Source of the DNA: Oscillospiraceae bacterium
Lineage (GTDB): Bacteria > Bacillota > Clostridia > Oscillospirales > SIG519
Length of the DNA stretch: 64,000 nt
Assembly (NCBI GenBank): GCA_015067255.1
Contig: SVMS01000002.1
Span: 62,001-126,000 of the forward strand
Direction of reading: 5' to 3'
Of this stretch, positions 1 through 64,000 are shown one piece after another (positions within the stretch are counted from its first letter, which is position 1; every line of letters begins with the position of its first letter). A program made the position numbers and the translations under genes. Under the pieces are notes generated by a model. It worked only from the letters and a program-made list of their open reading frames with translations, did not search any database and was not told where the DNA came from.

Positions 1-1
1 C

Positions 2-277
2 AGTTCTCCTATGTCAGACTATAACAGTAAAGCCTTTAAGCTTATCGAAAAAGCCATTAACGAAATTTATCCCAATGTAAAGGTTTCCCCTTATCTGCCT
101 ACAGGCGCCAGCGACAGCAGATTTATGAGCCGAGTATGTGAAAACTGTCTGCGGTTTTCTCCCTTTATTATTGATAACGAACAGCTTAAAAGTGTTCACG
201 CAATCAATGAAAACGTTAATATTTCCTCTCTTTCAACTGCAGTGGATTTTTACAGACACATAATGCAGGAGGCATAA
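2..277 (+). CDS. M20-family metallopeptidase, C-terminal fragment (runs in from before the window)
   Basis: The reading frame is open from base 2 and the ATG at 11 is internal, so this is the last ~92 residues of a longer gene cut by the window edge. The text PYLPTGASDSRF, then RFSPF and HAINENV, is the typical end of M20/M25/M40 zinc di- and carboxypeptidases of the PM20D1/CPG70 kind: the GASDSR stretch belongs to the C-terminal catalytic lobe and the His of HAINE is a known conserved position. The stop overlaps nothing, but the YfcC gene starts 1 nt later behind an AGGAGG site that lies in this gene, so the two are surely one operon; peptide or acyl-amino-acid uptake plus hydrolysis is a reasonable inference. 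Zinc-binding residues are outside the window. Confidence 0.85.
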   Translation, partial: SSPMSDYNSKAFKLIEKAINEIYPNVKVSPYLPTGASDSRFMSRVCENCLRFSPFIIDNEQLKSVHAINENVNISSLSTAVDFYRHIMQEA

Positions 278-278
278 T

Positions 279-1682
279 ATGAGTAGTCAAAAAGAAAAAG
301 GACTTAATATAAGCATTAAATCCTTTATTACTGCTATAGTTGTAATTTTTATTCTTATGGTAGCAACCTATATTCTTACGTTTATAGTACCGGGCGGAGA
401 ATATCAAAGAATTACTGACAGCAACGGAAATCTTATTATTGATACTAACGGAAGCTTTTCTTACATAGAAGGCGGTATTTCCTTCTGGAAATGGCTTCTT
501 TCCCCTATTTTAGTATTAGGTGCTTCCGGCAACTCAACTTTAATTGCTGTCATTATTTTCTTATTAGTTATCGGCGGTGTATTTAACAGCTTAGATAAAT
601 CCGGCATTATAAAATATATGCTCGATAAAATAGTTTGTAGATTTGGCAAAGTCCGTTATCGCCTTATGGCTGTTATTCTTCTGTTTTTTATGGCATTAGG
701 TGCTATGATTGGCTCTTTTGAAGAGTGTGTTCCGTTAGTTCCCATCGTGGTAGCTCTATCAATCAATCTTGGATGGGATGCTTTGACAGGTGTAGGTATG
801 AGCTTACTTGCTGTTGGTTGCGGTTTTGCTTCGGGCATTTGTAATCCTTTTACAGTCGGTGTGGCACAACAGCTTGCAGGACTTCCTATGTTTTCGGGCG
901 CATGGATGCGAATTTTATCCTTCCTGTTGATTTATTTGCTGTTATTTTTCTTTCTTTTCCTTTATTCTAAAAAAATCGCAAAGCCTTTAAATGAAATTTC
1001 AATTAAAGGAAGCTTTGTTCCAAATATCAAAACAGAGCGTGGTGTTATCTGCTTTGTTGTAATTCTCGGTACAGGTATTGCCGTTATTCTCTGCTCCGGC
1101 TTTATTAAAACCCTTCAGGACTACACTATGATTATTGTAGCTGTTATGTTTTTAGCGGCAGGATTAGCTTCCACTCTTGTTTCGGGTATGACTGTAAAAA
1201 CTCTTTTTTCTATCTTTTTAAACGGTATTGTGAGCATCTTCCCCGCTGTTATTATGATTTTGATGGCTTCTTCCATTAAATTCACTTTAGAAGAAGCAAA
1301 AGTGTTGGACTCCATTCTTCACGGCGCTATCAGCGTTGCTCAAAATATGCCAAACTTTGCAGTAATTTTATTTATTTACTTAATTGTTCTTGTTATGAAT
1401 TTCTTTATTCCGTCGGGCTCGGCTAAAGCATTTATGCTTATCCCTTTAATTATTCCTATGGCGCAAATTTTCGGCATATCCCCACAGCTTTGCATCGTAG
1501 CTTTTGCCTTTGGCGACGGTTTTTCAAATATGCTTTACCCCACAAATCCCGCCTTGCTTATAAGCTTGGGCTTAGCCGATGTAGGCTACAGCAAATGGTT
1601 TAAATTCAGCTGGAAATTTCAGCTAACTAATCTTCTTCTAACAAGCCTTATTTTACTGCTCGGTATTGTTATTGGATATTAA
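279..1682 (+). CDS. YfcC-family (DcuC/AbgT-like) inner-membrane carrier
   Basis: A 467-residue polytopic protein with about 11-12 hydrophobic segments. The order of features (ILTFIVPGGEY after TM1, the FNSLDKSGII segment, GSFEECVPLVPI near residue 150, GICNPFTVGVAQ near 195, and FIPSGSAKAF near 380) matches the YfcC / C4-dicarboxylate anaerobic carrier family (PF03606). Members are annotated as arginine/ornithine antiporters or basic amino acid carriers; the substrate is not proven by sequence. It follows the M20 peptidase with one base between them, and the ribosome site (GCAGGAGG) lies in the peptidase 3' end, so translation is probably coupled. Co-occurrence with a peptidase suggests uptake or export of a peptidase substrate or product. 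Length is normal for the family. Confidence 0.85.
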   Translation: MSSQKEKGLNISIKSFITAIVVIFILMVATYILTFIVPGGEYQRITDSNGNLIIDTNGSFSYIEGGISFWKWLLSPILVLGASGNSTLIAVIIFLLVIGGVFNSLDKSGIIKYMLDKIVCRFGKVRYRLMAVILLFFMALGAMIGSFEECVPLVPIVVALSINLGWDALTGVGMSLLAVGCGFASGICNPFTVGVAQQLAGLPMFSGAWMRILSFLLIYLLLFFFLFLYSKKIAKPLNEISIKGSFVPNIKTERGVICFVVILGTGIAVILCSGFIKTLQDYTMIIVAVMFLAAGLASTLVSGMTVKTLFSIFLNGIVSIFPAVIMILMASSIKFTLEEAKVLDSILHGAISVAQNMPNFAVILFIYLIVLVMNFFIPSGSAKAFMLIPLIIPMAQIFGISPQLCIVAFAFGDGFSNMLYPTNPALLISLGLADVGYSKWFKFSWKFQLTNLLLTSLILLLGIVIGY

Positions 1683-1693
1683 AATACAACACA

Positions 1694-1724
1694 AAAGCCG
1701 ATAGGTCATTGACCTATCGGCTTT
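1694..1724. terminator. Bidirectional intrinsic terminator hairpin
   Basis: A perfect 14-bp stem (1694-1707 with 1711-1724, AAAGCCGATAGGTC) with a 3-nt loop sits between the convergent YfcC and DUF4234 genes. The run of T within the right arm and of A in the left arm suits termination on either strand, although neither side has a long U tract. Confidence 0.75.
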
Positions 1725-1746
1725 CAGCATCTTTATTGCAAAATAA

Positions 1747-2091
1747 TTATTGAACAGAATTAGCGCCTGCAATTTTGTTAAGGTCATTCTGCATAAGGCA
1801 GAAGTTAACAATTCCAAGACCTACAAAGCCAAGGATAAGATAAAGAATTGAGTTATCTTTATGTTCAATTCCCTTTGCAGCACAGCCTGCAGCAAATTTC
1901 TGCTCTGCAAGGAAGAAGCCTACAGGAGAAATAAAAAGCATAAGAACTATTTCAAGAATACCGCTATCTGCAGGATCTTTAACGGATACTGCTTCACGAG
2001 CAAGGCATACTGTCCAATAAATGCCATAGATTCCGCAAGTGATGACTGTAAGAATGATTGCTGTTACAATGTTACGTGATTTAATGTTCAT
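1747..2091 (-). CDS. DUF4234 small membrane protein
   Basis: 114 residues with a first TM segment containing the diagnostic VITCGIYGIYW and two more hydrophobic segments; this is the DUF4234 pattern (TCGIYxIYW), a family of unknown function often found near TM2-type small membrane proteins. The ATG at 2091 has an AGGAGG site 8 nt upstream and a sigma-A-like promoter behind that. A small Ala/Cys-rich segment (KFAAGCAAKGI) lies between TM2 and TM3. The gene is monocistronic, convergent with YfcC across a hairpin, and divergent from the DUF2752 gene. I infer an integral membrane protein; no enzymatic motif is visible. Confidence 0.75.
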   Translation of the reverse strand: MNIKSRNIVTAIILTVITCGIYGIYWTVCLAREAVSVKDPADSGILEIVLMLFISPVGFFLAEQKFAAGCAAKGIEHKDNSILYLILGFVGLGIVNFCLMQNDLNKIAGANSVQ

Positions 2092-2116
2092 ACTAAAAAG
2101 CCTCCTTTTTTTACTT

Positions 2117-2146
2117 ATTATAACATCATTTTACATAAAATGTCAA
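2117..2146 (-). promoter_or_regulatory. Promoter of the DUF4234 gene
   Basis: Read on the minus strand: TTGACA (2146-2141), 18-bp spacer, TATAAT (2122-2117), then AGGAGG and the ATG at 2091. It is a near-consensus sigma-A promoter. Confidence 0.75.
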
Positions 2147-2159
2147 TATTTTTATTGTA

Positions 2160-2188
2160 TTGATTTTTATTTTAATTTATATTAAAAT
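2160..2188 (+). promoter_or_regulatory. Probable promoter of the DUF2752 gene
   Basis: TTGATT (2160-2165), 17-bp spacer, TAAAAT (2183-2188), about 25 nt before the DUF2752 start. It is divergent from the DUF4234 promoter, only 13 bp away. Confidence 0.55.
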
Positions 2189-2213
2189 ACATATATAAAA
2201 ATTTCAGAAAGTA

Positions 2214-2600
2214 TTGAAAGCTATGCAGGATATAAAGCGTCGACGAAAAAAGGCAATATTGTTTACTTTGATTGTTATTTTAATTGCAATTATTCTTACT
2301 TTAACAGCTAAATATGTAATATCCTTTCCCTGCGTTTTTTATAAGCTTACGGGGCTTTACTGTCCCGGCTGCGGAAACACAAGGGCGGCAATAGCACTTT
2401 TAAGCTTTGATTTTCCCAAAGCTTTTTCTTACAATGCGTTTTTCTTTTTTGAATTTTTCTATATAGTATGGGTTTATATTTTTTCCGTAATAAACTATAT
2501 AAAAAATAAGCGTTTTTCATACCATTCCCCCTCCAAGCTTTTTGATTGCCTGATGCTTGCAGCTTTTTTCATTTGGGGAATTGTGAGAAATTTTATTTAA
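2214..2600 (+). CDS. DUF2752 membrane protein
   Basis: 128 residues. After one TM segment comes FPCVFYKLTGLYCPGCGNTRA, whose CPxCGxTR core defines DUF2752 (PF10825), followed by two more TM segments separated by a basic loop. The CPGCG pair of Cys could bind metal or be redox active; the family function is unknown. Start is uncertain: TTG at 2214 or ATG at 2223, neither with a strong ribosome site. The stop codon lies inside the outer stem of the hairpin array that follows (2599-2872), so the array is effectively this gene's 3' UTR. Confidence 0.75.
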   Translation: MKAMQDIKRRRKKAILFTLIVILIAIILTLTAKYVISFPCVFYKLTGLYCPGCGNTRAAIALLSFDFPKAFSYNAFFFFEFFYIVWVYIFSVINYIKNKRFSYHSPSKLFDCLMLAAFFIWGIVRNFI

Positions 2601-2872
2601 AAAAATGCCGTTGTTTTGCGAGACTTCTCATAAGGAAGTCTCGCAGTTTTATTCGCCTAAAGGCAAGTTATATTGCTTCGCAGTTATATTATGCTTTTGC
2701 ATAGTGATATTCGGCTACGCCGAGTTTTATGGCGAATAAAATATCACTACGACCAGAGGGAGTAATATCGCTTTCACGAAGTGAAAATATCACTCTGTGC
2801 GTTAGCACAGAATATCACTCATTTTTCTTTCTGTTGTAAATGATAAGCACCCTTTTTTAACGGCATTTTTTT
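2599..2872. repeat. Hairpin array 1 (mirror-linker palindrome array) enclosed by a 14-bp outer stem
   Basis: Outer arms AAAAAAATGCCGTT (2599-2612) and its exact complement (2859-2872) enclose the block. Inside are a 10-bp stem hairpin at 2618-2644, a second long-range stem (2647-2657 with 2731-2741, TTTTATTCGCC), and small hairpins such as ATGCttttGCAT, TCGGCtacGCCGA, TTTCACgaaGTGAAA and CTGTGCgttaGCACAG. Linkers in the left half read AGTTATATT or AGTGATATT; linkers in the right half read AATATCACT, the reverse complement. No reading frame is supported. The outer stem equals the core of an ordinary terminator elsewhere (52968-52998), so the array appears to sit inside a terminator loop. Confidence 0.8.
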
Positions 2873-2921
2873 CTTCATATAAAAGCCTTTTTATTGAGAA
2901 ATCTAATAACAAGGTGAAATT

Positions 2922-3758
2922 ATGACTAAAAGAAAATTTTACGTTGAAAAAAAGCTTATAAAATCAGCAAATAAAGATATGAAAATACTTATTATCCGCC
3001 CTACTGTAAACACAAAACCAAAAAACAAAGCAACGGGGATTTTATGGATTCACGGAGGCGGATATATAACAGGTATGGCGGAAATGATTTATATATCCCG
3101 TGCCATTGATTTAGTTAAAAAATACGGCGCTGTGGTAATCACTCCCGAGTACCGTCTTTCCAAAGAAGCTCCATACCCTGCCGCCCTTGAAGATTGCTAT
3201 ACGGCTCTTCGTTATCTCAAAGAGCATAGCGACCAATTAGGTGTTAACAGCAGTCAGCTTATGATAGGCGGCGAAAGTGCAGGCGGCGGACTTACAGCCG
3301 CACTTTGTATGTATGCCCGAGACAAAGGAGAAATAAATATTGCCTTTCAGATGCCTCTTTATCCTATGATGGACGACCGCTATACTAATTCTTCAATAGA
3401 TAATCATAACTTTATTTTAAATACAAAAACAATTCATTTAGGTTGGAAAATATATTTGGGCAAGCTTTACGGCAAAAAAGTCCCCCCATATGCCGCCGCA
3501 GCCCGTCAGACCGATTACTCAAACTTACCCCCTGCTTATACCTTTGTGGGCGATAAAGAGATTTTTTACAGCGAAACATTGAATTATATAAAAAATCTTA
3601 ACAATGCCGGAATTAAAGCTTGTGTTGATGTATATCCCACTAAATTTCATTCCTTTGATATGTTTACCCCTTTCAGAAAAATAAGCAAACAAGCAATCAG
3701 CGAATTTGAAAAACAGTACCTATATGCAACAGAGCACTATTTTGCCCCTCAGCCATAA
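2922..3758 (+). CDS. Alpha/beta hydrolase, HSL-type (family IV) esterase/lipase
   Basis: 278 residues with the full hormone-sensitive-lipase signature: oxyanion motif HGGG at 44-47, nucleophile elbow GESAG with Ser119, catalytic Asp211 in GDKE and His243 in KFHSF. No signal peptide or lipobox, so it is cytoplasmic. Family members hydrolyse short acyl esters such as acetylated sugars or xenobiotics; the true substrate cannot be read from sequence. ATG at 2922 has an AAGGTGA ribosome site. It stands alone between hairpin array 1 and a 245-bp repeat element that begins at the very next base after its TAA stop, so that element would be transcribed as its 3' UTR. Confidence 0.85.
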   Translation: MTKRKFYVEKKLIKSANKDMKILIIRPTVNTKPKNKATGILWIHGGGYITGMAEMIYISRAIDLVKKYGAVVITPEYRLSKEAPYPAALEDCYTALRYLKEHSDQLGVNSSQLMIGGESAGGGLTAALCMYARDKGEINIAFQMPLYPMMDDRYTNSSIDNHNFILNTKTIHLGWKIYLGKLYGKKVPPYAAAARQTDYSNLPPAYTFVGDKEIFYSETLNYIKNLNNAGIKACVDVYPTKFHSFDMFTPFRKISKQAISEFEKQYLYATEHYFAPQP

Positions 3759-4003
3759 AGGGGATGTAAAAAAAGCACAGAGCGCATAAAACAAGTAAAT
3801 AAAAGGATTATATACTGTCATCTTTTGAAAAAAGAGCAAAAGTTAACAGAAAAACATCTTTCAAATAATTTTTTAAATGAATATACGTTTTATGCTATCT
3901 GCCAATTTCGCCCTCGGAGTACCTCTGTACACCGTCGGGTAACCACCGACAAAAATTTGTCGGTGCGAAATTGACAGATTCTGCACCTTTTTTCCTATCC
4001 CCT
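3759..4003 (+). repeat. 245-bp interspersed structured element, copy A
   Basis: The element starts with AGGGGATGTAAAAAA directly after the esterase stop and ends with TTTTTTCCTATCCCCT, giving imperfect terminal inverted repeats. An inverted copy lies at 51587-51832 and is about 85-90 percent identical by eye. The 3' half folds well: ATCTGcCAATTTCGC pairs with GCGAAATTGaCAGAT and encloses two hairpins, one with CACCGACAA/TTGTCGGTG. In copy B that stem is CGCCGACAA/TTGTCGGCG, a compensatory A-T to G-C change. No protein frame is supported. It could be a MITE-like mobile element or a structured RNA; I do not recognise it. Confidence 0.8.
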
Positions 4004-4007
4004 AACC

Positions 4008-4049
4008 AAAAGAGGACGTAAAAAACGAAAGTTTTTTACATCCTCTTTT
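4008..4049. terminator. Long terminator hairpin with GAAA loop
   Basis: Arms 4008-4026 and 4031-4049 pair over 18 bp with one C-A mismatch, closing a GAAA tetraloop. It lies between repeat copy A and the convergent DUF4173 gene and can act in both directions. A very similar hairpin (core GTAAAAAC-GAAA-GTTTTTTAC) neighbours repeat copy B. Confidence 0.8.
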
Positions 4050-4057
4050 TAGATTAT

Positions 4058-5656
4058 TTATTTTTCCCATTTTTCAATGGCGTCTTTAGCTTTCAGATAC
4101 GGTACTGTAACAGAAAAAACGCCCTTATCATCTTTCTTGAAACGTTTTGATATATTATTCAATTCGTCAGTTAACTGAGAATAAGTTTCTCTTTCTGCTT
4201 TTGTAATTTTATTTTTAGCATTTTTCTCCTCAAGCGCCTCTGCCAAGCGTATAAGCTCCGGAACTGCCGCATCTCCAAGCTCACTTATTGCGTATATGTC
4301 TGCATTTTGAAGAGTACCTGTAATATATCTATTTACATTATATTTAGCTATAATTACATCTACATTTGACAACGACAGTGCCGCAAAAAGCACTACACAA
4401 GCACAAAACGATGTCGCTATTACTCTGAATTTAGATATAATTTGCTTAATTAAAATAAATATAAATATTACAGCTATTACCAACATAAACCAGGTGGCAT
4501 ATATTCTTTTTTGAGTAAGACCGTAGCAGTCAATATACATAACCATCTTTGCAACAGCTGTACTTATAAGTATAAGAGTGAAAACCGAATATGTTATAGA
4601 AAGTATTTTAAGAGCTATCCTTGAAAGCTTTGTCTTACGTTTCATAAATACCATAACAGCGATAATTATTATAAGATTAATTACAGATACTGCGCAAAGC
4701 TGGAAAAAGCCTTCTCTGGCATACTGAGAATAGCTAAAGCCCTTTGGCAAAATTCCCGTAAAGCCTGAAATATAATATTGCCATTGTGAAATGAAAAAAA
4801 TTACATACACAAAAAGTATAGGTATCGTCGCAGCCAAAGCTGTTACAGCCGGTGCTATTTTAAACTCCTGCGACACTTTTTCACAGCTTTGTACATTTAA
4901 AATTTCTTGACATTTATTATCAACAGAAGAAATAAACAGTCCAAAAATATACATTCCTATAGGAATTCCGAACAAGGCACTGAAAATATGAGAAAAAATT
5001 TCTGTAAAGCTAAAATCAAAAATAGATGTCCACAAATTGAAAAAGCTCTTATCATATGACAGCAAAAGTACAACAAATGCTGTAGGAATTATTGCAATTA
5101 TAATACCCGCAATCAATTTCAACGAAAATTTTCTGCCGGCTTTTTTTGTTAAAACTACTCTGAACAGCTGATGAATTGAGCTGAATGGTAATATAAATAA
5201 AGCTTTTAAAAAATCAGCTAAAATTAAATTCGAGAAGCCTCTTTTTATAACATTTCCCGTAGCAGAATAAATGAAATAACAATATATTGTTATAGCGTAT
5301 AGATAAGCAAAAAAGTTCAAAAACTCATTCCCGCTGAATATCAGACTCAAGGAAATTATAAGAGCTGATAAAGCTGACAGTAACGGCAATACACCTATTT
5401 TTACCTTTTTTATTTTTAAAACAACTATTGTTACTGCAAACATTAAAAAGGTAAATATAAAACCGCCCATAGGGTTAATTGTTACGGGAAACACACGGCA
5501 GAAAAGATATCCTGCAATTAAGCTAACCCAAGCAAAAAAGCTCTCTGATGCACAAAATGTACGAGACTCCTTCTTACACTCCACCTTAGCTTCCTCGTTT
5601 GTAAAGGTGTACTCATTTTCAGAACTGTCATTTTGATTAGTTAACATATCACTCAT
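4058..5656 (-). CDS. DUF4173/DUF4153-like polytopic membrane protein
   Basis: 532 residues: a charged 35-residue N-terminus, about 12 hydrophobic segments to residue ~430, and a soluble helical C-terminal tail of ~100 residues rich in Lys/Glu. The internal text NPMGGFIF, FLKALFILPFSS and the C-terminal VNRYITGTLQNADIYAISELGDAAVPEL fit the DUF4173 (DUF4153-related) family, in which the NADxxYL-like end is conserved. Function is unknown. It overlaps the upstream Xre regulator by 4 nt (ATGA) and has a clear AAAGGAG site, so it is the last gene of a DUF2975-Xre-DUF4173 operon, a common Firmicutes arrangement. I infer that the operon is self-regulated and membrane-related. Confidence 0.75.
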   Translation of the reverse strand: MSDMLTNQNDSSENEYTFTNEEAKVECKKESRTFCASESFFAWVSLIAGYLFCRVFPVTINPMGGFIFTFLMFAVTIVVLKIKKVKIGVLPLLSALSALIISLSLIFSGNEFLNFFAYLYAITIYCYFIYSATGNVIKRGFSNLILADFLKALFILPFSSIHQLFRVVLTKKAGRKFSLKLIAGIIIAIIPTAFVVLLLSYDKSFFNLWTSIFDFSFTEIFSHIFSALFGIPIGMYIFGLFISSVDNKCQEILNVQSCEKVSQEFKIAPAVTALAATIPILFVYVIFFISQWQYYISGFTGILPKGFSYSQYAREGFFQLCAVSVINLIIIIAVMVFMKRKTKLSRIALKILSITYSVFTLILISTAVAKMVMYIDCYGLTQKRIYATWFMLVIAVIFIFILIKQIISKFRVIATSFCACVVLFAALSLSNVDVIIAKYNVNRYITGTLQNADIYAISELGDAAVPELIRLAEALEEKNAKNKITKAERETYSQLTDELNNISKRFKKDDKGVFSVTVPYLKAKDAIEKWEK

Positions 5657-5880
5657 TTTTCTATACTCCTTTCTTTTTCCGAAGGAATAAACTCTATTAT
5701 ATCCTCTACTTTACATTCAAGCACCTGACAAATTGCATCTAAGGTTGAGAAGCGTATTGCCTTTGCTTTATTGTTTTTAAGTATTGATAGATTGGCAAGA
5801 GTAATTCCCACTTTTTCGGAAAGCTCGTTTAATGACATTTTCCGTTTTGCCATAACTACATCAAGATTTATTATTATCAT
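5653..5880 (-). CDS. Xre/YozG-type helix-turn-helix repressor
   Basis: 75 residues forming a single HTH_3-like domain: KMSLNELSEKVGITLANLSILKN is the helix-turn-helix core, followed by FSTLDAICQVLECKVEDII, the usual C-terminal half of YozG/Cro-type regulators. The typical partner of this regulator type is a DUF2975 membrane protein, which is the next gene upstream (14-nt gap). ATG at 5880 has CGGAGA ribosome site. It probably binds the inverted repeat in the operon promoter (6382-6427), giving autoregulation; this is inference from layout. Confidence 0.85.
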   Translation of the reverse strand: MIIINLDVVMAKRKMSLNELSEKVGITLANLSILKNNKAKAIRFSTLDAICQVLECKVEDIIEFIPSEKERSIEK

Positions 5881-5894
5881 AAATTTATCTCCGT

Positions 5895-6365
5895 TCAGAC
5901 AGTAAAATCATTTTCTTCTTTAATTTGTGTTGCTTCTTCAATAACGTTCTTTACAATTCGTAAGCACAGACCTAAAAATACTCCTACAAAGAAAACGATA
6001 AATGATATATAAAAATATATTCCCAATATACCAAAAACTGCGCTTATTAAAAAGCAACACCAGGATACGCCTCTGATAAGCGATACGCTCTGATAAGTAA
6101 AAATTTTATTTGCACGTACCCGCAATAAAAGAAAAAACAAAAGAACATCAGCAAGCATAGCAACAGCAAGAATTATATATGCCAAGGTTAGTGTAAAAGC
6201 TTGGTTTATTGTAAAATCTAAATTGTTACCTATATATTCCCGTGCATTTATTAAATTTTCAACCAAAGGCGGCATAAAAAATGCACCTCCGATACAAACA
6301 ATAAAAAATGTAACGGAAATTACAAGAGAAAGTAAAATTGAAAGCTTACTGGGTATTTTAAGCAT
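5895..6365 (-). CDS. DUF2975 membrane protein
   Basis: 156 residues with four hydrophobic segments (about 7-30, 50-80, 95-115, 120-142) and the DUF2975 middle region LLRVRANKIFTYQSVSLIRGVSWCCF, here the conserved xxFxxxxVxxIRxxxW pattern. This family nearly always sits next to a small YozG-like HTH gene, as here; the membrane protein may sense an envelope signal, but no function is established. AGG ribosome site (ATCGGAGG) precedes the ATG at 6365. First gene of a three-gene leftward operon with a consensus promoter 50 nt upstream. Confidence 0.8.
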   Translation of the reverse strand: MLKIPSKLSILLSLVISVTFFIVCIGGAFFMPPLVENLINAREYIGNNLDFTINQAFTLTLAYIILAVAMLADVLLFFLLLRVRANKIFTYQSVSLIRGVSWCCFLISAVFGILGIYFYISFIVFFVGVFLGLCLRIVKNVIEEATQIKEENDFTV

Positions 6366-6381
6366 AACAAAACCTCCGATA

Positions 6382-6441
6382 AATGTGGTAATATTTTCAA
6401 TATTGTATTTCTATAATACACCACATTATGTTGTTTGTCAA
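6382..6441 (-). promoter_or_regulatory. Promoter plus inverted-repeat operator of the DUF2975-Xre operon
   Basis: On the minus strand TTGACA (6441-6436), exactly 17 bp, TATTAT (6418-6413). An 8-bp inverted repeat AATGTGGT (6420-6427 and 6382-6389) brackets the -10 box and transcription start, with a CAATATTG palindrome between the arms. The upstream arm lies within the spacer, a classic place for a repressor such as the operon's own Xre protein. Confidence 0.7.
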
Positions 6442-6603
6442 TATAAATTTATTGAAAAACGATAAATTTATGTAAGAAACAAAAAAAGCAGGCGGAAACT
6501 GGCGATATTTTTAGCGGAAAATTTGAAAAATTCACTAAGTGCAATTATCACATTTGTCCGGACAAACGCATTATGGACTAAGCCAAAGCTCTTATACAAA
6601 CAG

Positions 6604-6647
6604 AAAGAGAGAACAAGGCAGTTGTTTGCCAAGCTCTCTCTTTTTTT
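6604..6647. terminator. Terminator-like hairpin ahead of array 2
   Basis: AAAGAGAG (6604-6611) pairs with CTCTCTTT (6636-6643), with inner GGCA/TGCC, followed by TTTTTTT on the plus strand. No plus-strand gene lies just upstream, so it may end an unseen small RNA or simply be part of the adjoining array. The 6442-6603 stretch otherwise shows only a 14-bp perfect palindrome (TTTGTCCGGACAAA, 6553-6566). Confidence 0.45.
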
Positions 6648-6651
6648 ATTC

Positions 6652-6850
6652 GTGAAGTTTTCGCTATTGCGAAAGTGAAGTTGCTGTGCAGTGAAGTTTG
6701 TGCAATACACAAGTGAAGTTAAGTTTGCCCATAACTTCGCCGTCAGGCGAAACTTCACTCATAAAGTGAACTTCACTATCGTAGATAGCTTCACTTGCCC
6801 AAAGGGCAAACTTAGTTTTAGCGTGTTCTCCGTTAAGGATAACACGCTAA
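6652..6850. repeat. Hairpin array 2 (linker GTGAAGTT / AACTTCAC)
   Basis: GTGAAGTT occurs at 6652, 6675, 6691 and 6713; its reverse complement AACTTCAC or CTTCAC occurs at 6751, 6769 and 6789. Between linkers are small hairpins: TTTCGCtattGCGAAA, TTGTGcaatacACAA, TTCGCCgtcaGGCGAA and TTGCCCaaaGGGCAA. AAGTTTGCCC (6721-6730) can also pair with GGGCAAACTT (6804-6813). A 10-bp stem hairpin TTAGCGTGTT/AACACGCTAA (6818-6850) ends the block 17 nt from the stop of the leftward glycosidase gene and may serve as its terminator. Translations through the block are low-complexity products of the repeats. Confidence 0.8.
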
Positions 6851-6867
6851 TTTTCGTCTGCTTTTCT

Positions 6868-8328
6868 TTACATTATTGTCCACACTTGGTTTTTATCAAG
6901 CTCTTTTTCCTGATTATTAAAACGAACTATTTTTCTTTCTTGTGATGTATTTGCTATTCTTTTTACATTACCTTTGGTATCGGTAAATACTCTTGTTCCC
7001 AAAGAGACCTCGAATATTTCCTTGCCGTCAATATAGCCTTTTGCGCTTTTCTTACCTATATTGACTGTATATTCGCTATCCTTGAAAAACTGTGTATAAG
7101 TGCTTTCAAAGCCGCTGTCAAAGCAACCGAAATATATTTCATCTCTGTAAAGATGAACTCCGTAAAGCCTTGAAATAAATTCAAGCACCGCAAGTATACA
7201 AGGGCCGTAATCCCCTTTTCCTTCGCCGAGAGAGGATACTCCTGTATAAGGGTCAAACTGTTGCGTAAACACTTTATTTTTAGCAACTGTTTTAAGGAAA
7301 ATCTGTGCAAGTCTTGTTATTTCGTTATATCTTCCGTAATTTTCAAGAGCTCTGATTGAACGCTGATATGTCAAAGACTGGGGCTGACCGCTCCAGTTAT
7401 TAAAGTCTGCGCCGTTATAATATGGATTATTTCTTGCTATAGATACTAAAGGAATGGGGGTCCAGAATTCATCGGGATTAAGGAGATGCCTTTCTATAAA
7501 TTCATCTGCCATATCGGGATAAAAGCACCCGTTATACATTACCTTTATATTGCCTTGATACAGAACATCCATAAATTTATTTGAATTATCTCTGTCATAA
7601 AAGGCGCCTTTTTCTTTCCACCACAAATAATCTCTCATTTTGTCCTTGACTTTTTTCGCCTGTGTTGCCCAGAAAGCTTCTTTTCCGTTATTGAGAAGAT
7701 GTGATATTTCACTTAAAGTCTGTCTGCATTCATAGGAAAAGCCCATAAAATCCATTGACTCAAAGGGCACTCTTTTAAAGCCTTCGGGGGCTTTTTCGCT
7801 TTTCCAAGCATCCGTCGCATCTTCAAATCTTGAGCAACCGTCCTCACCTGTATCCCATACGCACCAGGTTTCAAGACAGCCGTCATTGTCAGAGTCGCGG
7901 GTAGCCCACAAATGCTTATCAAAGCGCTCTATTCCCTGATAAATATATTCAAGATAATCCTTTCTTTTTTCTGAAAGATAGTACATATTCAGGGCGTGAT
8001 GTGCAAGATAAAAGCCTTGATAATGAGAAAACCAAGGGTCAAATTCACCGTCTTTATACACTATCATTCCGGGAATTCTTCCGTCTTCCCTTTGATAATC
8101 AAAGAAAAAAAGCTGATTATTAAGAGCTATTTCAGGATCTCTCTTTGCATACATTTCTCCGCCCATCGGCTGTGTTTCAGTCCATATATTAGGATATCCG
8201 CCGCCCTCGACAAGTACTTTTCTACCGCCGAAATCAACTATATTTTCTTTTGCTGTTTTTTCTGCAAGCTCAAATAATTCTTTAAGCTCTGTATTTTCAG
8301 TATCGAATTTTACAAATGCTTTTATCAT
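6868..8328 (-). CDS. (alpha/alpha)6-barrel glycoside hydrolase (GH63/GH37/MGH-like)
   Basis: 486 residues, no signal peptide, so cytoplasmic. The sequence has the pattern of six-hairpin glycosidases of the trehalase/GH63/mannosylglycerate-hydrolase clan: WSHYQGFYLAHH near residue 100, RDSDNDGCLETWCVWDTGEDG near 140-160 with acidic residues at the usual catalytic position, then MGFSYECRQTLSEISH, EFWTPIPLVSIARNNP, FNNWSGQPQSLTYQRSIRAL and a C-terminal beta region. The catalytic acid/base pair is probably an Asp in the DNDG or DTGEDG stretch and a Glu late in the domain, but I cannot assign them firmly. Last gene on the left side of the carbohydrate locus, so it likely cleaves imported oligosaccharides. 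Family assignment at clan level is secure; substrate is not. Confidence 0.7.
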   Translation of the reverse strand: MIKAFVKFDTENTELKELFELAEKTAKENIVDFGGRKVLVEGGGYPNIWTETQPMGGEMYAKRDPEIALNNQLFFFDYQREDGRIPGMIVYKDGEFDPWFSHYQGFYLAHHALNMYYLSEKRKDYLEYIYQGIERFDKHLWATRDSDNDGCLETWCVWDTGEDGCSRFEDATDAWKSEKAPEGFKRVPFESMDFMGFSYECRQTLSEISHLLNNGKEAFWATQAKKVKDKMRDYLWWKEKGAFYDRDNSNKFMDVLYQGNIKVMYNGCFYPDMADEFIERHLLNPDEFWTPIPLVSIARNNPYYNGADFNNWSGQPQSLTYQRSIRALENYGRYNEITRLAQIFLKTVAKNKVFTQQFDPYTGVSSLGEGKGDYGPCILAVLEFISRLYGVHLYRDEIYFGCFDSGFESTYTQFFKDSEYTVNIGKKSAKGYIDGKEIFEVSLGTRVFTDTKGNVKRIANTSQERKIVRFNNQEKELDKNQVWTIM

Positions 8329-8348
8329 AGTTTCACCTGTTTTAAAAG

Positions 8349-8376
8349 AATCGGGTAACCTTTCGGCTACCCGATT
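8349..8376 (-). terminator. Terminator of the 8390-9733 surface protein gene
   Basis: AATCGGGTA (8349-8357) pairs with TACCCGATT (8368-8376), extended by CC/GG, around a TTTC loop. It lies just after the stop of the surface-protein gene and before the glycosidase start, so the glycosidase needs read-through or its own promoter. Confidence 0.65.
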
Positions 8377-8389
8377 TGATTAAATTAAA

Positions 8390-9733
8390 TTATTTTGTTG
8401 CCTTTTTTCTTAAAATTACAACTGCTGATAATGCTGTCATAACAATAAGTGCAACGTATACAAACATATTGTCAGAGGTCTCCGGTACTTTTTCAGGCTT
8501 AGTTGTTGTTGAACCACCGGTTGTCTCTACATCTGTATACTCAACGTATTTTTCTAAAACTTGGGTTGAGTCATTCCAAATTGTATTGTTTTTATCATAT
8601 ACAAATATGATTACGTCGCCCTTTTCAACACTGACGTTTTCAGCGGATAATATTTTTCCGTTTACTCCTGAATTATCGTAATCTACAAGTGTTTTTTCGA
8701 TAAGAACGTTTTCATCGGAAATAGCATTTTTATAAACAGTAACATTTATACCATCTGCTGAATCAACAATAGGATTGCTTGTTGCACGATAGTCTGTAGG
8801 ATACTTTAAATTAGCAACTACTTTAACTGTTCCTTTTGAAGGAGCTACAAAATAATCACCTATCATAATATCGTAAGTAGGCATTACTATATTTCCTATA
8901 CCTTCCCAGATAGTTGCCCAAGCATTGTCGCCTGTTGCTACTGCTGAAGGAAGAACGTATCTCAAATCAGTTGCGTGTTTTTCAAGAGGTAATATATTGT
9001 TGGTAGGTCCTACATAGAAGGGCTTCCAAAGAGCTACTGCTGTTGCATCATCAGCAATATTGAAGAACTGATCAAATTTCTGTCCTTTTTCTGCCTGTAA
9101 ATTGCTAAGGTCGGGTGCAGGGAATTCAGCCTGATCAAGAGCAGCCGCCTGAAGAATCATATCTAATTTTTCCATAACAAGATAGTCACTATAAGTAGTG
9201 CCGTTTTTGTTAAAGAAGAAATAAACATTTTCGTCTTTAGCTAATTCAACAACTTTTGTAAAGCTATCTGTTTCCTTAGTAAAGCTAATCTCTGTTATAA
9301 GTGTTAAATCCTTATCGAAAACCTTTAAAATTACACCGTCAGAAGAAGCGTCACCAACATAAGTAGGCACAGCACCTGCAAGGTCTATTTTATAGGAAGC
9401 TTCTACAGGAGCTGTAAACTTAAAGCCTATATCTGCTGTTGAACCTGTTCCTACTATTTTATTTTGACCTGGATGGAAATAAAGGTTTGCATAAGCATCT
9501 TCGCCTGTAGCTCCGGGAATTCTTGCATAATAGTCTGTACCCATCGGTGCTGCAGCGATATTGTTAAGTGCATAATCGCTGTTGGTTATATATACAGTTG
9601 ACCATTCGGGAGCCTGAGGAGGATTTACATATGCTGTATAAACCTTTGCATCACTAAGCTCAGCCGCAAATGCGGGAACCATTAAAGCAAATATCATTAA
9701 GATAGCAAGGGTAAGAGCAAATATCTTTTTCAT
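8390..9733 (-). CDS. Secreted, membrane-anchored surface protein with two beta-sandwich modules
   Basis: 447 residues from ATG 9733 (AAAGGAGAA site 6 nt upstream; an upstream in-frame TTG would place this site inside the coding region). Signal peptide 1-24 ending PAFA. Two ~180-residue modules follow; the first has the marks DIGFKFTAPVEASYKIDLAG, SSDGVILKVF and VYFFFNKNGTTYSDY that recur four times in the 1296-residue protein at 11083-14973. The C-terminus is Thr/Gly-rich, then PETSDN, a TM helix and RKKATK, resembling a degenerate sortase signal. Likely a carbohydrate-binding cell-surface protein of the locus; binding is inferred from context only. Confidence 0.7.
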   Translation of the reverse strand: MKKIFALTLAILMIFALMVPAFAAELSDAKVYTAYVNPPQAPEWSTVYITNSDYALNNIAAAPMGTDYYARIPGATGEDAYANLYFHPGQNKIVGTGSTADIGFKFTAPVEASYKIDLAGAVPTYVGDASSDGVILKVFDKDLTLITEISFTKETDSFTKVVELAKDENVYFFFNKNGTTYSDYLVMEKLDMILQAAALDQAEFPAPDLSNLQAEKGQKFDQFFNIADDATAVALWKPFYVGPTNNILPLEKHATDLRYVLPSAVATGDNAWATIWEGIGNIVMPTYDIMIGDYFVAPSKGTVKVVANLKYPTDYRATSNPIVDSADGINVTVYKNAISDENVLIEKTLVDYDNSGVNGKILSAENVSVEKGDVIIFVYDKNNTIWNDSTQVLEKYVEYTDVETTGGSTTTKPEKVPETSDNMFVYVALIVMTALSAVVILRKKATK

Positions 9734-9769
9734 AAAAATTCTCCTTTGCAATTAATTTTAATTATGCTT

Positions 9770-9803
9770 TGTCGAGAAAGCGTAAAATTACACTTTCTCG
9801 ACA
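9770..9803 (-). terminator. Terminator of the 9815-10963 gene
   Basis: A perfect 11-bp stem TGTCGAGAAAG (9770-9780 with 9793-9803), extended inside by GTAA/TTAC, lies in the 81-bp gap after the stop of the upstream gene on the minus strand. Confidence 0.65.
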
Positions 9804-9814
9804 TATAATATTAA

Positions 9815-10963
9815 TTATTCTACGTTGTTTTTCTTTTTAATAACAAGAAAATAAACAAGAACTGCCGCTAATGCAAGAACTACAACTGCTAAAACAACTA
9901 TAAGAACGATAACAAGAGCATTTGAAGATGAGCCTGCGTCGTTGCTTGTTCCAGCGTCTGCAGCATACTTTGTAACTATCTTCATAGAGTTGATAGGTGT
10001 ACCTGAATTAAATACTGTTACCAGCATTTTATCAGTAATAACTGTATCGTTATCAGTTACTTCTTTTGTTGTTTCGCTGTCTTTAACTGTTATTGTATAG
10101 CCTGATTTAATTACGAAGCTCTCCATAAAATCTTTATAAGTAAGCTTCTTTTCAAGAGTTATAGTATTAGATTCTTCATCAACTTTAACATCCTGATATT
10201 TAGGTGTTAAATAGAAGCTGTTATCTGTATCAATGATTATATCGCCTTCGCCGGAAGGAGTTGAGCTTGTTGTATCGTTGTTGGGAGTTGAAGGAGTAGT
10301 ATCGTTGTTGGGAGTTGAAGGAGTATCTACATCTATAGAAACGTCGGGAGATGTAACTCCGCCGCCATCAACGCTTCTCCAAACTGCACGGAATTCTCTA
10401 AAACGAACAAGAGGGCTGTCTGCTACTTCAACAGGAGAGTGGAAACGGAAGAATACTTTTTCATCCTTTTTAAGATCAATAGCAAAGTTAACATTTACAT
10501 CCTGACCTGATGTCATTGTGTGAACTGCGCTATCCTGAGGCCAGATTTTATTTGAGAAGTTGCCTTTATAAATTGCAAATTCAACATCTGTACAGCCGGG
10601 AACCTCAAGAAGACATTTAACGGTAAATTCAACCTTACCGCCTTCAACAGCGGTAAACATATATCCAACGTCAGCTTCGTCAGCAGGAGCACAAGCATTT
10701 ACTTCGCCTTCCCAGATAACACCAAATTGAACTCCAGGAATTCCCCATTCAGCAGAGGATTTTTTAACTAAGTCGATTTTAAGAGTATTGTCAGCATCTT
10801 TGATATAGAAGCCTTGCCACATACCTCTTGTTTCATCGTTAACCCATTCGGGTGTCCACATAGGAACATAAACGCCGTTATTAACATTTACTGCCAAGGC
10901 AGATAGAGGCAACATTAAAATTGCCAATGCAAGAATGATAGTGATAGTTAGTGCTTTTTTCAT
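9815..10963 (-). CDS. Secreted surface protein with TPSTPNNDT linker and C-terminal TM anchor
   Basis: 382 residues from ATG 10963 (AAAGGA site; a TTG six codons upstream would put that site inside the coding region). Signal peptide 1-24 (SALA). Residues ~25-195 form a beta-rich domain with several Trp (MWTPEW, RGMWQGFYI), plausibly carbohydrate binding. A tandem linker repeats TPSTPNNDT about twice, then a ~100-residue domain (FYLTPKYQDVKVD ... DNDTVITDKMLVTVFNSG) of a type common in Ruminococcaceae surface proteins, then one TM helix and KKKNNVE. No LPXTG. Flanked by strong hairpins on both sides, so it may be independently transcribed. Function unknown; surface glycan capture is inference. 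Confidence 0.65.
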   Translation of the reverse strand: MKKALTITIILALAILMLPLSALAVNVNNGVYVPMWTPEWVNDETRGMWQGFYIKDADNTLKIDLVKKSSAEWGIPGVQFGVIWEGEVNACAPADEADVGYMFTAVEGGKVEFTVKCLLEVPGCTDVEFAIYKGNFSNKIWPQDSAVHTMTSGQDVNVNFAIDLKKDEKVFFRFHSPVEVADSPLVRFREFRAVWRSVDGGGVTSPDVSIDVDTPSTPNNDTTPSTPNNDTTSSTPSGEGDIIIDTDNSFYLTPKYQDVKVDEESNTITLEKKLTYKDFMESFVIKSGYTITVKDSETTKEVTDNDTVITDKMLVTVFNSGTPINSMKIVTKYAADAGTSNDAGSSSNALVIVLIVVLAVVVLALAAVLVYFLVIKKKNNVE

Positions 10964-11036
10964 TAGAGTAAATCCTTTCAAAAAATTTTATCATCGCAAG
11001 CAAAATGCTTGTAATAATTAAAACAATCTGATTTCA

Positions 11037-11073
11037 GTATCGAAATAATGGCAAAGCGCCATTATTTCGATAC
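11037..11073 (-). terminator. Strong terminator of the six-gene propeller operon
   Basis: A perfect 16-bp stem GTATCGAAATAATGGC (11037-11052 with 11058-11073) with a 5-nt loop, located 10 nt past the stop of the 11083-14973 gene. It separates the operon from the two surface-protein genes. Confidence 0.8.
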
Positions 11074-11082
11074 TTTTATTTA

Positions 11083-14000
11083 TTAATCAAAATTTATAAC
11101 TCTGTAAACAAGATTTGCTTCATCCCAAAGGCTTGTAGAATGGAAAGGAGCATCGATGTAATAGAGATATACTGTATCGCCGCAAACAAATGAGGGGTTA
11201 TCGCCTGTACCTACAAGTGTAGGATATTGCTGTCCTCTTACAGATGCGTCAATTGTATAATTTCTTGTAAAGAAGTTTGTGGGATCGTCGGAGATATTCA
11301 TTATGATATCGCCGTCATTAGTATTGTAAAGAGGTGATGAGCAACGAGCAAGAATATACTTGTCGATAGACTCATTGTAAATGATGCTCAAGTGGTTTGC
11401 AGCACAGCTTTCATCAACTATTGATGAAGACTTACCTGCTAAGCCGGGCTCTGAGAAGCTTCCGTTATAGAACTTAGTGAATAGACCTTCGTTCTTTCCG
11501 CCGCGAACATTTTCAGCTGCGTAGATAACGTCTTCTAAAGAAGCCTTTGCAACTGCAAGAGACATCTTGTACTCTTCAGCATAATCGGTAAAGTAAACGT
11601 AAACTTCGCCGTCTTTTACTATAAATGCGCCTGTTCCGATATCACGGGATGCTGTTCCGAATTCAGAGTGAGGCTTAATTCCGTAGTAGGGATCGATTGA
11701 TTCGCACTCATGGCTGATTATCTCGCCTGCAAAGTACCATGTTTCTCCCATATCAGGTGAATATGCAAGAGCAAGAGTAGAAACCATACATGCAGGAGCG
11801 AAAGCAGATGTTCTGTTGCCCTCTGCATCAAAGTACTGCTCAAGGTGTACTGTTGCAAAGCACTTTGTTCCCTCGTAGTTATAAACCTTACCTATTGAAC
11901 CATAGTTATACTGTTCTTCGCCTGTTCCGTTAGGAGAGTTAACATATCCTTTGTTTTCATAAAGAAGCTCTCCAATGGGGTTTTCAAGAGTTCCCTTATA
12001 AGCTGTCATAGGAGCCATAGCACCGTACTCAACATTATTTTTAGGTGAAGAGCTCATAAATGTAAGAGTACCGTCGCTATTTTTCATAACGCTCATATGT
12101 CCGTCAGGGAAGAATGAAATTCCGTTTGATGTTGTTGCCTTTATTTCATCTCTTGTTGCTGCAACAATTTTATCTGATAATGTAAAAGCTATGGGAGAAG
12201 TATTTCCTTTAACGAAATTAATTTCGTTGAGAACAATCTTTCCGGAAGCGATGTTATCAGTTGTTATTTTAATTCCGATAATATTGCCGTCAAATCCATA
12301 AGAATCTGCAAGGTCAACAGTATAGGTTTTAGTGCCGTTTTCCAATGTTACAGAACGAACAAGTGCATTGTTATAATAATCAACATTGTCAGTTATAAAG
12401 CTAACATATGCATTTATTGCGCCTGCTGTATTAGTAATATTAAATCTTACTTTTCCTGCATTCTTGGTATCAATATTAAGAACATTTGAAATATACATAA
12501 GTCCTAATGTGCTTTCAGCACTGGGATTCAGCTTCATATGAGAGTAAGAAGTAAGGGTTCCTGTAACTATATAGTTCTTAATATCAAGAAGATCAAGAAT
12601 TGTTATTTTATCATCAAAGTTATTATCAACATTTACAAACAACTCTGATTTAACAAGAGCTTTACCTAAAAGATGATTGCGAAGTACGATAACGTCTAAA
12701 ACATTTACAATTCCGTCACCGTCTGCGTCTCCGGGAACTTCGGAAACTTTCTCTTCGGGAGCTTCCTCATCTTGTCCGGGATATTTAACATCAACGCTTG
12801 TCATTGTAAAGTTTGTAAGCACTGTGTACTCAGAATAATAATGTCCGTACTTATTAAAGAGAATGTAAAGGTCTTCTCCCTGCTCAAGAGATACATATTC
12901 TTCTGTTGTAACAGGATCGGTAGTAAGAATATCAAATCTCTTTATAATCTCAGAGCTGCTGTTCATAAGAACAAGAGTTACACCGTCTGAGCTGGGATAT
13001 GTTGCATTGTAGCCTGTAAGGTCAAAACGGTAATCACTTGTTTCAGGAGCTGTAAACTTAATTCCCAAATCATAATCAGCGGCAGGCGCTACTATTCTGT
13101 TAGCATCTCCTGCATTGAGATATGTATTACCGTAAATGTTATCACCTGTTGCTACGTCTGTAGGAATCCAATAATAAATCATTCCATTGTTAAGACGCAT
13201 CTCAAGGTTTCCTGCTGCGGATACATTGTAATTAGTGTTGGGTACATAAACAGGTGTGCAGTTTGCAGAATCATTGGTAAGGGTGTAAACATCCTTTTCT
13301 GTAACCTGAGGAATTGCTACCATTTCAGTAACAGAAAGATTTACAACCTCACATCTGTCATGCCAATTGTTTGCGTTTTGGTTAAAGAGCAAGTAAATTT
13401 TCTCGCCCTCTTCAAGAAGAACATATTTTTCATATGTTTCTGCTTGCAGATAAACTGTATACGCTTTTTGTCCTATTACTTCAGCATTGTTATTCAAAAC
13501 CTTGAAAATAAAGCCGTCTGCACCTGCTTGATTGGGATTGCTTGCATCTGCATTGTAATAGCCTGTGTAGTTTATTTTATAGTAAGCCTTTGCGGGAGCT
13601 GTAAATTCAAAGCCGATGTCGTTTGTTGCTGATGTGGGAGCAAATCTTGTGGGATCGCCTTCGTTTATATATGTAAAAGCGTCACCACCGGGAATACAAG
13701 CTTGATAGTATTCGTTCAACACCAAATCAGCTACGCCGGAAGCTGTGTAGTTGGAATGAGGAATATAAACGCCTTTGAAATTGGGCTTGCCCCAGAAACC
13801 TGTATAAACAGTTCCTTCTTTATAATCATCAGCGCTTAGATTTATTTCCTCTACCATTTCGTTAACAGAAAGGTCTGTTATCCAACAGCTGTCAAACCAG
13901 TTCTGTCCGTTTTGGTTAAATACCAAATAAATCTTTTCGCCTGCTTTAAGCTCAACATATTTTTCGTATGTTTCTGTTTGCTGATATGCGGTATAAGCTT

Positions 14001-14973
14001 TTTGTCCTATCATTTCAGCGTTGCTGTTCAAAACCTTGAACACAAAGCCGTCAGCGCCCTGATTGTATGCATTGTAATAGCCTGTATATTTTACTTTATA
14101 AATTCCTTCAGCAGGAGCTGTAAATTCAAAACCGATATCGTTTGATGCTGATGTTGCAGAATATCTGTTAGTATCTCCTGCATTAACATACATATGAGCA
14201 TCTCCGCCCGGGATTCTTGCATAATAATCTGCACCGTATTCCAAATCAGCTACGCCAGAAACTGTATAATTAGCGTGAGGAATATAAATGCCTCTGTAAT
14301 TAGCAGCGCCCCATAAAGCTTTATATGAGTTGCTTTCTACATATTGGCTCTCGTCTACAACTACTTCTTCAACCTGCTCAAAAATACTGAGTTTTTCAAG
14401 TCCTAACAAGTCGCAGGAATTATTCCATCTGCAGTTTACCATAACATAGATTTCTTCGCCTGCTTTAAGAGCTACTGTCTTTGAAAGTGAAGCGCCTTTT
14501 TCTGTTACATCAACAGAAGCTATCTGCTGCATATTAGAGTCAGCAACATAAACTATCATACCGTCACTGCCATCTGTATAAAGGTTTTTACCTTTAAAAT
14601 CCACTCTGTAAAGAGCTGTTTTAGGAGCAGTGAAACAAAATCCCATATCTGTTGTTCCACCGGGCTGTATTTGCCTGTTGGGATCCCCTGCATTTACATA
14701 CATAGCTGCATAATAATTGGGATCTTCTACTCCGTTTGCAAATGCAGGAGTACGCATCCAGTAGTCCACTATCTCGTGGGTTGAAACATTTGCAACGTTT
14801 CTTGCTGAATTATTAGTCATATAGACCGGAGTCCAGTTAGGATAATAAAACAGCGCTTTGTACTCTGTTGCATCAACATAAGCAGTTTCTGCTGACGCTG
14901 TTGTCGGAACGATACCGACAAAAAGAGTTGCCAAAAGGGAAAGGGTTAATGCGCATGCCAGAATTTTTTTCAT
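11083..14973 (-). CDS. Secreted 1296-residue protein: four beta-sandwich modules, dockerin I, Asp-box beta-propeller
   Basis: Signal peptide 1-28 (TTASA). Four ~170-residue modules start near residues 30, 204, 373 and 551; modules 2 and 3 are close duplicates (GADGFxFKVLNxNAE, IGQKAYTxY). A type I dockerin follows at ~746-805: first repeat GDADGDGIVNVLDV, second NVDNNFDDKITILDLLDI, each with Ca-binding Asp/Asn spacing. Residues ~811-925 form the small beta domain and ~928-1296 the propeller shared with the next four operon genes (SPDMGETWYF Asp box, RDIGTG, QQYPTLVG). An internal dockerin is unusual, as most are terminal. It is the extracellular member of a paralog set and probably docks into a cellulosome-like or cell-surface complex via a cohesin not in this window. 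Catalysis is unproven. Confidence 0.8.
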   Translation of the reverse strand: MKKILACALTLSLLATLFVGIVPTTASAETAYVDATEYKALFYYPNWTPVYMTNNSARNVANVSTHEIVDYWMRTPAFANGVEDPNYYAAMYVNAGDPNRQIQPGGTTDMGFCFTAPKTALYRVDFKGKNLYTDGSDGMIVYVADSNMQQIASVDVTEKGASLSKTVALKAGEEIYVMVNCRWNNSCDLLGLEKLSIFEQVEEVVVDESQYVESNSYKALWGAANYRGIYIPHANYTVSGVADLEYGADYYARIPGGDAHMYVNAGDTNRYSATSASNDIGFEFTAPAEGIYKVKYTGYYNAYNQGADGFVFKVLNSNAEMIGQKAYTAYQQTETYEKYVELKAGEKIYLVFNQNGQNWFDSCWITDLSVNEMVEEINLSADDYKEGTVYTGFWGKPNFKGVYIPHSNYTASGVADLVLNEYYQACIPGGDAFTYINEGDPTRFAPTSATNDIGFEFTAPAKAYYKINYTGYYNADASNPNQAGADGFIFKVLNNNAEVIGQKAYTVYLQAETYEKYVLLEEGEKIYLLFNQNANNWHDRCEVVNLSVTEMVAIPQVTEKDVYTLTNDSANCTPVYVPNTNYNVSAAGNLEMRLNNGMIYYWIPTDVATGDNIYGNTYLNAGDANRIVAPAADYDLGIKFTAPETSDYRFDLTGYNATYPSSDGVTLVLMNSSSEIIKRFDILTTDPVTTEEYVSLEQGEDLYILFNKYGHYYSEYTVLTNFTMTSVDVKYPGQDEEAPEEKVSEVPGDADGDGIVNVLDVIVLRNHLLGKALVKSELFVNVDNNFDDKITILDLLDIKNYIVTGTLTSYSHMKLNPSAESTLGLMYISNVLNIDTKNAGKVRFNITNTAGAINAYVSFITDNVDYYNNALVRSVTLENGTKTYTVDLADSYGFDGNIIGIKITTDNIASGKIVLNEINFVKGNTSPIAFTLSDKIVAATRDEIKATTSNGISFFPDGHMSVMKNSDGTLTFMSSSPKNNVEYGAMAPMTAYKGTLENPIGELLYENKGYVNSPNGTGEEQYNYGSIGKVYNYEGTKCFATVHLEQYFDAEGNRTSAFAPACMVSTLALAYSPDMGETWYFAGEIISHECESIDPYYGIKPHSEFGTASRDIGTGAFIVKDGEVYVYFTDYAEEYKMSLAVAKASLEDVIYAAENVRGGKNEGLFTKFYNGSFSEPGLAGKSSSIVDESCAANHLSIIYNESIDKYILARCSSPLYNTNDGDIIMNISDDPTNFFTRNYTIDASVRGQQYPTLVGTGDNPSFVCGDTVYLYYIDAPFHSTSLWDEANLVYRVINFD

Positions 14974-14993
14974 TTTTTCTCCTTCTTTCTATT

Positions 14994-16481
14994 TTAATCA
15001 AAAGTGATTACCCTTTGCGCAAGATTTGCCTTATTCCATAAAAAGTCATCATCTTCCACTGCGTCAATATAATATAGATATACCTTTTTACCGGTAATAA
15101 AGCCTGGATTATCAGAATCTCCAACAAGTGTAGGATACTGCTGAAGACCGGGAGAAGCATCTATAAAATAGTTATCTCCCTTGAAATTCGTCGGGTCAGA
15201 AGAAATATTCAGTACAATATCTCCGTCATTAGGTGAGCCGACTACCGAAGCACAGCGTGCAAGTATGTATTTATCAAGATAATCGCTGTAAACTATTGTA
15301 CAGAAATTTGCAGGACATACATCGTCAACTATTGATGTAGATTTGCCGTTAATACCGGGCTCAGAAAAGCTTCCGTTATAATACTTTTTGAAAAGCTCGG
15401 GCTTATCTGTCGCCAATTTTTCTCTTGCCGCCGCTATAACCTCATCAAGAGATGCTCTCAATACGGCAAAGGAAAACTTACAATCCGTTTCGGCATCCAT
15501 TATATACATATACATATATCCGTCTTTTATAACAAAAGCGCCGTTGCCGATATCTCTTGTAAAGTTGTTTCCGTTTATCTTATATTCTCCCATTCCGTAG
15601 TACCTGTGTACTCTCTGCGCCGAATGAGTTGCAACCTCTCCGCAAAAATACCAGGTTTCTCCGTTATCGGGAGAATAGCCAAGTCCAAGGGTACAAAAAC
15701 CACAAGCCTGACAAGTGTGAGTACGGATCAAATTTTCATCCCACGTAGCTTCATTATCAAAATGCTGTTCAAGATGAATTATTGAAAGACATTCGTCATT
15801 TCCAAATCTGTAAATTTGACCTAACGAAACGTAGTTAAATTCATCTATACCATAGCCTTGCTTTACATTTTCAAAGCCTATCCCGTCTTTTATAAAGGTT
15901 TGCACAGGCTTATCTGCTGTTCCTCTGAATATGGTTCCTGTTTTCATTTTATCTATCGGCGATGAAGAAATGAAATTTAATGTACCGTCGCCGTTGTTCA
16001 TTATCCCCATTATGCCATCGGGAAACCACGACTGTCCACAGGGAGTTTTTGAAACTATTTCCTGTCTTGTTGCCGATATCTTTTTTTCGCTTAAAGTAAA
16101 GGGAGCTATAAGCGAGCCGCCTTTATAAAGCTCTGCTTTTATAAGCTTAATTTCCCCGCCTGCAAAAGAATTGCATTCTATCTTAATTCTCTTAAGCTTT
16201 CCGCAAAAGCCATAGCTGCGGGAAATATCCAAAATATAAGTTTTTTCCTCTTTACAGTTGGGAGCAATCTCAACCTTTACGCTTTTAACTTCGTTATATC
16301 TTTGGTCCTCTTCCGTTATGAAATAGACACAAATTTCAGATATATCCGTATCATTTTCAAGCGTTACTCCGATATATCCAAGCCCCTTAGTGCTTATATC
16401 TATATTCTCTGTTTCATAGATAAGCTTGTCAGAAAAGCTTTTTGATATATCAAAGCTTTTTACAGTTTCTTTTACATTCAT
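14994..16481 (-). CDS. Cytosolic Asp-box beta-propeller protein (paralog 2)
   Basis: 495 residues starting directly with MNVKETVKSFDISK; no signal peptide or lipobox, so it stays in the cytoplasm, unlike its neighbours. Residues 1-125 are the small beta domain (GLGYIGVTLEND, CVYFITEEDQRY, YILDISRSYGF), 130-495 the propeller: WFPDGIMGI, NYVSLGQIY, HLEQHF near 235, the Asp box SPDNGETWYF near 267, RDIGNGAF near 307, NDGDIVLNIS and QQYPTLVGD. Closest to the 16495-18240 paralog. The invariant HLE Glu, RDIG Asp and GDI Asp are candidate catalytic residues by analogy with GH43/GH32-type five-bladed propellers, but there is no sialidase RIP motif. It probably handles the imported form of the substrate the secreted paralogs bind or cut. 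Confidence 0.65.
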   Translation of the reverse strand: MNVKETVKSFDISKSFSDKLIYETENIDISTKGLGYIGVTLENDTDISEICVYFITEEDQRYNEVKSVKVEIAPNCKEEKTYILDISRSYGFCGKLKRIKIECNSFAGGEIKLIKAELYKGGSLIAPFTLSEKKISATRQEIVSKTPCGQSWFPDGIMGIMNNGDGTLNFISSSPIDKMKTGTIFRGTADKPVQTFIKDGIGFENVKQGYGIDEFNYVSLGQIYRFGNDECLSIIHLEQHFDNEATWDENLIRTHTCQACGFCTLGLGYSPDNGETWYFCGEVATHSAQRVHRYYGMGEYKINGNNFTRDIGNGAFVIKDGYMYMYIMDAETDCKFSFAVLRASLDEVIAAAREKLATDKPELFKKYYNGSFSEPGINGKSTSIVDDVCPANFCTIVYSDYLDKYILARCASVVGSPNDGDIVLNISSDPTNFKGDNYFIDASPGLQQYPTLVGDSDNPGFITGKKVYLYYIDAVEDDDFLWNKANLAQRVITFD

Positions 16482-16494
16482 TCAAATCACCTCT

Positions 16495-18240
16495 TTAGTC
16501 AAAGGTAATTACTCTTTGGGCAAGATTTGCTTTATGCCAAAGGAAAGTATCGTTTACTTCTGCATCTATATAGTACAGATATACCTTTTTACCCGTAACA
16601 AAGCCCGGATTAGAGGAATCTCCCACAAGAGTAGGATATTGCTGAATACTGGGAGAAGCATCTATATAATAATTTTTTCCTTTGAAATTGGTGGGATCAT
16701 CAGAAATATTTAATACTATATCTCCGTCATTGGATGAAAAAAGAACTGATGAGCAACGTGCAAGTATATATTTTTTAAGATAATCGCTGTAAATAACAGT
16801 GGTGAAATTTGCAGGGCACTCGTCATCAATTACACTTGTTGATTTTCCGTTGATGCCGTTTTCATTCCATTTTCCGTTATAGTATTTTTTGAAAAGCGTG
16901 GGCTTATCAGCGGTTGATTTTGCTCTTGCCGCCGCTATAACATCCTCAAGAGGTGCTCTCATTACCGAAAGTGATATAAACACTCTTTCATCGAAGTCGA
17001 TAATATAAGCGTATATATATCCATCCTTTACAATAAACGGACCGTTACCGATATCTCTTGAATAAGGCTTATCATTTACAAGATATTTACCCATTCCGTA
17101 ATAGGGATGAAGAGCGCTTACAGCGTGAGTAGCTATTTTACCGCAGTAATACCAGGTCATACCGCCGTCATCGGAATAGGCAAGACCAAGACTTGCAACA
17201 TAGTGTGCATTGTTTTCGTGGCTGCGTTCCAAGGTATTTTCATCAAATTTTGCACTTGAATCAAAATGCTGTTCAAGATGTACCAAGGAAAGACACTCAT
17301 TGTTTCCAAAGCTGTAAATCTGACCTAATGATATATAGTTATATTCATCAGGGCCATAGCCCTTCTTTATATTGTGAAAGCCTATTCCTTCTGCCACATA
17401 TTCTTGTATAGGATTATCAACCGTACCTTTAAATATTGCGGTAGGCTTCATTGAGTCCAAAGGTGAAGACGAGAAGAAATTAAAGGTTCCGTTATTATTG
17501 CTTGTTATTCCTATCATACCGTCGGGAAACCAAGAAACATTTCCCGGCACCTTGCTGTTTATCTGATCTCTTGTATACAGTATTTTTTTATTGCTGATAG
17601 AGAATGGCGGTGTTAAAGAGCCGCCTTTATAAAGCTCCACTTTTGTAAGCTTAAACTCTCCGTCAAATACCGTACTGCTTTCTATTTTAATTTTTTTAAT
17701 TGTGGAATAAAAGCCGTAACAGTCAGACAAATCAACAACATAAGTTTTTTCGGTGTTACTCTTGAAATCTACATCTATTGTAACACTTTTATTCATACTG
17801 TATCTTTGGTCCTGATCGGTTATAAAAGATACTGTAAGCTTTGTTGCCGCTGAAGTATTCTTAATTGTTACTCCTACGTAGCCCAAACCCTTTGCTGCTC
17901 TGTCTACATTTATTTCGTGAGAAAGCTTATCTTTAGAGCTTTTGTTTACGTTATAAGTTTTTATAATGTCATATTTAGGCTTTTGGTCAGTAGACGGCTT
18001 ACTGCTTGAAGTAGGAGTCGATGACGAAGGAGTTGAAGAAGAGGGAGTAATCACAATACTTGAAGAATCGTTACTTTGTGTTGAAGATGAGCTTTGTCCG
18101 TTTGAAGAACTGTCATTTTCAACGGGAACTCTTCCATTATCCAAAGGAATCCTGCTGTCTGTGTCATCTGTTTTTGCTTTACAGGATACTAAAACAAGTA
18201 TTGCCGCAAGCACTAATAAAGCAATTTTCTTTTTGAACAT
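16495..18240 (-). CDS. Lipoprotein Asp-box beta-propeller (paralog 3)
   Basis: 581 residues. Lipobox LVSC with Cys20, then a ~70-residue Ser/Thr-rich linker (SSSTPSSSTPTSSSKPST) that lifts the domains off the membrane. Residues ~95-215 are the beta domain (KGLGYVGVTIKN, SFITDQDQRYS), ~220-581 the propeller with WFPDGMIGI, HLEQHF near 321, Asp box SDDGGMTWYY near 358, RDIGNGPF near 395 and QQYPTLVGD. Nearly the same domain pair as the cytosolic paralog downstream (13-nt gap), so one arose by duplication with gain or loss of the export signal. It acts at the outer face of the cell membrane. No known family beyond Asp-box/GH43-like propellers can be assigned from reading alone. Confidence 0.65.
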   Translation of the reverse strand: MFKKKIALLVLAAILVLVSCKAKTDDTDSRIPLDNGRVPVENDSSSNGQSSSSTQSNDSSSIVITPSSSTPSSSTPTSSSKPSTDQKPKYDIIKTYNVNKSSKDKLSHEINVDRAAKGLGYVGVTIKNTSAATKLTVSFITDQDQRYSMNKSVTIDVDFKSNTEKTYVVDLSDCYGFYSTIKKIKIESSTVFDGEFKLTKVELYKGGSLTPPFSISNKKILYTRDQINSKVPGNVSWFPDGMIGITSNNNGTFNFFSSSPLDSMKPTAIFKGTVDNPIQEYVAEGIGFHNIKKGYGPDEYNYISLGQIYSFGNNECLSLVHLEQHFDSSAKFDENTLERSHENNAHYVASLGLAYSDDGGMTWYYCGKIATHAVSALHPYYGMGKYLVNDKPYSRDIGNGPFIVKDGYIYAYIIDFDERVFISLSVMRAPLEDVIAAARAKSTADKPTLFKKYYNGKWNENGINGKSTSVIDDECPANFTTVIYSDYLKKYILARCSSVLFSSNDGDIVLNISDDPTNFKGKNYYIDASPSIQQYPTLVGDSSNPGFVTGKKVYLYYIDAEVNDTFLWHKANLAQRVITFD

Positions 18241-18248
18241 ATTTACAC

Positions 18249-19769
18249 CTATTTTGTATTACAAGTAATTTTTATTCTTCTATATTCACAGCTACCCCAG
18301 AAAAGCTGCCAATCTATTGAGCCTTGATAGCCTTGAGTTATATGGCAATAGTACAGATAGAATTCTTCGCCTACCTGAGTTTGACTGCCTTCAACACCTA
18401 TAACTGTGGGATACTGCTGACCGTACATATCAGGAACTATTGCAAAGGGTTCGGATTTTGTGAAATCGTCAAAGCTGTCGGAAATAAGAAGCGCAATATC
18501 ACTGTTGTTAGCCGAAGAAAATCCTGCTGTTGTAAACATCATATATTTTTTAATAGCTGTGTTGTAAACAACCTGACAGAAATTTGCACCTAATTTCTGA
18601 GGAAGCACTGAGTCAAAATTACCGCCGAGACCGGGCTCTTCCCATTTTCCGTTAAATTTCTTATAGAATAAGGGAACCTTATCTTCTTTTACTGCCGCAT
18701 AAAGCTCTGTTAAAGGAGCTCTTGAAATTGAAAGTCCGTTCTTGCCTGTTGCCCAGTCTATTGCATATACATAGAGATATTCATCGTCCATATATGTAAT
18801 ACCGTTTCCGATATCTCTCCAATAGCCTGACTGTACATCAAGACCGAGATTATGACTTATTATTTCGCCTATAAATGTCCAGGTTTGTCCTCCGTCAACA
18901 GATTTGGAAATTCCAAGAACACCGCTACCGGAAGAACCTACGTGATTTTCAAGATGTGTCATTCCCAAAAGAATATTGCTGTCGGGAACTTTGATTATCT
19001 GTGCAAGAGATGCATAGCTGTATAAGTCTGTGTTTACGCCTTCTATTTCTCCCCTGTAATATTCAACCTTTTTAAAGGGGTCGTCATATGTACCTGTGGA
19101 AAGAACAAGCTTGCCCATAAGAGAGGACATAACCTTAAGATTTCCGTTTTCATCCTTCCAGAAGCCCAATTCTCCGTCGGGGGAATAGCCTATTCCTTTT
19201 GCCGCTCTCGCTCTAAAGTCCATATAAACTTCGGGAGCTCCGAAGGAAAGCTTTTCGGGATATCCTTCTCCGCCTTCGCAAACTTCAATTTTCTTAACAA
19301 CTATGCTTCCGGAAGAAATGGAATCACTTGTTAATCTTATACCTGTAAGATTGTATAGATATCCGTATGTATCTGACATATCAACGGTATATTCTTCAAA
19401 TTTATCGCCGGATTTTAATTCAATTGTTTTTTCTTTGTTTGCGCCGAATTTATTATCTAATTTTGTTATAAATTCAACCTTTAAATTTTTACTGTCAGAG
19501 GTATTCTTTAAAGTGATTTTAAGAATTCCTTTATTTACAATGTCAGCTTCAAATCCCGACACTGTAACAGAAGGGGTACGCTGTGTACTGTCAAGCACAA
19601 CACCGTCTTTTGTCTGATTAAATGTTCCTGTTAAATTTTCGGTTGCATATTTCAAATCAATTATTCCGTTTGAATAGTCCTTTATCACATCTTCCGCTGA
19701 TTTACCGCAGCCTGAGAAAAGAACGATTACGGTACACAAAACAAGTATTAAAGCTATTGTCTTTTTCAT
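18249..19769 (-). CDS. Lipoprotein Asp-box beta-propeller (paralog 4)
   Basis: 506 residues. Lipobox LFSGC with Cys21 and only a short linker. Residues ~45-165 carry the beta domain (VSGFEADIVNKGILKITLKN, VEFITKLDNKF, YTVDMSDTYGY), ~170-506 the propeller: GIGYSPDGELGFWKDENG, SYASLAQI, HLENHVG near 273, Asp box SVDGGQTWTF near 293, RDIGNGITYMDDEYLYVY near 318, NNSDIALLIS and GQQYPTVIG. It groups with the next gene (19790-21298) rather than with paralogs 2 and 3. The spacing of 8 nt to the downstream gene and 20 nt to the upstream gene supports one transcript. Same inferred role: binding or cleavage of a glycan at the cell surface. Confidence 0.65.
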   Translation of the reverse strand: MKKTIALILVLCTVIVLFSGCGKSAEDVIKDYSNGIIDLKYATENLTGTFNQTKDGVVLDSTQRTPSVTVSGFEADIVNKGILKITLKNTSDSKNLKVEFITKLDNKFGANKEKTIELKSGDKFEEYTVDMSDTYGYLYNLTGIRLTSDSISSGSIVVKKIEVCEGGEGYPEKLSFGAPEVYMDFRARAAKGIGYSPDGELGFWKDENGNLKVMSSLMGKLVLSTGTYDDPFKKVEYYRGEIEGVNTDLYSYASLAQIIKVPDSNILLGMTHLENHVGSSGSGVLGISKSVDGGQTWTFIGEIISHNLGLDVQSGYWRDIGNGITYMDDEYLYVYAIDWATGKNGLSISRAPLTELYAAVKEDKVPLFYKKFNGKWEEPGLGGNFDSVLPQKLGANFCQVVYNTAIKKYMMFTTAGFSSANNSDIALLISDSFDDFTKSEPFAIVPDMYGQQYPTVIGVEGSQTQVGEEFYLYYCHITQGYQGSIDWQLFWGSCEYRRIKITCNTK

Positions 19770-19789
19770 TTTATTTACCTCTGCTTTTA

Positions 19790-21298
19790 TTATTTTGAAA
19801 TTGTTATTTTATGTCTTACATACTGCGCTGAGCCCCAAAGCAGCTGCCAATTAGATACTCCGTTTTCATCAAATGCGTTCCAACTGCAGAAATATACATA
19901 AAATTCTTTACCTGTTTTTAATTGGTCACCTTCAAGAGATACAATTGTAGGATATTGTTCTCCTGCCTTTGCAGTTGAAAGATAATTATATTTTGCATTT
20001 CTGAAATCGTAAAGGGTATCGCTGACAAGCATCATTATATCGCCGTCATTGGAAGTATAGTAAGGAGAACAGCATAAAACCATTATATATTTTTCAAGCT
20101 CAGTATTATAAGTAAGATAATGGAAATTAGGTACTATTCCTTCGGGAAGAATATTGTCAAACTTGCCTTCCCAGCCGGGCTCGTCCCATTTCCCATCTTT
20201 ATACTTATAAGCCTTTGGAAGCTCTTTTTTAGCTGTTGTTTCATAAAGCTCTTTAAGATTTACTCTGCACACTGCAAGGCCGTGAGCCAAAGTTTCTTCC
20301 TCAACGTCAGCTATAAATATGTAAAGATATTCGTCATCCATAAGTATTGTTCCGTTACCGATATCCCTTGAAACGTTGGGATGCTGATCTATAGGTACGT
20401 CCTGACAGATTATTTCTCCCAAAAATGTCCAGGCTTCTCCGTCATCCTCTGAAACGCTTAAGCCTATGGTAGCAACATAACAGCCTCCAAGCAAATTTCT
20501 TTCAAGATGTGTTATTCCGATCAGCTCATCGTTATTGGGATTTTTAACTATCTGATTGGGTGAACAGTATCTGTATTCAACCCAGTCCATATTTTCTATA
20601 TAACCGTTTGAAGATATAACTTTTTCGAAGGGTGACTCAGGAGTACCGTGAGTTACCATAGGTTTACCGTCAGAGCAAGCAAGGAAGGAAAGCTGACCGT
20701 TTTTGTTTTTCCAGATACCAAGTATTCCGTCAGGTCCGATAATTCCTTTTCTCATTCTCTCTGTTCTTGAAAGATATACCTCTTGAGGCGAGTATTCAAT
20801 ATTTTCAAGATAATACTCTCCGCCGTCCTTAATCTCAAAGGAACGGATAACTATTTCGCCCTGAGAAATATCCTTCACCTTAAATCTTAAGCCTGTAATT
20901 TCTGTAAGCCATCCGTAAGTTTTTGAAAGGTCAATACTGAAGCTTTTAAAATCTTCGCAGGGCTCAATTGGCAAATCAAACTTTTTAAAAGCTGTCCATT
21001 CCGGGTCCTGTGTTGTAATAAAGCTGACTTCAACGCTCGTTTTATCGGTGGTATTCTTTAAACAAAGCTCAAATATTCCTTTTTTATAAATCCCGATAGG
21101 AGCTTCAGGTGTATATGTAAAAGTCGGAGTTCTTGCAGAGCTGTCAAACACTACTCCTTTTGAAGATATAACCGCCGTTCCTTCAATCTGCTTTTTCTGT
21201 TTTGAAAACATTATTGCATCCGTATTTTCAGAAACAGCGCAAGAACACAATGGAATTAAAATAGCTATACATAATAAAAGGACAAATATTCTTTTCAT
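19790..21298 (-). CDS. Lipoprotein Asp-box beta-propeller (paralog 5)
   Basis: 502 residues from ATG 21298, which has an AAGGAGAG site; a longer in-frame form starting at 21331 would overlap the upstream gene and lose the lipobox position. Lipobox PLCSC with Cys20. Beta domain ~45-165 (APIGIYKKGIFELCLKN, VSFITTQDPEW, FSIDLSKTYGW), propeller ~170-502 with GIIGPDGILGIWKNKNGQ, HLERNL near 262, Asp box SEDDGEAWTF near 284, RDIGNGTILMDDEYLYIF near 312, NDGDIMMLVSD and GEQYPTIVS. Most like paralog 4. It is the first propeller gene after the GH43-like gene (10-nt gap). Function inferred only from family and locus. Confidence 0.65.
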   Translation of the reverse strand: MKRIFVLLLCIAILIPLCSCAVSENTDAIMFSKQKKQIEGTAVISSKGVVFDSSARTPTFTYTPEAPIGIYKKGIFELCLKNTTDKTSVEVSFITTQDPEWTAFKKFDLPIEPCEDFKSFSIDLSKTYGWLTEITGLRFKVKDISQGEIVIRSFEIKDGGEYYLENIEYSPQEVYLSRTERMRKGIIGPDGILGIWKNKNGQLSFLACSDGKPMVTHGTPESPFEKVISSNGYIENMDWVEYRYCSPNQIVKNPNNDELIGITHLERNLLGGCYVATIGLSVSEDDGEAWTFLGEIICQDVPIDQHPNVSRDIGNGTILMDDEYLYIFIADVEEETLAHGLAVCRVNLKELYETTAKKELPKAYKYKDGKWDEPGWEGKFDNILPEGIVPNFHYLTYNTELEKYIMVLCCSPYYTSNDGDIMMLVSDTLYDFRNAKYNYLSTAKAGEQYPTIVSLEGDQLKTGKEFYVYFCSWNAFDENGVSNWQLLWGSAQYVRHKITISK

Positions 21299-21308
21299 GG
21301 AACTCTCC

Positions 21309-22283
21309 TTATTTTTTAGCGACACAATCAAAATCTATTCTTGCAAGATTTAAGCCGTTTTCCGGTTGGAAAACGCTGAATATATAATATTTTCCGTTTT
21401 CGCAAATTATTTCGGGTGCATGCCCGTGAAGCATCGCAATAGGGGTAAGTCCCTCCACAAAGCCCTTGATATTTTTGGAAGCATAAACAAGAGTACGATT
21501 ATCATATCCACCGTTGGTTGAATCAAAAATACACCACATAAGATAGTACCAGTCGCCTCTCTTAAAGAAGCAAGGACTTTCAGTGCTTACATTTTTAGCT
21601 GTAACATCCATATAAAGCTTCTGGCTTCCGAAGGCAAAGGTGTTTTTATAAAAGAGCTCCTTTTCGCTCCAGTTGACAAGGTCCTCTGACTGCCTTACAT
21701 ACAGCTCCTCGTCATAATTATATATCATATAATAAATGTTATCTTCCTTATATATAAAAGGGTCTCTCGAAGCAGTCATATTATCGTCAAACACGCTTCC
21801 CGTTGCCTTCCAGTTAAAAAGGTCGTCTGAAACTGCAGTACGCATTGTATAAGGTGTATAAAACATACGGTACTGCTTTCCGTCATCTATTACAGCAGGC
21901 GCCCAACACTCTTCAGGCTCTCCGGGTCTCATCTGAGGATACATTACAATATCGTGCTCAGTAACCTTTTCGCCGTTGAGCAAGCCCTCTATTGTATCAA
22001 AGCTAATATGGAAAAGCTGATTTTCAGCTTCGTGTACATACATTTCATCAAAATTAAAGCTATCATAAAAATCAGGGGGCTCGGGATGTATTATACCAAA
22101 TACGTGCCACTTACCGTCTCTCGCTTTAAGGACACAAAAGTCATTTATATTCCATTTTTCGTAATAAGTATTATTTTTAAAATGTGTGGTGTCAACACCT
22201 TTGTAAATCTGTCCCGACGGACAGTAAATATTGGTATAAGGACTTGAAATATAAGGGCTTGGTATTCTCTCCCAATTTACCAT
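21309..22283 (-). CDS. GH43/GH32-like five-bladed propeller glycosidase, cytoplasmic
   Basis: 324 residues from ATG 22283 (GGGGAGGAG site; the upstream ATG at 22307 lacks one). No signal peptide. Blade motifs: FCVLKARDGKWHVFGI, ECWAPAVIDDGKQYRMFY, MTASRDPFIYKEDNIYYMIY with the RDP Asp typical of the GH43 transition-state stabiliser, STESPCFFKRGDWYYLMW with the ESP Glu typical of the general acid, and HAPEIICENGKYYIFSV. This supports the GH43/GH32/GH68 fold and active-site layout, probably GH43-like or a related phosphorylase/hydrolase. First gene of the leftward six-gene operon, next to the divergent promoter region; it likely processes imported oligosaccharides. Confidence 0.7.
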   Translation of the reverse strand: MVNWERIPSPYISSPYTNIYCPSGQIYKGVDTTHFKNNTYYEKWNINDFCVLKARDGKWHVFGIIHPEPPDFYDSFNFDEMYVHEAENQLFHISFDTIEGLLNGEKVTEHDIVMYPQMRPGEPEECWAPAVIDDGKQYRMFYTPYTMRTAVSDDLFNWKATGSVFDDNMTASRDPFIYKEDNIYYMIYNYDEELYVRQSEDLVNWSEKELFYKNTFAFGSQKLYMDVTAKNVSTESPCFFKRGDWYYLMWCIFDSTNGGYDNRTLVYASKNIKGFVEGLTPIAMLHGHAPEIICENGKYYIFSVFQPENGLNLARIDFDCVAKK

Positions 22284-22310
22284 AATATACTCCTCCCCAA
22301 TCTTCATACT

Positions 22311-22340
22311 ATATTACATTTTGATTTTACCACATATCAA
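22311..22340 (-). promoter_or_regulatory. Promoter of the leftward propeller operon
   Basis: Minus strand TTGATA (22340-22335), 18 bp, TAATAT (22316-22311), 28 nt before the ATG at 22283. The 22284-22611 intergenic region also holds the divergent Lpl promoter; I see no clear repressor site, only an imperfect AGCGCT-centred palindrome near 22575. Confidence 0.55.
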
Positions 22341-22480
22341 AAAATCTTCAATCCCAAAAATTATATTCAATCGGTGAATTTTTATATTATCTATGTTAAA
22401 TTTCACATTGTTTTGAGTTTTTTTGGATTAATAATCAATATTGTTTATAAAAAAATGGATATCCAGGATAAAAAATGGTA

Positions 22481-22508
22481 TTGTCAATTAAGTCGATTGT
22501 GATATAAT
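22481..22508 (+). promoter_or_regulatory. Promoter of the lplB-lplC-DraG-lplA operon
   Basis: TTGTCA (22481-22486), 16-bp spacer, TATAAT (22503-22508), about 100 nt before the GTG start at 22612. The AraC regulator encoded at 31489 is a candidate activator for both divergent promoters; this is inference. Confidence 0.6.
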
Positions 22509-22611
22509 ATTCGTGTATATGCATTGTGAATAGGTGTTTGTATATTAATTTTCGATTTTTGTCATAACACCTTGAAGCGCTGCGAAAAACATCAAAAGGA
22601 GGCCTTTTAAG

Positions 22612-23568
22612 GTGGCAAAAGCTCAAACTAAAACCTTAGATACCGGTGTTACTCCGTTAAAGATAAGGCTTAAAAAGTACAGAGTACTTTACCTTATGCT
22701 TATTCCGGGCGCTTTATGGTTTATCCTATTCCATATACTCCCTCTTTACGGAATAACAATTGCCTTTCAGGACTTTAACGTAATTAAAGGTATTACCGGT
22801 AGCCGTTTTGTAGGACTTGACAATTTCAAATCCTTCGTTCTATCCGCATCTTTTACTAAAATTTTAGGAAACACTGTAAAAATAAGCGCATTGAAAATCC
22901 TTTTCGGATTTCCTCTTCCTATAGTATTTGCGCTTTGCTTAAATGAAATCAAAGCAGTGAAATTCAAGAAAATCACTCAGACCATTTCCTATCTCCCCTA
23001 TTTCTTATCTTGGGTTATAGTAATGGGTATCTGTCAAATTGTTTTTTCAGATTATACAGGCGTTTTCAAGGGCGTTTTTGAAGCTTTAGGCCTTCAGTAT
23101 TCCGATCCTACAAAAAATCCTTCAACCTTTATCACCTTTATCGTAAGCTCTCACGTTTGGAAGAGTGTAGGCTGGGGCTCCATTATCTATCTTGCAGCCC
23201 TTGCGGGAATTGACCAGGAAATATATGAAGCTTCATATATTGACGGTGCGGGAAGATGGCAACGTCTTATACATATAACACTTCCCGGAATTTCCACTAT
23301 GATAGCAATTCAGCTTATACTTACAATGGGCTCTCTTCTCGGCTCCGACTTTGAGCAGATATATCTCTTCACAGGCGGTCAAAGATACATTCCTGCACTC
23401 ACAGCAGTTTCCGAGACCTTTGATACCTGGGTTTACAGAAACGGTATCGCTTCAGGTGCTTTCTCCTCTGCTGCAGCGGTTGGAATATTCCAGTCTGTAT
23501 TCGGAGCAGGACTTATCCTTCTTACAAATAAGATAAGCAAAAAGCTCGGTTATGAAGGGATATGGTGA
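22612..23568 (+). CDS. lplB: LplB-type carbohydrate ABC transporter permease
   Basis: 318 residues starting at GTG behind AAAAGGAGG. Six TM segments in the binding-protein-dependent permease layout; N-terminus YRVLYLMLIPGALWFILFHILPLYG is the LplB signature, and the cytoplasmic EAA loop (EASYIDGAGRWQRLIHITLPG) is near residue 206. Pairs with the LplC permease that overlaps its stop codon and with the LplA-like lipoprotein at 26073. In this family the ATPase (MsmX-like) is usually encoded elsewhere, and none is present here. It imports oligosaccharides released by the surface proteins of the locus, by inference. Confidence 0.88.
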   Translation: MAKAQTKTLDTGVTPLKIRLKKYRVLYLMLIPGALWFILFHILPLYGITIAFQDFNVIKGITGSRFVGLDNFKSFVLSASFTKILGNTVKISALKILFGFPLPIVFALCLNEIKAVKFKKITQTISYLPYFLSWVIVMGICQIVFSDYTGVFKGVFEALGLQYSDPTKNPSTFITFIVSSHVWKSVGWGSIIYLAALAGIDQEIYEASYIDGAGRWQRLIHITLPGISTMIAIQLILTMGSLLGSDFEQIYLFTGGQRYIPALTAVSETFDTWVYRNGIASGAFSSAAAVGIFQSVFGAGLILLTNKISKKLGYEGIW

Positions 23569-24479
23569 TAAATATGGCAACAAAAACAAAAATCAGAAAT
23601 CGTATCAGGCTGAGCACCTCAGAAAAAATCGGAATGACTATTGTTTATATTGCAATAATTCTTCTTTCCGCTTGCTTCCTTGTTCCTTTTCTTTACGTTA
23701 TCTCAGCTTCCTTTACCAGTGAAGCTGCCCTTGCAAATTACGGTGTAACCCTTATCCCGAAAGAATTTTCATCAGCGGCTTATAAATTCCTTTTCAAATA
23801 TTCCGAGGATATAATAAGGTCTTCAATAAACACTGTTATTATTGCTGTTTCAACATCGGTTTTAATGATAATTGTTACCTCGATGTTTGCTTATCCTCTT
23901 GCGAAAAAAGATTTCCCCGGAAGAACAGCAATTTTAGGATATGTTCTTTTCTCAATGCTGTTCGGCGGAGGTATGGTTCCTACATATATTCTTATGAATG
24001 AATACGGCTTTGCTGACTCGTGGCTTTGTATGATATTACCCGGTTGTTTTTCAGCTTGGAATATGATTCTTGTAAGAAACTATTTCTCAGCACTTCCTGC
24101 AGAGCTTGAAGAATCCGCCTTTATTGACGGTGCGGGATATATGAAAATTCTTTTCCGTATTATTATCCCCCTCTCCAAGCCTATTCTTGCAACCTTGACA
24201 CTCTTTGTATTGGTAGGCTCCTGGAACAACTGGTATTCAGCATTACTTTACCTTTCAAATCAGAAAGACCTATGGCCTATAATGATGTTCCTTAAGACAG
24301 TTCTGGAGTCAACCAACCCGTCAACAACAATGGGTATGCCCGTTTCGGGTGCGTTCCCTCCCACAGAATGTCTGAAAATGGCGGCAGTTGTTGTTTGTAC
24401 TGCTCCCATACTCGCTTCTTATCCCTTCTTACAGCGTTATTTTGTAAAAGGTATTATGATTGGTTCGGTAAAAGGTTAA
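23562..24479 (+). CDS. lplC: LplC/YtcP-type carbohydrate ABC transporter permease
   Basis: 305 residues if the GTG at 23562 (overlapping the lplB stop by 7 nt) is used; the ATG at 23574 is equally plausible, with GGTGA 5 nt before it. Six TM segments; SAKKDFPGRTAI-like AYPLAKKDFPGRTAILGYV, FGGGMVPTYILMNEYG and the EAA loop ESAFIDGAGYMKILFRIIIPLSKP are classical LplC features, and the end SYPFLQRYFVKGIMIGSVKG is nearly invariant in the family. Translationally coupled to lplB. Forms the heterodimeric channel with LplB. Confidence 0.88.
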   Translation: MVINMATKTKIRNRIRLSTSEKIGMTIVYIAIILLSACFLVPFLYVISASFTSEAALANYGVTLIPKEFSSAAYKFLFKYSEDIIRSSINTVIIAVSTSVLMIIVTSMFAYPLAKKDFPGRTAILGYVLFSMLFGGGMVPTYILMNEYGFADSWLCMILPGCFSAWNMILVRNYFSALPAELEESAFIDGAGYMKILFRIIIPLSKPILATLTLFVLVGSWNNWYSALLYLSNQKDLWPIMMFLKTVLESTNPSTTMGMPVSGAFPPTECLKMAAVVVCTAPILASYPFLQRYFVKGIMIGSVKG

Positions 24480-24497
24480 TTTTTTAAAATACATAAA

Positions 24498-24538
24498 AGG
24501 AGGTTGGCAAATACACACGTATTGCCAATTTGAAAATG
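24498..24538 (+). promoter_or_regulatory. Shine-Dalgarno separated from its start codon by a hairpin
   Basis: AGGAGG (24498-24503) is followed at once by a hairpin: TTGGCAA (24504-24510) with TTGCCAA (24522-24528), plus TAC/GTA around an ACAC loop with one bulged A. Seven nt later comes ATG (24536). On the linear sequence the spacing is 32 nt, far too long; with the hairpin folded the effective spacing is 7 nt, which is ideal. This supports ATG 24536 over TTG 24530 and suggests structure-dependent translation. Confidence 0.65.
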
Positions 24539-26053
24539 ATTATTAACGAGAAAATTTTTTATGACAAGCTTATGGGCTGTTTTACCGGTAAAAACATAGG
24601 CGGCACTTTGGGTGCTCTTGAAGAGGGACACCGTCAGAAAAACTTCGCTGACGGCTATGACAAAAGACTTACTCTTCCCATGCCTAATGACGATTTAGAT
24701 ATTCAGCTTCTCTGGCTTATTATGCTTGAAGAAAAAGGAATTAACTTTGACTGCGAGCGTTTAGGTGAATACTGGCAGAGATATATCACTCCCCACTGGG
24801 CAGAGTACGGCATTTCAAAAATAAATATGCGTGCCGGAATAAGACCTCCTATGAGCGGAACTGTCAACAATGAAGATTTCAAGCACTCTAACGGTGCTTG
24901 GATTCGTTCTGAAATCTGGGCTTGTCTGACTCCCGGTAACCCTGAAATTGCAGCGTCAAATGCTCTTTGCGATGCAGTTATTGACCACGGTAACGGCGAA
25001 GGCACTTGGGGCGAGGTATTCCTTGCTGCTCTTCAGAGCCTTGCTTTTGTAAACAGTGATATAGATTCTCTTATTGAAACAGCTCTTACATACATTCCCG
25101 AAACAACAGGACTTTACAATGCGATTACCGATGTTGTAACAATGTATAAAAATAAGGCAACTCTTGACGAAGTAAGAGATGCTCTTCTCGAGAAATACCG
25201 TGGATACGCTTGGAAGATAGTAGCTCCCGAAGATAAGGCAAAAGGCTTTGCTGACGGTCCTGTGGGATATGACTGTCCTCTCAACGTTGCAATAGTTATT
25301 GCAGGTATTCTTTACGGTGAAGGCGATTTTGACAAGACTGTAAAAAGCGCATTCTTCTTTGGCGAGGATACAGACTGTACAGTTGGTACTGCAGGTGCAA
25401 CCTTCGGTATTATTCACGGTATGAGTAAAATAGACAAGAAATGGAGCGAGCCTATCGGAAACAAGATTTCCGTTGGTACTCTTAATCTTGGCGAACTTGG
25501 CGTTTACGGTGACATTCTTCCCCAGACTGTTGACGAATTGGCTGAAAGAATCTACAAGCAGCATATTATAATGTCTACACAATACAGTCTGCCCAATGCC
25601 AAGGACGGAATTGATACCTCAAAATATGAAAATGCTCTTGATTTCAAGGCTTCCGATGAATTTATAAACAATGCTAAAAAGAGATTCAGCTCTCAGGATT
25701 ATCACACAGATTTCTATACTGTTACAGTTGACTATCTTTCTGACGACTGCTACATTGTTGAAAACACACCCAGAAAAATAAACGTTACTGTAATCAGCGA
25801 ATACAAAACAGGTGATATTATCAACTATCGTTGGTTATTGCCCGACAGAGCTACTGTATCCCCTGCACAGAACGGAAGATTCTTCCTTATGTTCAAGGGT
25901 TCAAGAAAGCATTCCGAAAAAACACTTTCTTTTGAATTTACCGTTACAGAGCCTCAGCAGACAGAGCGTTTTGTTCTTGAGCTGACAATTGACGGAAGAA
26001 CCACTTGTATCTATGTTCCCGTTGTATTCCTTCTGGGAAATAAAGATAATTAA
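24536..26053 (+). CDS. ADP-ribosylglycohydrolase (DraG/ARH)-fold protein inside the sugar-uptake operon
   Basis: 505 residues. N-terminal DKLMGCFTGKNIGGTLGA opens the all-helical ARH fold; metal-site acids appear in NDDLDIQ near residue 50 and in the C-terminal GEDTDCTVGTAGATFG near 277-292 (family DxDxT motif). After ~residue 345 a ~160-residue beta-rich extension follows that ordinary DraG proteins lack. Canonical members remove ADP-ribose from Arg or other residues using two Mg ions. Here the gene sits between the permease genes and the binding-protein gene of an Lpl transporter, so a carbohydrate or nucleoside-sugar substrate is a reasonable alternative. Translation start has a hairpin-bridged ribosome site. 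No signal peptide: cytoplasmic. Confidence 0.75.
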   Translation: MIINEKIFYDKLMGCFTGKNIGGTLGALEEGHRQKNFADGYDKRLTLPMPNDDLDIQLLWLIMLEEKGINFDCERLGEYWQRYITPHWAEYGISKINMRAGIRPPMSGTVNNEDFKHSNGAWIRSEIWACLTPGNPEIAASNALCDAVIDHGNGEGTWGEVFLAALQSLAFVNSDIDSLIETALTYIPETTGLYNAITDVVTMYKNKATLDEVRDALLEKYRGYAWKIVAPEDKAKGFADGPVGYDCPLNVAIVIAGILYGEGDFDKTVKSAFFFGEDTDCTVGTAGATFGIIHGMSKIDKKWSEPIGNKISVGTLNLGELGVYGDILPQTVDELAERIYKQHIIMSTQYSLPNAKDGIDTSKYENALDFKASDEFINNAKKRFSSQDYHTDFYTVTVDYLSDDCYIVENTPRKINVTVISEYKTGDIINYRWLLPDRATVSPAQNGRFFLMFKGSRKHSEKTLSFEFTVTEPQQTERFVLELTIDGRTTCIYVPVVFLLGNKDN

Positions 26054-26072
26054 TTGAAAAAGGAGAAAAATC

Positions 26073-27641
26073 ATGAAAAGAAAACTTAGTCTATTTCTTG
26101 CAGTTATTATGATGTTAAGCTTTATGGTTGCTACTCTTTCATCCTGCGGCGACAAAACCGACGAAACGCTTGACAAAGACACCTACAACATATCCATACT
26201 TTTCCCCGGATATGCTCTTGAACAATCCTACGAATATCAAAAACAAGTACAGGATGCCATCAACGAAAAGCTTTACAATGACCTTGGATTTAAAGTAAAC
26301 GTTGTTTGCAACTCCTATGTTGACCAGTATGAGACAATGCTTGCTCTTGACCTTGCAAACAAAATGAGCTACGACTTTATCCGTACCACCAACGGCACAG
26401 CAGCAGGCTATGCAGAAAAAGACATTTTTGTTGATATTAAGCCTCTTATTGACCAATATGCTCCTGATCTTTGGGATCTTATCCCCGAAAATGCTTGGGC
26501 TGAGTGTACAATCAACGGCAAGGTTTACGGTATTCCCACCTGTTCCTTCCCCATAAGCTACGGCCTTTGGATCAGAGGCGACTGGCTTAAGAAGCTTAAC
26601 AAAGAGCTTCCCACAAGCCTTGCAGAGCTTGAAGCACTTTGCGAAGCTATAAAGACCAATAAAGAAATCAACCCCAACGGAAAAGTTATTCCTATGGCAG
26701 GTAACAGAGACATTATGGAGTTTGTTTTCCTTGGAATGTTTACAGACCATCCCGGCGACTATGTTGACGAAAACGGCAACGTTCAGCCTAAATATCTTGA
26801 CCCCGGATACAGAAAGTTTGTTGAAAAGCTTGCTGAGTGGTACAAGAAGGGCTACATTGATGACCTTGTAACAAATGGTGACGAAAATACTATCAACAGC
26901 CTTATTTCAAAGGATATGGTAGGTATTCACGTTGCAAACGTATACCAGCTTGAATATTCAACACTTAACTCCTACAACGCACAGAAAAACCTTGATATGA
27001 AATGGATTATTCCTTTCAAGGCTGACACTAAGAAATACTACTCCTCCGGCTTCGGAAGCGATATTATCTCCTTCCCTGTAACCGGTAAGAACACAGAAAA
27101 AGCTTTCCAATATATGAATTGGTACTACAACAATCAGGAAAACTCTGACCTCGTACTTTACGGCCTTGAGGGCGTAACCTACGAAAGAAGTCAGGACCCT
27201 GAAACAGGTAAAGAAAAGCTTTCTGTTCCCGCTGATAAACTTAGCGATACAGTAAAAACCTTTAATGACCTTAAGGGCTTCCACGGTGCTAACGTATTTA
27301 CAAGGCTTCAGCTTTTATACACTTATAACTCAAGACCTGCTGAGTCTGCAAAGGCATACGACAGCTGTAACACCGACGAAATTCTTAACAACTGTCATCT
27401 TGACGTAACAAGATATTTCCAGACTACTCTTCCCGTTGATATCGCAACTAAATCTGCCGATTCAAGAAACGTTCTTTACTCAAGAACTCTTGATATGATT
27501 ACAGGTAAGGTTGCTTCCACCGATGCTGAGTGGGATAAGCTAAGAAAAGAATGGGAAAATCTCGGCGGTAAACAAGTTTACGAGCACTACACAAAGCTTT
27601 ACAACGAAAACAAAGCTACTTTAAGCTTTCTTAGCAAATAA
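26073..27641 (+). CDS. LplA-type extracellular solute-binding lipoprotein
   Basis: 522 residues. Signal peptide and lipobox LSSC with Cys25, then an SBP family 1 fold: YNISILFPGYALEQSYEYQKQVQDAI, NKMSYDFIRTTNG, ENAWAECTINGKVYGIPTCSF, SYGLWIRGDWLKKL and the late GFGSDIISFPVTGKNTEKAFQYMNWYYNN are typical of LplA/YtcQ-like oligosaccharide binders. AAGGAG site 7 nt before ATG. Last gene of the operon, followed by a terminator. As in many Clostridia it is the last-encoded but probably most expressed component. Ligand unknown; the neighbouring GH36 enzyme points to alpha-galactosides. Confidence 0.85.
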   Translation: MKRKLSLFLAVIMMLSFMVATLSSCGDKTDETLDKDTYNISILFPGYALEQSYEYQKQVQDAINEKLYNDLGFKVNVVCNSYVDQYETMLALDLANKMSYDFIRTTNGTAAGYAEKDIFVDIKPLIDQYAPDLWDLIPENAWAECTINGKVYGIPTCSFPISYGLWIRGDWLKKLNKELPTSLAELEALCEAIKTNKEINPNGKVIPMAGNRDIMEFVFLGMFTDHPGDYVDENGNVQPKYLDPGYRKFVEKLAEWYKKGYIDDLVTNGDENTINSLISKDMVGIHVANVYQLEYSTLNSYNAQKNLDMKWIIPFKADTKKYYSSGFGSDIISFPVTGKNTEKAFQYMNWYYNNQENSDLVLYGLEGVTYERSQDPETGKEKLSVPADKLSDTVKTFNDLKGFHGANVFTRLQLLYTYNSRPAESAKAYDSCNTDEILNNCHLDVTRYFQTTLPVDIATKSADSRNVLYSRTLDMITGKVASTDAEWDKLRKEWENLGGKQVYEHYTKLYNENKATLSFLSK

Positions 27642-27653
27642 TTAAACTTTATG

Positions 27654-27720
27654 CAGGAGTGTTTTGCAGCAGCATTTTAAATTTCAAATATGCTTTTGCA
27701 CTAAACACTCCTGCTTTTTA
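27654..27720 (+). terminator. Terminator after the Lpl operon
   Basis: GCAGGAGTGTTT (27654-27665) pairs with AAACACTCCTGC (27704-27715), followed by TTTTT. The long loop contains a further small hairpin (GCAGCA/TGCTTTTGC). It separates transporter and enzyme genes, so the beta-helix and GH36 genes depend on read-through or their own promoter. Confidence 0.7.
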
Positions 27721-27739
27721 ATCTTAAAGGGGAATTTAT

Positions 27740-29323
27740 ATGGAATTTACAGTAGAGCTTCCCAATCCTAAAAGCAATAAATCCATATGTGCTTCATTTT
27801 TTGGCGTATGTCCCGAAAAGGACAGTAATGATAAAGAGCTTATACAAGCTATTGAATACTGCAAGCAAAATGATATTTCTACGCTTTATTTTGAAAAAGG
27901 TATATATCACTTTAAAAATAAAAGCTTTATAACATTTGCGGAAATGTCCGACTTTACCTTTGACGGACAAAATTCCGAATTTATCTTCCACGAGCCCGAA
28001 ATGTTCTTAATAGAAAACTCTCAAAGAGTTTTATTTAAAAACTGTATTATGGACATTGACTGGGATACTATGCGCTATGCAACAGTAGTAAGAATAATAG
28101 AAAACGATACTCAAAGCTCTGTAATGACAGTTGAGTTTTTAAACAATGACAGCGAGGATACCGATTTTATAGTAAACTCCTTCAATCAATTTGACCCTAA
28201 ATATATGACTCCCGGTGCGCCTGACGGAAAGGAAATCTGGGTATATCCCGATTCTCTTCCCAAAAGAATATATAAAGGCAACCACATTTTTGAGCTTCAT
28301 TATACTCAGGAGGATATGAAGCCAATTAAAAAAGACGAAATTTATCTTCTCCGCAATATGACTCTCAGAAGCGGATGTGTTATACATATAAACAACTGTA
28401 CCCATATCACCGTTAAGGACAACACCATTTACGGCAGCAGAGGAATGACCCATATGGTAAGCGGTCAGAGCCACCATATCCGTTTTGACGGTGAAAAGAT
28501 ATGTGTACGTCCCAACTCCAACCGTTATATTTCAACTGACGGCGACGGTATACATATAATTCAGTCCAACGGCTATATAATTATTGAAAACTGTGATTTT
28601 TCAGCTATGGGCGACGATGATGTAAACATTCACGATTGCCATTTCTTTGTAGATAAAAAGCTTGACGAAAAAAGCATACTTTTTAAAAACGAGGCTTACG
28701 GACAAAAGGGCGATATAATTAAAATTCACAGGTGCGATTTTTCTCCCCTTTCAGAAAAATTAACAATAGATAAAATAGAGCCCTTGGAAAACCACCGCAC
28801 CATAGTATATTTCAATGAAAAAATACCCGAAGAAATTAAAGAAGGCTATATGCTTGTAAACAAAAGCTTCGGAAGTAATTACTACATTATCAGAAACAAC
28901 TATTTCCACGAAAACAGAGCAAGGGGCTTACTTTTACAGTGCAGTAACGGTCTTGTGGAAAACAACCGTTTTTACCGTACTGAAGGGGCTGCAATATTTA
29001 TAATGCTTGAAGCTCTTGTAGGCCTTTGGTATGAGGGAAGCGGAGTTGACGGACTTGTTATAAGGAATAACACCTTTACCGACGTAAACTGCGGAGATTG
29101 GACATCTTGTCTTGATATGATATCCAATATCCCCGATAAAACCTCCGACTATGCTCCTTTCAGAAATATTGAAATTTACAATAATACTTTTAAAAATTGT
29201 TCTGACCCCGTTATGATACTTGAGCACGGCTCAAATATCACAGTAAAGGATAATTTTATTGACTCGGGAGTAACTGAAAAAACCTTTAAAATTTCAAAAT
29301 GTGAAAATATAAATGTAAACTAA
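27740..29323 (+). CDS. Right-handed beta-helix protein, GH110/GH28-like
   Basis: 527 residues without signal peptide. Early IEYCKQNDISTLYFEKGIYHF is the pectate-lyase-superfamily entry, followed by repeated coils (ITVKDNTIYGSRG, YIIIENCDFSAMGDDDVNIH, YIIRNNYFHENRARGLLLQCS, LVIRNNTFTDV, IEIYNNTFKNC). TDGDGIHI plus MGDDDVNIH near residue 275-300 supply the acidic cluster seen in GH110 alpha-1,3-galactosidases and related beta-helix hydrolases. The gene is 12 nt upstream of a GH36 alpha-galactosidase, which fits a shared alpha-galactoside substrate. Cytoplasmic location implies action on imported oligosaccharides. Exact family uncertain. Confidence 0.7.
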   Translation: MEFTVELPNPKSNKSICASFFGVCPEKDSNDKELIQAIEYCKQNDISTLYFEKGIYHFKNKSFITFAEMSDFTFDGQNSEFIFHEPEMFLIENSQRVLFKNCIMDIDWDTMRYATVVRIIENDTQSSVMTVEFLNNDSEDTDFIVNSFNQFDPKYMTPGAPDGKEIWVYPDSLPKRIYKGNHIFELHYTQEDMKPIKKDEIYLLRNMTLRSGCVIHINNCTHITVKDNTIYGSRGMTHMVSGQSHHIRFDGEKICVRPNSNRYISTDGDGIHIIQSNGYIIIENCDFSAMGDDDVNIHDCHFFVDKKLDEKSILFKNEAYGQKGDIIKIHRCDFSPLSEKLTIDKIEPLENHRTIVYFNEKIPEEIKEGYMLVNKSFGSNYYIIRNNYFHENRARGLLLQCSNGLVENNRFYRTEGAAIFIMLEALVGLWYEGSGVDGLVIRNNTFTDVNCGDWTSCLDMISNIPDKTSDYAPFRNIEIYNNTFKNCSDPVMILEHGSNITVKDNFIDSGVTEKTFKISKCENINVN

Positions 29324-29335
29324 AGAGGTAAAATT

Positions 29336-31462
29336 ATGAAAGCTTTTGAATTTAAAAATAAATATTACAGATACATAATAGGTACAGACGACGAGGGCCA
29401 TTTGTTCCACGGCTGTTTTATACCCTCTTGCTGCTTTAAAGGAATGAGTGCTCAGGAGCTTTTCGAGAAATACCGCACACATTATTCCTTTGAATTTGTT
29501 TTAAAGGTTGACCACGAGCCCTTTGTTATTTCTCACGGAGTAAGAGCCTTTTATACCGAAACTTCAAAAAATTCCGTTTTCCGCTCCTTAAAAAGAAAAC
29601 GTATTCCCGGCGGCACAGACAATATAGTTACTCTTGAATGTCCCGAAAAAAATCTTTTGATAAAGCTTCATTACGAGGTTTATCAAAACTCCCCTGCTAT
29701 ACGCAGATATACAGAGGTTGAAAACAAATCGGGTAATGATATACTTTTAAACCACATTTCAAGCTTTACCCTTTCAAATTTCCCCTATTCAAACGAAACC
29801 TGTCAGGATTTATATTTACATTCCTTCAGTTCTCAATGGAGCTACGAGGGCACACCAAACCGCAACAGCTTTGCTGATTTGGGTGTTCTTGACCACTATT
29901 GCAGAAACGGTTATGCAATAGAAAGCACAGGAACCTGGGTTTGTCAGCAATATTTCCCCTATTTTGTTATAGAACAGAAAAACTCCAAAATATTTACTGC
30001 TGTTTCCTATGAATATTCTTCTGCGTGGCGTTTTGAAATCGGCACATCAGACCTTGACAATCAGGGCTGGTTTTATACTCAGGGCGGAATGGGCAACGAT
30101 TTACACGCTCATTGGAACAAAATTCTCAAAAATAAGGAAAGCTTCTGCTCCCCTCGTGCTTCTATTACTACAGCTTACGGAAATCTTGAAAAAGCCTTTA
30201 ATCATATGCATCTGCATCAGCAAAATGTTCTTATTCACCGTTCTGAAACTGATAAGGATTTACCCGTTATCTATAACGATTGGCCCTATATGCAGGCTGA
30301 CGTTACAGAAGAAAAAATCCTTGAACAGCTTGACACTCTTAAGGACTGTTCTGTAGACATTTACGTTACCGATGCAGGCTGGTTTTGCGAGCAAACTCCC
30401 CCAAAAAATGACTGGTGGGTTATGGCAGGTCAATGGGAATATGACAAAAACCGTTTTCCCCACGGACTTAAATACATAACAGACCGCATCAAAGAAAAGG
30501 GTATGAAATCGGGAATCTGGTGTGAAATAGAGGCTATAGGACCTATGGCTGACATTTACAACGATTACGATATGATTCTTATGAGAGACGGCCGTCCTGT
30601 TTGCGATGCTAAAAGACATTTTCTGAATTTTTCAAGCCAAAAGGGCCGTGATTATGCAACCAAAACCTTTGACAAAATAGTTGAATGGGGCTTTGACTAC
30701 GTAAAAATAGATTATAATATGGACTCTGCCCCCGGTTGCGACACTGACGACGGCGATGTAGGACAGGGACTTCACAAAAACAGAATGGACTATTACGCTT
30801 GGATTGACAGTATTCGTGAAAAATATCCTCAGCTTATAATAGAAAACTGCTCCAGCGGCGGAATGCGTCTTGAATACGGTATGCTTTCACGTACTGATAT
30901 GGCATCTATAACCGACCAGGCAAGCCACAAGCTTATGGGCGCTCTTTACTACAACGTTTCCAAGCTTATACACCCATCACAGTGCGGTATCTGGTCCTAT
31001 CTTGAAGACCAATTTACAGAAGAAGACTATATTTTTGCATTAACTAACTCAATGATGGGCAGAATGCATTTAAGCGGAAATCTTGTTAAGCAGTCTGAAA
31101 GCAAGAAAAAGATATTGCTTCAAGCTGTAAAGCTTTATAAAAAATACAGGAAGCTTTTCTACTCCTGCTACACAATCCATTATACCAAGGATTTCAAATA
31201 CTATAAAAATAATATCGACAGAGCATTAGAAATAAGAAACTGTGACAAAACTTCTTCTATTATTTGTGTTCAAAGACCCGAAAACGGCAAAGATAAGCTC
31301 ACAATAAAACCCCGCGGACTTAAAAACGGCGACTATAAGCTTGAATTTTTCCCAAGCGGAAAGCAAGAAATTATCAGTAGCAGTCAATTAGCCCAAAGCG
31401 GTATTGAGTTTAATCTTCCTTATAATTTCTCCGCAGAACTTGTTTATTTACACAAAATCTGA
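29336..31462 (+). CDS. GH36 alpha-galactosidase
   Basis: 708 residues. N-terminal beta-supersandwich to ~330, (beta/alpha)8 barrel ~340-600, C-terminal beta domain to 708. Catalytic nucleophile Asp459 in YVKIDYNMD; acid/base Asp521 in SRTDMASITDQ; substrate-shaping DAGWF near 345, WCEIEAIGP, IIENCSSGG and HPSQCG. These are the standard GH36 (RafA/AgaN type) motifs, and the enzyme removes terminal alpha-1,6-linked (or alpha-1,3) galactose from raffinose-type or glycan substrates in the cytosol. Preceded by AGAGGTAAA ribosome site. Cotranscribed with the beta-helix gene upstream and the AraC regulator downstream (26-nt gap). Confidence 0.9.
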   Translation: MKAFEFKNKYYRYIIGTDDEGHLFHGCFIPSCCFKGMSAQELFEKYRTHYSFEFVLKVDHEPFVISHGVRAFYTETSKNSVFRSLKRKRIPGGTDNIVTLECPEKNLLIKLHYEVYQNSPAIRRYTEVENKSGNDILLNHISSFTLSNFPYSNETCQDLYLHSFSSQWSYEGTPNRNSFADLGVLDHYCRNGYAIESTGTWVCQQYFPYFVIEQKNSKIFTAVSYEYSSAWRFEIGTSDLDNQGWFYTQGGMGNDLHAHWNKILKNKESFCSPRASITTAYGNLEKAFNHMHLHQQNVLIHRSETDKDLPVIYNDWPYMQADVTEEKILEQLDTLKDCSVDIYVTDAGWFCEQTPPKNDWWVMAGQWEYDKNRFPHGLKYITDRIKEKGMKSGIWCEIEAIGPMADIYNDYDMILMRDGRPVCDAKRHFLNFSSQKGRDYATKTFDKIVEWGFDYVKIDYNMDSAPGCDTDDGDVGQGLHKNRMDYYAWIDSIREKYPQLIIENCSSGGMRLEYGMLSRTDMASITDQASHKLMGALYYNVSKLIHPSQCGIWSYLEDQFTEEDYIFALTNSMMGRMHLSGNLVKQSESKKKILLQAVKLYKKYRKLFYSCYTIHYTKDFKYYKNNIDRALEIRNCDKTSSIICVQRPENGKDKLTIKPRGLKNGDYKLEFFPSGKQEIISSSQLAQSGIEFNLPYNFSAELVYLHKI

Positions 31463-31488
31463 TTTTTGATAATGGGAGGTAAAAATAT

Positions 31489-32328
31489 ATGCCACCATAT
31501 AAAATGTTAGAGCATTATGCTTTAAATGACCTTTATCCGCCTCATCAGGATATCTATCTTGATATAAGTAAAAATAACGATGCTTCCGTTGAACATTCTC
31601 ACGATTTTTATGAGCTTATAGCGGTAATTAACGGAACAGGAACTCACACTATTAACGGTGTGACCTTCAGAGTTATGCCCGGAGACATATTTCTCATAAA
31701 CTACGGAGATAAGCATTTTTTCACTCCTGATAAGGACGATGACAGTTTCCGATGGCTAAACTGCATATGGACTCCTGCTTTTATTACTGTTACTGACCCT
31801 ATACTTCTCAAAACAAAAAAATATAACGATAAATTCACTCTCAGCATTTCCAACAATCTTATTGAAATGCTCAATGAATACAATCTCAAGCAAAGTCAAC
31901 ACGTTGAAATTATTAAATATCAGCTTTATGCCCTTCTTTTAAAGCTCAAGCGCTTAGCGGGAGAGGATAACACAATCTCTTATTCCGAGCGCCACCGTAA
32001 ATCTCTTATAAAAATGGCAATAAATTATATAAATGAACACTATAAAGAGCAAATAAATCTTAATGACATTGCCAATCATCTGACTATAAGCCAGGTTTAC
32101 CTTTGCAAGCTTTTTAAGGAAGAAATGAAAATGGGCGCAATCCAATATTTGCGCAAGGTAAGAGTTGACAAAGCTATACTTGTTCTTATGACCACCGAAA
32201 AAACCATACAGGAGATTTCCGAAGAGGTGGGCTTTAGTGATGTAAAAAGCTTTTTCTCTGCATTTAAAGCACAAATGGGTGTTACTCCTGCTTTGTATAA
32301 GCTGCATCATAAGCAAGTGAAAAAATAA
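31489..32328 (+). CDS. AraC-family transcriptional regulator with cupin sensor
   Basis: 279 residues. N-terminal cupin domain (EHSHDFYELIAVINGTGTH, FRVMPGDIFLINYGDKHFF) for sugar binding, then two helix-turn-helix motifs at ~185-275: LNDIANHLTISQVYLCKLFKEE and IQEISEEVGFSDVKSFFSAFKAQMGVTPALY, the AraC signature. GGGAGG site 9 nt before ATG. Last gene of the rightward carbohydrate block, followed by a terminator; it most likely activates the divergent promoters at 22.3-22.5 kb and/or the enzyme genes in response to a released sugar. The target sites are not identified. Confidence 0.88.
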   Translation: MPPYKMLEHYALNDLYPPHQDIYLDISKNNDASVEHSHDFYELIAVINGTGTHTINGVTFRVMPGDIFLINYGDKHFFTPDKDDDSFRWLNCIWTPAFITVTDPILLKTKKYNDKFTLSISNNLIEMLNEYNLKQSQHVEIIKYQLYALLLKLKRLAGEDNTISYSERHRKSLIKMAINYINEHYKEQINLNDIANHLTISQVYLCKLFKEEMKMGAIQYLRKVRVDKAILVLMTTEKTIQEISEEVGFSDVKSFFSAFKAQMGVTPALYKLHHKQVKK

Positions 32329-32354
32329 AAGACTTGTTTCTCTCATAACAAAAC

Positions 32355-32387
32355 AACAGCTCTGCTTCAAAATTAAGCAGAGCTGTT
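32355..32387. terminator. Bidirectional terminator
   Basis: Perfect 13-bp stem AACAGCTCTGCTT (32355-32367 with 32375-32387), 7-nt loop, then TATATTAT. It lies between the convergent AraC and lipoprotein genes. Confidence 0.75.
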
Positions 32388-32425
32388 ATATTATAAATCA
32401 CAATGCATTAAAATATAAGATAAAA

Positions 32426-33133
32426 TTATTTATCTACATATCTTTTTTCTAAAACACAGTAGTCAAGAATTTTCTCAATCGAGGTTCCTTTTGATTCTAT
32501 ATCATAATAATAAACCTTACAAAGATATGATTCATAAAAGAAATATAATTGTTTTTTTTCTTCATCTACATAATAATCAGTATTTTTAACAGTGTATTTT
32601 TTGAAATTATACTTATTATATAAATCAATACTCAAAAACGCTTTTAAGCCTTCATTGCTTCCTTTAGATGTATCTGTTTTATAAGCGTTTATTAAAAACC
32701 AAAATCCTATCAAATCATCCCCGATTTTTACTCTGCTACTGTAAGTTAGCGTATGATTTCCCATAGGCTCAATATGAAATTTTTCTTCTTTCTCCTCCAT
32801 TAACTTATACGGAAATAAATATGCTTTTTCGTCAAGAATAAGCGTCGGATAGTAAATTTCATTTTTGTTGGGATCCTCATTCTTCAAATGCCATTCAACT
32901 GCTCCTGTCTTTATCCATCTTTTTAAATCCTCTTCTGTTTCTGTTACTATTGCTGTTGAGCCTGTTGATGCATTGTCATTCCCATTAGATATATCCTCTG
33001 TATTTGTTTGTTCTGCCATACTGTCTACAGCTTCCCTGCTTGTTGAATCATCATCGGCTTTTCCATTGCAAGCACTTAACAAAACAGCTATTAACAAAAC
33101 AAAAGCTAAAACAGAAAATTTTGCTTTTTTCAT
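32426..33133 (-). CDS. Lipoprotein of unknown function
   Basis: 235 residues from ATG 33133 (AAAGGAGGAA site). Lipobox LLSAC with Cys22, then a ~45-residue Ser/Asp/Thr-rich linker, then a soluble mixed alpha/beta domain with LKRWIKTGAVEWHLKNEDPNK, YYPTLILDEKAYLFPYKLMEE and YYVDEEKKQLYFFYESYLCKVYYYD. I do not recognise the domain. Own promoter, own terminators on both sides, so a monocistronic gene. Composition is ordinary for the window. The protein is expected on the outer face of the membrane. Confidence 0.75.
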   Translation of the reverse strand: MKKAKFSVLAFVLLIAVLLSACNGKADDDSTSREAVDSMAEQTNTEDISNGNDNASTGSTAIVTETEEDLKRWIKTGAVEWHLKNEDPNKNEIYYPTLILDEKAYLFPYKLMEEKEEKFHIEPMGNHTLTYSSRVKIGDDLIGFWFLINAYKTDTSKGSNEGLKAFLSIDLYNKYNFKKYTVKNTDYYVDEEKKQLYFFYESYLCKVYYYDIESKGTSIEKILDYCVLEKRYVDK

Positions 33134-33190
33134 TTTTATTTCCTCCTTTTCATCAAGCAAAGCATTGATATCTACCTAATTTATATTCAT

Positions 33191-33219
33191 ATATTATTAT
33201 AATTAACAAAATTTGTCAA
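33191..33219 (-). promoter_or_regulatory. Promoter of the lipoprotein gene
   Basis: Minus strand TTGACA (33219-33214), 17 bp, TAATAT (33196-33191), giving a leader of about 55 nt before ATG 33133. Confidence 0.65.
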
Positions 33220-33257
33220 CAATTTTTTAATTAAATATGCATTTATATTCAAAAATG

Positions 33258-33290
33258 AAGCTGTCTTACTTTTATTGAGCAAGACAGCTT
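33258..33290 (-). terminator. Terminator of the galU-pyrC-pyrF-rimI operon
   Basis: AAGCTGTCTT (33258-33267) pairs with AAGACAGCTT (33281-33290); located 13 nt past the rimI stop on the minus strand. Confidence 0.7.
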
Positions 33291-33303
33291 TTAACATTTT
33301 CTA

Positions 33304-33732
33304 TTATATCTCACAATGCATTAAAATTGCGTTTTCTGTTGGATTTGAGTAGTAGTTTTTCCGTATTCCGTCAATTACAAAGCTATTTTTTTGATAAAGC
33401 GTTTGTGCTGCTATGTTGCTCTGCCTTACCTCAAGAAACGCTCTGACACATTCTTTTTCCTTGGCAATTTTTAAAGCGTATTTTACAAGAGCGTCCCCAT
33501 AGCCGTTTTTACGAAATTCGGGTAAAACTGCTACATTCATTATATTTGCTTCGTCCAATACAAAATATATCAGAATATAACCGCAAAGAAGATCCTGAGA
33601 AAAGTAGCCGAAAAACAATCCGTTTTCAAAGCTTTCCTCTAACATTTCTATACTCCACGGGTCGTTGAAGCATTTATTTTCAATTTGCGAAACCTCTTCC
33701 AGATGAGATATGTCAAGTTTTTTTATATTCAT
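33304..33732 (-). CDS. rimI: Ribosomal protein alanine N-acetyltransferase-like GNAT (RimI)
   Basis: 142 residues, a single GNAT domain. IENKCFNDPWSIEMLEESFENG at the N-terminus is the RimI signature, and the acetyl-CoA loop is VLPEFRKNGYGDALV (R/Q-x-x-G-x-G/A type). FLEVRQSNIAAQTLYQKNSFVIDGIRKNYY near the end is the RimI-specific substrate loop. It acetylates the N-terminal residue of S18 in model species. Here it is last in an operon behind pyrF (2-nt gap), not next to tsaB/tsaD as in many genomes; the pyrimidine link is probably just cotranscription. Confidence 0.85.
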   Translation of the reverse strand: MNIKKLDISHLEEVSQIENKCFNDPWSIEMLEESFENGLFFGYFSQDLLCGYILIYFVLDEANIMNVAVLPEFRKNGYGDALVKYALKIAKEKECVRAFLEVRQSNIAAQTLYQKNSFVIDGIRKNYYSNPTENAILMHCEI

Positions 33733-33734
33733 TT

Positions 33735-34646
33735 TTATAACAGCGCAGTTATTTCATCACGCATACGTATAGCTTCTCTTGCCGCTGCTGCCGCGAAATC
33801 CTTTTCGTCGCAGCCCTCTTTTTTGTATGCACACATAATTGCTCTTGATGAATTTACTATTCCGCCTATGCCGTTTTCGTCAAAGGCACCGATAATATCC
33901 TTTGCACCGCCGCCCTGTGCGCCGTATCCTGGAATAAGGAAAAACATATTTTTAAACTTTTTGCGAAGCTCTGTTAACTCCTGAGGATATGTTGCTCCAA
34001 CCACTGCACCCACGTTACTGTAGCCGTATTTTCCTATGGAATCAGCACCTAATTTTTCTATAAGCTCTCCCATAGTTTCAAAAAGAGTTTTTCCTGATTC
34101 ATATTTTAAATTCTGAAGCTCGCCCGATGAAGGATTTGAGGTTTTTACAAGGACAAAAATGCTCTTATCACTCTCGTTACAATAGCTTACAAAAGGAACA
34201 AGTCCGTCACTTCCCAAATAGCCGTTTACAGTAAGTCCGTCAGAGCCAAAAGCGGAAAGCTCAACATCGCCGACCTTGGTTTTTCCAAGATATGCATCTG
34301 CATAAGCTCCTGCTGTTGAGCCTATATCGTTTCTTTTAACGTCTGTTATTACATACATTCCCTTGCTTTGAGCGTATTCAATAGTTTTTGCAAGAACCTT
34401 AACGCCCTCATAGCCGTAAAGCTCATAATATGCAGACTGAGGCTTAATTGCGGGAACTATAGGAGCAAGAGCATCAATTAAGCTTTTGTTAAACTCCCAT
34501 ACAGCATTCGCCGCACCCTCTAAGGTTTTGCCAAACTTTTTGTAAGAAGCTTCCTTTATATATGAAGGAATATAGTCTAACAACGGGTCAAGTCCTGCTA
34601 CTGTGGGGTTTTTCTTTTCAAGTATTTTTTCAATAAGTCTGTCCAT
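33735..34646 (-). CDS. pyrF: Orotidine 5'-phosphate decarboxylase
   Basis: 303 residues, the longer type 2 OMP decarboxylase. VAGLDPLLDYIP begins the barrel; the catalytic Lys pair lies in IKPQSAYYELYG and in DVKRNDIGSTAGAYADAYLG (DxKxxD type). VKTSNPSSGELQNL and LIPGYGAQGGGAKD (phosphate-binding loop) follow. It makes UMP from OMP, the last de novo pyrimidine step. One base separates it from pyrC upstream; translation probably coupled. Only pyrC and pyrF are here; pyrB/pyrD/pyrE must be elsewhere. Confidence 0.93.
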   Translation of the reverse strand: MDRLIEKILEKKNPTVAGLDPLLDYIPSYIKEASYKKFGKTLEGAANAVWEFNKSLIDALAPIVPAIKPQSAYYELYGYEGVKVLAKTIEYAQSKGMYVITDVKRNDIGSTAGAYADAYLGKTKVGDVELSAFGSDGLTVNGYLGSDGLVPFVSYCNESDKSIFVLVKTSNPSSGELQNLKYESGKTLFETMGELIEKLGADSIGKYGYSNVGAVVGATYPQELTELRKKFKNMFFLIPGYGAQGGGAKDIIGAFDENGIGGIVNSSRAIMCAYKKEGCDEKDFAAAAAREAIRMRDEITALL

Positions 34647-34647
34647 C

Positions 34648-35859
34648 TTATCCTCCGATTATTTCATTATAAGTTATTATGCCGTCAGATATTGTAAGCA
34701 TATTTTTACCGTAAAGCTCAAAGCTGTCATAAGGAGTATTTCTTCCAAGGGAGAGGGATTTGCTTTTATCAAATGTATATTTTTTATGAGCATCAAACAC
34801 CGTAATATTTGCAATATTACCCTCTTTTATTGAGTGATCAATTCCTAATATACTGCAAGGATTAGCGCTTAGCTTCCTGCAAATTTCTTCAAGGGAAAGA
34901 TATCCCGTTTTATAAAGATAGGTAATGCTCACTCCCAATGCTGTTTCCAAGCCTGTAATTCCGTTAGGAGCATCGAATAAGCCCTTTTGCTTTTCAGCTT
35001 CACTGTGAGGTGCGTGGTCTGTTGAAATAGCATCAATAGTGCCGTCAACAAGCCCTTCGATAATAGCCATACGGTCCTCTTCATCACAAAGAGGCGGATT
35101 CATTTTTGCATTTGTACCGTACTTTTCAACATCCTTAGCAGTAAGTGAAAAATAATGGGGACAGGTTTCTGCAGTTATCTTTGCGCCCATTTTTTTATAG
35201 CTTCTTATAATTTCCACGCTTTCCTTACAGCTGACGTGCGCTATATGTATATGGCAGTTTGTTTCCTTAGCAAGTATACACTCTCTTGCCACCATAATTA
35301 TTTCGGAGCTTTTTGGATTTTTCCATTCATTTTCAGCTCTTACAGGCTCTTCGCAGTGAGATACTACTATTACGCCTTGCTTATTGGCTTCTATAATAGC
35401 ATTTTTCATCATAAGAGCATTTTCAACAGGTACTCCGTCATCAGAAAATACCCTTACACCTGCTCTCTTAAGCTCTTCAAAATTTGTAAGCTCTTCACCC
35501 TTAAAGCCTTTTGTAACAGCGGCAACAGGATAAACCTTGCAATAACCGTTTTGATTTGCCTCATTTAAAATAAAGCTTACCGTATCAACATTGTCACATA
35601 CAGGCTTTGTATTTGCCATAGCTACAACAGCAGTAAAACCGCCTGCCGCCGCTGCGTGAGTGCCTGTGCTTATCTTTTCCTTATATTCAAAGCCCGGCTC
35701 TCTCAAATGACAGTGCAAATCCACAAAGCCCGAAGAAACATAAAGTCCCTTACAGTCTATTACCTTATCTGCATCGGTATTTATATCTTTACCTATCTTA
35801 GAAATTATTCTATCCTCAATAAGTATATCATCGGGACAGTTTTTTAAGAGAATTCTCAT
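34648..35859 (-). CDS. pyrC: Dihydroorotase
   Basis: 403 residues, class I dihydroorotase. Metal ligands HCH in GFVDLHCHLREPGFEYKE, then VSHCEEP, HIAHVSC and the catalytic Asp in ISTDHAPHSEAEK; ASN-like substrate contact in MANTKPVCDN. It closes N-carbamoyl-aspartate to dihydroorotate in pyrimidine synthesis. The start overlaps the galU stop by 4 nt (ATGA). Size and motifs are standard for Firmicutes PyrC. Confidence 0.93.
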   Translation of the reverse strand: MRILLKNCPDDILIEDRIISKIGKDINTDADKVIDCKGLYVSSGFVDLHCHLREPGFEYKEKISTGTHAAAAGGFTAVVAMANTKPVCDNVDTVSFILNEANQNGYCKVYPVAAVTKGFKGEELTNFEELKRAGVRVFSDDGVPVENALMMKNAIIEANKQGVIVVSHCEEPVRAENEWKNPKSSEIIMVARECILAKETNCHIHIAHVSCKESVEIIRSYKKMGAKITAETCPHYFSLTAKDVEKYGTNAKMNPPLCDEEDRMAIIEGLVDGTIDAISTDHAPHSEAEKQKGLFDAPNGITGLETALGVSITYLYKTGYLSLEEICRKLSANPCSILGIDHSIKEGNIANITVFDAHKKYTFDKSKSLSLGRNTPYDSFELYGKNMLTISDGIITYNEIIGG

Positions 35860-36725
35860 AGTGTTTTCATCAACTCAAGTAAATATTTTCTGAAATCTGC
35901 GCCTATTTCCTCGTGCTTTAATGCAGTTTCAACGCAAGCCTGCATAACTCCAAGCTTATTGCCCATATCATATCTTGTACCCGAAAAGTCAACGCCTGTC
36001 ATTCCCTTTGTTTTTGCAAGGGTTTTCATAGCGTCGGTAAGCTGGATTTCATTACCTGCTCCGGGGGGTGTATTTTCAATTATTGAAAAGATTTCACTGG
36101 GTAATACAACTCTTCCCAAAATTGAAAACAGAGAGTATTCTTGTCCGGGCTTGGGCTTTTCTATCATATCAGTAACTTTATATATCTTATCCTTAAGAGG
36201 CTCAACCTTCAAAGAACTGTACTTAACGATAGCTTCACGGGAAACCTCTTTAATTCCTGCAACTCCCAAGCCATACTCCTCGTATGCATCGCAAAGCTCC
36301 TTTGTAGCAGGAATATCACCCATAATAACATCGTCGCCGTACATTACAGCAAAAGGATTATCACCTATTGCAGATTTTGTGCACCATACAGCGTGGCCTA
36401 AGCCCTTGATTTCCTTTTGACGTATAAAGCAAATATTTGCAAGGTTTGCCACGTTAAGACAAGCCTCTAATTCCTTTGCTTTATTTCCGGAAATAAGCTT
36501 ACCCTCTAAGTCGGGGCAACGGTCAAAATGGTCCTCAACCGCACTTTTACCTCTGGATAAAATAATAACTATATCTTCTATTCCCGATTTTACTGCCTCT
36601 TCAACAATATATTGAATTGCAGGCTTATCAACGATAGGTAAAAGCTCTTTGGGAATAGCCTTTGAAGCAGGAAGCATACGTGTTCCGTAGCCCGCTGCAG
36701 GAATAACCGCTTTTTTAATCTTCAT
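35856..36725 (-). CDS. galU: UTP-glucose-1-phosphate uridylyltransferase
   Basis: 289 residues from ATG 36725 (AAAGGAG site; an upstream in-frame start would place that site in the coding region). Nucleotide-binding GTRMLPASKAIPKELLPIVDKP, then IQYIVEEAVKSGI, FIRQKEIKGLGHAVWCTK, FAVMYGDDVI and the sugar-phosphate loop GRVVLPSEIF. It makes UDP-glucose for cell envelope and galactose metabolism; in a genome that uses alpha-galactosides it also supplies the Leloir pathway. First gene of the operon with pyrC, pyrF and rimI, linking UTP use with UMP synthesis. Confidence 0.93.
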   Translation of the reverse strand: MKIKKAVIPAAGYGTRMLPASKAIPKELLPIVDKPAIQYIVEEAVKSGIEDIVIILSRGKSAVEDHFDRCPDLEGKLISGNKAKELEACLNVANLANICFIRQKEIKGLGHAVWCTKSAIGDNPFAVMYGDDVIMGDIPATKELCDAYEEYGLGVAGIKEVSREAIVKYSSLKVEPLKDKIYKVTDMIEKPKPGQEYSLFSILGRVVLPSEIFSIIENTPPGAGNEIQLTDAMKTLAKTKGMTGVDFSGTRYDMGNKLGVMQACVETALKHEEIGADFRKYLLELMKTL

Positions 36726-36753
36726 TGTTTTTTCTCCTTTGGCTTTTTTTAAC

Positions 36754-36782
36754 ATTATACTATATTATACTTATAAAATCAA
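36754..36782 (-). promoter_or_regulatory. Promoter of the galU operon
   Basis: Minus strand TTGATT (36782-36777), 17 bp, TATAAT (36759-36754), 28 nt before ATG 36725. Confidence 0.7.
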
Positions 36783-36783
36783 G

Positions 36784-36812
36784 TTTACAATTGATTTTGC
36801 GTATGATATAAT
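36784..36812 (+). promoter_or_regulatory. Promoter of pgeF
   Basis: TTTACA (36784-36789), 17 bp, TATAAT (36807-36812). It is back to back with the galU promoter, the two -35 boxes being only 1 nt apart. Confidence 0.65.
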
Positions 36813-36844
36813 TAGTATAATTAGTTGAAACGGAGGATTTTCCT

Positions 36845-37642
36845 TTGCTTAAAGAAAACAAAAAGAAAAATCTTGTATATATAAGTGTTCCCGATTTTGA
36901 AGAATGTGGCGCAATGGGCGTTTTTTCAACACGTCTCGGCGGTGTAAGCTCAAACGAATTTGCCACAATGAATTTAGGCTTTAACCGTGGAGATAATATT
37001 GAAAACGTCAAGCAAAATTTTAATATTATTGCAGATGTGCTTAATTGCTCAATAGAAGATTTTGTTCTTTCTTCTCAAATTCATAAGGACGATATAGCAG
37101 ATGTCGACTTAAGCCATAAGGGAGTCGGTATTTTCAAAGAGGGCTTTGAAAGCGCAGATGCTCTTATAACAAATCAAAAAGGGATTGCTCTTGTTATTGT
37201 TACGGCTGACTGTGTTCCCATTCTTTTTTGCGATACCAAAAAGAAAGTAATTGCCGCTGCTCACGCAGGCTGGAGAGGTACTGTTTTGAATATTGCTTCA
37301 AAGGTAATTTCAAAAATGGTAACTGACTATTCCTGTAATGTAAAGGATATTCATTGTGCCATAGGTCCCTGCATTAAAAAATGCCACTTTGAAATAGGCA
37401 GTGATGTTGCCGATGTTCTTAAAGAAAATGAATTTTGCAAAGATTTTGTCTATCCTTTTGGCGAAAAATTCACAGCGGATTTAGCCGCCATAAATAACTA
37501 TCAGCTAATACGTGCAGGAGTTATGCAGGAGAATATACAGTGCAGTGATGAATGTACTTACTGCAACAGCGACAAATATTTTTCCCATCGTGTTATGGGC
37601 ACAAAAAGAGGCACTAATGCCTCCTTTGTCATACTTAATTGA
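36845..37642 (+). CDS. pgeF: Peptidoglycan editing factor / multicopper-oxidase-fold purine nucleoside phosphorylase
   Basis: 265 residues starting at TTG with CGGAGG 9 nt upstream. YfiH/laccase-domain family: GVSSNEFATMNLGFNRGD at the N-terminus, Zn ligands His80 (SQIHKDD), Cys123 (TADCVPI) and His140 (AHAGWRGT), then IGPCIKKCHFEIG and the C-terminal FSHRVMGTKRGTNASFVIL. Members act on adenosine/inosine and edit UDP-MurNAc-Ser errors. The next gene (12-nt gap) is a solute-binding lipoprotein, so they may be cotranscribed, though the link is not functional in an obvious way. Confidence 0.88.
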   Translation: MLKENKKKNLVYISVPDFEECGAMGVFSTRLGGVSSNEFATMNLGFNRGDNIENVKQNFNIIADVLNCSIEDFVLSSQIHKDDIADVDLSHKGVGIFKEGFESADALITNQKGIALVIVTADCVPILFCDTKKKVIAAAHAGWRGTVLNIASKVISKMVTDYSCNVKDIHCAIGPCIKKCHFEIGSDVADVLKENEFCKDFVYPFGEKFTADLAAINNYQLIRAGVMQENIQCSDECTYCNSDKYFSHRVMGTKRGTNASFVILN

Positions 37643-37654
37643 AAGGGCTAAAAA

Positions 37655-39130
37655 ATGAAAAAAACAGTTATTTTTTTAATTTGTATATGCATTTTTTTAG
37701 TGGGCTGTAACAGTAATAAAAAGGATTTGGATACTACCTCTTCTGAAATATCAGAGCTTTCTGACAGCCTTATAATTCCTAAAATCACCTCTGACAGTCT
37801 TAATCCCTATAAGGTTACTACAAATACAAATAAGCATCTTTTAAGCCTTTGCTTTGACGGCCTTTTTTCTGTAAATTCAAGCTTTAAGGCTACCAATGCA
37901 ATAGCTGAAAGCTATACTGTAGACAACAACAAATTCATTATAACCTTGAAATCTGATGCTGTTTTTTCGGATAACTCCCCCGTCACCGCCGCAGACGTAG
38001 TTTTTTCTTACAACCTTGCAAAAGCTCAAGACTCTCCCTATTTACAAAGATTTAATTATATAACCTCAGCAATTGCTAAAAATTCAAAGGTTGAAATAAC
38101 CTTTATAAGCTCTGCCTTGAGCAATCTGAATCTTTTGGATATTCCGATAATAAAATCAGGAACTCAAAACGAAGCTATTCCCATCGGCTGTGGAAAATAC
38201 ACTTTTTCTCAAAACGATGACGGAAATTATATTCTTAATGCCAACTCCTCTTATTACGGTACAAAGTCTTATATAAATCAGATTAAAATTGTAGAGGTAC
38301 CTGATTACGATACAATGTTCCACAGCTTCAATTCAGGACAGATAACTGCCTGTTATGCCGATTTGCTCAACGTTTCAAAGTCATATTTAGGAACTATAAA
38401 TCTAAATACATTTACCACCAACAATATGTTCTTTCTGAGCTTTAATATGTATAATCCGATTTTTGCAAATGCAAAAGTACGCCAGGCAATTTCAATGTCA
38501 ATAAACCGTCAGAAAATTGCTTCCGAAACTCTGCTCAGCTATGCTGTACCGGTATGGCATCCCTTCAATCCTTCTTATTTTGAGCTTTCAGGTACAGATA
38601 TTCCCTCTGACATCTATTCTTTGCAGACAGCGCTTGTAACTTTAGATGAAACAGAGCTTGTTTTAAACGGCGAAACAAGGTGTCAGCCTCTTAATTTGTT
38701 AGTAAATTCAAACAATTCATATAAATTGAATTGCGCAAAAAGAATTAAAGAGGATTTATCAGGCATCGGAATACCCGTAAACGTTATAGCATTAACGGGG
38801 CAGGATTATGATTTAAGTCTTTCTTCTTTAAATTTTGATTTGTTTTTAGGTGAGGTTAGGCTTCCCGCAAATATGGATATCAGCATTTTTTCAAGCCCTC
38901 AGATAAATGTTTTCGGTTGGGATAATACAGTTTTTCAAAATATTCAAAGCTCTTTAAACAGCAGTGAATATTCCTATGATACGGCAGTAACTGTTTTCTT
39001 TGAAAACTCTCCTTTTATTCCTATTTGCTTTAAAAAAGCAGCCCTTGCCGCTACCAAAAGCTTAACAGATGACGTAAACCCCTCTGACAGCAGTATATTT
39101 TATTCAATTGAAAACGCAAAGCTTGAATAG
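37655..39130 (+). CDS. Family 5 (peptide/nickel-type) solute-binding lipoprotein
   Basis: 491 residues. Lipobox LVGC with Cys18, then an SBP_bac_5 fold: LCFDGLFSVNSSFKATNAIAES, FIITLKSDAVFSDNSPVTAADVVFSYNLAK is the family hallmark (FxLRxxVKFHDGxPxTAxDV), and NMFFLSFNMYNPIFANAKVRQAISMSINRQKI the second hallmark. No permease or ATPase genes accompany it, so it is an orphan binding protein; the partner transporter must be elsewhere or it has another role. Followed by a bidirectional terminator shared with the feo genes. Confidence 0.85.
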   Translation: MKKTVIFLICICIFLVGCNSNKKDLDTTSSEISELSDSLIIPKITSDSLNPYKVTTNTNKHLLSLCFDGLFSVNSSFKATNAIAESYTVDNNKFIITLKSDAVFSDNSPVTAADVVFSYNLAKAQDSPYLQRFNYITSAIAKNSKVEITFISSALSNLNLLDIPIIKSGTQNEAIPIGCGKYTFSQNDDGNYILNANSSYYGTKSYINQIKIVEVPDYDTMFHSFNSGQITACYADLLNVSKSYLGTINLNTFTTNNMFFLSFNMYNPIFANAKVRQAISMSINRQKIASETLLSYAVPVWHPFNPSYFELSGTDIPSDIYSLQTALVTLDETELVLNGETRCQPLNLLVNSNNSYKLNCAKRIKEDLSGIGIPVNVIALTGQDYDLSLSSLNFDLFLGEVRLPANMDISIFSSPQINVFGWDNTVFQNIQSSLNSSEYSYDTAVTVFFENSPFIPICFKKAALAATKSLTDDVNPSDSSIFYSIENAKLE

Positions 39131-39134
39131 ACAA

Positions 39135-39172
39135 AAAAGGTCTGTCTTACTAAAAAGTGAGACAGACCTTTT
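39135..39172. terminator. Bidirectional terminator
   Basis: Perfect 13-bp stem AAAAGGTCTGTCT (39135-39147 with 39160-39172) between the rightward SBP gene and the leftward feo genes; U tract on either strand comes from the A/T ends of the stem. Confidence 0.8.
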
Positions 39173-39184
39173 ATTTGTGTCAAT

Positions 39185-39349
39185 TTAATTATGAAAATTT
39201 TTATTGCCCGATTTGCTTGAACAGCCGTTGCACTTCTTGGCATAAGGACAGCCCACGCATTTTTCTCCCTTTCTTTTGGCACGGATAAGATAGAATATAA
39301 TTCCTGTCGCAATTGCAATCAATATTAAAATAACAATAATATTTTCCAT
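39185..39349 (-). CDS. FeoB-associated Cys-rich membrane protein (54 residues)
   Basis: A short frame directly after feoB: one TM helix (ENIIVILILIAIATGIIFYL), a basic RAKRKGEK stretch and CVGCPYAKKCNGC with four Cys, ending KNFHN. This TM plus CxxC...CxxC layout is the FeoB-associated Cys-rich family (PF12669, sometimes called FeoC-like in Firmicutes). ATG 39349 is 24 nt after the feoB stop, with only a weak ribosome site (GATT). The Cys cluster could carry Fe or an Fe-S centre next to the transporter. Last gene of the feo cluster before the terminator. Confidence 0.85.
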   Translation of the reverse strand: MENIIVILILIAIATGIIFYLIRAKRKGEKCVGCPYAKKCNGCSSKSGNKNFHN

Positions 39350-39373
39350 AATCAAAATCCTAACTAAAATATT

Positions 39374-41398
39374 TTATGCTTTGAGAGCATACTCGGTTTT
39401 CATCTTCTTGTTAGTATTCATAATAAGACTAACAACAACTGCTATCATCGCAATTACAGCAACAAGTCCGCCGATAGCCGCACCGATGTTAAGAGCACCG
39501 CCTACGATAAGAGTGCCGATAGTATAAACAAGATATGCTACAGTATAACCTACTGCAAGCTGAAGTCCTATGCCGCCCCAAAGCCATTTTGCACTCTTCA
39601 TTTCAGCATTCATAGCACCGATAGCCGCAAAGCAAGGCGGTGTATAGAGATTGAACATCAAATAAGCTAAAGCCGCAACCTTGGTAATTGCCATAATGCC
39701 TGCAACCTCTGCCCCTGCGCCTTCTATAAGAGCAAGCTCTTCGGTGTCAATAAGATTTTCAAGACCGACAAAGCAAACAGCAAGAGTACCAACAACGTTT
39801 TCCTTTGCGATAAAGCCTGTGATAGCTGCCGCCGCCAATTGCCAGGATAAAACGCCCACAATCGGAACAAGCAAATAAGCAAAGGGTGATGCAATAGAAG
39901 CAAGAATAGAAGTATCTGCATTTTCTGCAACTGTAAAGCTCCAGGTAAAAGTCTGCATCAACTGTACCGCCATATTACACAAAAGAATAATTGTAGCAGC
40001 TTTTACTATATAAGCCCAACCACGACTGCACATAGACTTAAATGCGCCCCACAGAGAAGGAGCTTTATATTCGGGAAGCTCTATAATAAAGAAGGATTTT
40101 CTTGCTTTGTAACCTGTAATAAGATTGATAAGCAACGCACCAAGGAAGATAAGGACAATACCTGCAAAGTACATCAACGCACTAACCCACCAAGCATTTT
40201 CAAAAAATGCGCCTGCAAACAGGGAAATAACAGGAATCTTTGCGCCGCAAGGCATAAAGGGAGCAAGCATTGCAGTTGCTCTGCGTTCACGCTCGTTACG
40301 AATAGTACGGCTTGCCATAATACCGGGAACTGCACAGCCTACAGTAATTACAAAAGGAATAACCGATTTACCTGAAAGGCCTACCTTTTTGAAAATAGGG
40401 TCAAGCACAACAGCGGCACGGGACATATATCCGCAATCCTCTAAAAGAGCAATAAGGAAATACATCACCATAACAAGAGGTAAAAATCCGACAACGGCAA
40501 CCACACCGCCGATAACGCCGTCAACAAGGATAGCGGAAATCAGAGGATTAGCATTTTCAAGGAGTCCGCCAATAAAGCCTTGGAACATTTCAAGAAGAGG
40601 TACAAGTCCCGGAATAAATGTTTCACCAATCTCCACCCCATCGGCAATCCAAGCACCCAGTGTAGTCTGCGAAATATAAAACACAAGGAACATAACTGCA
40701 GCAAAAATCGGAATACCAAGCCACTTATTTGTGATAACGGCATCGATTTTATCACCGATATTCTTATCCTTGGTTAAAACCTTACGGGTTTCAACGTCCT
40801 TTACAATATTATTAACGAAGCTAAAACGCTTACGGTCTGCTTCTTCGACCTGTGCCTTATCGGTAAGGTCAATATCTTCTTGTATGTAAGTTGCAGTTTG
40901 AGTCTTTCCAACCTGTGCGATAGCCGTTTCAATAAGAGCTTTTAGTCCCTCTGTCGATGTGGAAACTGTCTTAATAACGGGACATTCAAGCTTTGTTGAA
41001 AGTAAATCAGCATCAATTTTGTTTCCTTTCTTCTTACCTATATCACTCTTATTAAGCGCAACAACAACAGGAATGCCAAGCTCCAAAAGCTGTGTGGTAA
41101 AGAAAAGACTGCGACTAAGATTGTCTGCATCTACGATATTGATAATAACATCGGGATTTTCATTCTTTACATAAGAGCTTGTAATACTTTCCTCACTTGT
41201 AAAGGGTGACATAGAGTATGCGCCGGGAAGGTCAACCGCAGTAATTTGTTCACTGCCTGCATACACCTTCTTAATTGGGTGCTCTTTCTTGTCTACCGTA
41301 ACACCCGCCCAGTTGCCTACCTTTTCATTACGGCCGGTCAGAGCATTATACATTGTGGTCTTACCTGAATTTGGGTTTCCTGTTAAAGCAATTCTCAT
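39374..41398 (-). CDS. feoB: Ferrous iron transport protein B
   Basis: 674 residues. N-terminal G domain: G1 GNPNSGKTT at 7-15, G3 DLPG near 57, G4 NKSD near 117; then the coupled helical region and a polytopic core with two Gate domains (GFLPLVMVMYFLIALLEDCGYMSRAAV; FIPFVITVGCAVPGIMASR near 350, with the conserved Cys of GCxVP). GTP-dependent Fe(II) importer of anaerobes. AGGAGGAG ribosome site. It is preceded by an intrinsic terminator (41485-41508), an operator-like repeat and its own probable promoter, so it can be expressed separately from feoA. Confidence 0.94.
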   Translation of the reverse strand: MRIALTGNPNSGKTTMYNALTGRNEKVGNWAGVTVDKKEHPIKKVYAGSEQITAVDLPGAYSMSPFTSEESITSSYVKNENPDVIINIVDADNLSRSLFFTTQLLELGIPVVVALNKSDIGKKKGNKIDADLLSTKLECPVIKTVSTSTEGLKALIETAIAQVGKTQTATYIQEDIDLTDKAQVEEADRKRFSFVNNIVKDVETRKVLTKDKNIGDKIDAVITNKWLGIPIFAAVMFLVFYISQTTLGAWIADGVEIGETFIPGLVPLLEMFQGFIGGLLENANPLISAILVDGVIGGVVAVVGFLPLVMVMYFLIALLEDCGYMSRAAVVLDPIFKKVGLSGKSVIPFVITVGCAVPGIMASRTIRNERERRATAMLAPFMPCGAKIPVISLFAGAFFENAWWVSALMYFAGIVLIFLGALLINLITGYKARKSFFIIELPEYKAPSLWGAFKSMCSRGWAYIVKAATIILLCNMAVQLMQTFTWSFTVAENADTSILASIASPFAYLLVPIVGVLSWQLAAAAITGFIAKENVVGTLAVCFVGLENLIDTEELALIEGAGAEVAGIMAITKVAALAYLMFNLYTPPCFAAIGAMNAEMKSAKWLWGGIGLQLAVGYTVAYLVYTIGTLIVGGALNIGAAIGGLVAVIAMIAVVVSLIMNTNKKMKTEYALKA

Positions 41399-41424
41399 AT
41401 TTTTCTCCTCCTATTTCTTAACTT

Positions 41425-41475
41425 TATATAAATCCTATCGGATAAAGCTACAAGCGTCGGTTAGCTATTGCTAAC
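41425..41475 (-). promoter_or_regulatory. Probable feoB promoter with operator-like repeat 1
   Basis: Minus strand: inverted repeat GTTAGC-AATA-GCTAAC (41475-41460), then TTGTAG (41453-41448), 17 bp, TATATA (41430-41425), then the AGGAGGAG site and ATG 41398. The repeat matches the two copies upstream of feoA and resembles DtxR/MntR-family (iron or manganese repressor) sites. Confidence 0.6.
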
Positions 41476-41484
41476 TGATAACTC

Positions 41485-41508
41485 AAAAAAAATAAGCCGA
41501 AGCTTATT
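41485..41508 (-). terminator. Intrinsic terminator between feoA and feoB
   Basis: Minus strand: AATAAGC-TTCG-GCTTATT followed by TTTTTT, a small stable hairpin with a UUCG loop. It lies 9 nt past the feoA stop and should end most feoA transcripts. Confidence 0.75.
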
Positions 41509-41516
41509 CTTTTTAA

Positions 41517-41741
41517 TTAAACAATGATGGCTTCTGCCAACTGGGTATCAATATTATAGCGACCGTCTTTAATCGAAACAGTACAGCCACCCTTACGGTG
41601 TGCAATTACAGTGATGCTTTCCCCGCTGTAGCAGCCCAGAGAAAACAAGAAAGCATTCAGTTCCTCATCATCTGTGTTAATCTGCTGAATAATATATTCT
41701 TTTCCCTCTTCTGCTTCTCTCAAATTCATACCCATTACCAC
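41517..41741 (-). CDS. feoA: Ferrous iron transport protein A
   Basis: 74 residues from GTG 41741 (ATG at 41735 and 41729 are alternatives; none has a strong ribosome site). A single SH3-like FeoA domain: MNLREAEEGKEYIIQQINTDDEELNAFLFSLGCYSGESITVIAHRKGGCTVSIKDGRYNID (split here as LFSLGCYSGESI and KDGRYNIDTQLAEAIIV for the core) shows the usual LGxxxGxxI and ENxYAIDxxxAxxI pattern. It binds or modulates the FeoB G domain. First gene after a strong promoter with two operator repeats, so expression should respond to iron. Confidence 0.88.
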   Translation of the reverse strand: MVMGMNLREAEEGKEYIIQQINTDDEELNAFLFSLGCYSGESITVIAHRKGGCTVSIKDGRYNIDTQLAEAIIV

Positions 41742-41754
41742 CGTATTATGTATT

Positions 41755-41841
41755 GGTTAGTTGATGCTAACCATCAGTCCTAAAATATAGTTAGCTACCG
41801 CTAACCACGTATTATTATACATATTTTTAAAAATTTGTCAA
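41755..41841 (-). promoter_or_regulatory. feoA promoter with operator-like repeats 2 and 3
   Basis: Minus strand TTGACA (41841-41836), 16 bp, TATAAT (41819-41814). Just downstream are GTTAGC-GGTA-GCTAAC (41805-41790, over the transcription start) and GGTTAGCATCAACTAACC (41772-41755). With the copy ahead of feoB this makes three sites with consensus GTTAGY-N4-GCTAAC. A DtxR/MntR-type Fe or Mn repressor is the likely binder; no such gene is in the window. Confidence 0.7.
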
Positions 41842-41887
41842 GGGGTTTTTCTAAAATTTTCAAAGTTTTTCAATATTTGTTTTGTAC

Positions 41888-42565
41888 TTAGCTTTCACTC
41901 TGCCTGATTTTCATTTTTTGCCAATTGACATAGCCATATATGTCATTCACTAAAAAGGCTACAAAGCAAACAACAACAGAAATATAACGAATGTCATATA
42001 CGCTTGCCATTATCCATAAAACAATCAAAACAATGTCATTTGAAGCATATGCCAATGCAAACAAAGGGCTTCTTCTGAAAGTAAGATATACTGCAATAAA
42101 GCTCGTTGTAACAGATATTGTACTCGGGATAGTATTAGCAGTATTAAAATATGTTAATATGAAATAAAACAAAACGGTGATTACTGCTGCACCAATCCAC
42201 ATAAACATCGTTTCTTTTTTACTTATTGCATTAACCCTTACCTCTGCCTTATTGTTTTTATATGGATTTTTCAGCCACGATATTAAAGCAAAAATCGCCA
42301 TAGGCATTGTCATACCGAGGTATGTAACCATTTCGCCGTAATAATTAAATGTATATGATATAATTCCATACAAAAGACTGAATATTACCATTAACAACTG
42401 ACCAAAAGGATTTCCCTTGGCATTGAAAATAAGTGATGTTACTCCAATCAATGAAGCAATTAATGTCAGATAGTTTTCTTTGTCAAATATACAAAAAGAG
42501 CCCACTATCAGCAACACAGAAAAAGTCCACAAAACAATTTCCAGCTTTGAAAAATAGTTTTTCAA
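41888..42565 (-). CDS. pnuC: PnuC-type nicotinamide riboside (or related vitamin) transporter
   Basis: 225 residues from TTG 42565, chosen because AGGGGTG is 6 nt upstream; the in-frame GTG at 42574 abuts that site too closely. Seven hydrophobic segments; FNAKGNPFGQLLMVIFSLLYGIISYTFNYYGEM and the C-terminal YASNDIVLIVLWIMASVYDIRYISVVVCFVAFLVNDIYGYVNW contain the PnuC hallmarks (W/N-rich TM, NDxxxxxxW, Y-V-N-W end). Facilitates uptake of NR; relatives PnuT/PnuX move thiamine or riboflavin, so ligand is not certain. Monocistronic, with a ~100-nt structured leader. Confidence 0.85.
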   Translation of the reverse strand: MKNYFSKLEIVLWTFSVLLIVGSFCIFDKENYLTLIASLIGVTSLIFNAKGNPFGQLLMVIFSLLYGIISYTFNYYGEMVTYLGMTMPMAIFALISWLKNPYKNNKAEVRVNAISKKETMFMWIGAAVITVLFYFILTYFNTANTIPSTISVTTSFIAVYLTFRRSPLFALAYASNDIVLIVLWIMASVYDIRYISVVVCFVAFLVNDIYGYVNWQKMKIRQSES

Positions 42566-42676
42566 CTCAAACACCCCTAAGAAAAATAAGCATCCGCATA
42601 CACATCTTCAAAGACCTAACGATGTGCAAACGAATGCTTTTGCATTTCACTACCCGGTGGCAGTTTAACTTTTATT
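42566..42676 (-). ncRNA. Structured 5' leader of pnuC, candidate riboswitch of unassigned class
   Basis: Between the promoter and start codon the ~105-nt leader holds ATGC-AAAA-GCAT, a CACATC/GATGTG stem around a GTTAGGTCTTTGAA loop, and CTGCCACCGGGTAGTGAAATGC. The order CTGCC..GGGTA.TGAAAT..CATCG..AGGT..GGATGCTT is reminiscent, from memory, of the 3' half of the ykoK/M-box Mg leader, but the 5' half is absent. It does not match TPP, FMN or cobalamin cores. GGATGC and AGGGGTG near the start could control ribosome access. Confidence 0.45.
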
Positions 42677-42683
42677 TTTTTAT

Positions 42684-42712
42684 ATTATATCACTGTATCA
42701 CAACAAATGCAA
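42684..42712 (-). promoter_or_regulatory. Promoter of pnuC
   Basis: Minus strand TTGCAT (42712-42707), 17 bp, TATAAT (42689-42684). Transcription should begin near 42677. Confidence 0.7.
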
Positions 42713-42803
42713 CATTACATTATGACCTTTTTCTTACTTATATCATAAAAAGGTAATGTCTTTCAATTAAATCACTTGTTTAGAGTATAGGATTTTCAAT
42801 GAT

Positions 42804-43165
42804 ATATCGCTGATGCGATATGATTTTAGTGAAGCTTGGGCTACGCCCAAGTGAAGCAGTGGCAAAACCACTGTGAAGTATTGTACTTCGCACAACATGA
42901 AGTTAAGTGTACCACTCACGCCCGCAGACACTTCACTTGCCAAAGGCATACTTCACGCACCAAAGGTGTGCTTATCGTACCGCAAGGTACACTTAGTTCG
43001 AAAAAGAGGTTTTTAATGATGCATCGGCTACGCCGATATGATGTTATGCTTCGCATAATGATGTTGCTCATTTCATTCGCAATGATGCGATGTTTGCCCC
43101 AAAACATTAGGCGAAGCCGACATCATTAGCGCAAGCGACATCATTTGCCGAAGGCAAACATCATT
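42804..43165. repeat. Hairpin array 3, two sub-arrays with different mirror linkers
   Basis: After a lead hairpin ATATCGCtgatGCGATAT (42804-42821), sub-array 3a (42829-43006) uses GTGAAG (42829, 42851, 42873) on the left and CTTCAC (42931, 42951) on the right, between CTTGGGctacGCCCAAG, CAGTGGcaaaaCCACTG, TGCCaaaGGCA, GCACcaaaGGTGTGC-type and GTACCgcaaGGTAC hairpins. Sub-array 3b (43016-43165) uses ATGATGTT (43038, 43058) on the left and GACATCATT or ACATCATT (43119, 43137, 43158) on the right, with ATCGGCtacGCCGAT, ATGCttcGCAT and TTTGCCgaaGGCAAA. Frames through it encode only repeat-derived text. It lies between the pnuC promoter and the tRNA terminator. Confidence 0.8.
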
Positions 43166-43166
43166 G

Positions 43167-43196
43167 AAAAAAGCACTTCGAAAGAAGTGCTTTTTT
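43167..43196. terminator. Terminator of the tRNA cluster
   Basis: Perfect 13-bp stem AAAAAAGCACTTC (43167-43179) with GAAGTGCTTTTTT (43184-43196), GAAA loop on the plus strand. On the minus strand it follows tRNA-His by 2 nt and ends in T6; it directly abuts array 3. Confidence 0.85.
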
Positions 43197-43198
43197 CA

Positions 43199-43276
43199 TG
43201 GGGTGGGTGATGGGACTCGAACCCACGATTTCCAGTGCCACAAACTGGCGCTCTAACCAACTGAACTACACCCACC
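43199..43276 (-). tRNA. tRNA-His (anticodon GTG)
   Basis: On the minus strand the cloverleaf begins at 43276 with the extra G-1, acceptor GTGGGTG pairing with CACCCAC, anticodon stem CCAGT/ACTGG with loop TTGTGGC, T arm GTGGG-TTCGAGT-CCCAT-type, discriminator C73 opposite G-1 and an encoded CCA (43201-43199). G-1/C73 is the hallmark of bacterial tRNA-His. Third in the Leu-Arg-His cluster. Confidence 0.95.
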
Positions 43277-43280
43277 ATAT

Positions 43281-43357
<77 letters not shown>

Positions 43358-43361
43358 ATAC

Positions 43362-43447
43362 TGGTGCGGATGACAGGAATTGAACCTGCACGGGGGTAAC
43401 CCACTAGATTCTAAGTCTAGCGCGTCTGCCAGTTCCGCCACATCCGC
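43362..43447 (-). tRNA. tRNA-Leu (anticodon TAG)
   Basis: Minus strand from 43447: acceptor GCGGATG with CATCCGC, anticodon stem CTAGA/TCTAG with loop CTTAGAA (anticodon TAG, reads CUA), a long class II variable arm (TGGGTTACCCCCG), T loop TTCAATT and encoded CCA at 43364-43362. First of the cluster. Confidence 0.95.
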
Positions 43448-43461
43448 ATAACAGCCTTAAT

Positions 43462-43490
43462 ATAATACCATACATACATAATTTTGTCAA
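43462..43490 (-). promoter_or_regulatory. Promoter of the Leu-Arg-His tRNA cluster
   Basis: Minus strand TTGACA (43490-43485), 17 bp, TATTAT (43467-43462), 15 nt before the first tRNA base. Confidence 0.8.
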
Positions 43491-43524
43491 TACCTTTTTT
43501 GCAAAAGTAATTATTATTTTTTTA

Positions 43525-43553
43525 TTGATTTTTGAAAGAAAATAATATAGAAT
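43525..43553 (+). promoter_or_regulatory. Probable promoter of the MTA/SAH nucleosidase gene
   Basis: TTGATT (43525-43530), 17 bp, TAGAAT (43548-43553), 33 nt before ATG 43587. Confidence 0.5.
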
Positions 43554-43586
43554 ATTGTTACTATATTTTATGAAAGGGTTTTTGAA

Positions 43587-44201
43587 ATGATTAAAGCACT
43601 GATTATAGCTATGGAAGAAGAGGCTCAGCCTTTTATTGATATACTAAAGCTTGAAAAAATTGCTGACAAGCCTTTTGCTATTTATAAAAAAGACAATACC
43701 CTTGCGGTTATTTCGGGTATGGGCGAATTAAACTCCGCTTTAGCGGCAGACTATGCTATTGTTAAATTCAATGCCGATATTCTTTACAATGTAGGTTGCT
43801 GCGGCGCTACGGGAACAGCTTTTAAAGTTGGTCAGATAGTTTCCGTTCAAAGAGTATGCAAGGGCGACGTTGATATGACCCCTATGGGTTATGAAAAATA
43901 TCAGCTTCCGGGGCACGATGTTTTCTTAACTCTTGAAACAAACAGCAATTACACTCTTGCTGACTGTATGTCAAATGACCGCTTTATAACAAGCAGAGAT
44001 ATTGACATTCCCCGAAATATCGTTGTGGAAATGGAAGCCTTTTCTATTGCCTTTACAGCTAAGATGCACGGCAAAAAATGTATAATATATAAGGTTGTTT
44101 CCGACATTACGGAAAGAAATGTGGACAGCAGTGAAGTCAATGAAAATGTTGAAGCTGTTTCTTTAAAGCTTGCAGAGCATATTTGCGCAATACTAAAGTA
44201 G
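43587..44201 (+). CDS. mtnN: 5'-methylthioadenosine/S-adenosylhomocysteine nucleosidase-like
   Basis: 204 residues, PNP/UDP phosphorylase superfamily. MIKALIIAMEEEAQPF gives the catalytic-water Glu12; LAVISGMGELNSALAADYAI the phosphate-loop region; YNVGCCGAT the central strand; VVEMEAFSIAFTAKMHG the ribose-binding Met-Glu (Glu150) and VVSDITE the catalytic Asp173. It hydrolyses MTA and SAH to adenine plus a thioribose, clearing methyltransferase products. About 25 residues shorter than E. coli Pfs, the loss lying between strands in the middle. Monocistronic, closed by a terminator at 44205. Confidence 0.85.
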   Translation: MIKALIIAMEEEAQPFIDILKLEKIADKPFAIYKKDNTLAVISGMGELNSALAADYAIVKFNADILYNVGCCGATGTAFKVGQIVSVQRVCKGDVDMTPMGYEKYQLPGHDVFLTLETNSNYTLADCMSNDRFITSRDIDIPRNIVVEMEAFSIAFTAKMHGKKCIIYKVVSDITERNVDSSEVNENVEAVSLKLAEHICAILK

Positions 44202-44204
44202 TTT

Positions 44205-44233
44205 AAAAACGCCGAAATTTTCGGCGTTTTTTT
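44205..44233 (+). terminator. Terminator after mtnN
   Basis: AAAAACGCCGAA (44205-44216) with TTCGGCGTTTTT (44220-44231) followed by more T. Confidence 0.85.
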
Positions 44234-44244
44234 CAAAAAAACTA

Positions 44245-44274
44245 TTGCAAAACAGTAATATTATATGTTAAAAT
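44245..44274 (+). promoter_or_regulatory. Promoter of cdaA-cdaR
   Basis: TTGCAA (44245-44250), 18 bp, TAAAAT (44269-44274), some 33-45 nt before the start codons considered for cdaA. Confidence 0.6.
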
Positions 44275-44306
44275 ATAATTGTAAAATTGTTATTTTTTGA
44301 GAAAGG

Positions 44307-45164
44307 TTGGTGTCAGTATTGTTCGGTAGTGATATTTTCCAATTTATTAAAAACTGCATATCAACCATTCGTTTTGAGGATATTTTTGACATTATTGCTA
44401 TGTCTTTTATTATCTATCAGGTTTTGAAATTCGTCAGAAACACCCGCACAGCTCAGCTTTTAAAGGGCATTTTGCTATATATTGCAATTATGCTTGTGAG
44501 CCAATTCTTAAATATGAATGCCACCTCTTTTGTGCTTAAGAGTGCTTTTGATGTAGGTATTCTGGCTGTACTTATAATGTTCCAGCCTGAATTAAGAAAG
44601 GTTTTGGAGCAAATCGGTAAGGGTGGAATGAAAAAATATTTCAATCCCGATGAAAGACTGCGTGATAACTTTGAATCTCAGAATGCAGTTAACGAGGTTA
44701 TTAACGCTGCTGCTCATCTTTCCGCCGCAAATACCGGAGCTCTCATTGTATTTGAGCGTGAAATTAAAATTTCCGAAATTATCGAAAGCGGTGTTGCTGT
44801 CGATTCCAAAATTTCTTCTCAGCTTTTAGAAAATATTTTCTTTGTCAATACTCCTTTACACGACGGCGCTGTTATAATAAGAAACGGCAGAGTTGCCGCT
44901 GCGGCTTGTCTTTTACCTCTTACTGATAACAAGCGTTTAAGCACCGAATTAGGTACCCGCCACCGTGCTGCAATAGGTATTTCCGAAGCTTCTGACGCTT
45001 TGGCTCTTGTAGTTTCTGAGGAAACAGGTACAATTTCTTTGGCTAAAGGCGGTAAGCTTATCAGAGGTCTGCCCCTTAATACATTAAAGGAAGAGCTTTT
45101 AACCGGTCTTTACGGCGAACAAAAGCCTGAGAAAAAACATATAATCGGGAGGCGTAAAAAATGA
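44307..45164 (+). CDS. cdaA: Membrane diadenylate cyclase CdaA
   Basis: 285 residues from TTG 44307 (GTG 44310 and TTG 44319 are alternatives; AAAGG lies just upstream). Three TM helices in the first ~100 residues, then the DAC domain: FQPELRKVLEQIG, GALIVFEREI, LLENIFFVNTPLHDGAVIIRNGR with the catalytic DGA (Asp186) and TRHRAAIG with RHR at 218-220. It condenses two ATP into c-di-AMP, essential for osmolyte and cell wall control in Firmicutes. Overlaps cdaR by 4 nt. The usual third gene of this operon, glmM, is absent here. Confidence 0.93.
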   Translation: MVSVLFGSDIFQFIKNCISTIRFEDIFDIIAMSFIIYQVLKFVRNTRTAQLLKGILLYIAIMLVSQFLNMNATSFVLKSAFDVGILAVLIMFQPELRKVLEQIGKGGMKKYFNPDERLRDNFESQNAVNEVINAAAHLSAANTGALIVFEREIKISEIIESGVAVDSKISSQLLENIFFVNTPLHDGAVIIRNGRVAAAACLLPLTDNKRLSTELGTRHRAAIGISEASDALALVVSEETGTISLAKGGKLIRGLPLNTLKEELLTGLYGEQKPEKKHIIGRRKK

Positions 45165-46405
45165 ACCGATTTATAGAAAAAGTTTATTCTCTTTTTAATA
45201 CAAATAAATTTCTTTATGCCATTTCTGTTTTATGCGCCATAATAGTATGGCTTTATGTATCGGGAGTGGAAAACCCTGATACTACAAAAACCTTTTCTGA
45301 CATTCCTCTTGATGTGGAAATTACAGGAACAGAGGCAGAAACTAACGGACTTATGCTTTTGAAGGGCGCCCCCAAAACAGTAAGCGTTGTTTTATCGGGC
45401 TCCCGTTCGGATTTAGCTACCTACAGCCGTTCAAATATTAAGGCTTCGGTTGATTTTAATTCCGTTACAAAAAGCGGAACCTTTACAATGCCTGTAACTA
45501 TTGATTTAACAACCGAAAAAATCAAAGTAAGCTCTGTATCCCCTTCAAACCTTGAGCTTACCTTTGCTGTTAAGAAAACTGCAAGTGTTGACGTTAAAGT
45601 TATAGTCAACGGAAAGGTTAGCGAAAACTATATTGCAGATACTCCCAGAGCATACCCCTCTGCCATTTCCGTAACAGGACCTGAGAATATTATTGACACT
45701 ATCGCATCTGCCAACGTAAACGTAGATATAGGCGGGGCAAAGGAAACAGTTGTCCGTAAAAACGAATTTACTCTTGTTGACAAGGACGGCAACGAAATTG
45801 ACACTACCAACATCACTACCGATGTTGAGGTAGTAAGTGTTACCTGTCCCGTTCTTCTTTCAAAATCTGTTCCGCTTTCTGTAAGTATTATAAACAGCAG
45901 CGGAGGCTATGACAGTAAATTTGCAATTATAGAAACTGAGCCTCAAAACATTATAATCGGCGCAGCTGAGGACATTCTTTCAGCTATTAACTCTATTGAA
46001 TTAGGCGTTATTGATATGGCTGAAATATTGACTACAGATGGTATCCAAAAGGAATTTGATTTATCTTTACCCAACGGCGCAAAGGCTTTCGATGCTCCTT
46101 CAAAGGTAACTGTTAAAGTTTCCTATCCTGAGCTTGTAACAAAAACCTTTACCGTTAAGAAATTCTCTGTTATAAACTCGCCCTCGGGTAAAACAATAAC
46201 TCCCGTAACATCTTCTATTAAGGTTACTGTCAGAGGTCTTGCGGCTGATATTACCGCCCTTACAGACGACGATATAACCGCAGTAATTGATATGACCGAC
46301 TCTACCTCTTCAGGAAATATTCAAAAGGCTGTTACATTTGAATTTTCAAACGAGGCTAACGTAAGCGTACAAGGTAAATATACAGCTCTTGTAAGAGTAA
46401 AATAG
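45161..46405 (+). CDS. cdaR: YbbR-domain regulator of CdaA
   Basis: 414 residues. One N-terminal TM helix (FLYAISVLCAIIVWLYVSGVE) and then four YbbR beta repeats outside the cell, each with the V-x-G-x-x pattern (VSVVLSGSRSDLATY, ISVTGPENIIDTI, NIIIGAAEDILSAI, VTVRGLAADITAL). CdaR binds CdaA and tunes its cyclase activity. Start overlaps cdaA stop (ATGA). A terminator follows 7 nt after the stop, so the operon is only two genes. Confidence 0.9.
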   Translation: MNRFIEKVYSLFNTNKFLYAISVLCAIIVWLYVSGVENPDTTKTFSDIPLDVEITGTEAETNGLMLLKGAPKTVSVVLSGSRSDLATYSRSNIKASVDFNSVTKSGTFTMPVTIDLTTEKIKVSSVSPSNLELTFAVKKTASVDVKVIVNGKVSENYIADTPRAYPSAISVTGPENIIDTIASANVNVDIGGAKETVVRKNEFTLVDKDGNEIDTTNITTDVEVVSVTCPVLLSKSVPLSVSIINSSGGYDSKFAIIETEPQNIIIGAAEDILSAINSIELGVIDMAEILTTDGIQKEFDLSLPNGAKAFDAPSKVTVKVSYPELVTKTFTVKKFSVINSPSGKTITPVTSSIKVTVRGLAADITALTDDDITAVIDMTDSTSSGNIQKAVTFEFSNEANVSVQGKYTALVRVK

Positions 46406-46411
46406 GTAAAT

Positions 46412-46438
46412 AAAAGCACCGTTTCAACGGTGCTTTTT
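46412..46438 (+). terminator. Terminator after cdaR
   Basis: AAAAGCACCGTT (46412-46423) with AACGGTGCTTTT (46426-46437) and a T tail. Confidence 0.85.
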
Positions 46439-46479
46439 ATATACCTCAGGACAAGCTACTATTAAAATTCAGCTTATAC

Positions 46480-46508
46480 TTGACAAAATAATACTGTTTT
46501 GTTAGGAT
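46480..46508 (+). promoter_or_regulatory. Promoter of the 46540 gene
   Basis: TTGACA (46480-46485), 17 bp, TAGGAT (46503-46508), 31 nt before ATG 46540. Confidence 0.6.
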
Positions 46509-46539
46509 TAGTATATAATAAATTTTCAGGAGGTCAACT

Positions 46540-47058
46540 ATGTCTAATCCGTTTATTTTATTATTTCGAATTTTACTCCCTGTTGCTATTATAGGCGGTG
46601 TTATTTTCTTAATCGTTTTCTTAATTAAAGGCGCTAAGAAAAAAGGCAGCGATACAAATTATGTATCCTTGTCGCACACAGAAACTTCCACTACCACAAC
46701 TACAAGCACCTCTTCAAGCTATAGCGGAACTTCTAAAATATTCATCAACGGCGGAGCCCCGTCGGGAAATACAATGGGTAAAATATCTGTTGACGGAAAA
46801 TCCTTATCTGTACTTTATACCGATGCTCCCATTGAAATTACCATACCCACAGGCAGACATCACGTTGTTGTTGAAGGCGGCGTTTACGGAGATGCACGCA
46901 TAGACCGTTATATTGATTTCGGAGTTTTGGACGTTTGGACAGTAGACCTTCCCGGCAGAGATGATGCCGATGTCATCAGACATCAAATGATTAGTTCTTC
47001 TGAATACAGAAGAGCACTTTCCGATTCCGGCTATCATGTAACTAAAAAATATCTTTAA
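46540..47058 (+). CDS. Membrane-anchored protein with Ser/Thr linker and PEGA-like beta domain
   Basis: 172 residues: TM helix 6-30, basic KGAKKKG, a Ser/Thr run (ETSTTTTTSTSSSYSGTS) and a ~100-residue beta domain: KIFINGGAPSGNTMGKISVDG, APIEITIPTGRHHVVVEGGVYG, YIDFGVLDVWTVDLPG. The pattern of a short beta-sandwich with DAPIEITIPTGRHHVxVEG is like PEGA or DUF2846-type domains, but I do not recognise the family firmly. N-terminus has no lipobox. AGGAGG site; own promoter and own terminator. Function unknown. Confidence 0.75.
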   Translation: MSNPFILLFRILLPVAIIGGVIFLIVFLIKGAKKKGSDTNYVSLSHTETSTTTTTSTSSSYSGTSKIFINGGAPSGNTMGKISVDGKSLSVLYTDAPIEITIPTGRHHVVVEGGVYGDARIDRYIDFGVLDVWTVDLPGRDDADVIRHQMISSSEYRRALSDSGYHVTKKYL

Positions 47059-47062
47059 AATG

Positions 47063-47097
47063 AAATCCACTTTCTTCAATGAAGGTGGATTTTTTTT
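47063..47097 (+). terminator. Terminator after the 46540 gene
   Basis: AAATCCACTTTC (47063-47074) with GAAGGTGGATTT (47081-47092) and a T8 tract. Confidence 0.85.
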
Positions 47098-47211
47098 GCA
47101 AAGACCTTTTTATCTTATAAATGATATTTGCACGATAAAGAGCCTGACTGCTATTGGGAAATATTATCTCACGCAAAATTAACCGACTGAATTTAATTAT
47201 CTTACAAATTT

Positions 47212-47247
47212 AAAAATCTGCCCTTCCAAAATGAAAGGCAGATTTTT
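47212..47247 (-). terminator. Terminator of the DUF1538/PII-like pair
   Basis: AAAAATCTGCC (47212-47222) with GGCAGATTTTT (47237-47247), just past the stop of the minus-strand gene. The 47098-47211 gap holds nothing else visible. Confidence 0.75.
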
Positions 47248-47252
47248 TATAA

Positions 47253-47921
47253 TTATATTTTAAAAGCTTTTTCGGTGGGGAGAGCGAAGATTATTCCGTT
47301 AGCCTGTGAGGTTAAGCCAAATTCAGAATTTACGTCTTCCATTATCTGTTTGCTTACTTTAGAAGGTGCTAAAATCAAAAGCATTTCACGTTCTTCGTCT
47401 GCCTTGTTATCTCCGAACTCGGCAAACTGTTCAAAGTCTGCAAATCTTCCCTTTATGACTGTGCCGCCTGTTGCGCCTGCTTTTCTTGCAACGTGCATTA
47501 CATCCTCACTATAGCCTTCATTTATAGATATTACTATCAAGTTGTTATGATGTTCATTTTGCATATTTAAGGCTTCCTTTTCTGTATTTTGGTTGCTGTT
47601 AAAATTCAGTATCTCACTCAACACTCGACTTGCCGCTGAAACGTCAAGAATTATCATCAAGCCGCCGTATTTTGAGTGGCTTTGGAACACTTCTCCAAAC
47701 TTTGCCATCATATCTCTTATATCTCTTTCGGCGCCAAGACTGATTACTATATCCTTATCGTTTGTACCGAGTCCAAAAATATCCATCATTTCGGTAGGGG
47801 CAGTACCAAAGCCTACAATTTGAAAATTAACTTTGACCTTTACATTGTTAAGCTCTTTAATAAGCTTTTTACCCTTGCCTAATTCGACTATTGACAAGAG
47901 GACCATTATTTTCTTACTCAT
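47253..47921 (-). CDS. Double PII/GlnB-like domain protein
   Basis: 222 residues. Two ferredoxin-like halves: 1-~100 (MVLLSIVELGKGKKLIKELNN, IVGFGTAPTEMMDIFGLG) and ~120-222 (NLIVISINEGYSEDVMHVARKAGATGGTVIKGRFAD, LLILAPSKVSKQIMEDVNSEFG). ARKAGATGGTVIKGR is the PII/GlnB core; the T-loop Tyr region is altered and no uridylylation site is evident. Its start overlaps the upstream DUF1538 gene by 8 nt. PII-like proteins next to DUF1538 permeases are a recurring pair in Clostridia and probably gate the transporter in response to a nucleotide or ion; this is inference. Confidence 0.75.
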   Translation of the reverse strand: MSKKIMVLLSIVELGKGKKLIKELNNVKVKVNFQIVGFGTAPTEMMDIFGLGTNDKDIVISLGAERDIRDMMAKFGEVFQSHSKYGGLMIILDVSAASRVLSEILNFNSNQNTEKEALNMQNEHHNNLIVISINEGYSEDVMHVARKAGATGGTVIKGRFADFEQFAEFGDNKADEEREMLLILAPSKVSKQIMEDVNSEFGLTSQANGIIFALPTEKAFKI

Positions 47922-48684
47922 TTACTCCGCCCTCCGTATCAAAGAATACGATGTCATCCTTAATCATACTGATTTCAGTATGCAATTTTTTAACCTTTCT
48001 TGCGTGCTTTCTTCTTTCGTAGAGGCCTAAAATTTGTATTGTAATAAGCGGAGCCATAGCAATCATAGCTACGATACCGAAAGCATCGGTCATTACATTT
48101 CCGCCTATTGCTTCGCAGGCTCCCATTGCAAAGGGAAGCATAAAGGTTGAGGTCATAGGTCCGCTTGCAACTCCGCCCGAGTCAAAGGCTGTGGGAATAA
48201 ATTCCTTTGGAGCAAAAAAAGCAAGCACTATTATCAACGCATAGAATATGACGAGCAATCTTCTGAGAGGAATTTCCCATTTATTTCTTATAAAAGTAAT
48301 GGTGAGAAAAGCTCCAACGCCAATGCCTACACAACCTATAAGAAAAGCATTGGGAATTGTGGGAACCTGTTCTGCAAGCACCTGAAGGTCCGGCTCAGAA
48401 ACAGTAATAAGAAAGCCAAGCACAAAGCAAATTAAAAGAGGGAGAATAAGCTTACCTTTTTTGTTGAGGGTTTTACCTATACCGTCGCCGAGAGGCTCCA
48501 TAGAAATTCCCGAGCCGACCGTAAAAAAGCTTATTCCGAGAATAAGCAGAATTGTTCCGAATAAAAACAGCACAAGAACACCTGCTTCAAGAGCAACGCA
48601 GGTGACCGAAAGAAGTAAAACTATTAGTGCTATCGGCAAAACCGATATCAGCGACTCCTTGATAGATGCAAAAATATGCCTCAT
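47914..48684 (-). CDS. DUF1538 family membrane protein (putative transporter)
   Basis: 256 residues, about seven TM segments. FTVGSGISMEPLGDGIGKTL and FDSGGVASGPMTSTFMLPFAMGACEAIGGNVMTDAFGIVAMIAMAPLITIQILG are the two signature regions of DUF1538 (PF07556). Full systems usually have two DUF1538 units in one long protein or two adjacent genes; only one is present, and the upstream 500 bp hold a decayed Fic gene instead. C-terminal RRKHARKVKKLHTEI is cytoplasmic and basic and runs into the PII-like gene (8-nt overlap). Suspected role: ion or small-solute transport controlled by the PII-like partner. Confidence 0.75.
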   Translation of the reverse strand: MRHIFASIKESLISVLPIALIVLLLSVTCVALEAGVLVLFLFGTILLILGISFFTVGSGISMEPLGDGIGKTLNKKGKLILPLLICFVLGFLITVSEPDLQVLAEQVPTIPNAFLIGCVGIGVGAFLTITFIRNKWEIPLRRLLVIFYALIIVLAFFAPKEFIPTAFDSGGVASGPMTSTFMLPFAMGACEAIGGNVMTDAFGIVAMIAMAPLITIQILGLYERRKHARKVKKLHTEISMIKDDIVFFDTEGGVNE

Positions 48685-48814
48685 TAAAGTACCTCAACAT
48701 TTTTCTTTAATAAAATTATTCTATTATTTTTTTCAATTGAACAAACTGTAAAATTTTTAATTATAGACTAAAAAACGCTATATTTATTGTAAAATGCACC
48801 GATATATTATATAA

Positions 48815-49071
48815 TAGTTATATGAAATTTATGTTGAAATAAATATCGCCCACCCATTTCTTAAGGGTAATGGCAGTTCTGCTCAAATTTGACTTGATTG
48901 TATATTACAAGGTTGATAAAGAGGATTACTCGCTATGGAGCGCAATCCAATTAAGGATATTGAAAAAATGCTTTAACTGACAGCATAAACGACCGCAAAA
49001 TATTTATGAAGGGTATTGACCGCAGCTATTATTACGAAAATTACACAATCTTTAAAACAGAGGATTTGTAG
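48815..49071 (+). pseudogene. Decayed Fic-domain gene (remnant)
   Basis: Three frames together still spell the end of a Fic AMP-transferase: YEIYVEINIAHPFLKGNGSS (48821-48880, the HPFxxGNG catalytic loop), then, after stops and frameshifts, VDKEDY / AMERNPIKDIEKML (~48905-48975) and LTDSINDRKIFMKGIDRSYYYE (~48974-49040), ending TIFKTEDL at a TAG (49069-49071). The catalytic His and GNG remain but the following Arg is lost and the frame is broken at least twice. The N-terminal half is missing. No promoter or start is evident. This is a dead gene, perhaps a former toxin of a Fic toxin-antitoxin or host-interaction module. Confidence 0.75.
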
Positions 49072-49148
49072 TTGATAATTTTATATTGACCACTCCGTTC
49101 ACTATATAAGTGGGCGTTTTTTTTCTGAGAAATTTTGGAAAGTAACCC

Positions 49149-49177
49149 TTGTCGTTTTTTGTCGAATGTGATATAAT
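49149..49177 (+). promoter_or_regulatory. Promoter of the YwaF-like gene
   Basis: TTGTCG (49149-49154), 17 bp, TATAAT (49172-49177), 42 nt before ATG 49220. Confidence 0.65.
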
Positions 49178-49219
49178 AATTTTAAAATCAGCTTATTCAA
49201 AACAATAAGGGGGAGCAAA

Positions 49220-50002
49220 ATGCTTGACTTTTTAAAATATTTTTTCGGCAAAGGTGAAGAAGTAGAATTTACCAACTTTACTCTTGCTCATTTTCTTCCT
49301 ATTTTAATTGCCGCAATAATAATTTTTTTAATTTTCCGCTATCGTGAAAAAATTCGCAATATGAAATATGAGCCTTTATTGCGCTATATTCTGGCTTTTG
49401 CTTTAATTGTCAGTGAAATGGCTTACTATTGGAGGCTGATTGCAATTCCCTCCTTAGGTCCTAACCCTATTGATCATCTGCCTATCAGCGTATGCGGATG
49501 GGTAGCTATATTCAGCAGTTATATGTTGGTTGGAAAATCAAAAAATCTTTTTGATGTTTGTTATTTTTGGGCTTTGGCGGGGTCTGTTTTTGCTTTGATT
49601 ACTCCGACTGTAATCACCTTTACAGGTCCTACCCGTTTCCGCTACTATCAATTCTGGGCAGAACACCTTCTCGGTTATGTCGCAATTTTCTATATGATAT
49701 TTGTTCACAAAATGCGTCCTACAATTAAGTCAATTGTAAAAGCCTATGTAGGCCTTATTATACTTGCAATAATTGCTTATATTGCAAACAGCCTGATTGG
49801 ACCCGGCGCAAACTATTTGTTTATGGCTAAACCTGAGGATACCCCTTCTATTTTAGATATCCTGCCCCCCAATTTTGCTTTGAGAGTGTTAATAATGGCT
49901 TTCGCAATTACTTTCTTATTCTTCTTAGTATATCTGCCCTGGTACATAAAGGACAGAAAGAAAGCCCCGAAAAAAGTAAAAGAATCTATATTTCAAGCAT
50001 AA
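49220..50002 (+). CDS. YwaF/TMEM164-family integral membrane protein
   Basis: 260 residues with seven predicted TM segments. FTNFTLAHFLPILIAAIIIF, then NPIDHLPISVCGWVAIFSS with the conserved His-Leu-Pro and Cys, RFRYYQFWAEHLLGY and LPWYIKDRKK at the end are the YwaF/TMEM164 pattern (PF14808). The conserved Cys and His of this family act as acyltransferase residues in vertebrate TMEM164, but bacterial function is unknown. GGGGGAGC ribosome site. Monocistronic between its promoter and the terminator at 50045. Confidence 0.8.
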   Translation: MLDFLKYFFGKGEEVEFTNFTLAHFLPILIAAIIIFLIFRYREKIRNMKYEPLLRYILAFALIVSEMAYYWRLIAIPSLGPNPIDHLPISVCGWVAIFSSYMLVGKSKNLFDVCYFWALAGSVFALITPTVITFTGPTRFRYYQFWAEHLLGYVAIFYMIFVHKMRPTIKSIVKAYVGLIILAIIAYIANSLIGPGANYLFMAKPEDTPSILDILPPNFALRVLIMAFAITFLFFLVYLPWYIKDRKKAPKKVKESIFQA

Positions 50003-50044
50003 TGCAGAAATAGAGCTCGTTGACGAAGATATCATATAATATTT

Positions 50045-50080
50045 ATCTCCGCTTGCTAATGTCAGTAAGCGGAGATTTTT
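50045..50080 (+). terminator. Terminator after the YwaF-like gene
   Basis: ATCTCCGCTTGCT (50045-50057) with AGTAAGCGGAGAT (50064-50076) then TTTT. Confidence 0.85.
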
Positions 50081-50081
50081 A

Positions 50082-50110
50082 TTGCTAAGCCTTTATTTTT
50101 ATGTTAATAT
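50082..50110 (+). promoter_or_regulatory. Promoter of the sulfatase gene
   Basis: TTGCTA (50082-50087), 17 bp, TAATAT (50105-50110), 31 nt before ATG 50142. It begins immediately after the preceding terminator. Confidence 0.55.
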
Positions 50111-50141
50111 ATAAAAAAACACTTTTTAAGAAGGTTTAAAA

Positions 50142-51524
50142 ATGATTAAGAAACCTAATATTGTATTCATATTGATAGACGATATGGGCTATAAGGATTT
50201 AGGCTGTTACGGAAGCTCTTTTTATGAAACACCTAACATTGACTTTTTAGCTCAGGAAGGTATGCGATTTACCGATGCTTATGCCTCCTGTCCTGTCTGC
50301 TCTCCCTCAAGGGCAAGCTTTTTAAGCGGAAAATATCCTGCAAGAGTCGGGGTAACAGATTGGATAGGCGCTCATTTAAAAGGAAAGCTTGAAGATGCTC
50401 CTTACATAGACCATTTGCCTCTTTGTGAAAAAAGCCTTGCCAAAACGCTTAAAGAAAACGGGTATTCAACCTGGCACGTGGGCAAATGGCACCTTGGAAA
50501 TGAAGAATATTATCCCGAAAAGCACGGCTTTGACATAAACATAGGCGGCTCTCATTACGGACTCCCCTACAACGGATATTTCAGTCCTTACAATTTGCCC
50601 AATTTACCAAACGGAGAAGAGGGCGAATATCTTACTGACAGAATTACCGATGAAGCCATAAATTTACTTAAAAATAAAGATGAAAAGCCGTTTTTCTTAT
50701 TTTTATCCCATTATGCCTGCCACACTCCCATACAGGCTCCTGAGCATTTAGTTGAAAAATACCGCAAAAAAAGAATTGCTTTGGGGCTTGATAAAACAGA
50801 GGAAATTATACAGGGAGAGCCCTTCCCCACCTGCTATACCAAAGACTCCTTTATTCAGCGAAGAGTAGTTCAATCCTCCCCCGAATATGCGGCTATGATA
50901 GAAAATCTTGATTGTAATATAGGCCGTTTCTTAAAGGCGTTAAAGGAATGCGGTCAAGAGGATAACACTATTGTTGTATTCACCTCTGACAACGGAGGCT
51001 TAGCTACCTCTGAATCAAGTCCTACCTGTAATCTGCCTTTATGCGAAGGAAAGGGCTGGATGTATGAAGGCGGTGTACGAGAGCCTCTTATTATTAAGTG
51101 GCCCGGTAAAATAAAGGCGGGCTCTGTATCCTCTGAGCCTGTAATTACTACTGACTTTTACCCTACATTTTTAGAAGCTGCCGAGCTTGAGCTAATGCCC
51201 GAGCAACACTGCGACGGCGTAAGTCTTATGCCCTTATTCTGTGGAAAAAGCCTTGACAGAAAAGCTTTATTCTGGCATTATCCCCACTATGGAAATCAGG
51301 GTGGAACACCCGGATCCTCTGTCAGAATGGGCGATTACAAGCTTATCGAATTTTTTGAGGACGGAAGATTAGAGCTATACAATTTAAAGGAGGATATAGA
51401 GGAAAATAAAAACATAGCCTCTTTAAATCCCGACATTGTAAAGGCTATGCACAATATGCTTATAGAGTGGCGAAACGAAGTGGGAGCTTTATATCCAACA
51501 GTTAATAAAGAATGGGACATTTAA
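50142..51524 (+). CDS. Type I arylsulfatase (Cys-type, formylglycine-dependent)
   Basis: 460 residues. NIVFILIDDMGYKDLGCYGS gives the Ca-binding Asp pair; the maturation motif is CSPSRASFLSGK with Cys53-x-Pro-x-Arg57, to be oxidised to formylglycine; GKWHLG near 112-117 supplies Lys/His, and VVFTSDNGG near 280 the second Ca Asp-Asn. No signal peptide, so unlike many polysaccharide sulfatases it is cytosolic and would desulfate imported oligosaccharides. The matching maturase is convergent 310 nt downstream. Long ~35-residue insertion (RKKRIALGLDKTEEIIQG) is normal for the S1 family. Substrate unknown; mucin-type or plant/algal sulfated glycans are possible. Confidence 0.9.
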   Translation: MIKKPNIVFILIDDMGYKDLGCYGSSFYETPNIDFLAQEGMRFTDAYASCPVCSPSRASFLSGKYPARVGVTDWIGAHLKGKLEDAPYIDHLPLCEKSLAKTLKENGYSTWHVGKWHLGNEEYYPEKHGFDINIGGSHYGLPYNGYFSPYNLPNLPNGEEGEYLTDRITDEAINLLKNKDEKPFFLFLSHYACHTPIQAPEHLVEKYRKKRIALGLDKTEEIIQGEPFPTCYTKDSFIQRRVVQSSPEYAAMIENLDCNIGRFLKALKECGQEDNTIVVFTSDNGGLATSESSPTCNLPLCEGKGWMYEGGVREPLIIKWPGKIKAGSVSSEPVITTDFYPTFLEAAELELMPEQHCDGVSLMPLFCGKSLDRKALFWHYPHYGNQGGTPGSSVRMGDYKLIEFFEDGRLELYNLKEDIEENKNIASLNPDIVKAMHNMLIEWRNEVGALYPTVNKEWDI

Positions 51525-51542
51525 AAAGGAAATGTAAAAAAG

Positions 51543-51577
51543 AGCTGTAAAAACGAAAGTTTTTTACAGCTTTTTTT
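51543..51577 (+). terminator. Terminator after the sulfatase
   Basis: AGCTGTAAAAAC (51543-51554), GAAA loop, GTTTTTTACAGCT (51559-51571) with one bulged T, then T6. Core sequence matches the hairpin at 4008-4049. Confidence 0.8.
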
Positions 51578-51586
51578 AAAACATTA

Positions 51587-51832
51587 AGGGGATAGGAAAA
51601 AATGTGCAGAATATGTCAATTTCGCGCCGACAATGCCTTGTCGGCGGTTACCCGACGGCGTACAGAGGTACGTCGAGGGCGAAATTGGCAGATAGTATAA
51701 AACGTATATTTCTTAAAATAATTAGTAAAAAGATGTTTTTCTGTTAAATTTTGCTCTTTCTTTCAGAAGATGATAGTAGATAATCCTTTTATTTGCTTGT
51801 TTTATGCGCTCTGCGCTTTTTTTACATCCCCT
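51587..51832 (-). repeat. 246-bp interspersed structured element, copy B (inverted)
   Basis: Reverse-complement copy of the element at 3759-4003. Read on the minus strand it starts AGGGGATGTAAAAAA one base after the TAA stop of the maturase gene and ends CCTATCCCCT. Its left arm GCCGACAA pairs with TTGTCGGC where copy A has ACCGACA/TGTCGGT, a compensatory change. GCCAATTTCGC/GCGAAATTG is retained unchanged. In both copies the element follows a gene stop in the same orientation and lies next to a GAAA-loop terminator on its far side. Confidence 0.8.
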
Positions 51833-51833
51833 T

Positions 51834-52946
51834 TTACTTCATATTTCCTGCAATATTCATCATTCTTTGGATACTGTATTCAAAAAAATCATTATAGCTT
51901 TGGCAAAAATAATTAAGCGTTGGCTTACCGTCTGCAAAAGGCTCTCTGTCCCGTCGGCAGCCGCCTCTGCAAAGCCTGTACCATTTACAATTTTTGCATT
52001 TATTATCTACATATTTTGATACATTTACAAACTCTTTTGCTGTATCAGTGCTTCTCATTTCTTCAAAGCTGTTGTCAAATATATTTCCTATGTACCATTT
52101 ATCAATAACGTAAAAATCACAGGGGTATACCTTTCCGTCTGCCTCAACTACAAAATAACAGGTACATATACCGTTCATTCCACAGCTTTCAGGTGCATTA
52201 CCTCTCAGCATATTGATATAATTATCAAATTGACGGATACTGATATAGTTATTGTTTAATATATCCTCATACCATCTGTCAAACAATGTTTTTAAAAAAT
52301 ATGTGTATCTTTCAGGTGTTAAAGAATATTTATTTTTTCCTCTTTCTTCCCCCAACGGGTCAAGACAGGGAATAAACTGCAAAAACTTAAAATTGTTATT
52401 TTTAAAAAAGCTGTATACCTTATCAATATGTCTTGCTATGCCGCTTGTTACAACGCATAAAATATTATAGTCAACCTTATATTTGTCAAACAGCTTTGCA
52501 GCTTTTACAACCTGACTGTGTGTCCCTTTATTTAAGGCATCTACCCTGTTCATATCGTGAATTTCTTTATATCCGTCAAGGGAAAGTCCCACTAAAAAAT
52601 CATTTTGCGCTAAAAAGGATGCCCACTCATCATCAATTACTATTCCGTTAGTTTGTATTGATTTATATACCTTTAATTTTTTGAAATTATATTTGTTAAC
52701 GTAATCTATAAAGCTTTTATAAAACTCTATTCCTGCCAACGTAGGCTCTCCGCCCTGAAAGGCGAAATTTACGCTGTATTCAGCCTCTGACAAAGCTTTT
52801 TTCACAAGCTCAAGCAACGTTTTCTCACTCATCATTCCGTGAGATTTCATTTTTCTGTTGTCTGTTACGTCTTCATAAAAGCAATATTTGCATCGCAGAT
52901 TGCAGTTTCCCGATGCAGGCTTTATAAGTAATGTCAACGGCGGCAA
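51834..52946 (-). CDS. Anaerobic sulfatase-maturating radical SAM enzyme (anSME)
   Basis: 370 residues from TTG 52946 with AGGGGTGA 5 nt upstream. Radical SAM cluster Cys15, Cys19, Cys22 (CNLRCKYC); GGEPTLAG near 65; VGLSLDGYKEIHD; and a C-terminal SPASM domain with Cys in ESCGMNGICTCYF, VYPCDFYV and CKNCKWYRLCRGGCRRD, binding two more 4Fe-4S clusters; the Asp of PCDFYV is the catalytic-base position of anSMEs. It oxidises the Cys (or Ser) of sulfatases to formylglycine without oxygen. Convergent with the sulfatase, so the pair forms a self-sufficient desulfation unit. Terminal YFCQSY is the last cluster ligand. Confidence 0.92.
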   Translation of the reverse strand: MPPLTLLIKPASGNCNLRCKYCFYEDVTDNRKMKSHGMMSEKTLLELVKKALSEAEYSVNFAFQGGEPTLAGIEFYKSFIDYVNKYNFKKLKVYKSIQTNGIVIDDEWASFLAQNDFLVGLSLDGYKEIHDMNRVDALNKGTHSQVVKAAKLFDKYKVDYNILCVVTSGIARHIDKVYSFFKNNNFKFLQFIPCLDPLGEERGKNKYSLTPERYTYFLKTLFDRWYEDILNNNYISIRQFDNYINMLRGNAPESCGMNGICTCYFVVEADGKVYPCDFYVIDKWYIGNIFDNSFEEMRSTDTAKEFVNVSKYVDNKCKNCKWYRLCRGGCRRDREPFADGKPTLNYFCQSYNDFFEYSIQRMMNIAGNMK

Positions 52947-52966
52947 GAAATCACCCCTCTATTTTG

Positions 52967-52998
52967 AAAATGCCGTTTGCAAACTGCGAACGGCATTT
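52967..52998 (-). terminator. Terminator of the nfnA-nfnB-esterase-UroD operon
   Basis: AAATGCCGTT (52968-52977) with AACGGCATTT (52989-52998), 11-nt loop, overlapping the end of the UroD-like gene. Its stem equals the outer stem of hairpin array 1. Confidence 0.7.
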
Positions 52999-54097
52999 AT
53001 ATTTTATCAAAACGCTTCAACAGCTTAATTGCCTGTTCTTTATCAGCTAATGTTGCGTGATATGTAATTCCTGTAATATATTTCGTAAAATCAAAAGTAT
53101 CAATTTCATCGTGTTTTACTATATACATTACTATTGACTTTTTGAGCTTTTGAAGAGTCGGCATTAAGAAATCAAGATATTTAATTGAAAAATCCTGATT
53201 TTCTACAAATCCGAAATTCAAAGCACTTAAGCTTTCGGATTTTGCCATTTCCAATACCCATTGGTCTGCTCGGCCGCAAAAATGAATTGTTCCTTTATCA
53301 AAAGCCTTCAGAATTTTTTCATCATAGGGCTGAACAAACTCTTTATACATATCTGCCGAAAGATTGACAGCAGAGTCGTCCCTTATAAGAACGTGTCCCG
53401 ATGCCAAAGCGTTCCAATGCCCGTGAAAGTCTCCGTCATCATCGTTTAAATATAGCTTTAGCTTTTTCATCAATGAAATATAGCTCTCTGTTATTACGTC
53501 GAGTAAGCTGTGCACAAGCTCCGGCTCGTCATACATAGCAAGATATATATCTGCTCCCCAAATAAGCTCCGCAACGTCAAACGGACCTTGAAAGTCAGGG
53601 TGAAAAAGCATTATAGATTTCTTACATTTAGGATATTTTTCAAGCATCTGAACATAAAACTCATAGGTTTCAATAAGCTTTTGTCCTAATCCGCACTTTA
53701 TTTCAGGGACACCTTTATCTATAATTCTCTTGATTTTATCCACGGCTACAGGCTCTACCCAAGGCATATTTTCACCGACAAATTTATAGTCTATTCCAAA
53801 AAAAGATGGAAAAGTACCTACTCCGTAATTTGCTCTGAGCATAGGAGTTCCGTCGCTTAAGCCCTCTATTTCGGGCATACAGGAAACAAGCTCATTATAC
53901 ATCATTTTAGCCATATCCTTGTGGATATCCAAAATGGAATACGTGCTGTACTGTGTACAGGGATACGATATTTTTATGCACGAAGCTTCTATATTTTCAT
54001 AGGAAAGCGCTTGCTTTTGCAAAGCCTTTGATGAGTGTATTTTATCAGTATCAATAACGCTTTCGCAGTATTCAAGTAAGCCTTTAAGCTTTTCCAT
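52997..54097 (-). CDS. Uroporphyrinogen decarboxylase-superfamily protein
   Basis: 366 residues from ATG 54097, placed 1 nt after the upstream stop (coupled); a TTG 13 codons further up would overlap that gene. URO-D (PF01208)-like barrel: PMLRANYGVGTFPSFFG, FHPDFQGPFDVAELIWGADIYLAMYDEPELVHSLLDVITE and TIHFCGRADQWVLEMAKSE, the last with the His-x-Cys Zn-binding pair seen in corrinoid methyltransferases of the MtaA/MtbA type rather than the haem enzyme. No corrinoid protein or reductive activase is nearby, so the methyl donor or acceptor is unknown. Part of a four-gene operon. Confidence 0.7.
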   Translation of the reverse strand: MEKLKGLLEYCESVIDTDKIHSSKALQKQALSYENIEASCIKISYPCTQYSTYSILDIHKDMAKMMYNELVSCMPEIEGLSDGTPMLRANYGVGTFPSFFGIDYKFVGENMPWVEPVAVDKIKRIIDKGVPEIKCGLGQKLIETYEFYVQMLEKYPKCKKSIMLFHPDFQGPFDVAELIWGADIYLAMYDEPELVHSLLDVITESYISLMKKLKLYLNDDDGDFHGHWNALASGHVLIRDDSAVNLSADMYKEFVQPYDEKILKAFDKGTIHFCGRADQWVLEMAKSESLSALNFGFVENQDFSIKYLDFLMPTLQKLKKSIVMYIVKHDEIDTFDFTKYITGITYHATLADKEQAIKLLKRFDKI

Positions 54098-54098
54098 A

Positions 54099-54920
54099 CT
54101 ATAAAACCAATCTGAGCCATTTCTTAACTTCGTCAATCCACGGTTTTGCGTATTCTATAACCTCTGTTATTTGGTCGTTGGTCATTTTATCACAGGTAGC
54201 AAGGCCGTGATTGCCGTAAGGATAAATATGAAGCTCATATGGAATTTTATGTCTTGAAAGTGCTGTTGCATAACGCAAGCTGTTTTCAATAGGAACAATT
54301 TCATCAAAGGAGGTGCTCCATATAAAAGTGGGCGGAGTTTTATCACTCACCTGCTTATCACAGGAAAAATAGTCCTCCTCTTTTTGATTTTCGGGAGCGT
54401 GACCAATCAAATTTAAAAAGCTTCCCTGATGGGCAACCTCTAAATCGGCAGAAATTACAGGATAGCACAATACGCAAGCATTGACAGGCTTACTGTTTTC
54501 AAAAACAGCTCTTACCTCTTTACAGTCAAACATTGTGGAATAATGCGCCGCAAGATGACCCCCTGCAGAAAATCCTATTATACAGATTTTAGAGATGTCG
54601 CAATTCCAAGCTTCTTTATTTTTATATAAAATTTCAACAGCCGCTGCCACTTCCCTTATTTGAGTGGGAAATCTGTAGCTCTCGGTAGAATAGGTAAGTA
54701 CAAAAGTATTAAAGCCTTCGCTTACAAATTTTAAAGCTATAGGCTCAGCCTCTCTGGGACTGCAATATGCATAGCCGCCGCCGGGACAAACTATCATACA
54801 GGGCTTTGCATTTTTACTTTCCGAAGCATCATCGGGAATATAGACATCTAAAGTCGGATTAGCATTATCTGCCCCTAAAAACTCATAAACATCTTTTAAA
54901 TATATTCTCTCGCATTTCAT
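54099..54920 (-). CDS. Alpha/beta hydrolase, acetyl-xylan/BD-FAE-type esterase
   Basis: 273 residues, no signal peptide. Oxyanion CPGGGYAYCSPREAEP near 46, nucleophile GFSAGGHLA (Ser near 116), Asp in STSFDEIVPIENSLRYA and His in YPYGNHGLA near 242. This is the DeaA/BD-FAE-like esterase pattern (COG0657 type), members of which remove acetyl or feruloyl groups from sugars. It lies in an operon after nfnAB (9-nt gap) and before the UroD-like gene. Cytoplasmic deacetylation of an imported oligosaccharide is the likeliest role; substrate cannot be read. Confidence 0.8.
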   Translation of the reverse strand: MKCERIYLKDVYEFLGADNANPTLDVYIPDDASESKNAKPCMIVCPGGGYAYCSPREAEPIALKFVSEGFNTFVLTYSTESYRFPTQIREVAAAVEILYKNKEAWNCDISKICIIGFSAGGHLAAHYSTMFDCKEVRAVFENSKPVNACVLCYPVISADLEVAHQGSFLNLIGHAPENQKEEDYFSCDKQVSDKTPPTFIWSTSFDEIVPIENSLRYATALSRHKIPYELHIYPYGNHGLATCDKMTNDQITEVIEYAKPWIDEVKKWLRLVL

Positions 54921-54929
54921 ATAAAAATC

Positions 54930-56312
54930 TCACCTTTTATTTTTTAAATATTCATCAATACAAGCCGCAGCTTTCTTTCCTGCACCCATAGCCAAAATAA
55001 CAGTTGCGGCTCCCGTTGCAATATCTCCCCCTGCAAAAACGCCCTCTCTTGAGGTCATAGCCTTTTCATCAATAACTATGCACCCTTTTTTATTGGTTTC
55101 AAGTCCGGGAGTAGTTGTTCTTATTAACGGATTGGGAGATGTTCCTATAGCCATAATAACTGTATCAGCTTCAATTTCAAACTGACTGTCAGGCTTAGGA
55201 ATAACAGATGCTCTTTCTCCCTCTTTTTCTGCTTTTAACAGTTCCATTTCAGTACAGATAACCTTTTTCACTCTTCCGTCAGAGTCGCCCTCAAGCTTTA
55301 TGGGAGATGCCAAAAGCTTTAATATTATCCCCTCTTCTAAAGCGTGTTCAACCTCTTCCTTTCTTGCAGGAAGCTCTTTTTCAGAACGTCTGTAAACAAT
55401 ATAAACATTTTGCGCACCCATACGCTTTGCACAGCGTGCCGCATCCATAGCAACGTTTCCGCCGCCGACAACAACAGTTGTTTTGCTTGGTAAAACAGGT
55501 GTATCTGAATTTTGCTCATATGCTTTCATAAGATTGATTCTTGTAAGATATTCATTAGCTGAGTAAACTCCGTTAAGGCATTCTCCCTCTATACCCATAA
55601 ACATAGGGAGTCCTGCTCCGCTTCCTATAAATACTGCCTCATATCCCTCTTCAAAAAGCTCGTCAACAGATAAAATTTTACCTATAACCATATTTAAAAC
55701 TATATTAACACCGTTTTGCTTAAGCTTTTCAATTTCATTTTTTACAATGGCTTTTGGGAGTCTGAATTCGGGTATTCCGTAAGTCAGCACTCCGCCTGCC
55801 TCGTGCATAGCCTCAAAAATAGTAACCTCATAGCCTTTTTTTGCAAGCTCATTGGCACAGGTAAGTCCTGCAGGACCTGAGCCTATTACCGCAACCTTTT
55901 TATTTATTTTAGCTGTTACAGGCTTTGAGGCTTTTAAATTTTCCATGGCGTAATCGGCAACAAATCTTTCCAAACGGCCTATTGCCACTGCTTCGCCCTT
56001 TATTGCTCTTACGCAGTATTTTTCGCATTGATTTTCCTGCGGGCAAACACGTCCGCATATGGCGGGGAGTGCATTTGTAGCAGAGAGCAATTCATATGCT
56101 TTTTCAAAATTACCTGATTTTATTTGCTCAATAAACTCAGGAATACACACATTTACGGGACAGCCCTTTACACAGGGCTTTGCTTTACAATTAAGACAGC
56201 GTTCTGCTTCATTTTTGGCTTCAGATGCAGTATAGCCTAAGCTTACCTCGTTAAAATTCTTATTTCTTATGTCCGGTGCCTGTTCGGCAATTTTCGTTTT
56301 TTCCTTTTGCAT
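54930..56312 (-). CDS. NfnB / GltA-type flavin oxidoreductase (NADPH-binding large subunit)
   Basis: 460 residues from ATG 56312, 1 nt after the nfnA stop; the frame extends further upstream into nfnA, but MQKEKTKIAEQAPDIRNKNFNEVSLGYT matches the family N-terminus. Fe-S ligands CLNCKAKPCVKGCP near 53-65 and CGRVCPQENQCEKYC near 100; FAD motif VAVIGSGPAGLTCANELAKKGY; second Rossmann TVVVGGGNVAMDAARCAKRMG; last ATG-box GIFAGGDIATGAATVI. Homotetrameric GltA/SudA or NfnB; together with the FAD/2Fe-2S gene just upstream it is most likely the bifurcating NADH-dependent ferredoxin:NADP oxidoreductase. Confidence 0.85.
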   Translation of the reverse strand: MQKEKTKIAEQAPDIRNKNFNEVSLGYTASEAKNEAERCLNCKAKPCVKGCPVNVCIPEFIEQIKSGNFEKAYELLSATNALPAICGRVCPQENQCEKYCVRAIKGEAVAIGRLERFVADYAMENLKASKPVTAKINKKVAVIGSGPAGLTCANELAKKGYEVTIFEAMHEAGGVLTYGIPEFRLPKAIVKNEIEKLKQNGVNIVLNMVIGKILSVDELFEEGYEAVFIGSGAGLPMFMGIEGECLNGVYSANEYLTRINLMKAYEQNSDTPVLPSKTTVVVGGGNVAMDAARCAKRMGAQNVYIVYRRSEKELPARKEEVEHALEEGIILKLLASPIKLEGDSDGRVKKVICTEMELLKAEKEGERASVIPKPDSQFEIEADTVIMAIGTSPNPLIRTTTPGLETNKKGCIVIDEKAMTSREGVFAGGDIATGAATVILAMGAGKKAAACIDEYLKNKR

Positions 56313-56313
56313 G

Positions 56314-57153
56314 TTAGGCACGGTTAAAGCCCTCCATTCTGCAGCTGTGCCTCTTGTCCTTTTCAATTTGCTTGTATGCGTTATTGCGTGCTATTGTTTC
56401 ATCGAAATCCACAAGATGCCCGTCAAAATCAGGGCCGTCAACACAGGCAAATTTAATTTCTTTGCCAACTGTTACACGGCAGCCGCCGCACATACCCGTT
56501 CCGTCAATCATAATGGGGTTCATAGAAACTATTGTTTTTATTCCGAATTCTTTAGTAAGCATTGAAACAAATTTCATCATAGGCAAAGGTCCTATGGCAA
56601 AAACGCAGTCATACTCTTCCCCTGCTTCAATCAATTCTTTAAGCTTATCTGTTACAAAGCCTTTTGTGCCGTAGCTTCCGTCATCGGTACAAACAAAAAG
56701 CTCGTTACTGCTGTTTTTCATTTCATCTTCAAGAATTACAATATCTTTATTTCTGAAGCCTGCTATCATATGCACCTCGGCTCCCGCTTTATATAAGCCT
56801 TCAGCAATCGGAAGAGCAATTGCACAGCCAAGTCCCCCGCCGATAACAGCCGCTTTTTTTATTCCGTCAAGCTTTGTAGGATTGCCCAAAGGACCTACAA
56901 AATCGTTAATACTGTCCCCTACATTGAGAGTGTCAAGCTCCATTGTAGTTTTTCCGACCTTTTGAAAGATAACGGTAATCTCACCGCTTTGTGTATCTGC
57001 CTTAGCTATAGTAAGAGGAATACGCTCTGAATGTGAAAAAGGACGCAAAATAATAAACTGTCCTGCTTTTGCTTTTTTGGCAATAAGAGGAGCATAGACA
57101 GACAATTTTACTACTTCATTATTAAGTGCTTTTTTTAAAGTTATTTTACACAT
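56314..57153 (-). CDS. NfnA-type ferredoxin-NADP reductase subunit (FAD and 2Fe-2S)
   Basis: 279 residues. Beta-barrel FAD domain (FIILRPFSHSERIPLTIAKAD with the RIPLT FAD loop), NAD domain (AAVIGGGLGCAIALPIAEGLYKAG; CVFAIGPLPMMKFVSMLT), and a C-terminal 2Fe-2S site with MCGGCRVTVGKEIKFACVDGPDFDGHLVDFD. This is the PyrK/SudB/NfnA family; adjacency to the GltA-like subunit with a 1-nt gap makes NfnAB the best call over a dihydroorotate dehydrogenase subunit (no pyrD here). Function: reversible electron bifurcation among NADH, ferredoxin and NADP in the cytosol. First gene of the operon. Confidence 0.85.
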   Translation of the reverse strand: MCKITLKKALNNEVVKLSVYAPLIAKKAKAGQFIILRPFSHSERIPLTIAKADTQSGEITVIFQKVGKTTMELDTLNVGDSINDFVGPLGNPTKLDGIKKAAVIGGGLGCAIALPIAEGLYKAGAEVHMIAGFRNKDIVILEDEMKNSSNELFVCTDDGSYGTKGFVTDKLKELIEAGEEYDCVFAIGPLPMMKFVSMLTKEFGIKTIVSMNPIMIDGTGMCGGCRVTVGKEIKFACVDGPDFDGHLVDFDETIARNNAYKQIEKDKRHSCRMEGFNRA

Positions 57154-57229
57154 TTGCTTTTCCCTCTGTATATTAGAATATCTTATTTATTTTATCACAG
57201 TTTTATTTATATGTCTATAATTTAAAAGC

Positions 57230-57258
57230 AAAAAAGCCGAATAATCTTCGGCTTTTTT
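57230..57258 (-). terminator. Terminator after trxA
   Basis: AAAAAAGCCGAA (57230-57241) with TTCGGCTTTTTT (57247-57258); the trxA stop is at 57262. Confidence 0.85.
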
Positions 57259-57261
57259 GTA

Positions 57262-57570
57262 TTATTCAAATAATTTTAAAATATCCTGTTTTGAGCAAAA
57301 ACCAACTTTTTTTTGCTTTATTTGTCCGTTTTCAATAACGATAAGAGTGGGTATACTCATAATTGCAAATTTCTGAGCAAGCTCAGGCTCTTCATCTACA
57401 TTTACCTTGCCTACCTTTTGCTCTGTAACCTCTTGCGCTATTTCCTCTACAATAGGTGCAATCATTTTACAGGGACCGCACCAGCTTGCCCAAAAATCAA
57501 GCAATACAGGCTTATCGCTGTTTATTACCTCTTTGTCAAAATTTTCTTTTGTGATAGTCAATACAGACAT
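57262..57570 (-). CDS. trxA: Thioredoxin
   Basis: 102 residues from ATG 57570 (AAAGGAG site; an in-frame upstream extension is rejected because it covers the site). Active site WASWCGPCKMIAP at ~28-40, VDEEPELAQKFAIMSIPTLI with the cis-Pro near 72. A general dithiol reductant. YlmC-like gene lies 43 nt upstream and is probably cotranscribed. No thioredoxin reductase gene in the window. Confidence 0.93.
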   Translation of the reverse strand: MSVLTITKENFDKEVINSDKPVLLDFWASWCGPCKMIAPIVEEIAQEVTEQKVGKVNVDEEPELAQKFAIMSIPTLIVIENGQIKQKKVGFCSKQDILKLFE

Positions 57571-57613
57571 AACTTTTCTCCTTTTTTTAATATTCCTAAG
57601 CTTTTGGAAAATT

Positions 57614-57850
57614 TCAATCATCGCAACAGACGAGAATTACATCGTCCCCTATTTTTTCAATTTTACAGTAAGGGATTCTGTAATCGTCCCCTTTTCCGAA
57701 AACTCCTAAAAATTTTCCTTCACACGGTACTATTATAGCACAAACCTCTCCCGTTTTGCAATCAAATTCTATATCACTTACAAATCCAAGCTTATTTCCG
57801 TCTTTTATATTTATAACCTCTTTGCATTTCAGCTCTGAAAATCTCAGCAT
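57614..57850 (-). CDS. YlmC/YmxH-family PRC-barrel sporulation protein
   Basis: 78 residues from ATG 57850 (GCGGAGGA site; further upstream in-frame codons cover it). MLRFSELKCKEVINIKDGNKLGFVSDIEFD starts the PRC-barrel, then GEVCAIIVPCEGKF and YRIPYCKIEKIGDDVILV complete it; this is the short YlmC/YmxH form found in spore formers. Role unknown; it is often next to spore or RNA-degradation genes. Its presence supports a sporulating lineage. Upstream start of the trxA transcript. Confidence 0.85.
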   Translation of the reverse strand: MLRFSELKCKEVINIKDGNKLGFVSDIEFDCKTGEVCAIIVPCEGKFLGVFGKGDDYRIPYCKIEKIGDDVILVCCDD

Positions 57851-57924
57851 AAGCTTTCCTCCGCATACATTTACTACACATAGCATATTATTTTAGTACA
57901 ATATATTATTTAAAAGGATTTCAT

Positions 57925-59376
57925 ATGCTGATTTTACAAAATATTAGCCGAATACTGTGGGGGCCTCCTCTGCTTATTTTAATTTTAGGGACGGGAATTT
58001 TTTTCACAGTTAAGCTTAAATTCATTCAAATACGGGGACTTACAAAAGGCTTTAAGTTTCTTTTTTCACAGGAGGCAAACGAGGAAGGAAACGGACAGAT
58101 TTCGCCCTTTAAAGCACTTTGCACCTCTCTTGCCGCAACAATAGGAACAGGCTCAGTTACAGGAGTTGCCACTGCAGTTTTTGCAGGAGGACCGGGGGCA
58201 ATATTCTGGATGAGCTTTGCCGCCTTTTTAGGTATGGCGGTTAAATATTCCGAATGTCTTTTAGGAGTCAAATTCAGACGTACTCTTTCGGATAAAACCG
58301 TTATGGGCGGTCCTTTTTATTATATTGAAAAGGGCTTAGGCAAAGCGGGTAAGCCTCTTTGCTTTATTTTTGCCTCTTTTGGTATCGGCTCTGCCTTACT
58401 TGGTACGGGAACAATGGTACAGGCAAATGCCATAACCTCTGCAGCACAGGTGCTTTTACAAAGCAACGATAAAAAAATCGGTATAATTGCAGGCATAACA
58501 ACCTGTATTTTAGCAGGCTTTGTAATAATAGGAGGAATCAAACGCATCGGCAACGTTTCGGGAGTTTTAGTTCCCATTTTTGCTTCCCTTTACGTTTTTA
58601 TTTGTGTTTTTATTATTATTGTTTATTATGAAAATCTTATACCTTCGATTTTACTTATTATAAAAAGTGCTTTTAATTTTAAAGCTGTCTTTGGCGGTAC
58701 AAGCGGATTTATTGTCTATAGCTCTATACGCTACGGTGTTTCAAGAGGAATCTTTTCAAATGAAGCAGGCATAGGAAGCGAGCCTATGGCAGCAGCCGTT
58801 GCAAAGACTGACAGTCCTGCCACTCAAGGCCTTATTTCTATGTGCGGTACTTTCATTGATACTATTGTCATATGCAATCTGACAGGGCTTGTGCTCATTG
58901 TTACAGGAAGCTTTCAAAGCGGCTTGGACGGTACTGCTATGACATCTCTTGCTTTTGAAAAAGGTCTTTTTTTCTTTCCTGTTTTAGGGAGAATTGTGCT
59001 GTGCCTCGGACTTTTATTTTTTGCCTTCACCTCTATTATAGGCTGGTGCTTTTACGGTCAATGCTGTGCCAGATTTTTAGGGGGTAATTCTTTAGAAAAA
59101 ATATATAATTATCTGTACACTGCGCTGATTTTTGTCGGCTGTATATCAAGCCTTGAAACAGTATATTTACTTGCAGATATATGTAACGCTCTTATGTCAT
59201 TACCTAATCTTATAGGAGTTTTATCTCTGACTAAAATCATAGAAAGGGAAACAAAAATATGGACCTATCAAACACAAAAACAGACGCTTCAAAAGGACTC
59301 TCTGCCAAAGAGGCTCAGCAAAGGCTTTTGCAAAACGGTAAAAACGTCCTCAATTCGCAAAAAAGACACGGCTTAA
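57925..59376 (+). CDS. Alanine/glycine:cation (Na+) symporter, AGCS family
   Basis: 483 residues with about ten TM segments. The AGCS signature is complete: SPFKALCTSLAATIGTGSVTGVATAVFAGGPGAIFWM near 58-95, VMGGPFYYIEKGLG near 122, and SRGIFSNEAGIGSEPMAAAVAKTDSPATQGLISMCGTFIDT near 272-312. Natural end of the family is near LIGVLSLTKIIERE (~residue 443); the last ~40 residues (YQTQKQTLQKD...IRKKDTA) are atypical and lie inside the next gene, which starts at 59259, giving a 118-nt overlap. Loss of an original stop is the likeliest cause. Confidence 0.88.
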   Translation: MLILQNISRILWGPPLLILILGTGIFFTVKLKFIQIRGLTKGFKFLFSQEANEEGNGQISPFKALCTSLAATIGTGSVTGVATAVFAGGPGAIFWMSFAAFLGMAVKYSECLLGVKFRRTLSDKTVMGGPFYYIEKGLGKAGKPLCFIFASFGIGSALLGTGTMVQANAITSAAQVLLQSNDKKIGIIAGITTCILAGFVIIGGIKRIGNVSGVLVPIFASLYVFICVFIIIVYYENLIPSILLIIKSAFNFKAVFGGTSGFIVYSSIRYGVSRGIFSNEAGIGSEPMAAAVAKTDSPATQGLISMCGTFIDTIVICNLTGLVLIVTGSFQSGLDGTAMTSLAFEKGLFFFPVLGRIVLCLGLLFFAFTSIIGWCFYGQCCARFLGGNSLEKIYNYLYTALIFVGCISSLETVYLLADICNALMSLPNLIGVLSLTKIIERETKIWTYQTQKQTLQKDSLPKRLSKGFCKTVKTSSIRKKDTA

Positions 59377-61823
59377 TATATGTATTCTTTTCACAACTGT
59401 CTGACATACTTATTATTATTTTACTTATTGCCGCTGCCATATCCTTTTTTACCGCCATAGCAGAAAAAAGCAACGACTATGCTGACAGTATAATAATTTT
59501 AATGATAGTTATTTTAAACGCTGTTATGGGTACAGTTCAAAACAGCAAAGCCATGAAAGCAATTGATGCTTTAAAAAAGCTTACCTCTCCCCATTCCACA
59601 GTGCTTCGTGACGGAATACAAAAAGAGATATTATCAGAGGATATCGTTGAGGGTGATATTATACTTTTGAAAACAGGAGATATTATCCCCTGCGATGCAA
59701 GACTTATTGAAAGCAATTCTCTTTTATGCGATGAGTCCTCTCTTACGGGCGAGTCAATAGGAGTTGAGAAAAGTGCTGTAGACTACAGTAATTCCAATCT
59801 GCCTTTGTCAGAACAAAAAAATATGATTTTCTCCTCCTGTGCCGTGTTGAGAGGTAATTGTAAGGCTATATGTGTCGCTACGGGTATGGATACTCAGGTA
59901 GGACATATTGCCAAGCTTTTAGACAGCAGTGATTCTCCTGACACTCCTTTAAAGAAGCGTTTAAATAAAACGGGCAGTATTTTAGGTATTGCTATTTTAT
60001 TTATTTGCGCAGGCATTTTCCTTTTGGGTATATTTAAAAGCTATCCGCCTATGCCTATGTTTATGATTTCAATAAGCCTTGCTGTTGCGGCAATTCCCGA
60101 AGGACTTCCTGCCATTGTAACCACGCTTTTATCCTTGGGCGTTTCAAAAATGGTAAAGTGCAACGTAATAGTCAGACATTTGCCCGCTGTTGAAGCCTTG
60201 GGCTGTGCTACTGTAATTTGTTCTGATAAAACGGGAACACTTACTCAAAACAAAATGGCCGTAACAAAAATAGCTCTGCCTGACAGCTCAGAACAACAAA
60301 GCTCTTCACAAGGGGTAAAGCTTTTTTCTTATGGAGTTCTATGCTGTAATGCTACCGAAGAAAATGCCGAGCCCACTGAAAAAGCAATATACGAAGCCGC
60401 AAAAAAGGCTACAGATATAAGCGCTTTAAGATTTTCTTACAATCGTTTAAAGGAAATCCCCTTTTCCTCGGAACGAAAAATGATGAGCGTTGTATATAAT
60501 TTCAAGGGCAAAGAGCTTGTAATTACAAAGGGAGCTCCCGACTATATTCTGCCTCTGTGTTCAAATGTGGAATACGGCGGAAAAATTCAGGCTATGAGCT
60601 TATCAATTAAAGAGAAAATTTTACAGCAAAACGAAAATATGGCGCAGCAGGCTTTACGTGTAATAGCTGTTGCGTATAAAAATAATGCTTCTGCACCTTT
60701 AGAAAGCTCCCTCACCTTTTTGGGTCTTATGGGAATAATAGACCCGCCAAGGCCTGAGGCTGTAAGTGCTATACAGGAATGTAAAAATGCAGGAATAAAA
60801 ACAGTAATGATTACGGGAGACCATCTTATAACCGCCACCGCAATTGCCGATAAAATGGGAATACTTAACGGCAAAAAGGCTATTACGGGAGCAGAGCTTG
60901 ACAAACTTTCAGACAAACAGTTAAGCCGACAAATATATGACTATAGCGTGTTTGCAAGAGTAACCCCTGCTCACAAGGCAAGAATTGTAAAGGCTTTTCG
61001 TTCAAGAGGTGAAATTGTAGCTATGACAGGGGACGGTGTAAACGATGCCCCTGCGTTAAAGCTATCGGATATAGGCTGTGCTATGGGTAAAAACGGAACA
61101 CAGGTGGCAAAGGAAGCCTCCGACCTTATTCTCACAGATGACAACTTTGCTTCCATAGTAACAGCTGTAAAGGAAGGACGGGGAATATATGAAAATATAA
61201 AAAGAGCTGTGCGATTTCTTTTATCCTGTAATGTTGGCGAAATTCTTGCTGTTTCCTCTTGCTTTTTGCTCTCTCTCCCCACAGCTCTTGCTCCTATACA
61301 GCTTCTTTTTGTAAATTTAGTAACCGACGGACTTCCCGCCCTTGCTTTAGGTGCCGAAAAGCCAAATTCCGATATAATGCACAGAAAGCCTGTCAATCCA
61401 AAGGACAGCCTTTTTTCAAACGGCTTGGGACTTACTATTATAGCCGAGGGAATTATGATAGGTCTTTTAGCTCTGTTTACATATGTTTCGGGACTTTTCT
61501 ATTTTACAAAAGAAGCTGCATCAACTATGTGCTTTTGCGTTTTGAGTCTTTCTCAGCTTGCACACACTCTTAATATGAAAAGTGAAAAAAGCCTGTTTAA
61601 ATGCAATCCTTTAAAAAACAAATTTTTGGCTTTAAGCATACTGATTTGCACTTTTCTTCAGGTTTCTGTTGTATCATTACCTTTTTTGGCAAATATTTTT
61701 AATGTTGTGCCTTTAAGTATTTATCAATGGAGCTTTGTCTTTTTTATATCTCTGTTACCAATTGTCCTGACAGAAGCTAAAAAGCTTATTCGTAAATTTT
61801 TTACTCGGAGGACCCTTTTATGA
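59259..61823 (+). CDS. P-type Ca2+-transporting ATPase (P2A)
   Basis: 854 residues. GLSAKEAQQRLLQNGKNVL opens the family N-terminus; actuator TGES motif in CDESSLTGESIGVEKSA; PEGLP at 280-284 in TM4, the P2A Ca-site motif; phosphorylation site DKTGTLTQNK with Asp323; MTGDGVNDAPALK near 590; NVGEIL and NLVTDGLPALALG in TM5/TM6 with the acidic Ca ligands. Exports Ca2+ or similar cations using ATP. ATG 59259 has AAAGGGA 8 nt upstream and lies well inside the symporter gene. It overlaps SpoVB by 4 nt. Confidence 0.92.
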   Translation: MDLSNTKTDASKGLSAKEAQQRLLQNGKNVLNSQKRHGLIYVFFSQLSDILIIILLIAAAISFFTAIAEKSNDYADSIIILMIVILNAVMGTVQNSKAMKAIDALKKLTSPHSTVLRDGIQKEILSEDIVEGDIILLKTGDIIPCDARLIESNSLLCDESSLTGESIGVEKSAVDYSNSNLPLSEQKNMIFSSCAVLRGNCKAICVATGMDTQVGHIAKLLDSSDSPDTPLKKRLNKTGSILGIAILFICAGIFLLGIFKSYPPMPMFMISISLAVAAIPEGLPAIVTTLLSLGVSKMVKCNVIVRHLPAVEALGCATVICSDKTGTLTQNKMAVTKIALPDSSEQQSSSQGVKLFSYGVLCCNATEENAEPTEKAIYEAAKKATDISALRFSYNRLKEIPFSSERKMMSVVYNFKGKELVITKGAPDYILPLCSNVEYGGKIQAMSLSIKEKILQQNENMAQQALRVIAVAYKNNASAPLESSLTFLGLMGIIDPPRPEAVSAIQECKNAGIKTVMITGDHLITATAIADKMGILNGKKAITGAELDKLSDKQLSRQIYDYSVFARVTPAHKARIVKAFRSRGEIVAMTGDGVNDAPALKLSDIGCAMGKNGTQVAKEASDLILTDDNFASIVTAVKEGRGIYENIKRAVRFLLSCNVGEILAVSSCFLLSLPTALAPIQLLFVNLVTDGLPALALGAEKPNSDIMHRKPVNPKDSLFSNGLGLTIIAEGIMIGLLALFTYVSGLFYFTKEAASTMCFCVLSLSQLAHTLNMKSEKSLFKCNPLKNKFLALSILICTFLQVSVVSLPFLANIFNVVPLSIYQWSFVFFISLLPIVLTEAKKLIRKFFTRRTLL

Positions 61824-63334
61824 ATTTTAAAAGCACTGTTATAAAGGGCACTTTTATTTTAACTGTTTTTTCAGTTATAACGAGAGTGATAGGCTTTGTT
61901 TTCCGTGTCTGGCTGTCTAAAATGTTAGGCTCTGAGGGAATGGGACTTTATCAGCTTGTTCTTTCACTGTATATTCTTGCAGTAACCTTATCAACTGCAG
62001 GAATTTCGATGACAGTATCAAAGCTTTGCTCTGAATTTTATGCTTCAAAGGATTTCGGAAGCGCAAAAAAAGTTTTTAAAAAGGCTCTGTTTTGGTCTCT
62101 TTTATGCGGTTTTACAGTATCTTTAATTATAATTTTGTTTGCCAAGCCCTTAGGTGAACATTTTTTAGGAGATACAAGAACAATACTTTCCCTTTATCTC
62201 TTAGCACCGGGAATGCCCTTTATGTCTGCTTCTGCCTGTATAAACGGCTACTTTTTTGCCAAGCGTAAATTTTTGCGTCCTGCCGCATCTCAGTTTGTAG
62301 AGCAAGCAGTCAAAATAGGCGCTATTGCTCTTTTAATGTCCTATGCTTTACCAAAAGGCTTAGCGGCTTCCTGTGCTGCGGCTGTTTTGGGAATGACAGT
62401 AGGAGAAATTTCCTCTTGTATATATGAAATTATAATATATCTTTTTGAAGCACGCAGTGAAAAAAAGAAGGCTCCGTTACAAAAAATAGGCTTAAAGCTT
62501 ATTCTTAAGCAGTCAGCGCCTATTGCCGCAAATTCATATATCAACTCAGGTCTTCGTATGTTGGAAAACGTGCTTTTACCATCACGTCTGATAATGTACG
62601 GAATGACTCCCCATTCAGCCTTAAGCATATTCGGAATTTTGAAGGGAATGGTTATGCCTCTTATTGCTTTCCCCAGTGCTCTTCTCACAGCTCTTGCCTC
62701 TGCTCTTATTCCCACCGTTTCGGGTGCAAAGGCGGCAGGACAGGAAAAAAGAATTGATTTCACCGTTTCAAAGGTATTACAGCTTACTTTGATGTTAGGA
62801 ATTATAATTGTTGCAATTTTTATAAGCTTTCCAAAAGAGCTTGGAATTTGCATATACGATGATACAAATGTAGGCTCAATGCTTGCAAAAATGGCGCTTA
62901 TATCCCCCTTCATTTATCTTGAAATGGTTGTTGTTTCGGTGCTTAACGGACTTTCACAGCAAGTATATACCCTTAAAATAAATATGCTTGACGGTGCTAT
63001 CCGCCTTGCCTGTATAATTATTGCAGTACCCTTTTTAGGCTTTAACGGATATCTTGCCTCAACGCTTATTTCCTGTATTTTTTGCACCTGTCTTTACATA
63101 AAAAAGCTTCTTGAGCTTACTAATATCAGCATAAAAATAACAAGCTGGATTTTAAAGCCTGCACTATGTGCCTGTGCCGCTTGCCTTATATCAAAAATAA
63201 TTATGATAAAGGCTTCATTACCAAACATAAGCGAGCTTTTATTATGCTTAGGCACAACAGCCGTCATTTATACGATATCTCTTTTATTCAGCGGCTGTAT
63301 ACCCTTTTCAATTTTAAAAAGAAAAAAAGTATAA
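61820..63334 (+). CDS. spoVB: Stage V sporulation protein B-like MOP flippase
   Basis: 504 residues, about 13-14 TM segments. MLGSEGMGLYQLVLSLYILAVTLSTAGISMTVSKLCSE is the SpoVB N-terminal signature, followed by GFFAKRKFLRPAASQFVEQAVKIGAI-like text near 150 and the duplicated GMTPHSALSIFGILKGMVMPLIAFPSALLTALASALIPTVSGA near 255-300. Members of the MATE/MOP clan translocate lipid-linked envelope precursors (spore cortex, polysaccharide). The start ATGA overlaps the Ca-ATPase stop, so three membrane transporter genes are coupled. Normal family length. Confidence 0.9.
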   Translation: MNFKSTVIKGTFILTVFSVITRVIGFVFRVWLSKMLGSEGMGLYQLVLSLYILAVTLSTAGISMTVSKLCSEFYASKDFGSAKKVFKKALFWSLLCGFTVSLIIILFAKPLGEHFLGDTRTILSLYLLAPGMPFMSASACINGYFFAKRKFLRPAASQFVEQAVKIGAIALLMSYALPKGLAASCAAAVLGMTVGEISSCIYEIIIYLFEARSEKKKAPLQKIGLKLILKQSAPIAANSYINSGLRMLENVLLPSRLIMYGMTPHSALSIFGILKGMVMPLIAFPSALLTALASALIPTVSGAKAAGQEKRIDFTVSKVLQLTLMLGIIIVAIFISFPKELGICIYDDTNVGSMLAKMALISPFIYLEMVVVSVLNGLSQQVYTLKINMLDGAIRLACIIIAVPFLGFNGYLASTLISCIFCTCLYIKKLLELTNISIKITSWILKPALCACAACLISKIIMIKASLPNISELLLCLGTTAVIYTISLLFSGCIPFSILKRKKV

Positions 63335-63366
63335 TTTGAAAATTTTTCTACAAAATACTTTTTTAT

Positions 63367-63396
63367 TTGACATATAATATTTATGTATGATATATT
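63367..63396 (+). promoter_or_regulatory. Promoter of the Band 7 gene
   Basis: TTGACA (63367-63372), 18 bp, TATATT (63391-63396), 32 nt before ATG 63428. Confidence 0.6.
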
Positions 63397-63427
63397 CATA
63401 TTAACAGAAATTGAAAGGATGTTTTTT

Positions 63428-64000
63428 ATGCCGTATTATTTTATTGCTATTGCTGTTTTATTTATTATTTTGCTTTTTTGCTTGAAAATTGTTCCGCAAG
63501 CTACGGAATATGTTATTGAAAGATTAGGTAAATATCAGAAAACCTGGAGCGCAGGCTTACATTTTCTTATTCCGATTATCGACAAGGTTGCAAAAAAGGT
63601 TACTCTTAAAGAACAGGTACTCGACTCTCCCCCTCAGCCTGTTATCACAAAAGATAACGTTACTATGCAGATAGACACTGTTGTTTATTTCAAAGTTTTT
63701 GATGCTATGCTTTTTACCTACGGCGCAGTAAATCCCATAAGCGCTCTTTCCAACTTAACTGCAACTACCTTGCGTAACATTGTAGGTGAATTAGAGCTTG
63801 ATGATACTTTGACATCCCGTGATACTATCAACGGAAAAATGACAGAAATTTTAGACTCTGCAACTGACCAATGGGGTATTAAGGTTAACCGCGTAGAGCT
63901 TAAAAATATTATTCCGCCCTCAGAAATTCAAAACGCTATGGAAAAGCAAATGAAGGCTGAACGTGACCGCCGTGAAACTCTTTTGGAGGCTGAAGGTCAC
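63428..64000 (+). CDS. SPFH/Band 7 (stomatin-like) protein, N-terminal part, truncated by window end
   Basis: 191 residues visible with no stop before the edge. One TM helix (YYFIAIAVLFIILLFCLKIV), then VPQATEYVIERLGKYQKTWSAGLHFLIPIIDKV, LDSPPQPVITKDNVTMQIDTVVYFKV, LRNIVGELELDDTLTSRDTIN and IPPSEIQNAMEKQMKAERDRRETLLEAEG, the full stomatin/QmcA pattern including the start of the Ala/Glu coiled coil. AAAGGA site 8 nt before ATG. Such proteins form membrane microdomain rings and often pair with an NfeD protein, expected just beyond or before; none upstream. Confidence 0.88.
   Translation, partial: MPYYFIAIAVLFIILLFCLKIVPQATEYVIERLGKYQKTWSAGLHFLIPIIDKVAKKVTLKEQVLDSPPQPVITKDNVTMQIDTVVYFKVFDAMLFTYGAVNPISALSNLTATTLRNIVGELELDDTLTSRDTINGKMTEILDSATDQWGIKVNRVELKNIIPPSEIQNAMEKQMKAERDRRETLLEAEGH

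Follow-up and report, generated by a model that had tools for sequence, protein, structure and literature searches.

Array in the terminator loop of the upstream gene

The window, a 64,000-nucleotide stretch of an Oscillospiraceae genome, carries an array of small hairpins directly behind a 128-aa ORF on its forward strand (Table 1). The array is closed by a 14-bp outer stem formed by AAAAAAATGCCGTT (2599-2612) and AACGGCATTTTTTT (2859-2872), which are 100% complementary in the inverted-repeat search, and the left arm begins within the stop codon of the ORF (2598-2600), as the initial annotation had described. That annotation had also equated the outer stem with the stem of an ordinary terminator at 52968-52998; ten of the 14 pairs are indeed common to both (AAATGCCGTT/AACGGCATTT), while the likeness does not extend to the remaining pairs.

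Inside the stem lie a 31-nt terminal hairpin, H0, and six or seven smaller hairpins that alternate with short linker words, namely AGTTTTATT, AGTTATATT (twice) and AGTGATATT in the left half and AATATCACT (three times) and the deviant AATATCGCT in the right half. Exact AATATCACT occurs six times in the 64-kb window against 0.8 expected, a number reached in 0 of 100 shuffles, and four of these copies fall in the array. Folded as RNA, positions 2590-2880 gave -101.3 kcal/mol on the plus strand (z = -9.35) and -92.3 kcal/mol on the minus strand (z = -8.48), with no shuffled sequence as stable on either strand. Both the sequence and the folding energies (z about -9 on both strands) thus bear out a real array of hairpins and alternating linkers, with the linkers of the right half as reverse complements of those on the left. 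The ORF list holds no ORF of at least 80 aa inside the element.

Table 1. Parts of the array and its surroundings (positions in the window)
Feature	Position	Strand	Evidence
Upstream gene, terminator split; DUF2752-like per the initial annotation	2214..2600	+	ORF list, stop 2598-2600
Outer terminator stem, left arm: A-tract and ATGCCGTT	2599..2612	+	Inverted repeat I2; corresponding stems in related copies
H0 terminal hairpin followed by GTTTTATT; putative replacement terminator of the upstream gene	2616..2646	+	Terminator-like match (13 pairs and T-rich tail); position conserved in sister copies
Word0 AGTTTTATT, outermost word on the left; belongs to P1	2645..2653	+	Alignment A1
P1 left strand TTTTATTCGCC	2647..2657	+	Covaries with 2731-2741
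Local hairpin 1, GCC-TAAA-GGC; rival of P1 for the same left strand	2655..2664	+	Sequence; first hairpin of Rfam Gut-1
Left word AGTTATATT	2666..2674	+	Repeat search
Hairpin GCTTCGC	2675..2681	+	Alignment A1, covariation
Left word AGTTATATT, second copy	2682..2690	+	Repeat search
Hairpin ATGCTTTTGCAT	2691..2702	+	Alignment A1, covariation
Left word AGTGATATT	2703..2711	+	Repeat search, word count
Hairpin CGGCTACGCCG	2712..2722	+	Alignment A1, covariation
P1 right strand GGCGAATAAAA	2731..2741	+	Inverted repeat I6, covariation
Right word AATATCACT	2740..2748	+	Word count
Hairpin ACGACCAGAGGGAGT; stem may contain tandem G-A mismatches, whereas most sister copies have a perfect hairpin	2749..2763	+	Alignment A1
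Deviant right word AATATCGCT	2764..2772	+	Sequence
Hairpin TTCACGAAGTGAA	2773..2785	+	Alignment A1, covariation
Right word AATATCACT, second copy	2786..2794	+	Word count
Hairpin CTGTGCGTTAGCACAG	2795..2810	+	Alignment A1, covariation
Right word AATATCACT, third copy	2811..2819	+	Word count
Left-half Rfam Gut-1 match, sub-threshold	2644..2715	+	39.6 bits, cut-off 50, E 1.3e-6 on 291 bases
Right-half Rfam Gut-1 match, sub-threshold, opposite strand	2736..2820	-	38.0 bits
Element 3' tail; shorter than in own-genome L009/L011, with an eroded or missing terminal inverted repeat	2820..2858	+	Comparison with L009, L011
Outer terminator stem, right arm with T-tract	2859..2872	+	Inverted repeat I2

Words, spacers and layout of the array family

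Related arrays were collected by an unsupervised grammar scan that looked for repeats of one 7-mer on the left and of its reverse complement on the right. The scan returned two further arrays in the window and 79 in the fetched loci, some of which overlap; 20 shuffled windows and the shuffled loci gave no array. The array described above escapes so strict a scan, its left words being mixed. The two additional window arrays lie at 6652-6795 (words GTGAAGT) and 43015-43165. Two adjacent arrays, one GTGAAGT-type and one with AATGATG, occupy about 42925-43165, directly 3' of a minus-strand tRNA cluster (43202-43447).

The common layout opens with a terminator-like hairpin and continues with four words and their hairpins, the long-range stem P1 and four reverse-complement words, again with hairpins; 4 + 4 is the modal word number among 52 non-redundant arrays, in all of which the linker symmetry is kept. 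About ten words are in use (GTGATAT, GTGAAAT, GTGAAGT, ATGATAT, ATGAAAT, GCGATAT, TCGATAT, AATGATG, AATGAAG and AGTTATA). The word is uniform within an array, with the right copies as its reverse complement, and differs between arrays even inside one genome, where at least six different words can coexist. Spacers are nearly all distinct, yet 83% of them fold, compared with 35% of shuffles. In P1 the first word on the left, together with its neighbour, pairs with the array centre; the stem is 8 bp or longer in 77% of the 52 arrays, compared with 16% when partners are taken from arrays with other words. Helical phasing of the words as sites on double-stranded DNA was rejected, as word spacing ranges from 13 to 47 bp (median 22) and phasing is weak (R = 0.17).

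Covariation supports P1 and the small hairpins

Pairing was assessed in an alignment of 26 AATATCACT arrays including the window copy (A1). Of 37 predicted pairs in P1 and the hairpins, 21 show compensatory change; 92.3% of the cells are paired and 139 cells have changed on both sides. The covariation score is 0.446, against 0.122 in shuffled alignments and at most 0.067 with slid partners. One P1 pair illustrates this, as it is A-U in 14 sequences, U-A in six and C-G in six, and is broken in none. P1 and the small hairpins are thus supported by covariation.

The initial annotation had proposed one branched superstructure in RNA or single-stranded DNA, which pairing of left with right words would hold together. 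In every array the words on the right are reverse complements of those on the left and change with them from locus to locus, as such pairing would predict; within the AATATCACT family, however, compensation is seen in only 4 of 934 cells under the linker-pairing model, the linker pairs that vary mostly break (in 12-13 of the 26 sequences at three pairs), and deviant words are matched by their nested partner in 0 of 25 cases in each direction. The covarying P1 and hairpins therefore stand as the branched part of that structure, whereas the mirror-symmetric linkers lack mutual compensation. A linker-paired superstructure is not supported and we regard it as very improbable, although the linkers might pair in many registers simultaneously. 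Since one-to-one pairing leaves the mirror rule unexplained, the rule is better explained by a factor that reads a short site both ways or by copying between words.

The arrays contain Gut-1, a candidate non-coding RNA

The linker rule had been thought to belong to no named family. Each half of the window copy is in fact a sub-threshold match to Rfam Gut-1 (RF01706), the two halves aligning to the full model (positions 1-77) in opposite orientations with 39.6 and 38.0 bits, below the curated cut-off of 50 bits. Loci with the same grammar elsewhere in the host genome reach 52-69 bits, and about 30 loci of that genome together give 43 Gut-1 half matches, four of them above the cut-off. Gut-1 was listed as a candidate ncRNA of "human gut only" in a 2010 paper (PMC2864571), the only one in the literature found to name the family. 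Like the arrays, the Gut-1 model has three hairpins separated by GUGAAAU-type linkers and the same order-wide distribution; unlike the model, the real unit has two inverted halves with P1, its linker word varies between loci, and copies occur by the tens in genomes, many of them behind tRNAs or in terminators. At 12 of the 20 best Gut-1 loci a second Gut-1 lies less than 120 nt away on the other strand, so that the published unit is one half, and Gut-1 is half of a larger, inverted, two-sided element. This gives an orphan "RNA" family a genomic context and corrects its unit to two inverted halves.

Gut-1 matches were found in 31 of 59 genomes of the order (1-48 each) and in 3 of 300 phylum-wide genomes, two of which belong to Oscillospirales and one to a lineage outside the order. 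A search for the threefold AATATCACT grammar returned at least 115 stretches, and 79 of the 80 listed come from Clostridia, Oscillospiraceae or Bacillota assemblies, mostly from gut. The arrays are thus abundant in gut Clostridia assemblies, and since several Gut-1 matches lie at contig ends, they may break assemblies. One apparent relative in Planktothricoides (L256, 3960-4100) proved to be a plain tandem repeat of AAATATCACTGGCT. Carriage by phages was rejected, as just seven viral contigs match the AATATCACT grammar; a shorter ATTTCAC grammar was too unspecific in viral contigs.

Probable insertion sites

Eleven of the 20 best Gut-1 loci begin 34-46 nt 3' of a tRNA or tmRNA gene. Highly similar cassettes lie behind the tRNA-Tyr gene of G037 and the tmRNA genes of G010 and G019, the likeness beginning at the CCA end; the two tmRNA cassettes are 97% identical over 240 nt and the tRNA and tmRNA cassettes 91% identical over 321 nt, in each case across different GTDB families. 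Conversely, one site can hold different arrays: the tmRNA 3' end carries three words (TGATAT, TGAAAT and AATGAAG) in three species of one genus, and the tRNA-Cys site carries different words in two sister species, with flanks of sister-species sites 92% identical where compared (G003/G027). A tmRNA flank with an array in G050 has none in the congeners G007 and G031; the G015 congener had no flank in common with the array site. At the GAPDH site of G027, 201 bp including the array are absent, but the junction is compound. A repeat of about 235 bp (about 22 copies in G015, 82-97% identity), apparently unrelated to the arrays, adjoins an array of that genome (L043, about 1824-2059) and occurs at other places in it.

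A second type of site is the intrinsic terminator. Type A elements measure 338-389 bp and have conserved ends, GGCGTGATACTCTTAACGGAG... and ...CTCCGATAAGGACATCAC, while their 12 copies have 12 different flanks. In 11 of the 12 the two flanks are mutually complementary over at least 8 bp (mean 10.5 bp, against 5.9 bp when flanks are swapped), mostly with an A-tract on the left and a T-rich right side, so that the site without the element would read as an ordinary intrinsic terminator. Two copies of the host genome, L009 and L011, show the same terminator-flank pattern, and an outer stem score of at least 11 was obtained for 16% of 69 arrays compared with 5% in the control. With its 14-bp A-tract/T-tract stem the window copy agrees with this pattern, although its tail is shorter and its inverted ends are unclear. 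No target duplication was evident by eye at the 12 type A junctions, and among the loci examined there was no autonomous copy or transposase with the same ends; the sole candidate for an autonomous copy with type A ends was a chimera with an unrelated 125-aa ORF.

Location in a terminator loop had been recognised in the initial annotation and recurs in related elements, whereas the growth of the block in place, which that annotation had inferred, is rejected, as the same layout occurs at many unrelated sites, with conserved ends in other sub-types. For the same reason the window copy was more likely inserted than grown. A literature search on insertion into terminator loops found nothing fitting.

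At the 3' side of trpS, four sister species (L444, L443, L092 and L446) have mosaic arrays at one site; within conserved flanks the right half has changed, with AATTTACCT-like words in G003 and AATTTCACT in the others. These mosaics suggest conversion of whole half-arrays. Words and element ends moreover assort independently, the same 3' module following at least five words, and both observations together indicate that gene conversion or module exchange also shapes the arrays.

Mobile DNA or functional RNA

Taken together, the window copy is probably a non-autonomous, MITE-type mobile repeat of about 246 bp (2613-2858), with a core modelled by half as Gut-1, and lies in the loop of the upstream gene's intrinsic terminator. 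Such an element would insert into intrinsic terminators or behind tRNAs and supply its own terminator. Its upstream end is the terminator-like hairpin H0, which, judging from its sequence, would work as a terminator and keep the gene terminated after the presumed insertion of the window copy, so that the neighbouring gene would be spared. The core appears to be selected to fold when single-stranded, presumably in DNA rather than RNA, into P1 and a series of small hairpins; the linkers between them, eight short and almost identical words of which four are direct and four inverted, would stay mostly unpaired. Tentatively, this folded core with its uniform words might be the recognition platform of the moving or copying machinery.

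Several observations fit this explanation less well. As words and ends assort independently, the words may be no part of the mobilising machinery. Clear terminal inverted repeats are missing from the window copy, insertions with identical ends are known for sister sub-types rather than for its exact sub-type, and no clean empty site for it came to light in the genomes compared, all of which lie outside the host's family. The change in the right half at trpS resembles gene conversion more than simple transposition.

An alternative is that the array is a functional structured RNA, as Gut-1 is classified in Rfam, acting in a 3' UTR or in read-through transcripts, with words that bind a protein or partner RNA. 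Publication of Gut-1 as a candidate ncRNA and the covariation, which places single-strand structure under selection, are in keeping with this. Arrays are also oriented relative to upstream genes: in 46 of 61 cases H0 lies towards the 3' end of a gene that runs towards the array, and in 15 it does not, the arrays lying a median of 36 nt behind genes. We suggest that this bias arises because an insertion that splits a terminator brings H0 as a replacement. In one strand orientation G-T mismatches outnumber A-C mismatches 8:1, but they are few, clustered in related copies and not independent, and this asymmetry was rejected as proof of RNA. The array starts at the base of the terminator-like hairpin, leaving no promoter space between H0 and the array, which is why Gut-1 need not be a dedicated RNA, and promoter-like sites are at chance level. 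The two strands fold about equally well, the presence of at least six words within one genome speaks against one cognate factor, and copies that are nearly identical are found 3' of different genes in different families. A functional RNA is therefore unlikely, and mobile DNA offers a testable alternative for Gut-1.

Comparison with known elements and candidate mobilisers

Like MITEs (reviewed in PMC10969869), the arrays are small, non-coding, dispersed in many copies, intergenic and strongly folded, and terminal inverted repeats are clear in sister sub-types (L009, L011 and type A), if eroded or absent in the window copy. They differ from MITEs in that no parent IS was found and no target duplication recognised, and in their insertion into intrinsic-terminator loops and their hairpin array with uniform words. 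The BOX and SPRITE elements of pneumococcus (PMC3049150) are likewise modular, folded and mobile-looking, and SPRITE is terminator-like; they belong to another organism, their modules differ by description, and inverted word arrays are not described there. We consider it possible, if still speculative, that the arrays form a hitherto undescribed class of mobile DNA of Oscillospirales that targets structures: it would recognise terminator hairpins and tRNA/tmRNA ends as insertion sites and carry its own terminator and an eight-word folded platform for recognition, the Gut-1 "ncRNA" being a misread half.

Group IIC introns target terminators. Such an intron was rejected here, as the window has no group II match in Rfam and the element no ORF of at least 80 aa.

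REP sequences in BIMEs combine a short head (GTGA) with hairpin units in alternating orientation and are associated with RAYT (Y1) transposases (PMC2817692), a resemblance that would make the arrays REP/BIME-like. The head and layout differ, however, Y1_Tnp is missing from many array-rich genomes (G003, G010, G023, G027, G041 and G058), and the Y1 genes of array-bearing genomes have no flanking array units. Mobilisation by RAYT is largely refuted by this distribution and by these flanks, and is highly implausible.

Large serine recombinases might move site-specific cassettes, at least the copies behind tRNA and tmRNA genes, but this seems rather improbable. The tRNA/tmRNA arrays end in a module of about 80 nt (J) that is also the end of an element in which three serine-recombinase ORFs lie side by side (L164) and of a type IIG RM gene, and copies of J flank cassettes in direct orientation. 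Against this, J is absent from the window copy and many of its copies follow other genes.

Module J (GAGTTCGAATTCATACGCAAAACTGCCGAAAATATCTTTTTTGTAGCCCATAGACA) is conserved in L164 (6599-6667) and also in L156, L144, L160, L134 and L138. It ends tRNA-type arrays, the triple serine-recombinase element, the type IIG RM gene and other cargo, and sometimes two direct copies flank an array. J looks like a shared recombination end and is a lead for the tRNA-type sub-type only. Directly 3' of tmRNA genes or of J, a short piece with WTNTYFFSGGFAVKVML was observed in L116, L105, L106, L109, L149, L151 and L144, and looks like the attachment-site scar of another element.
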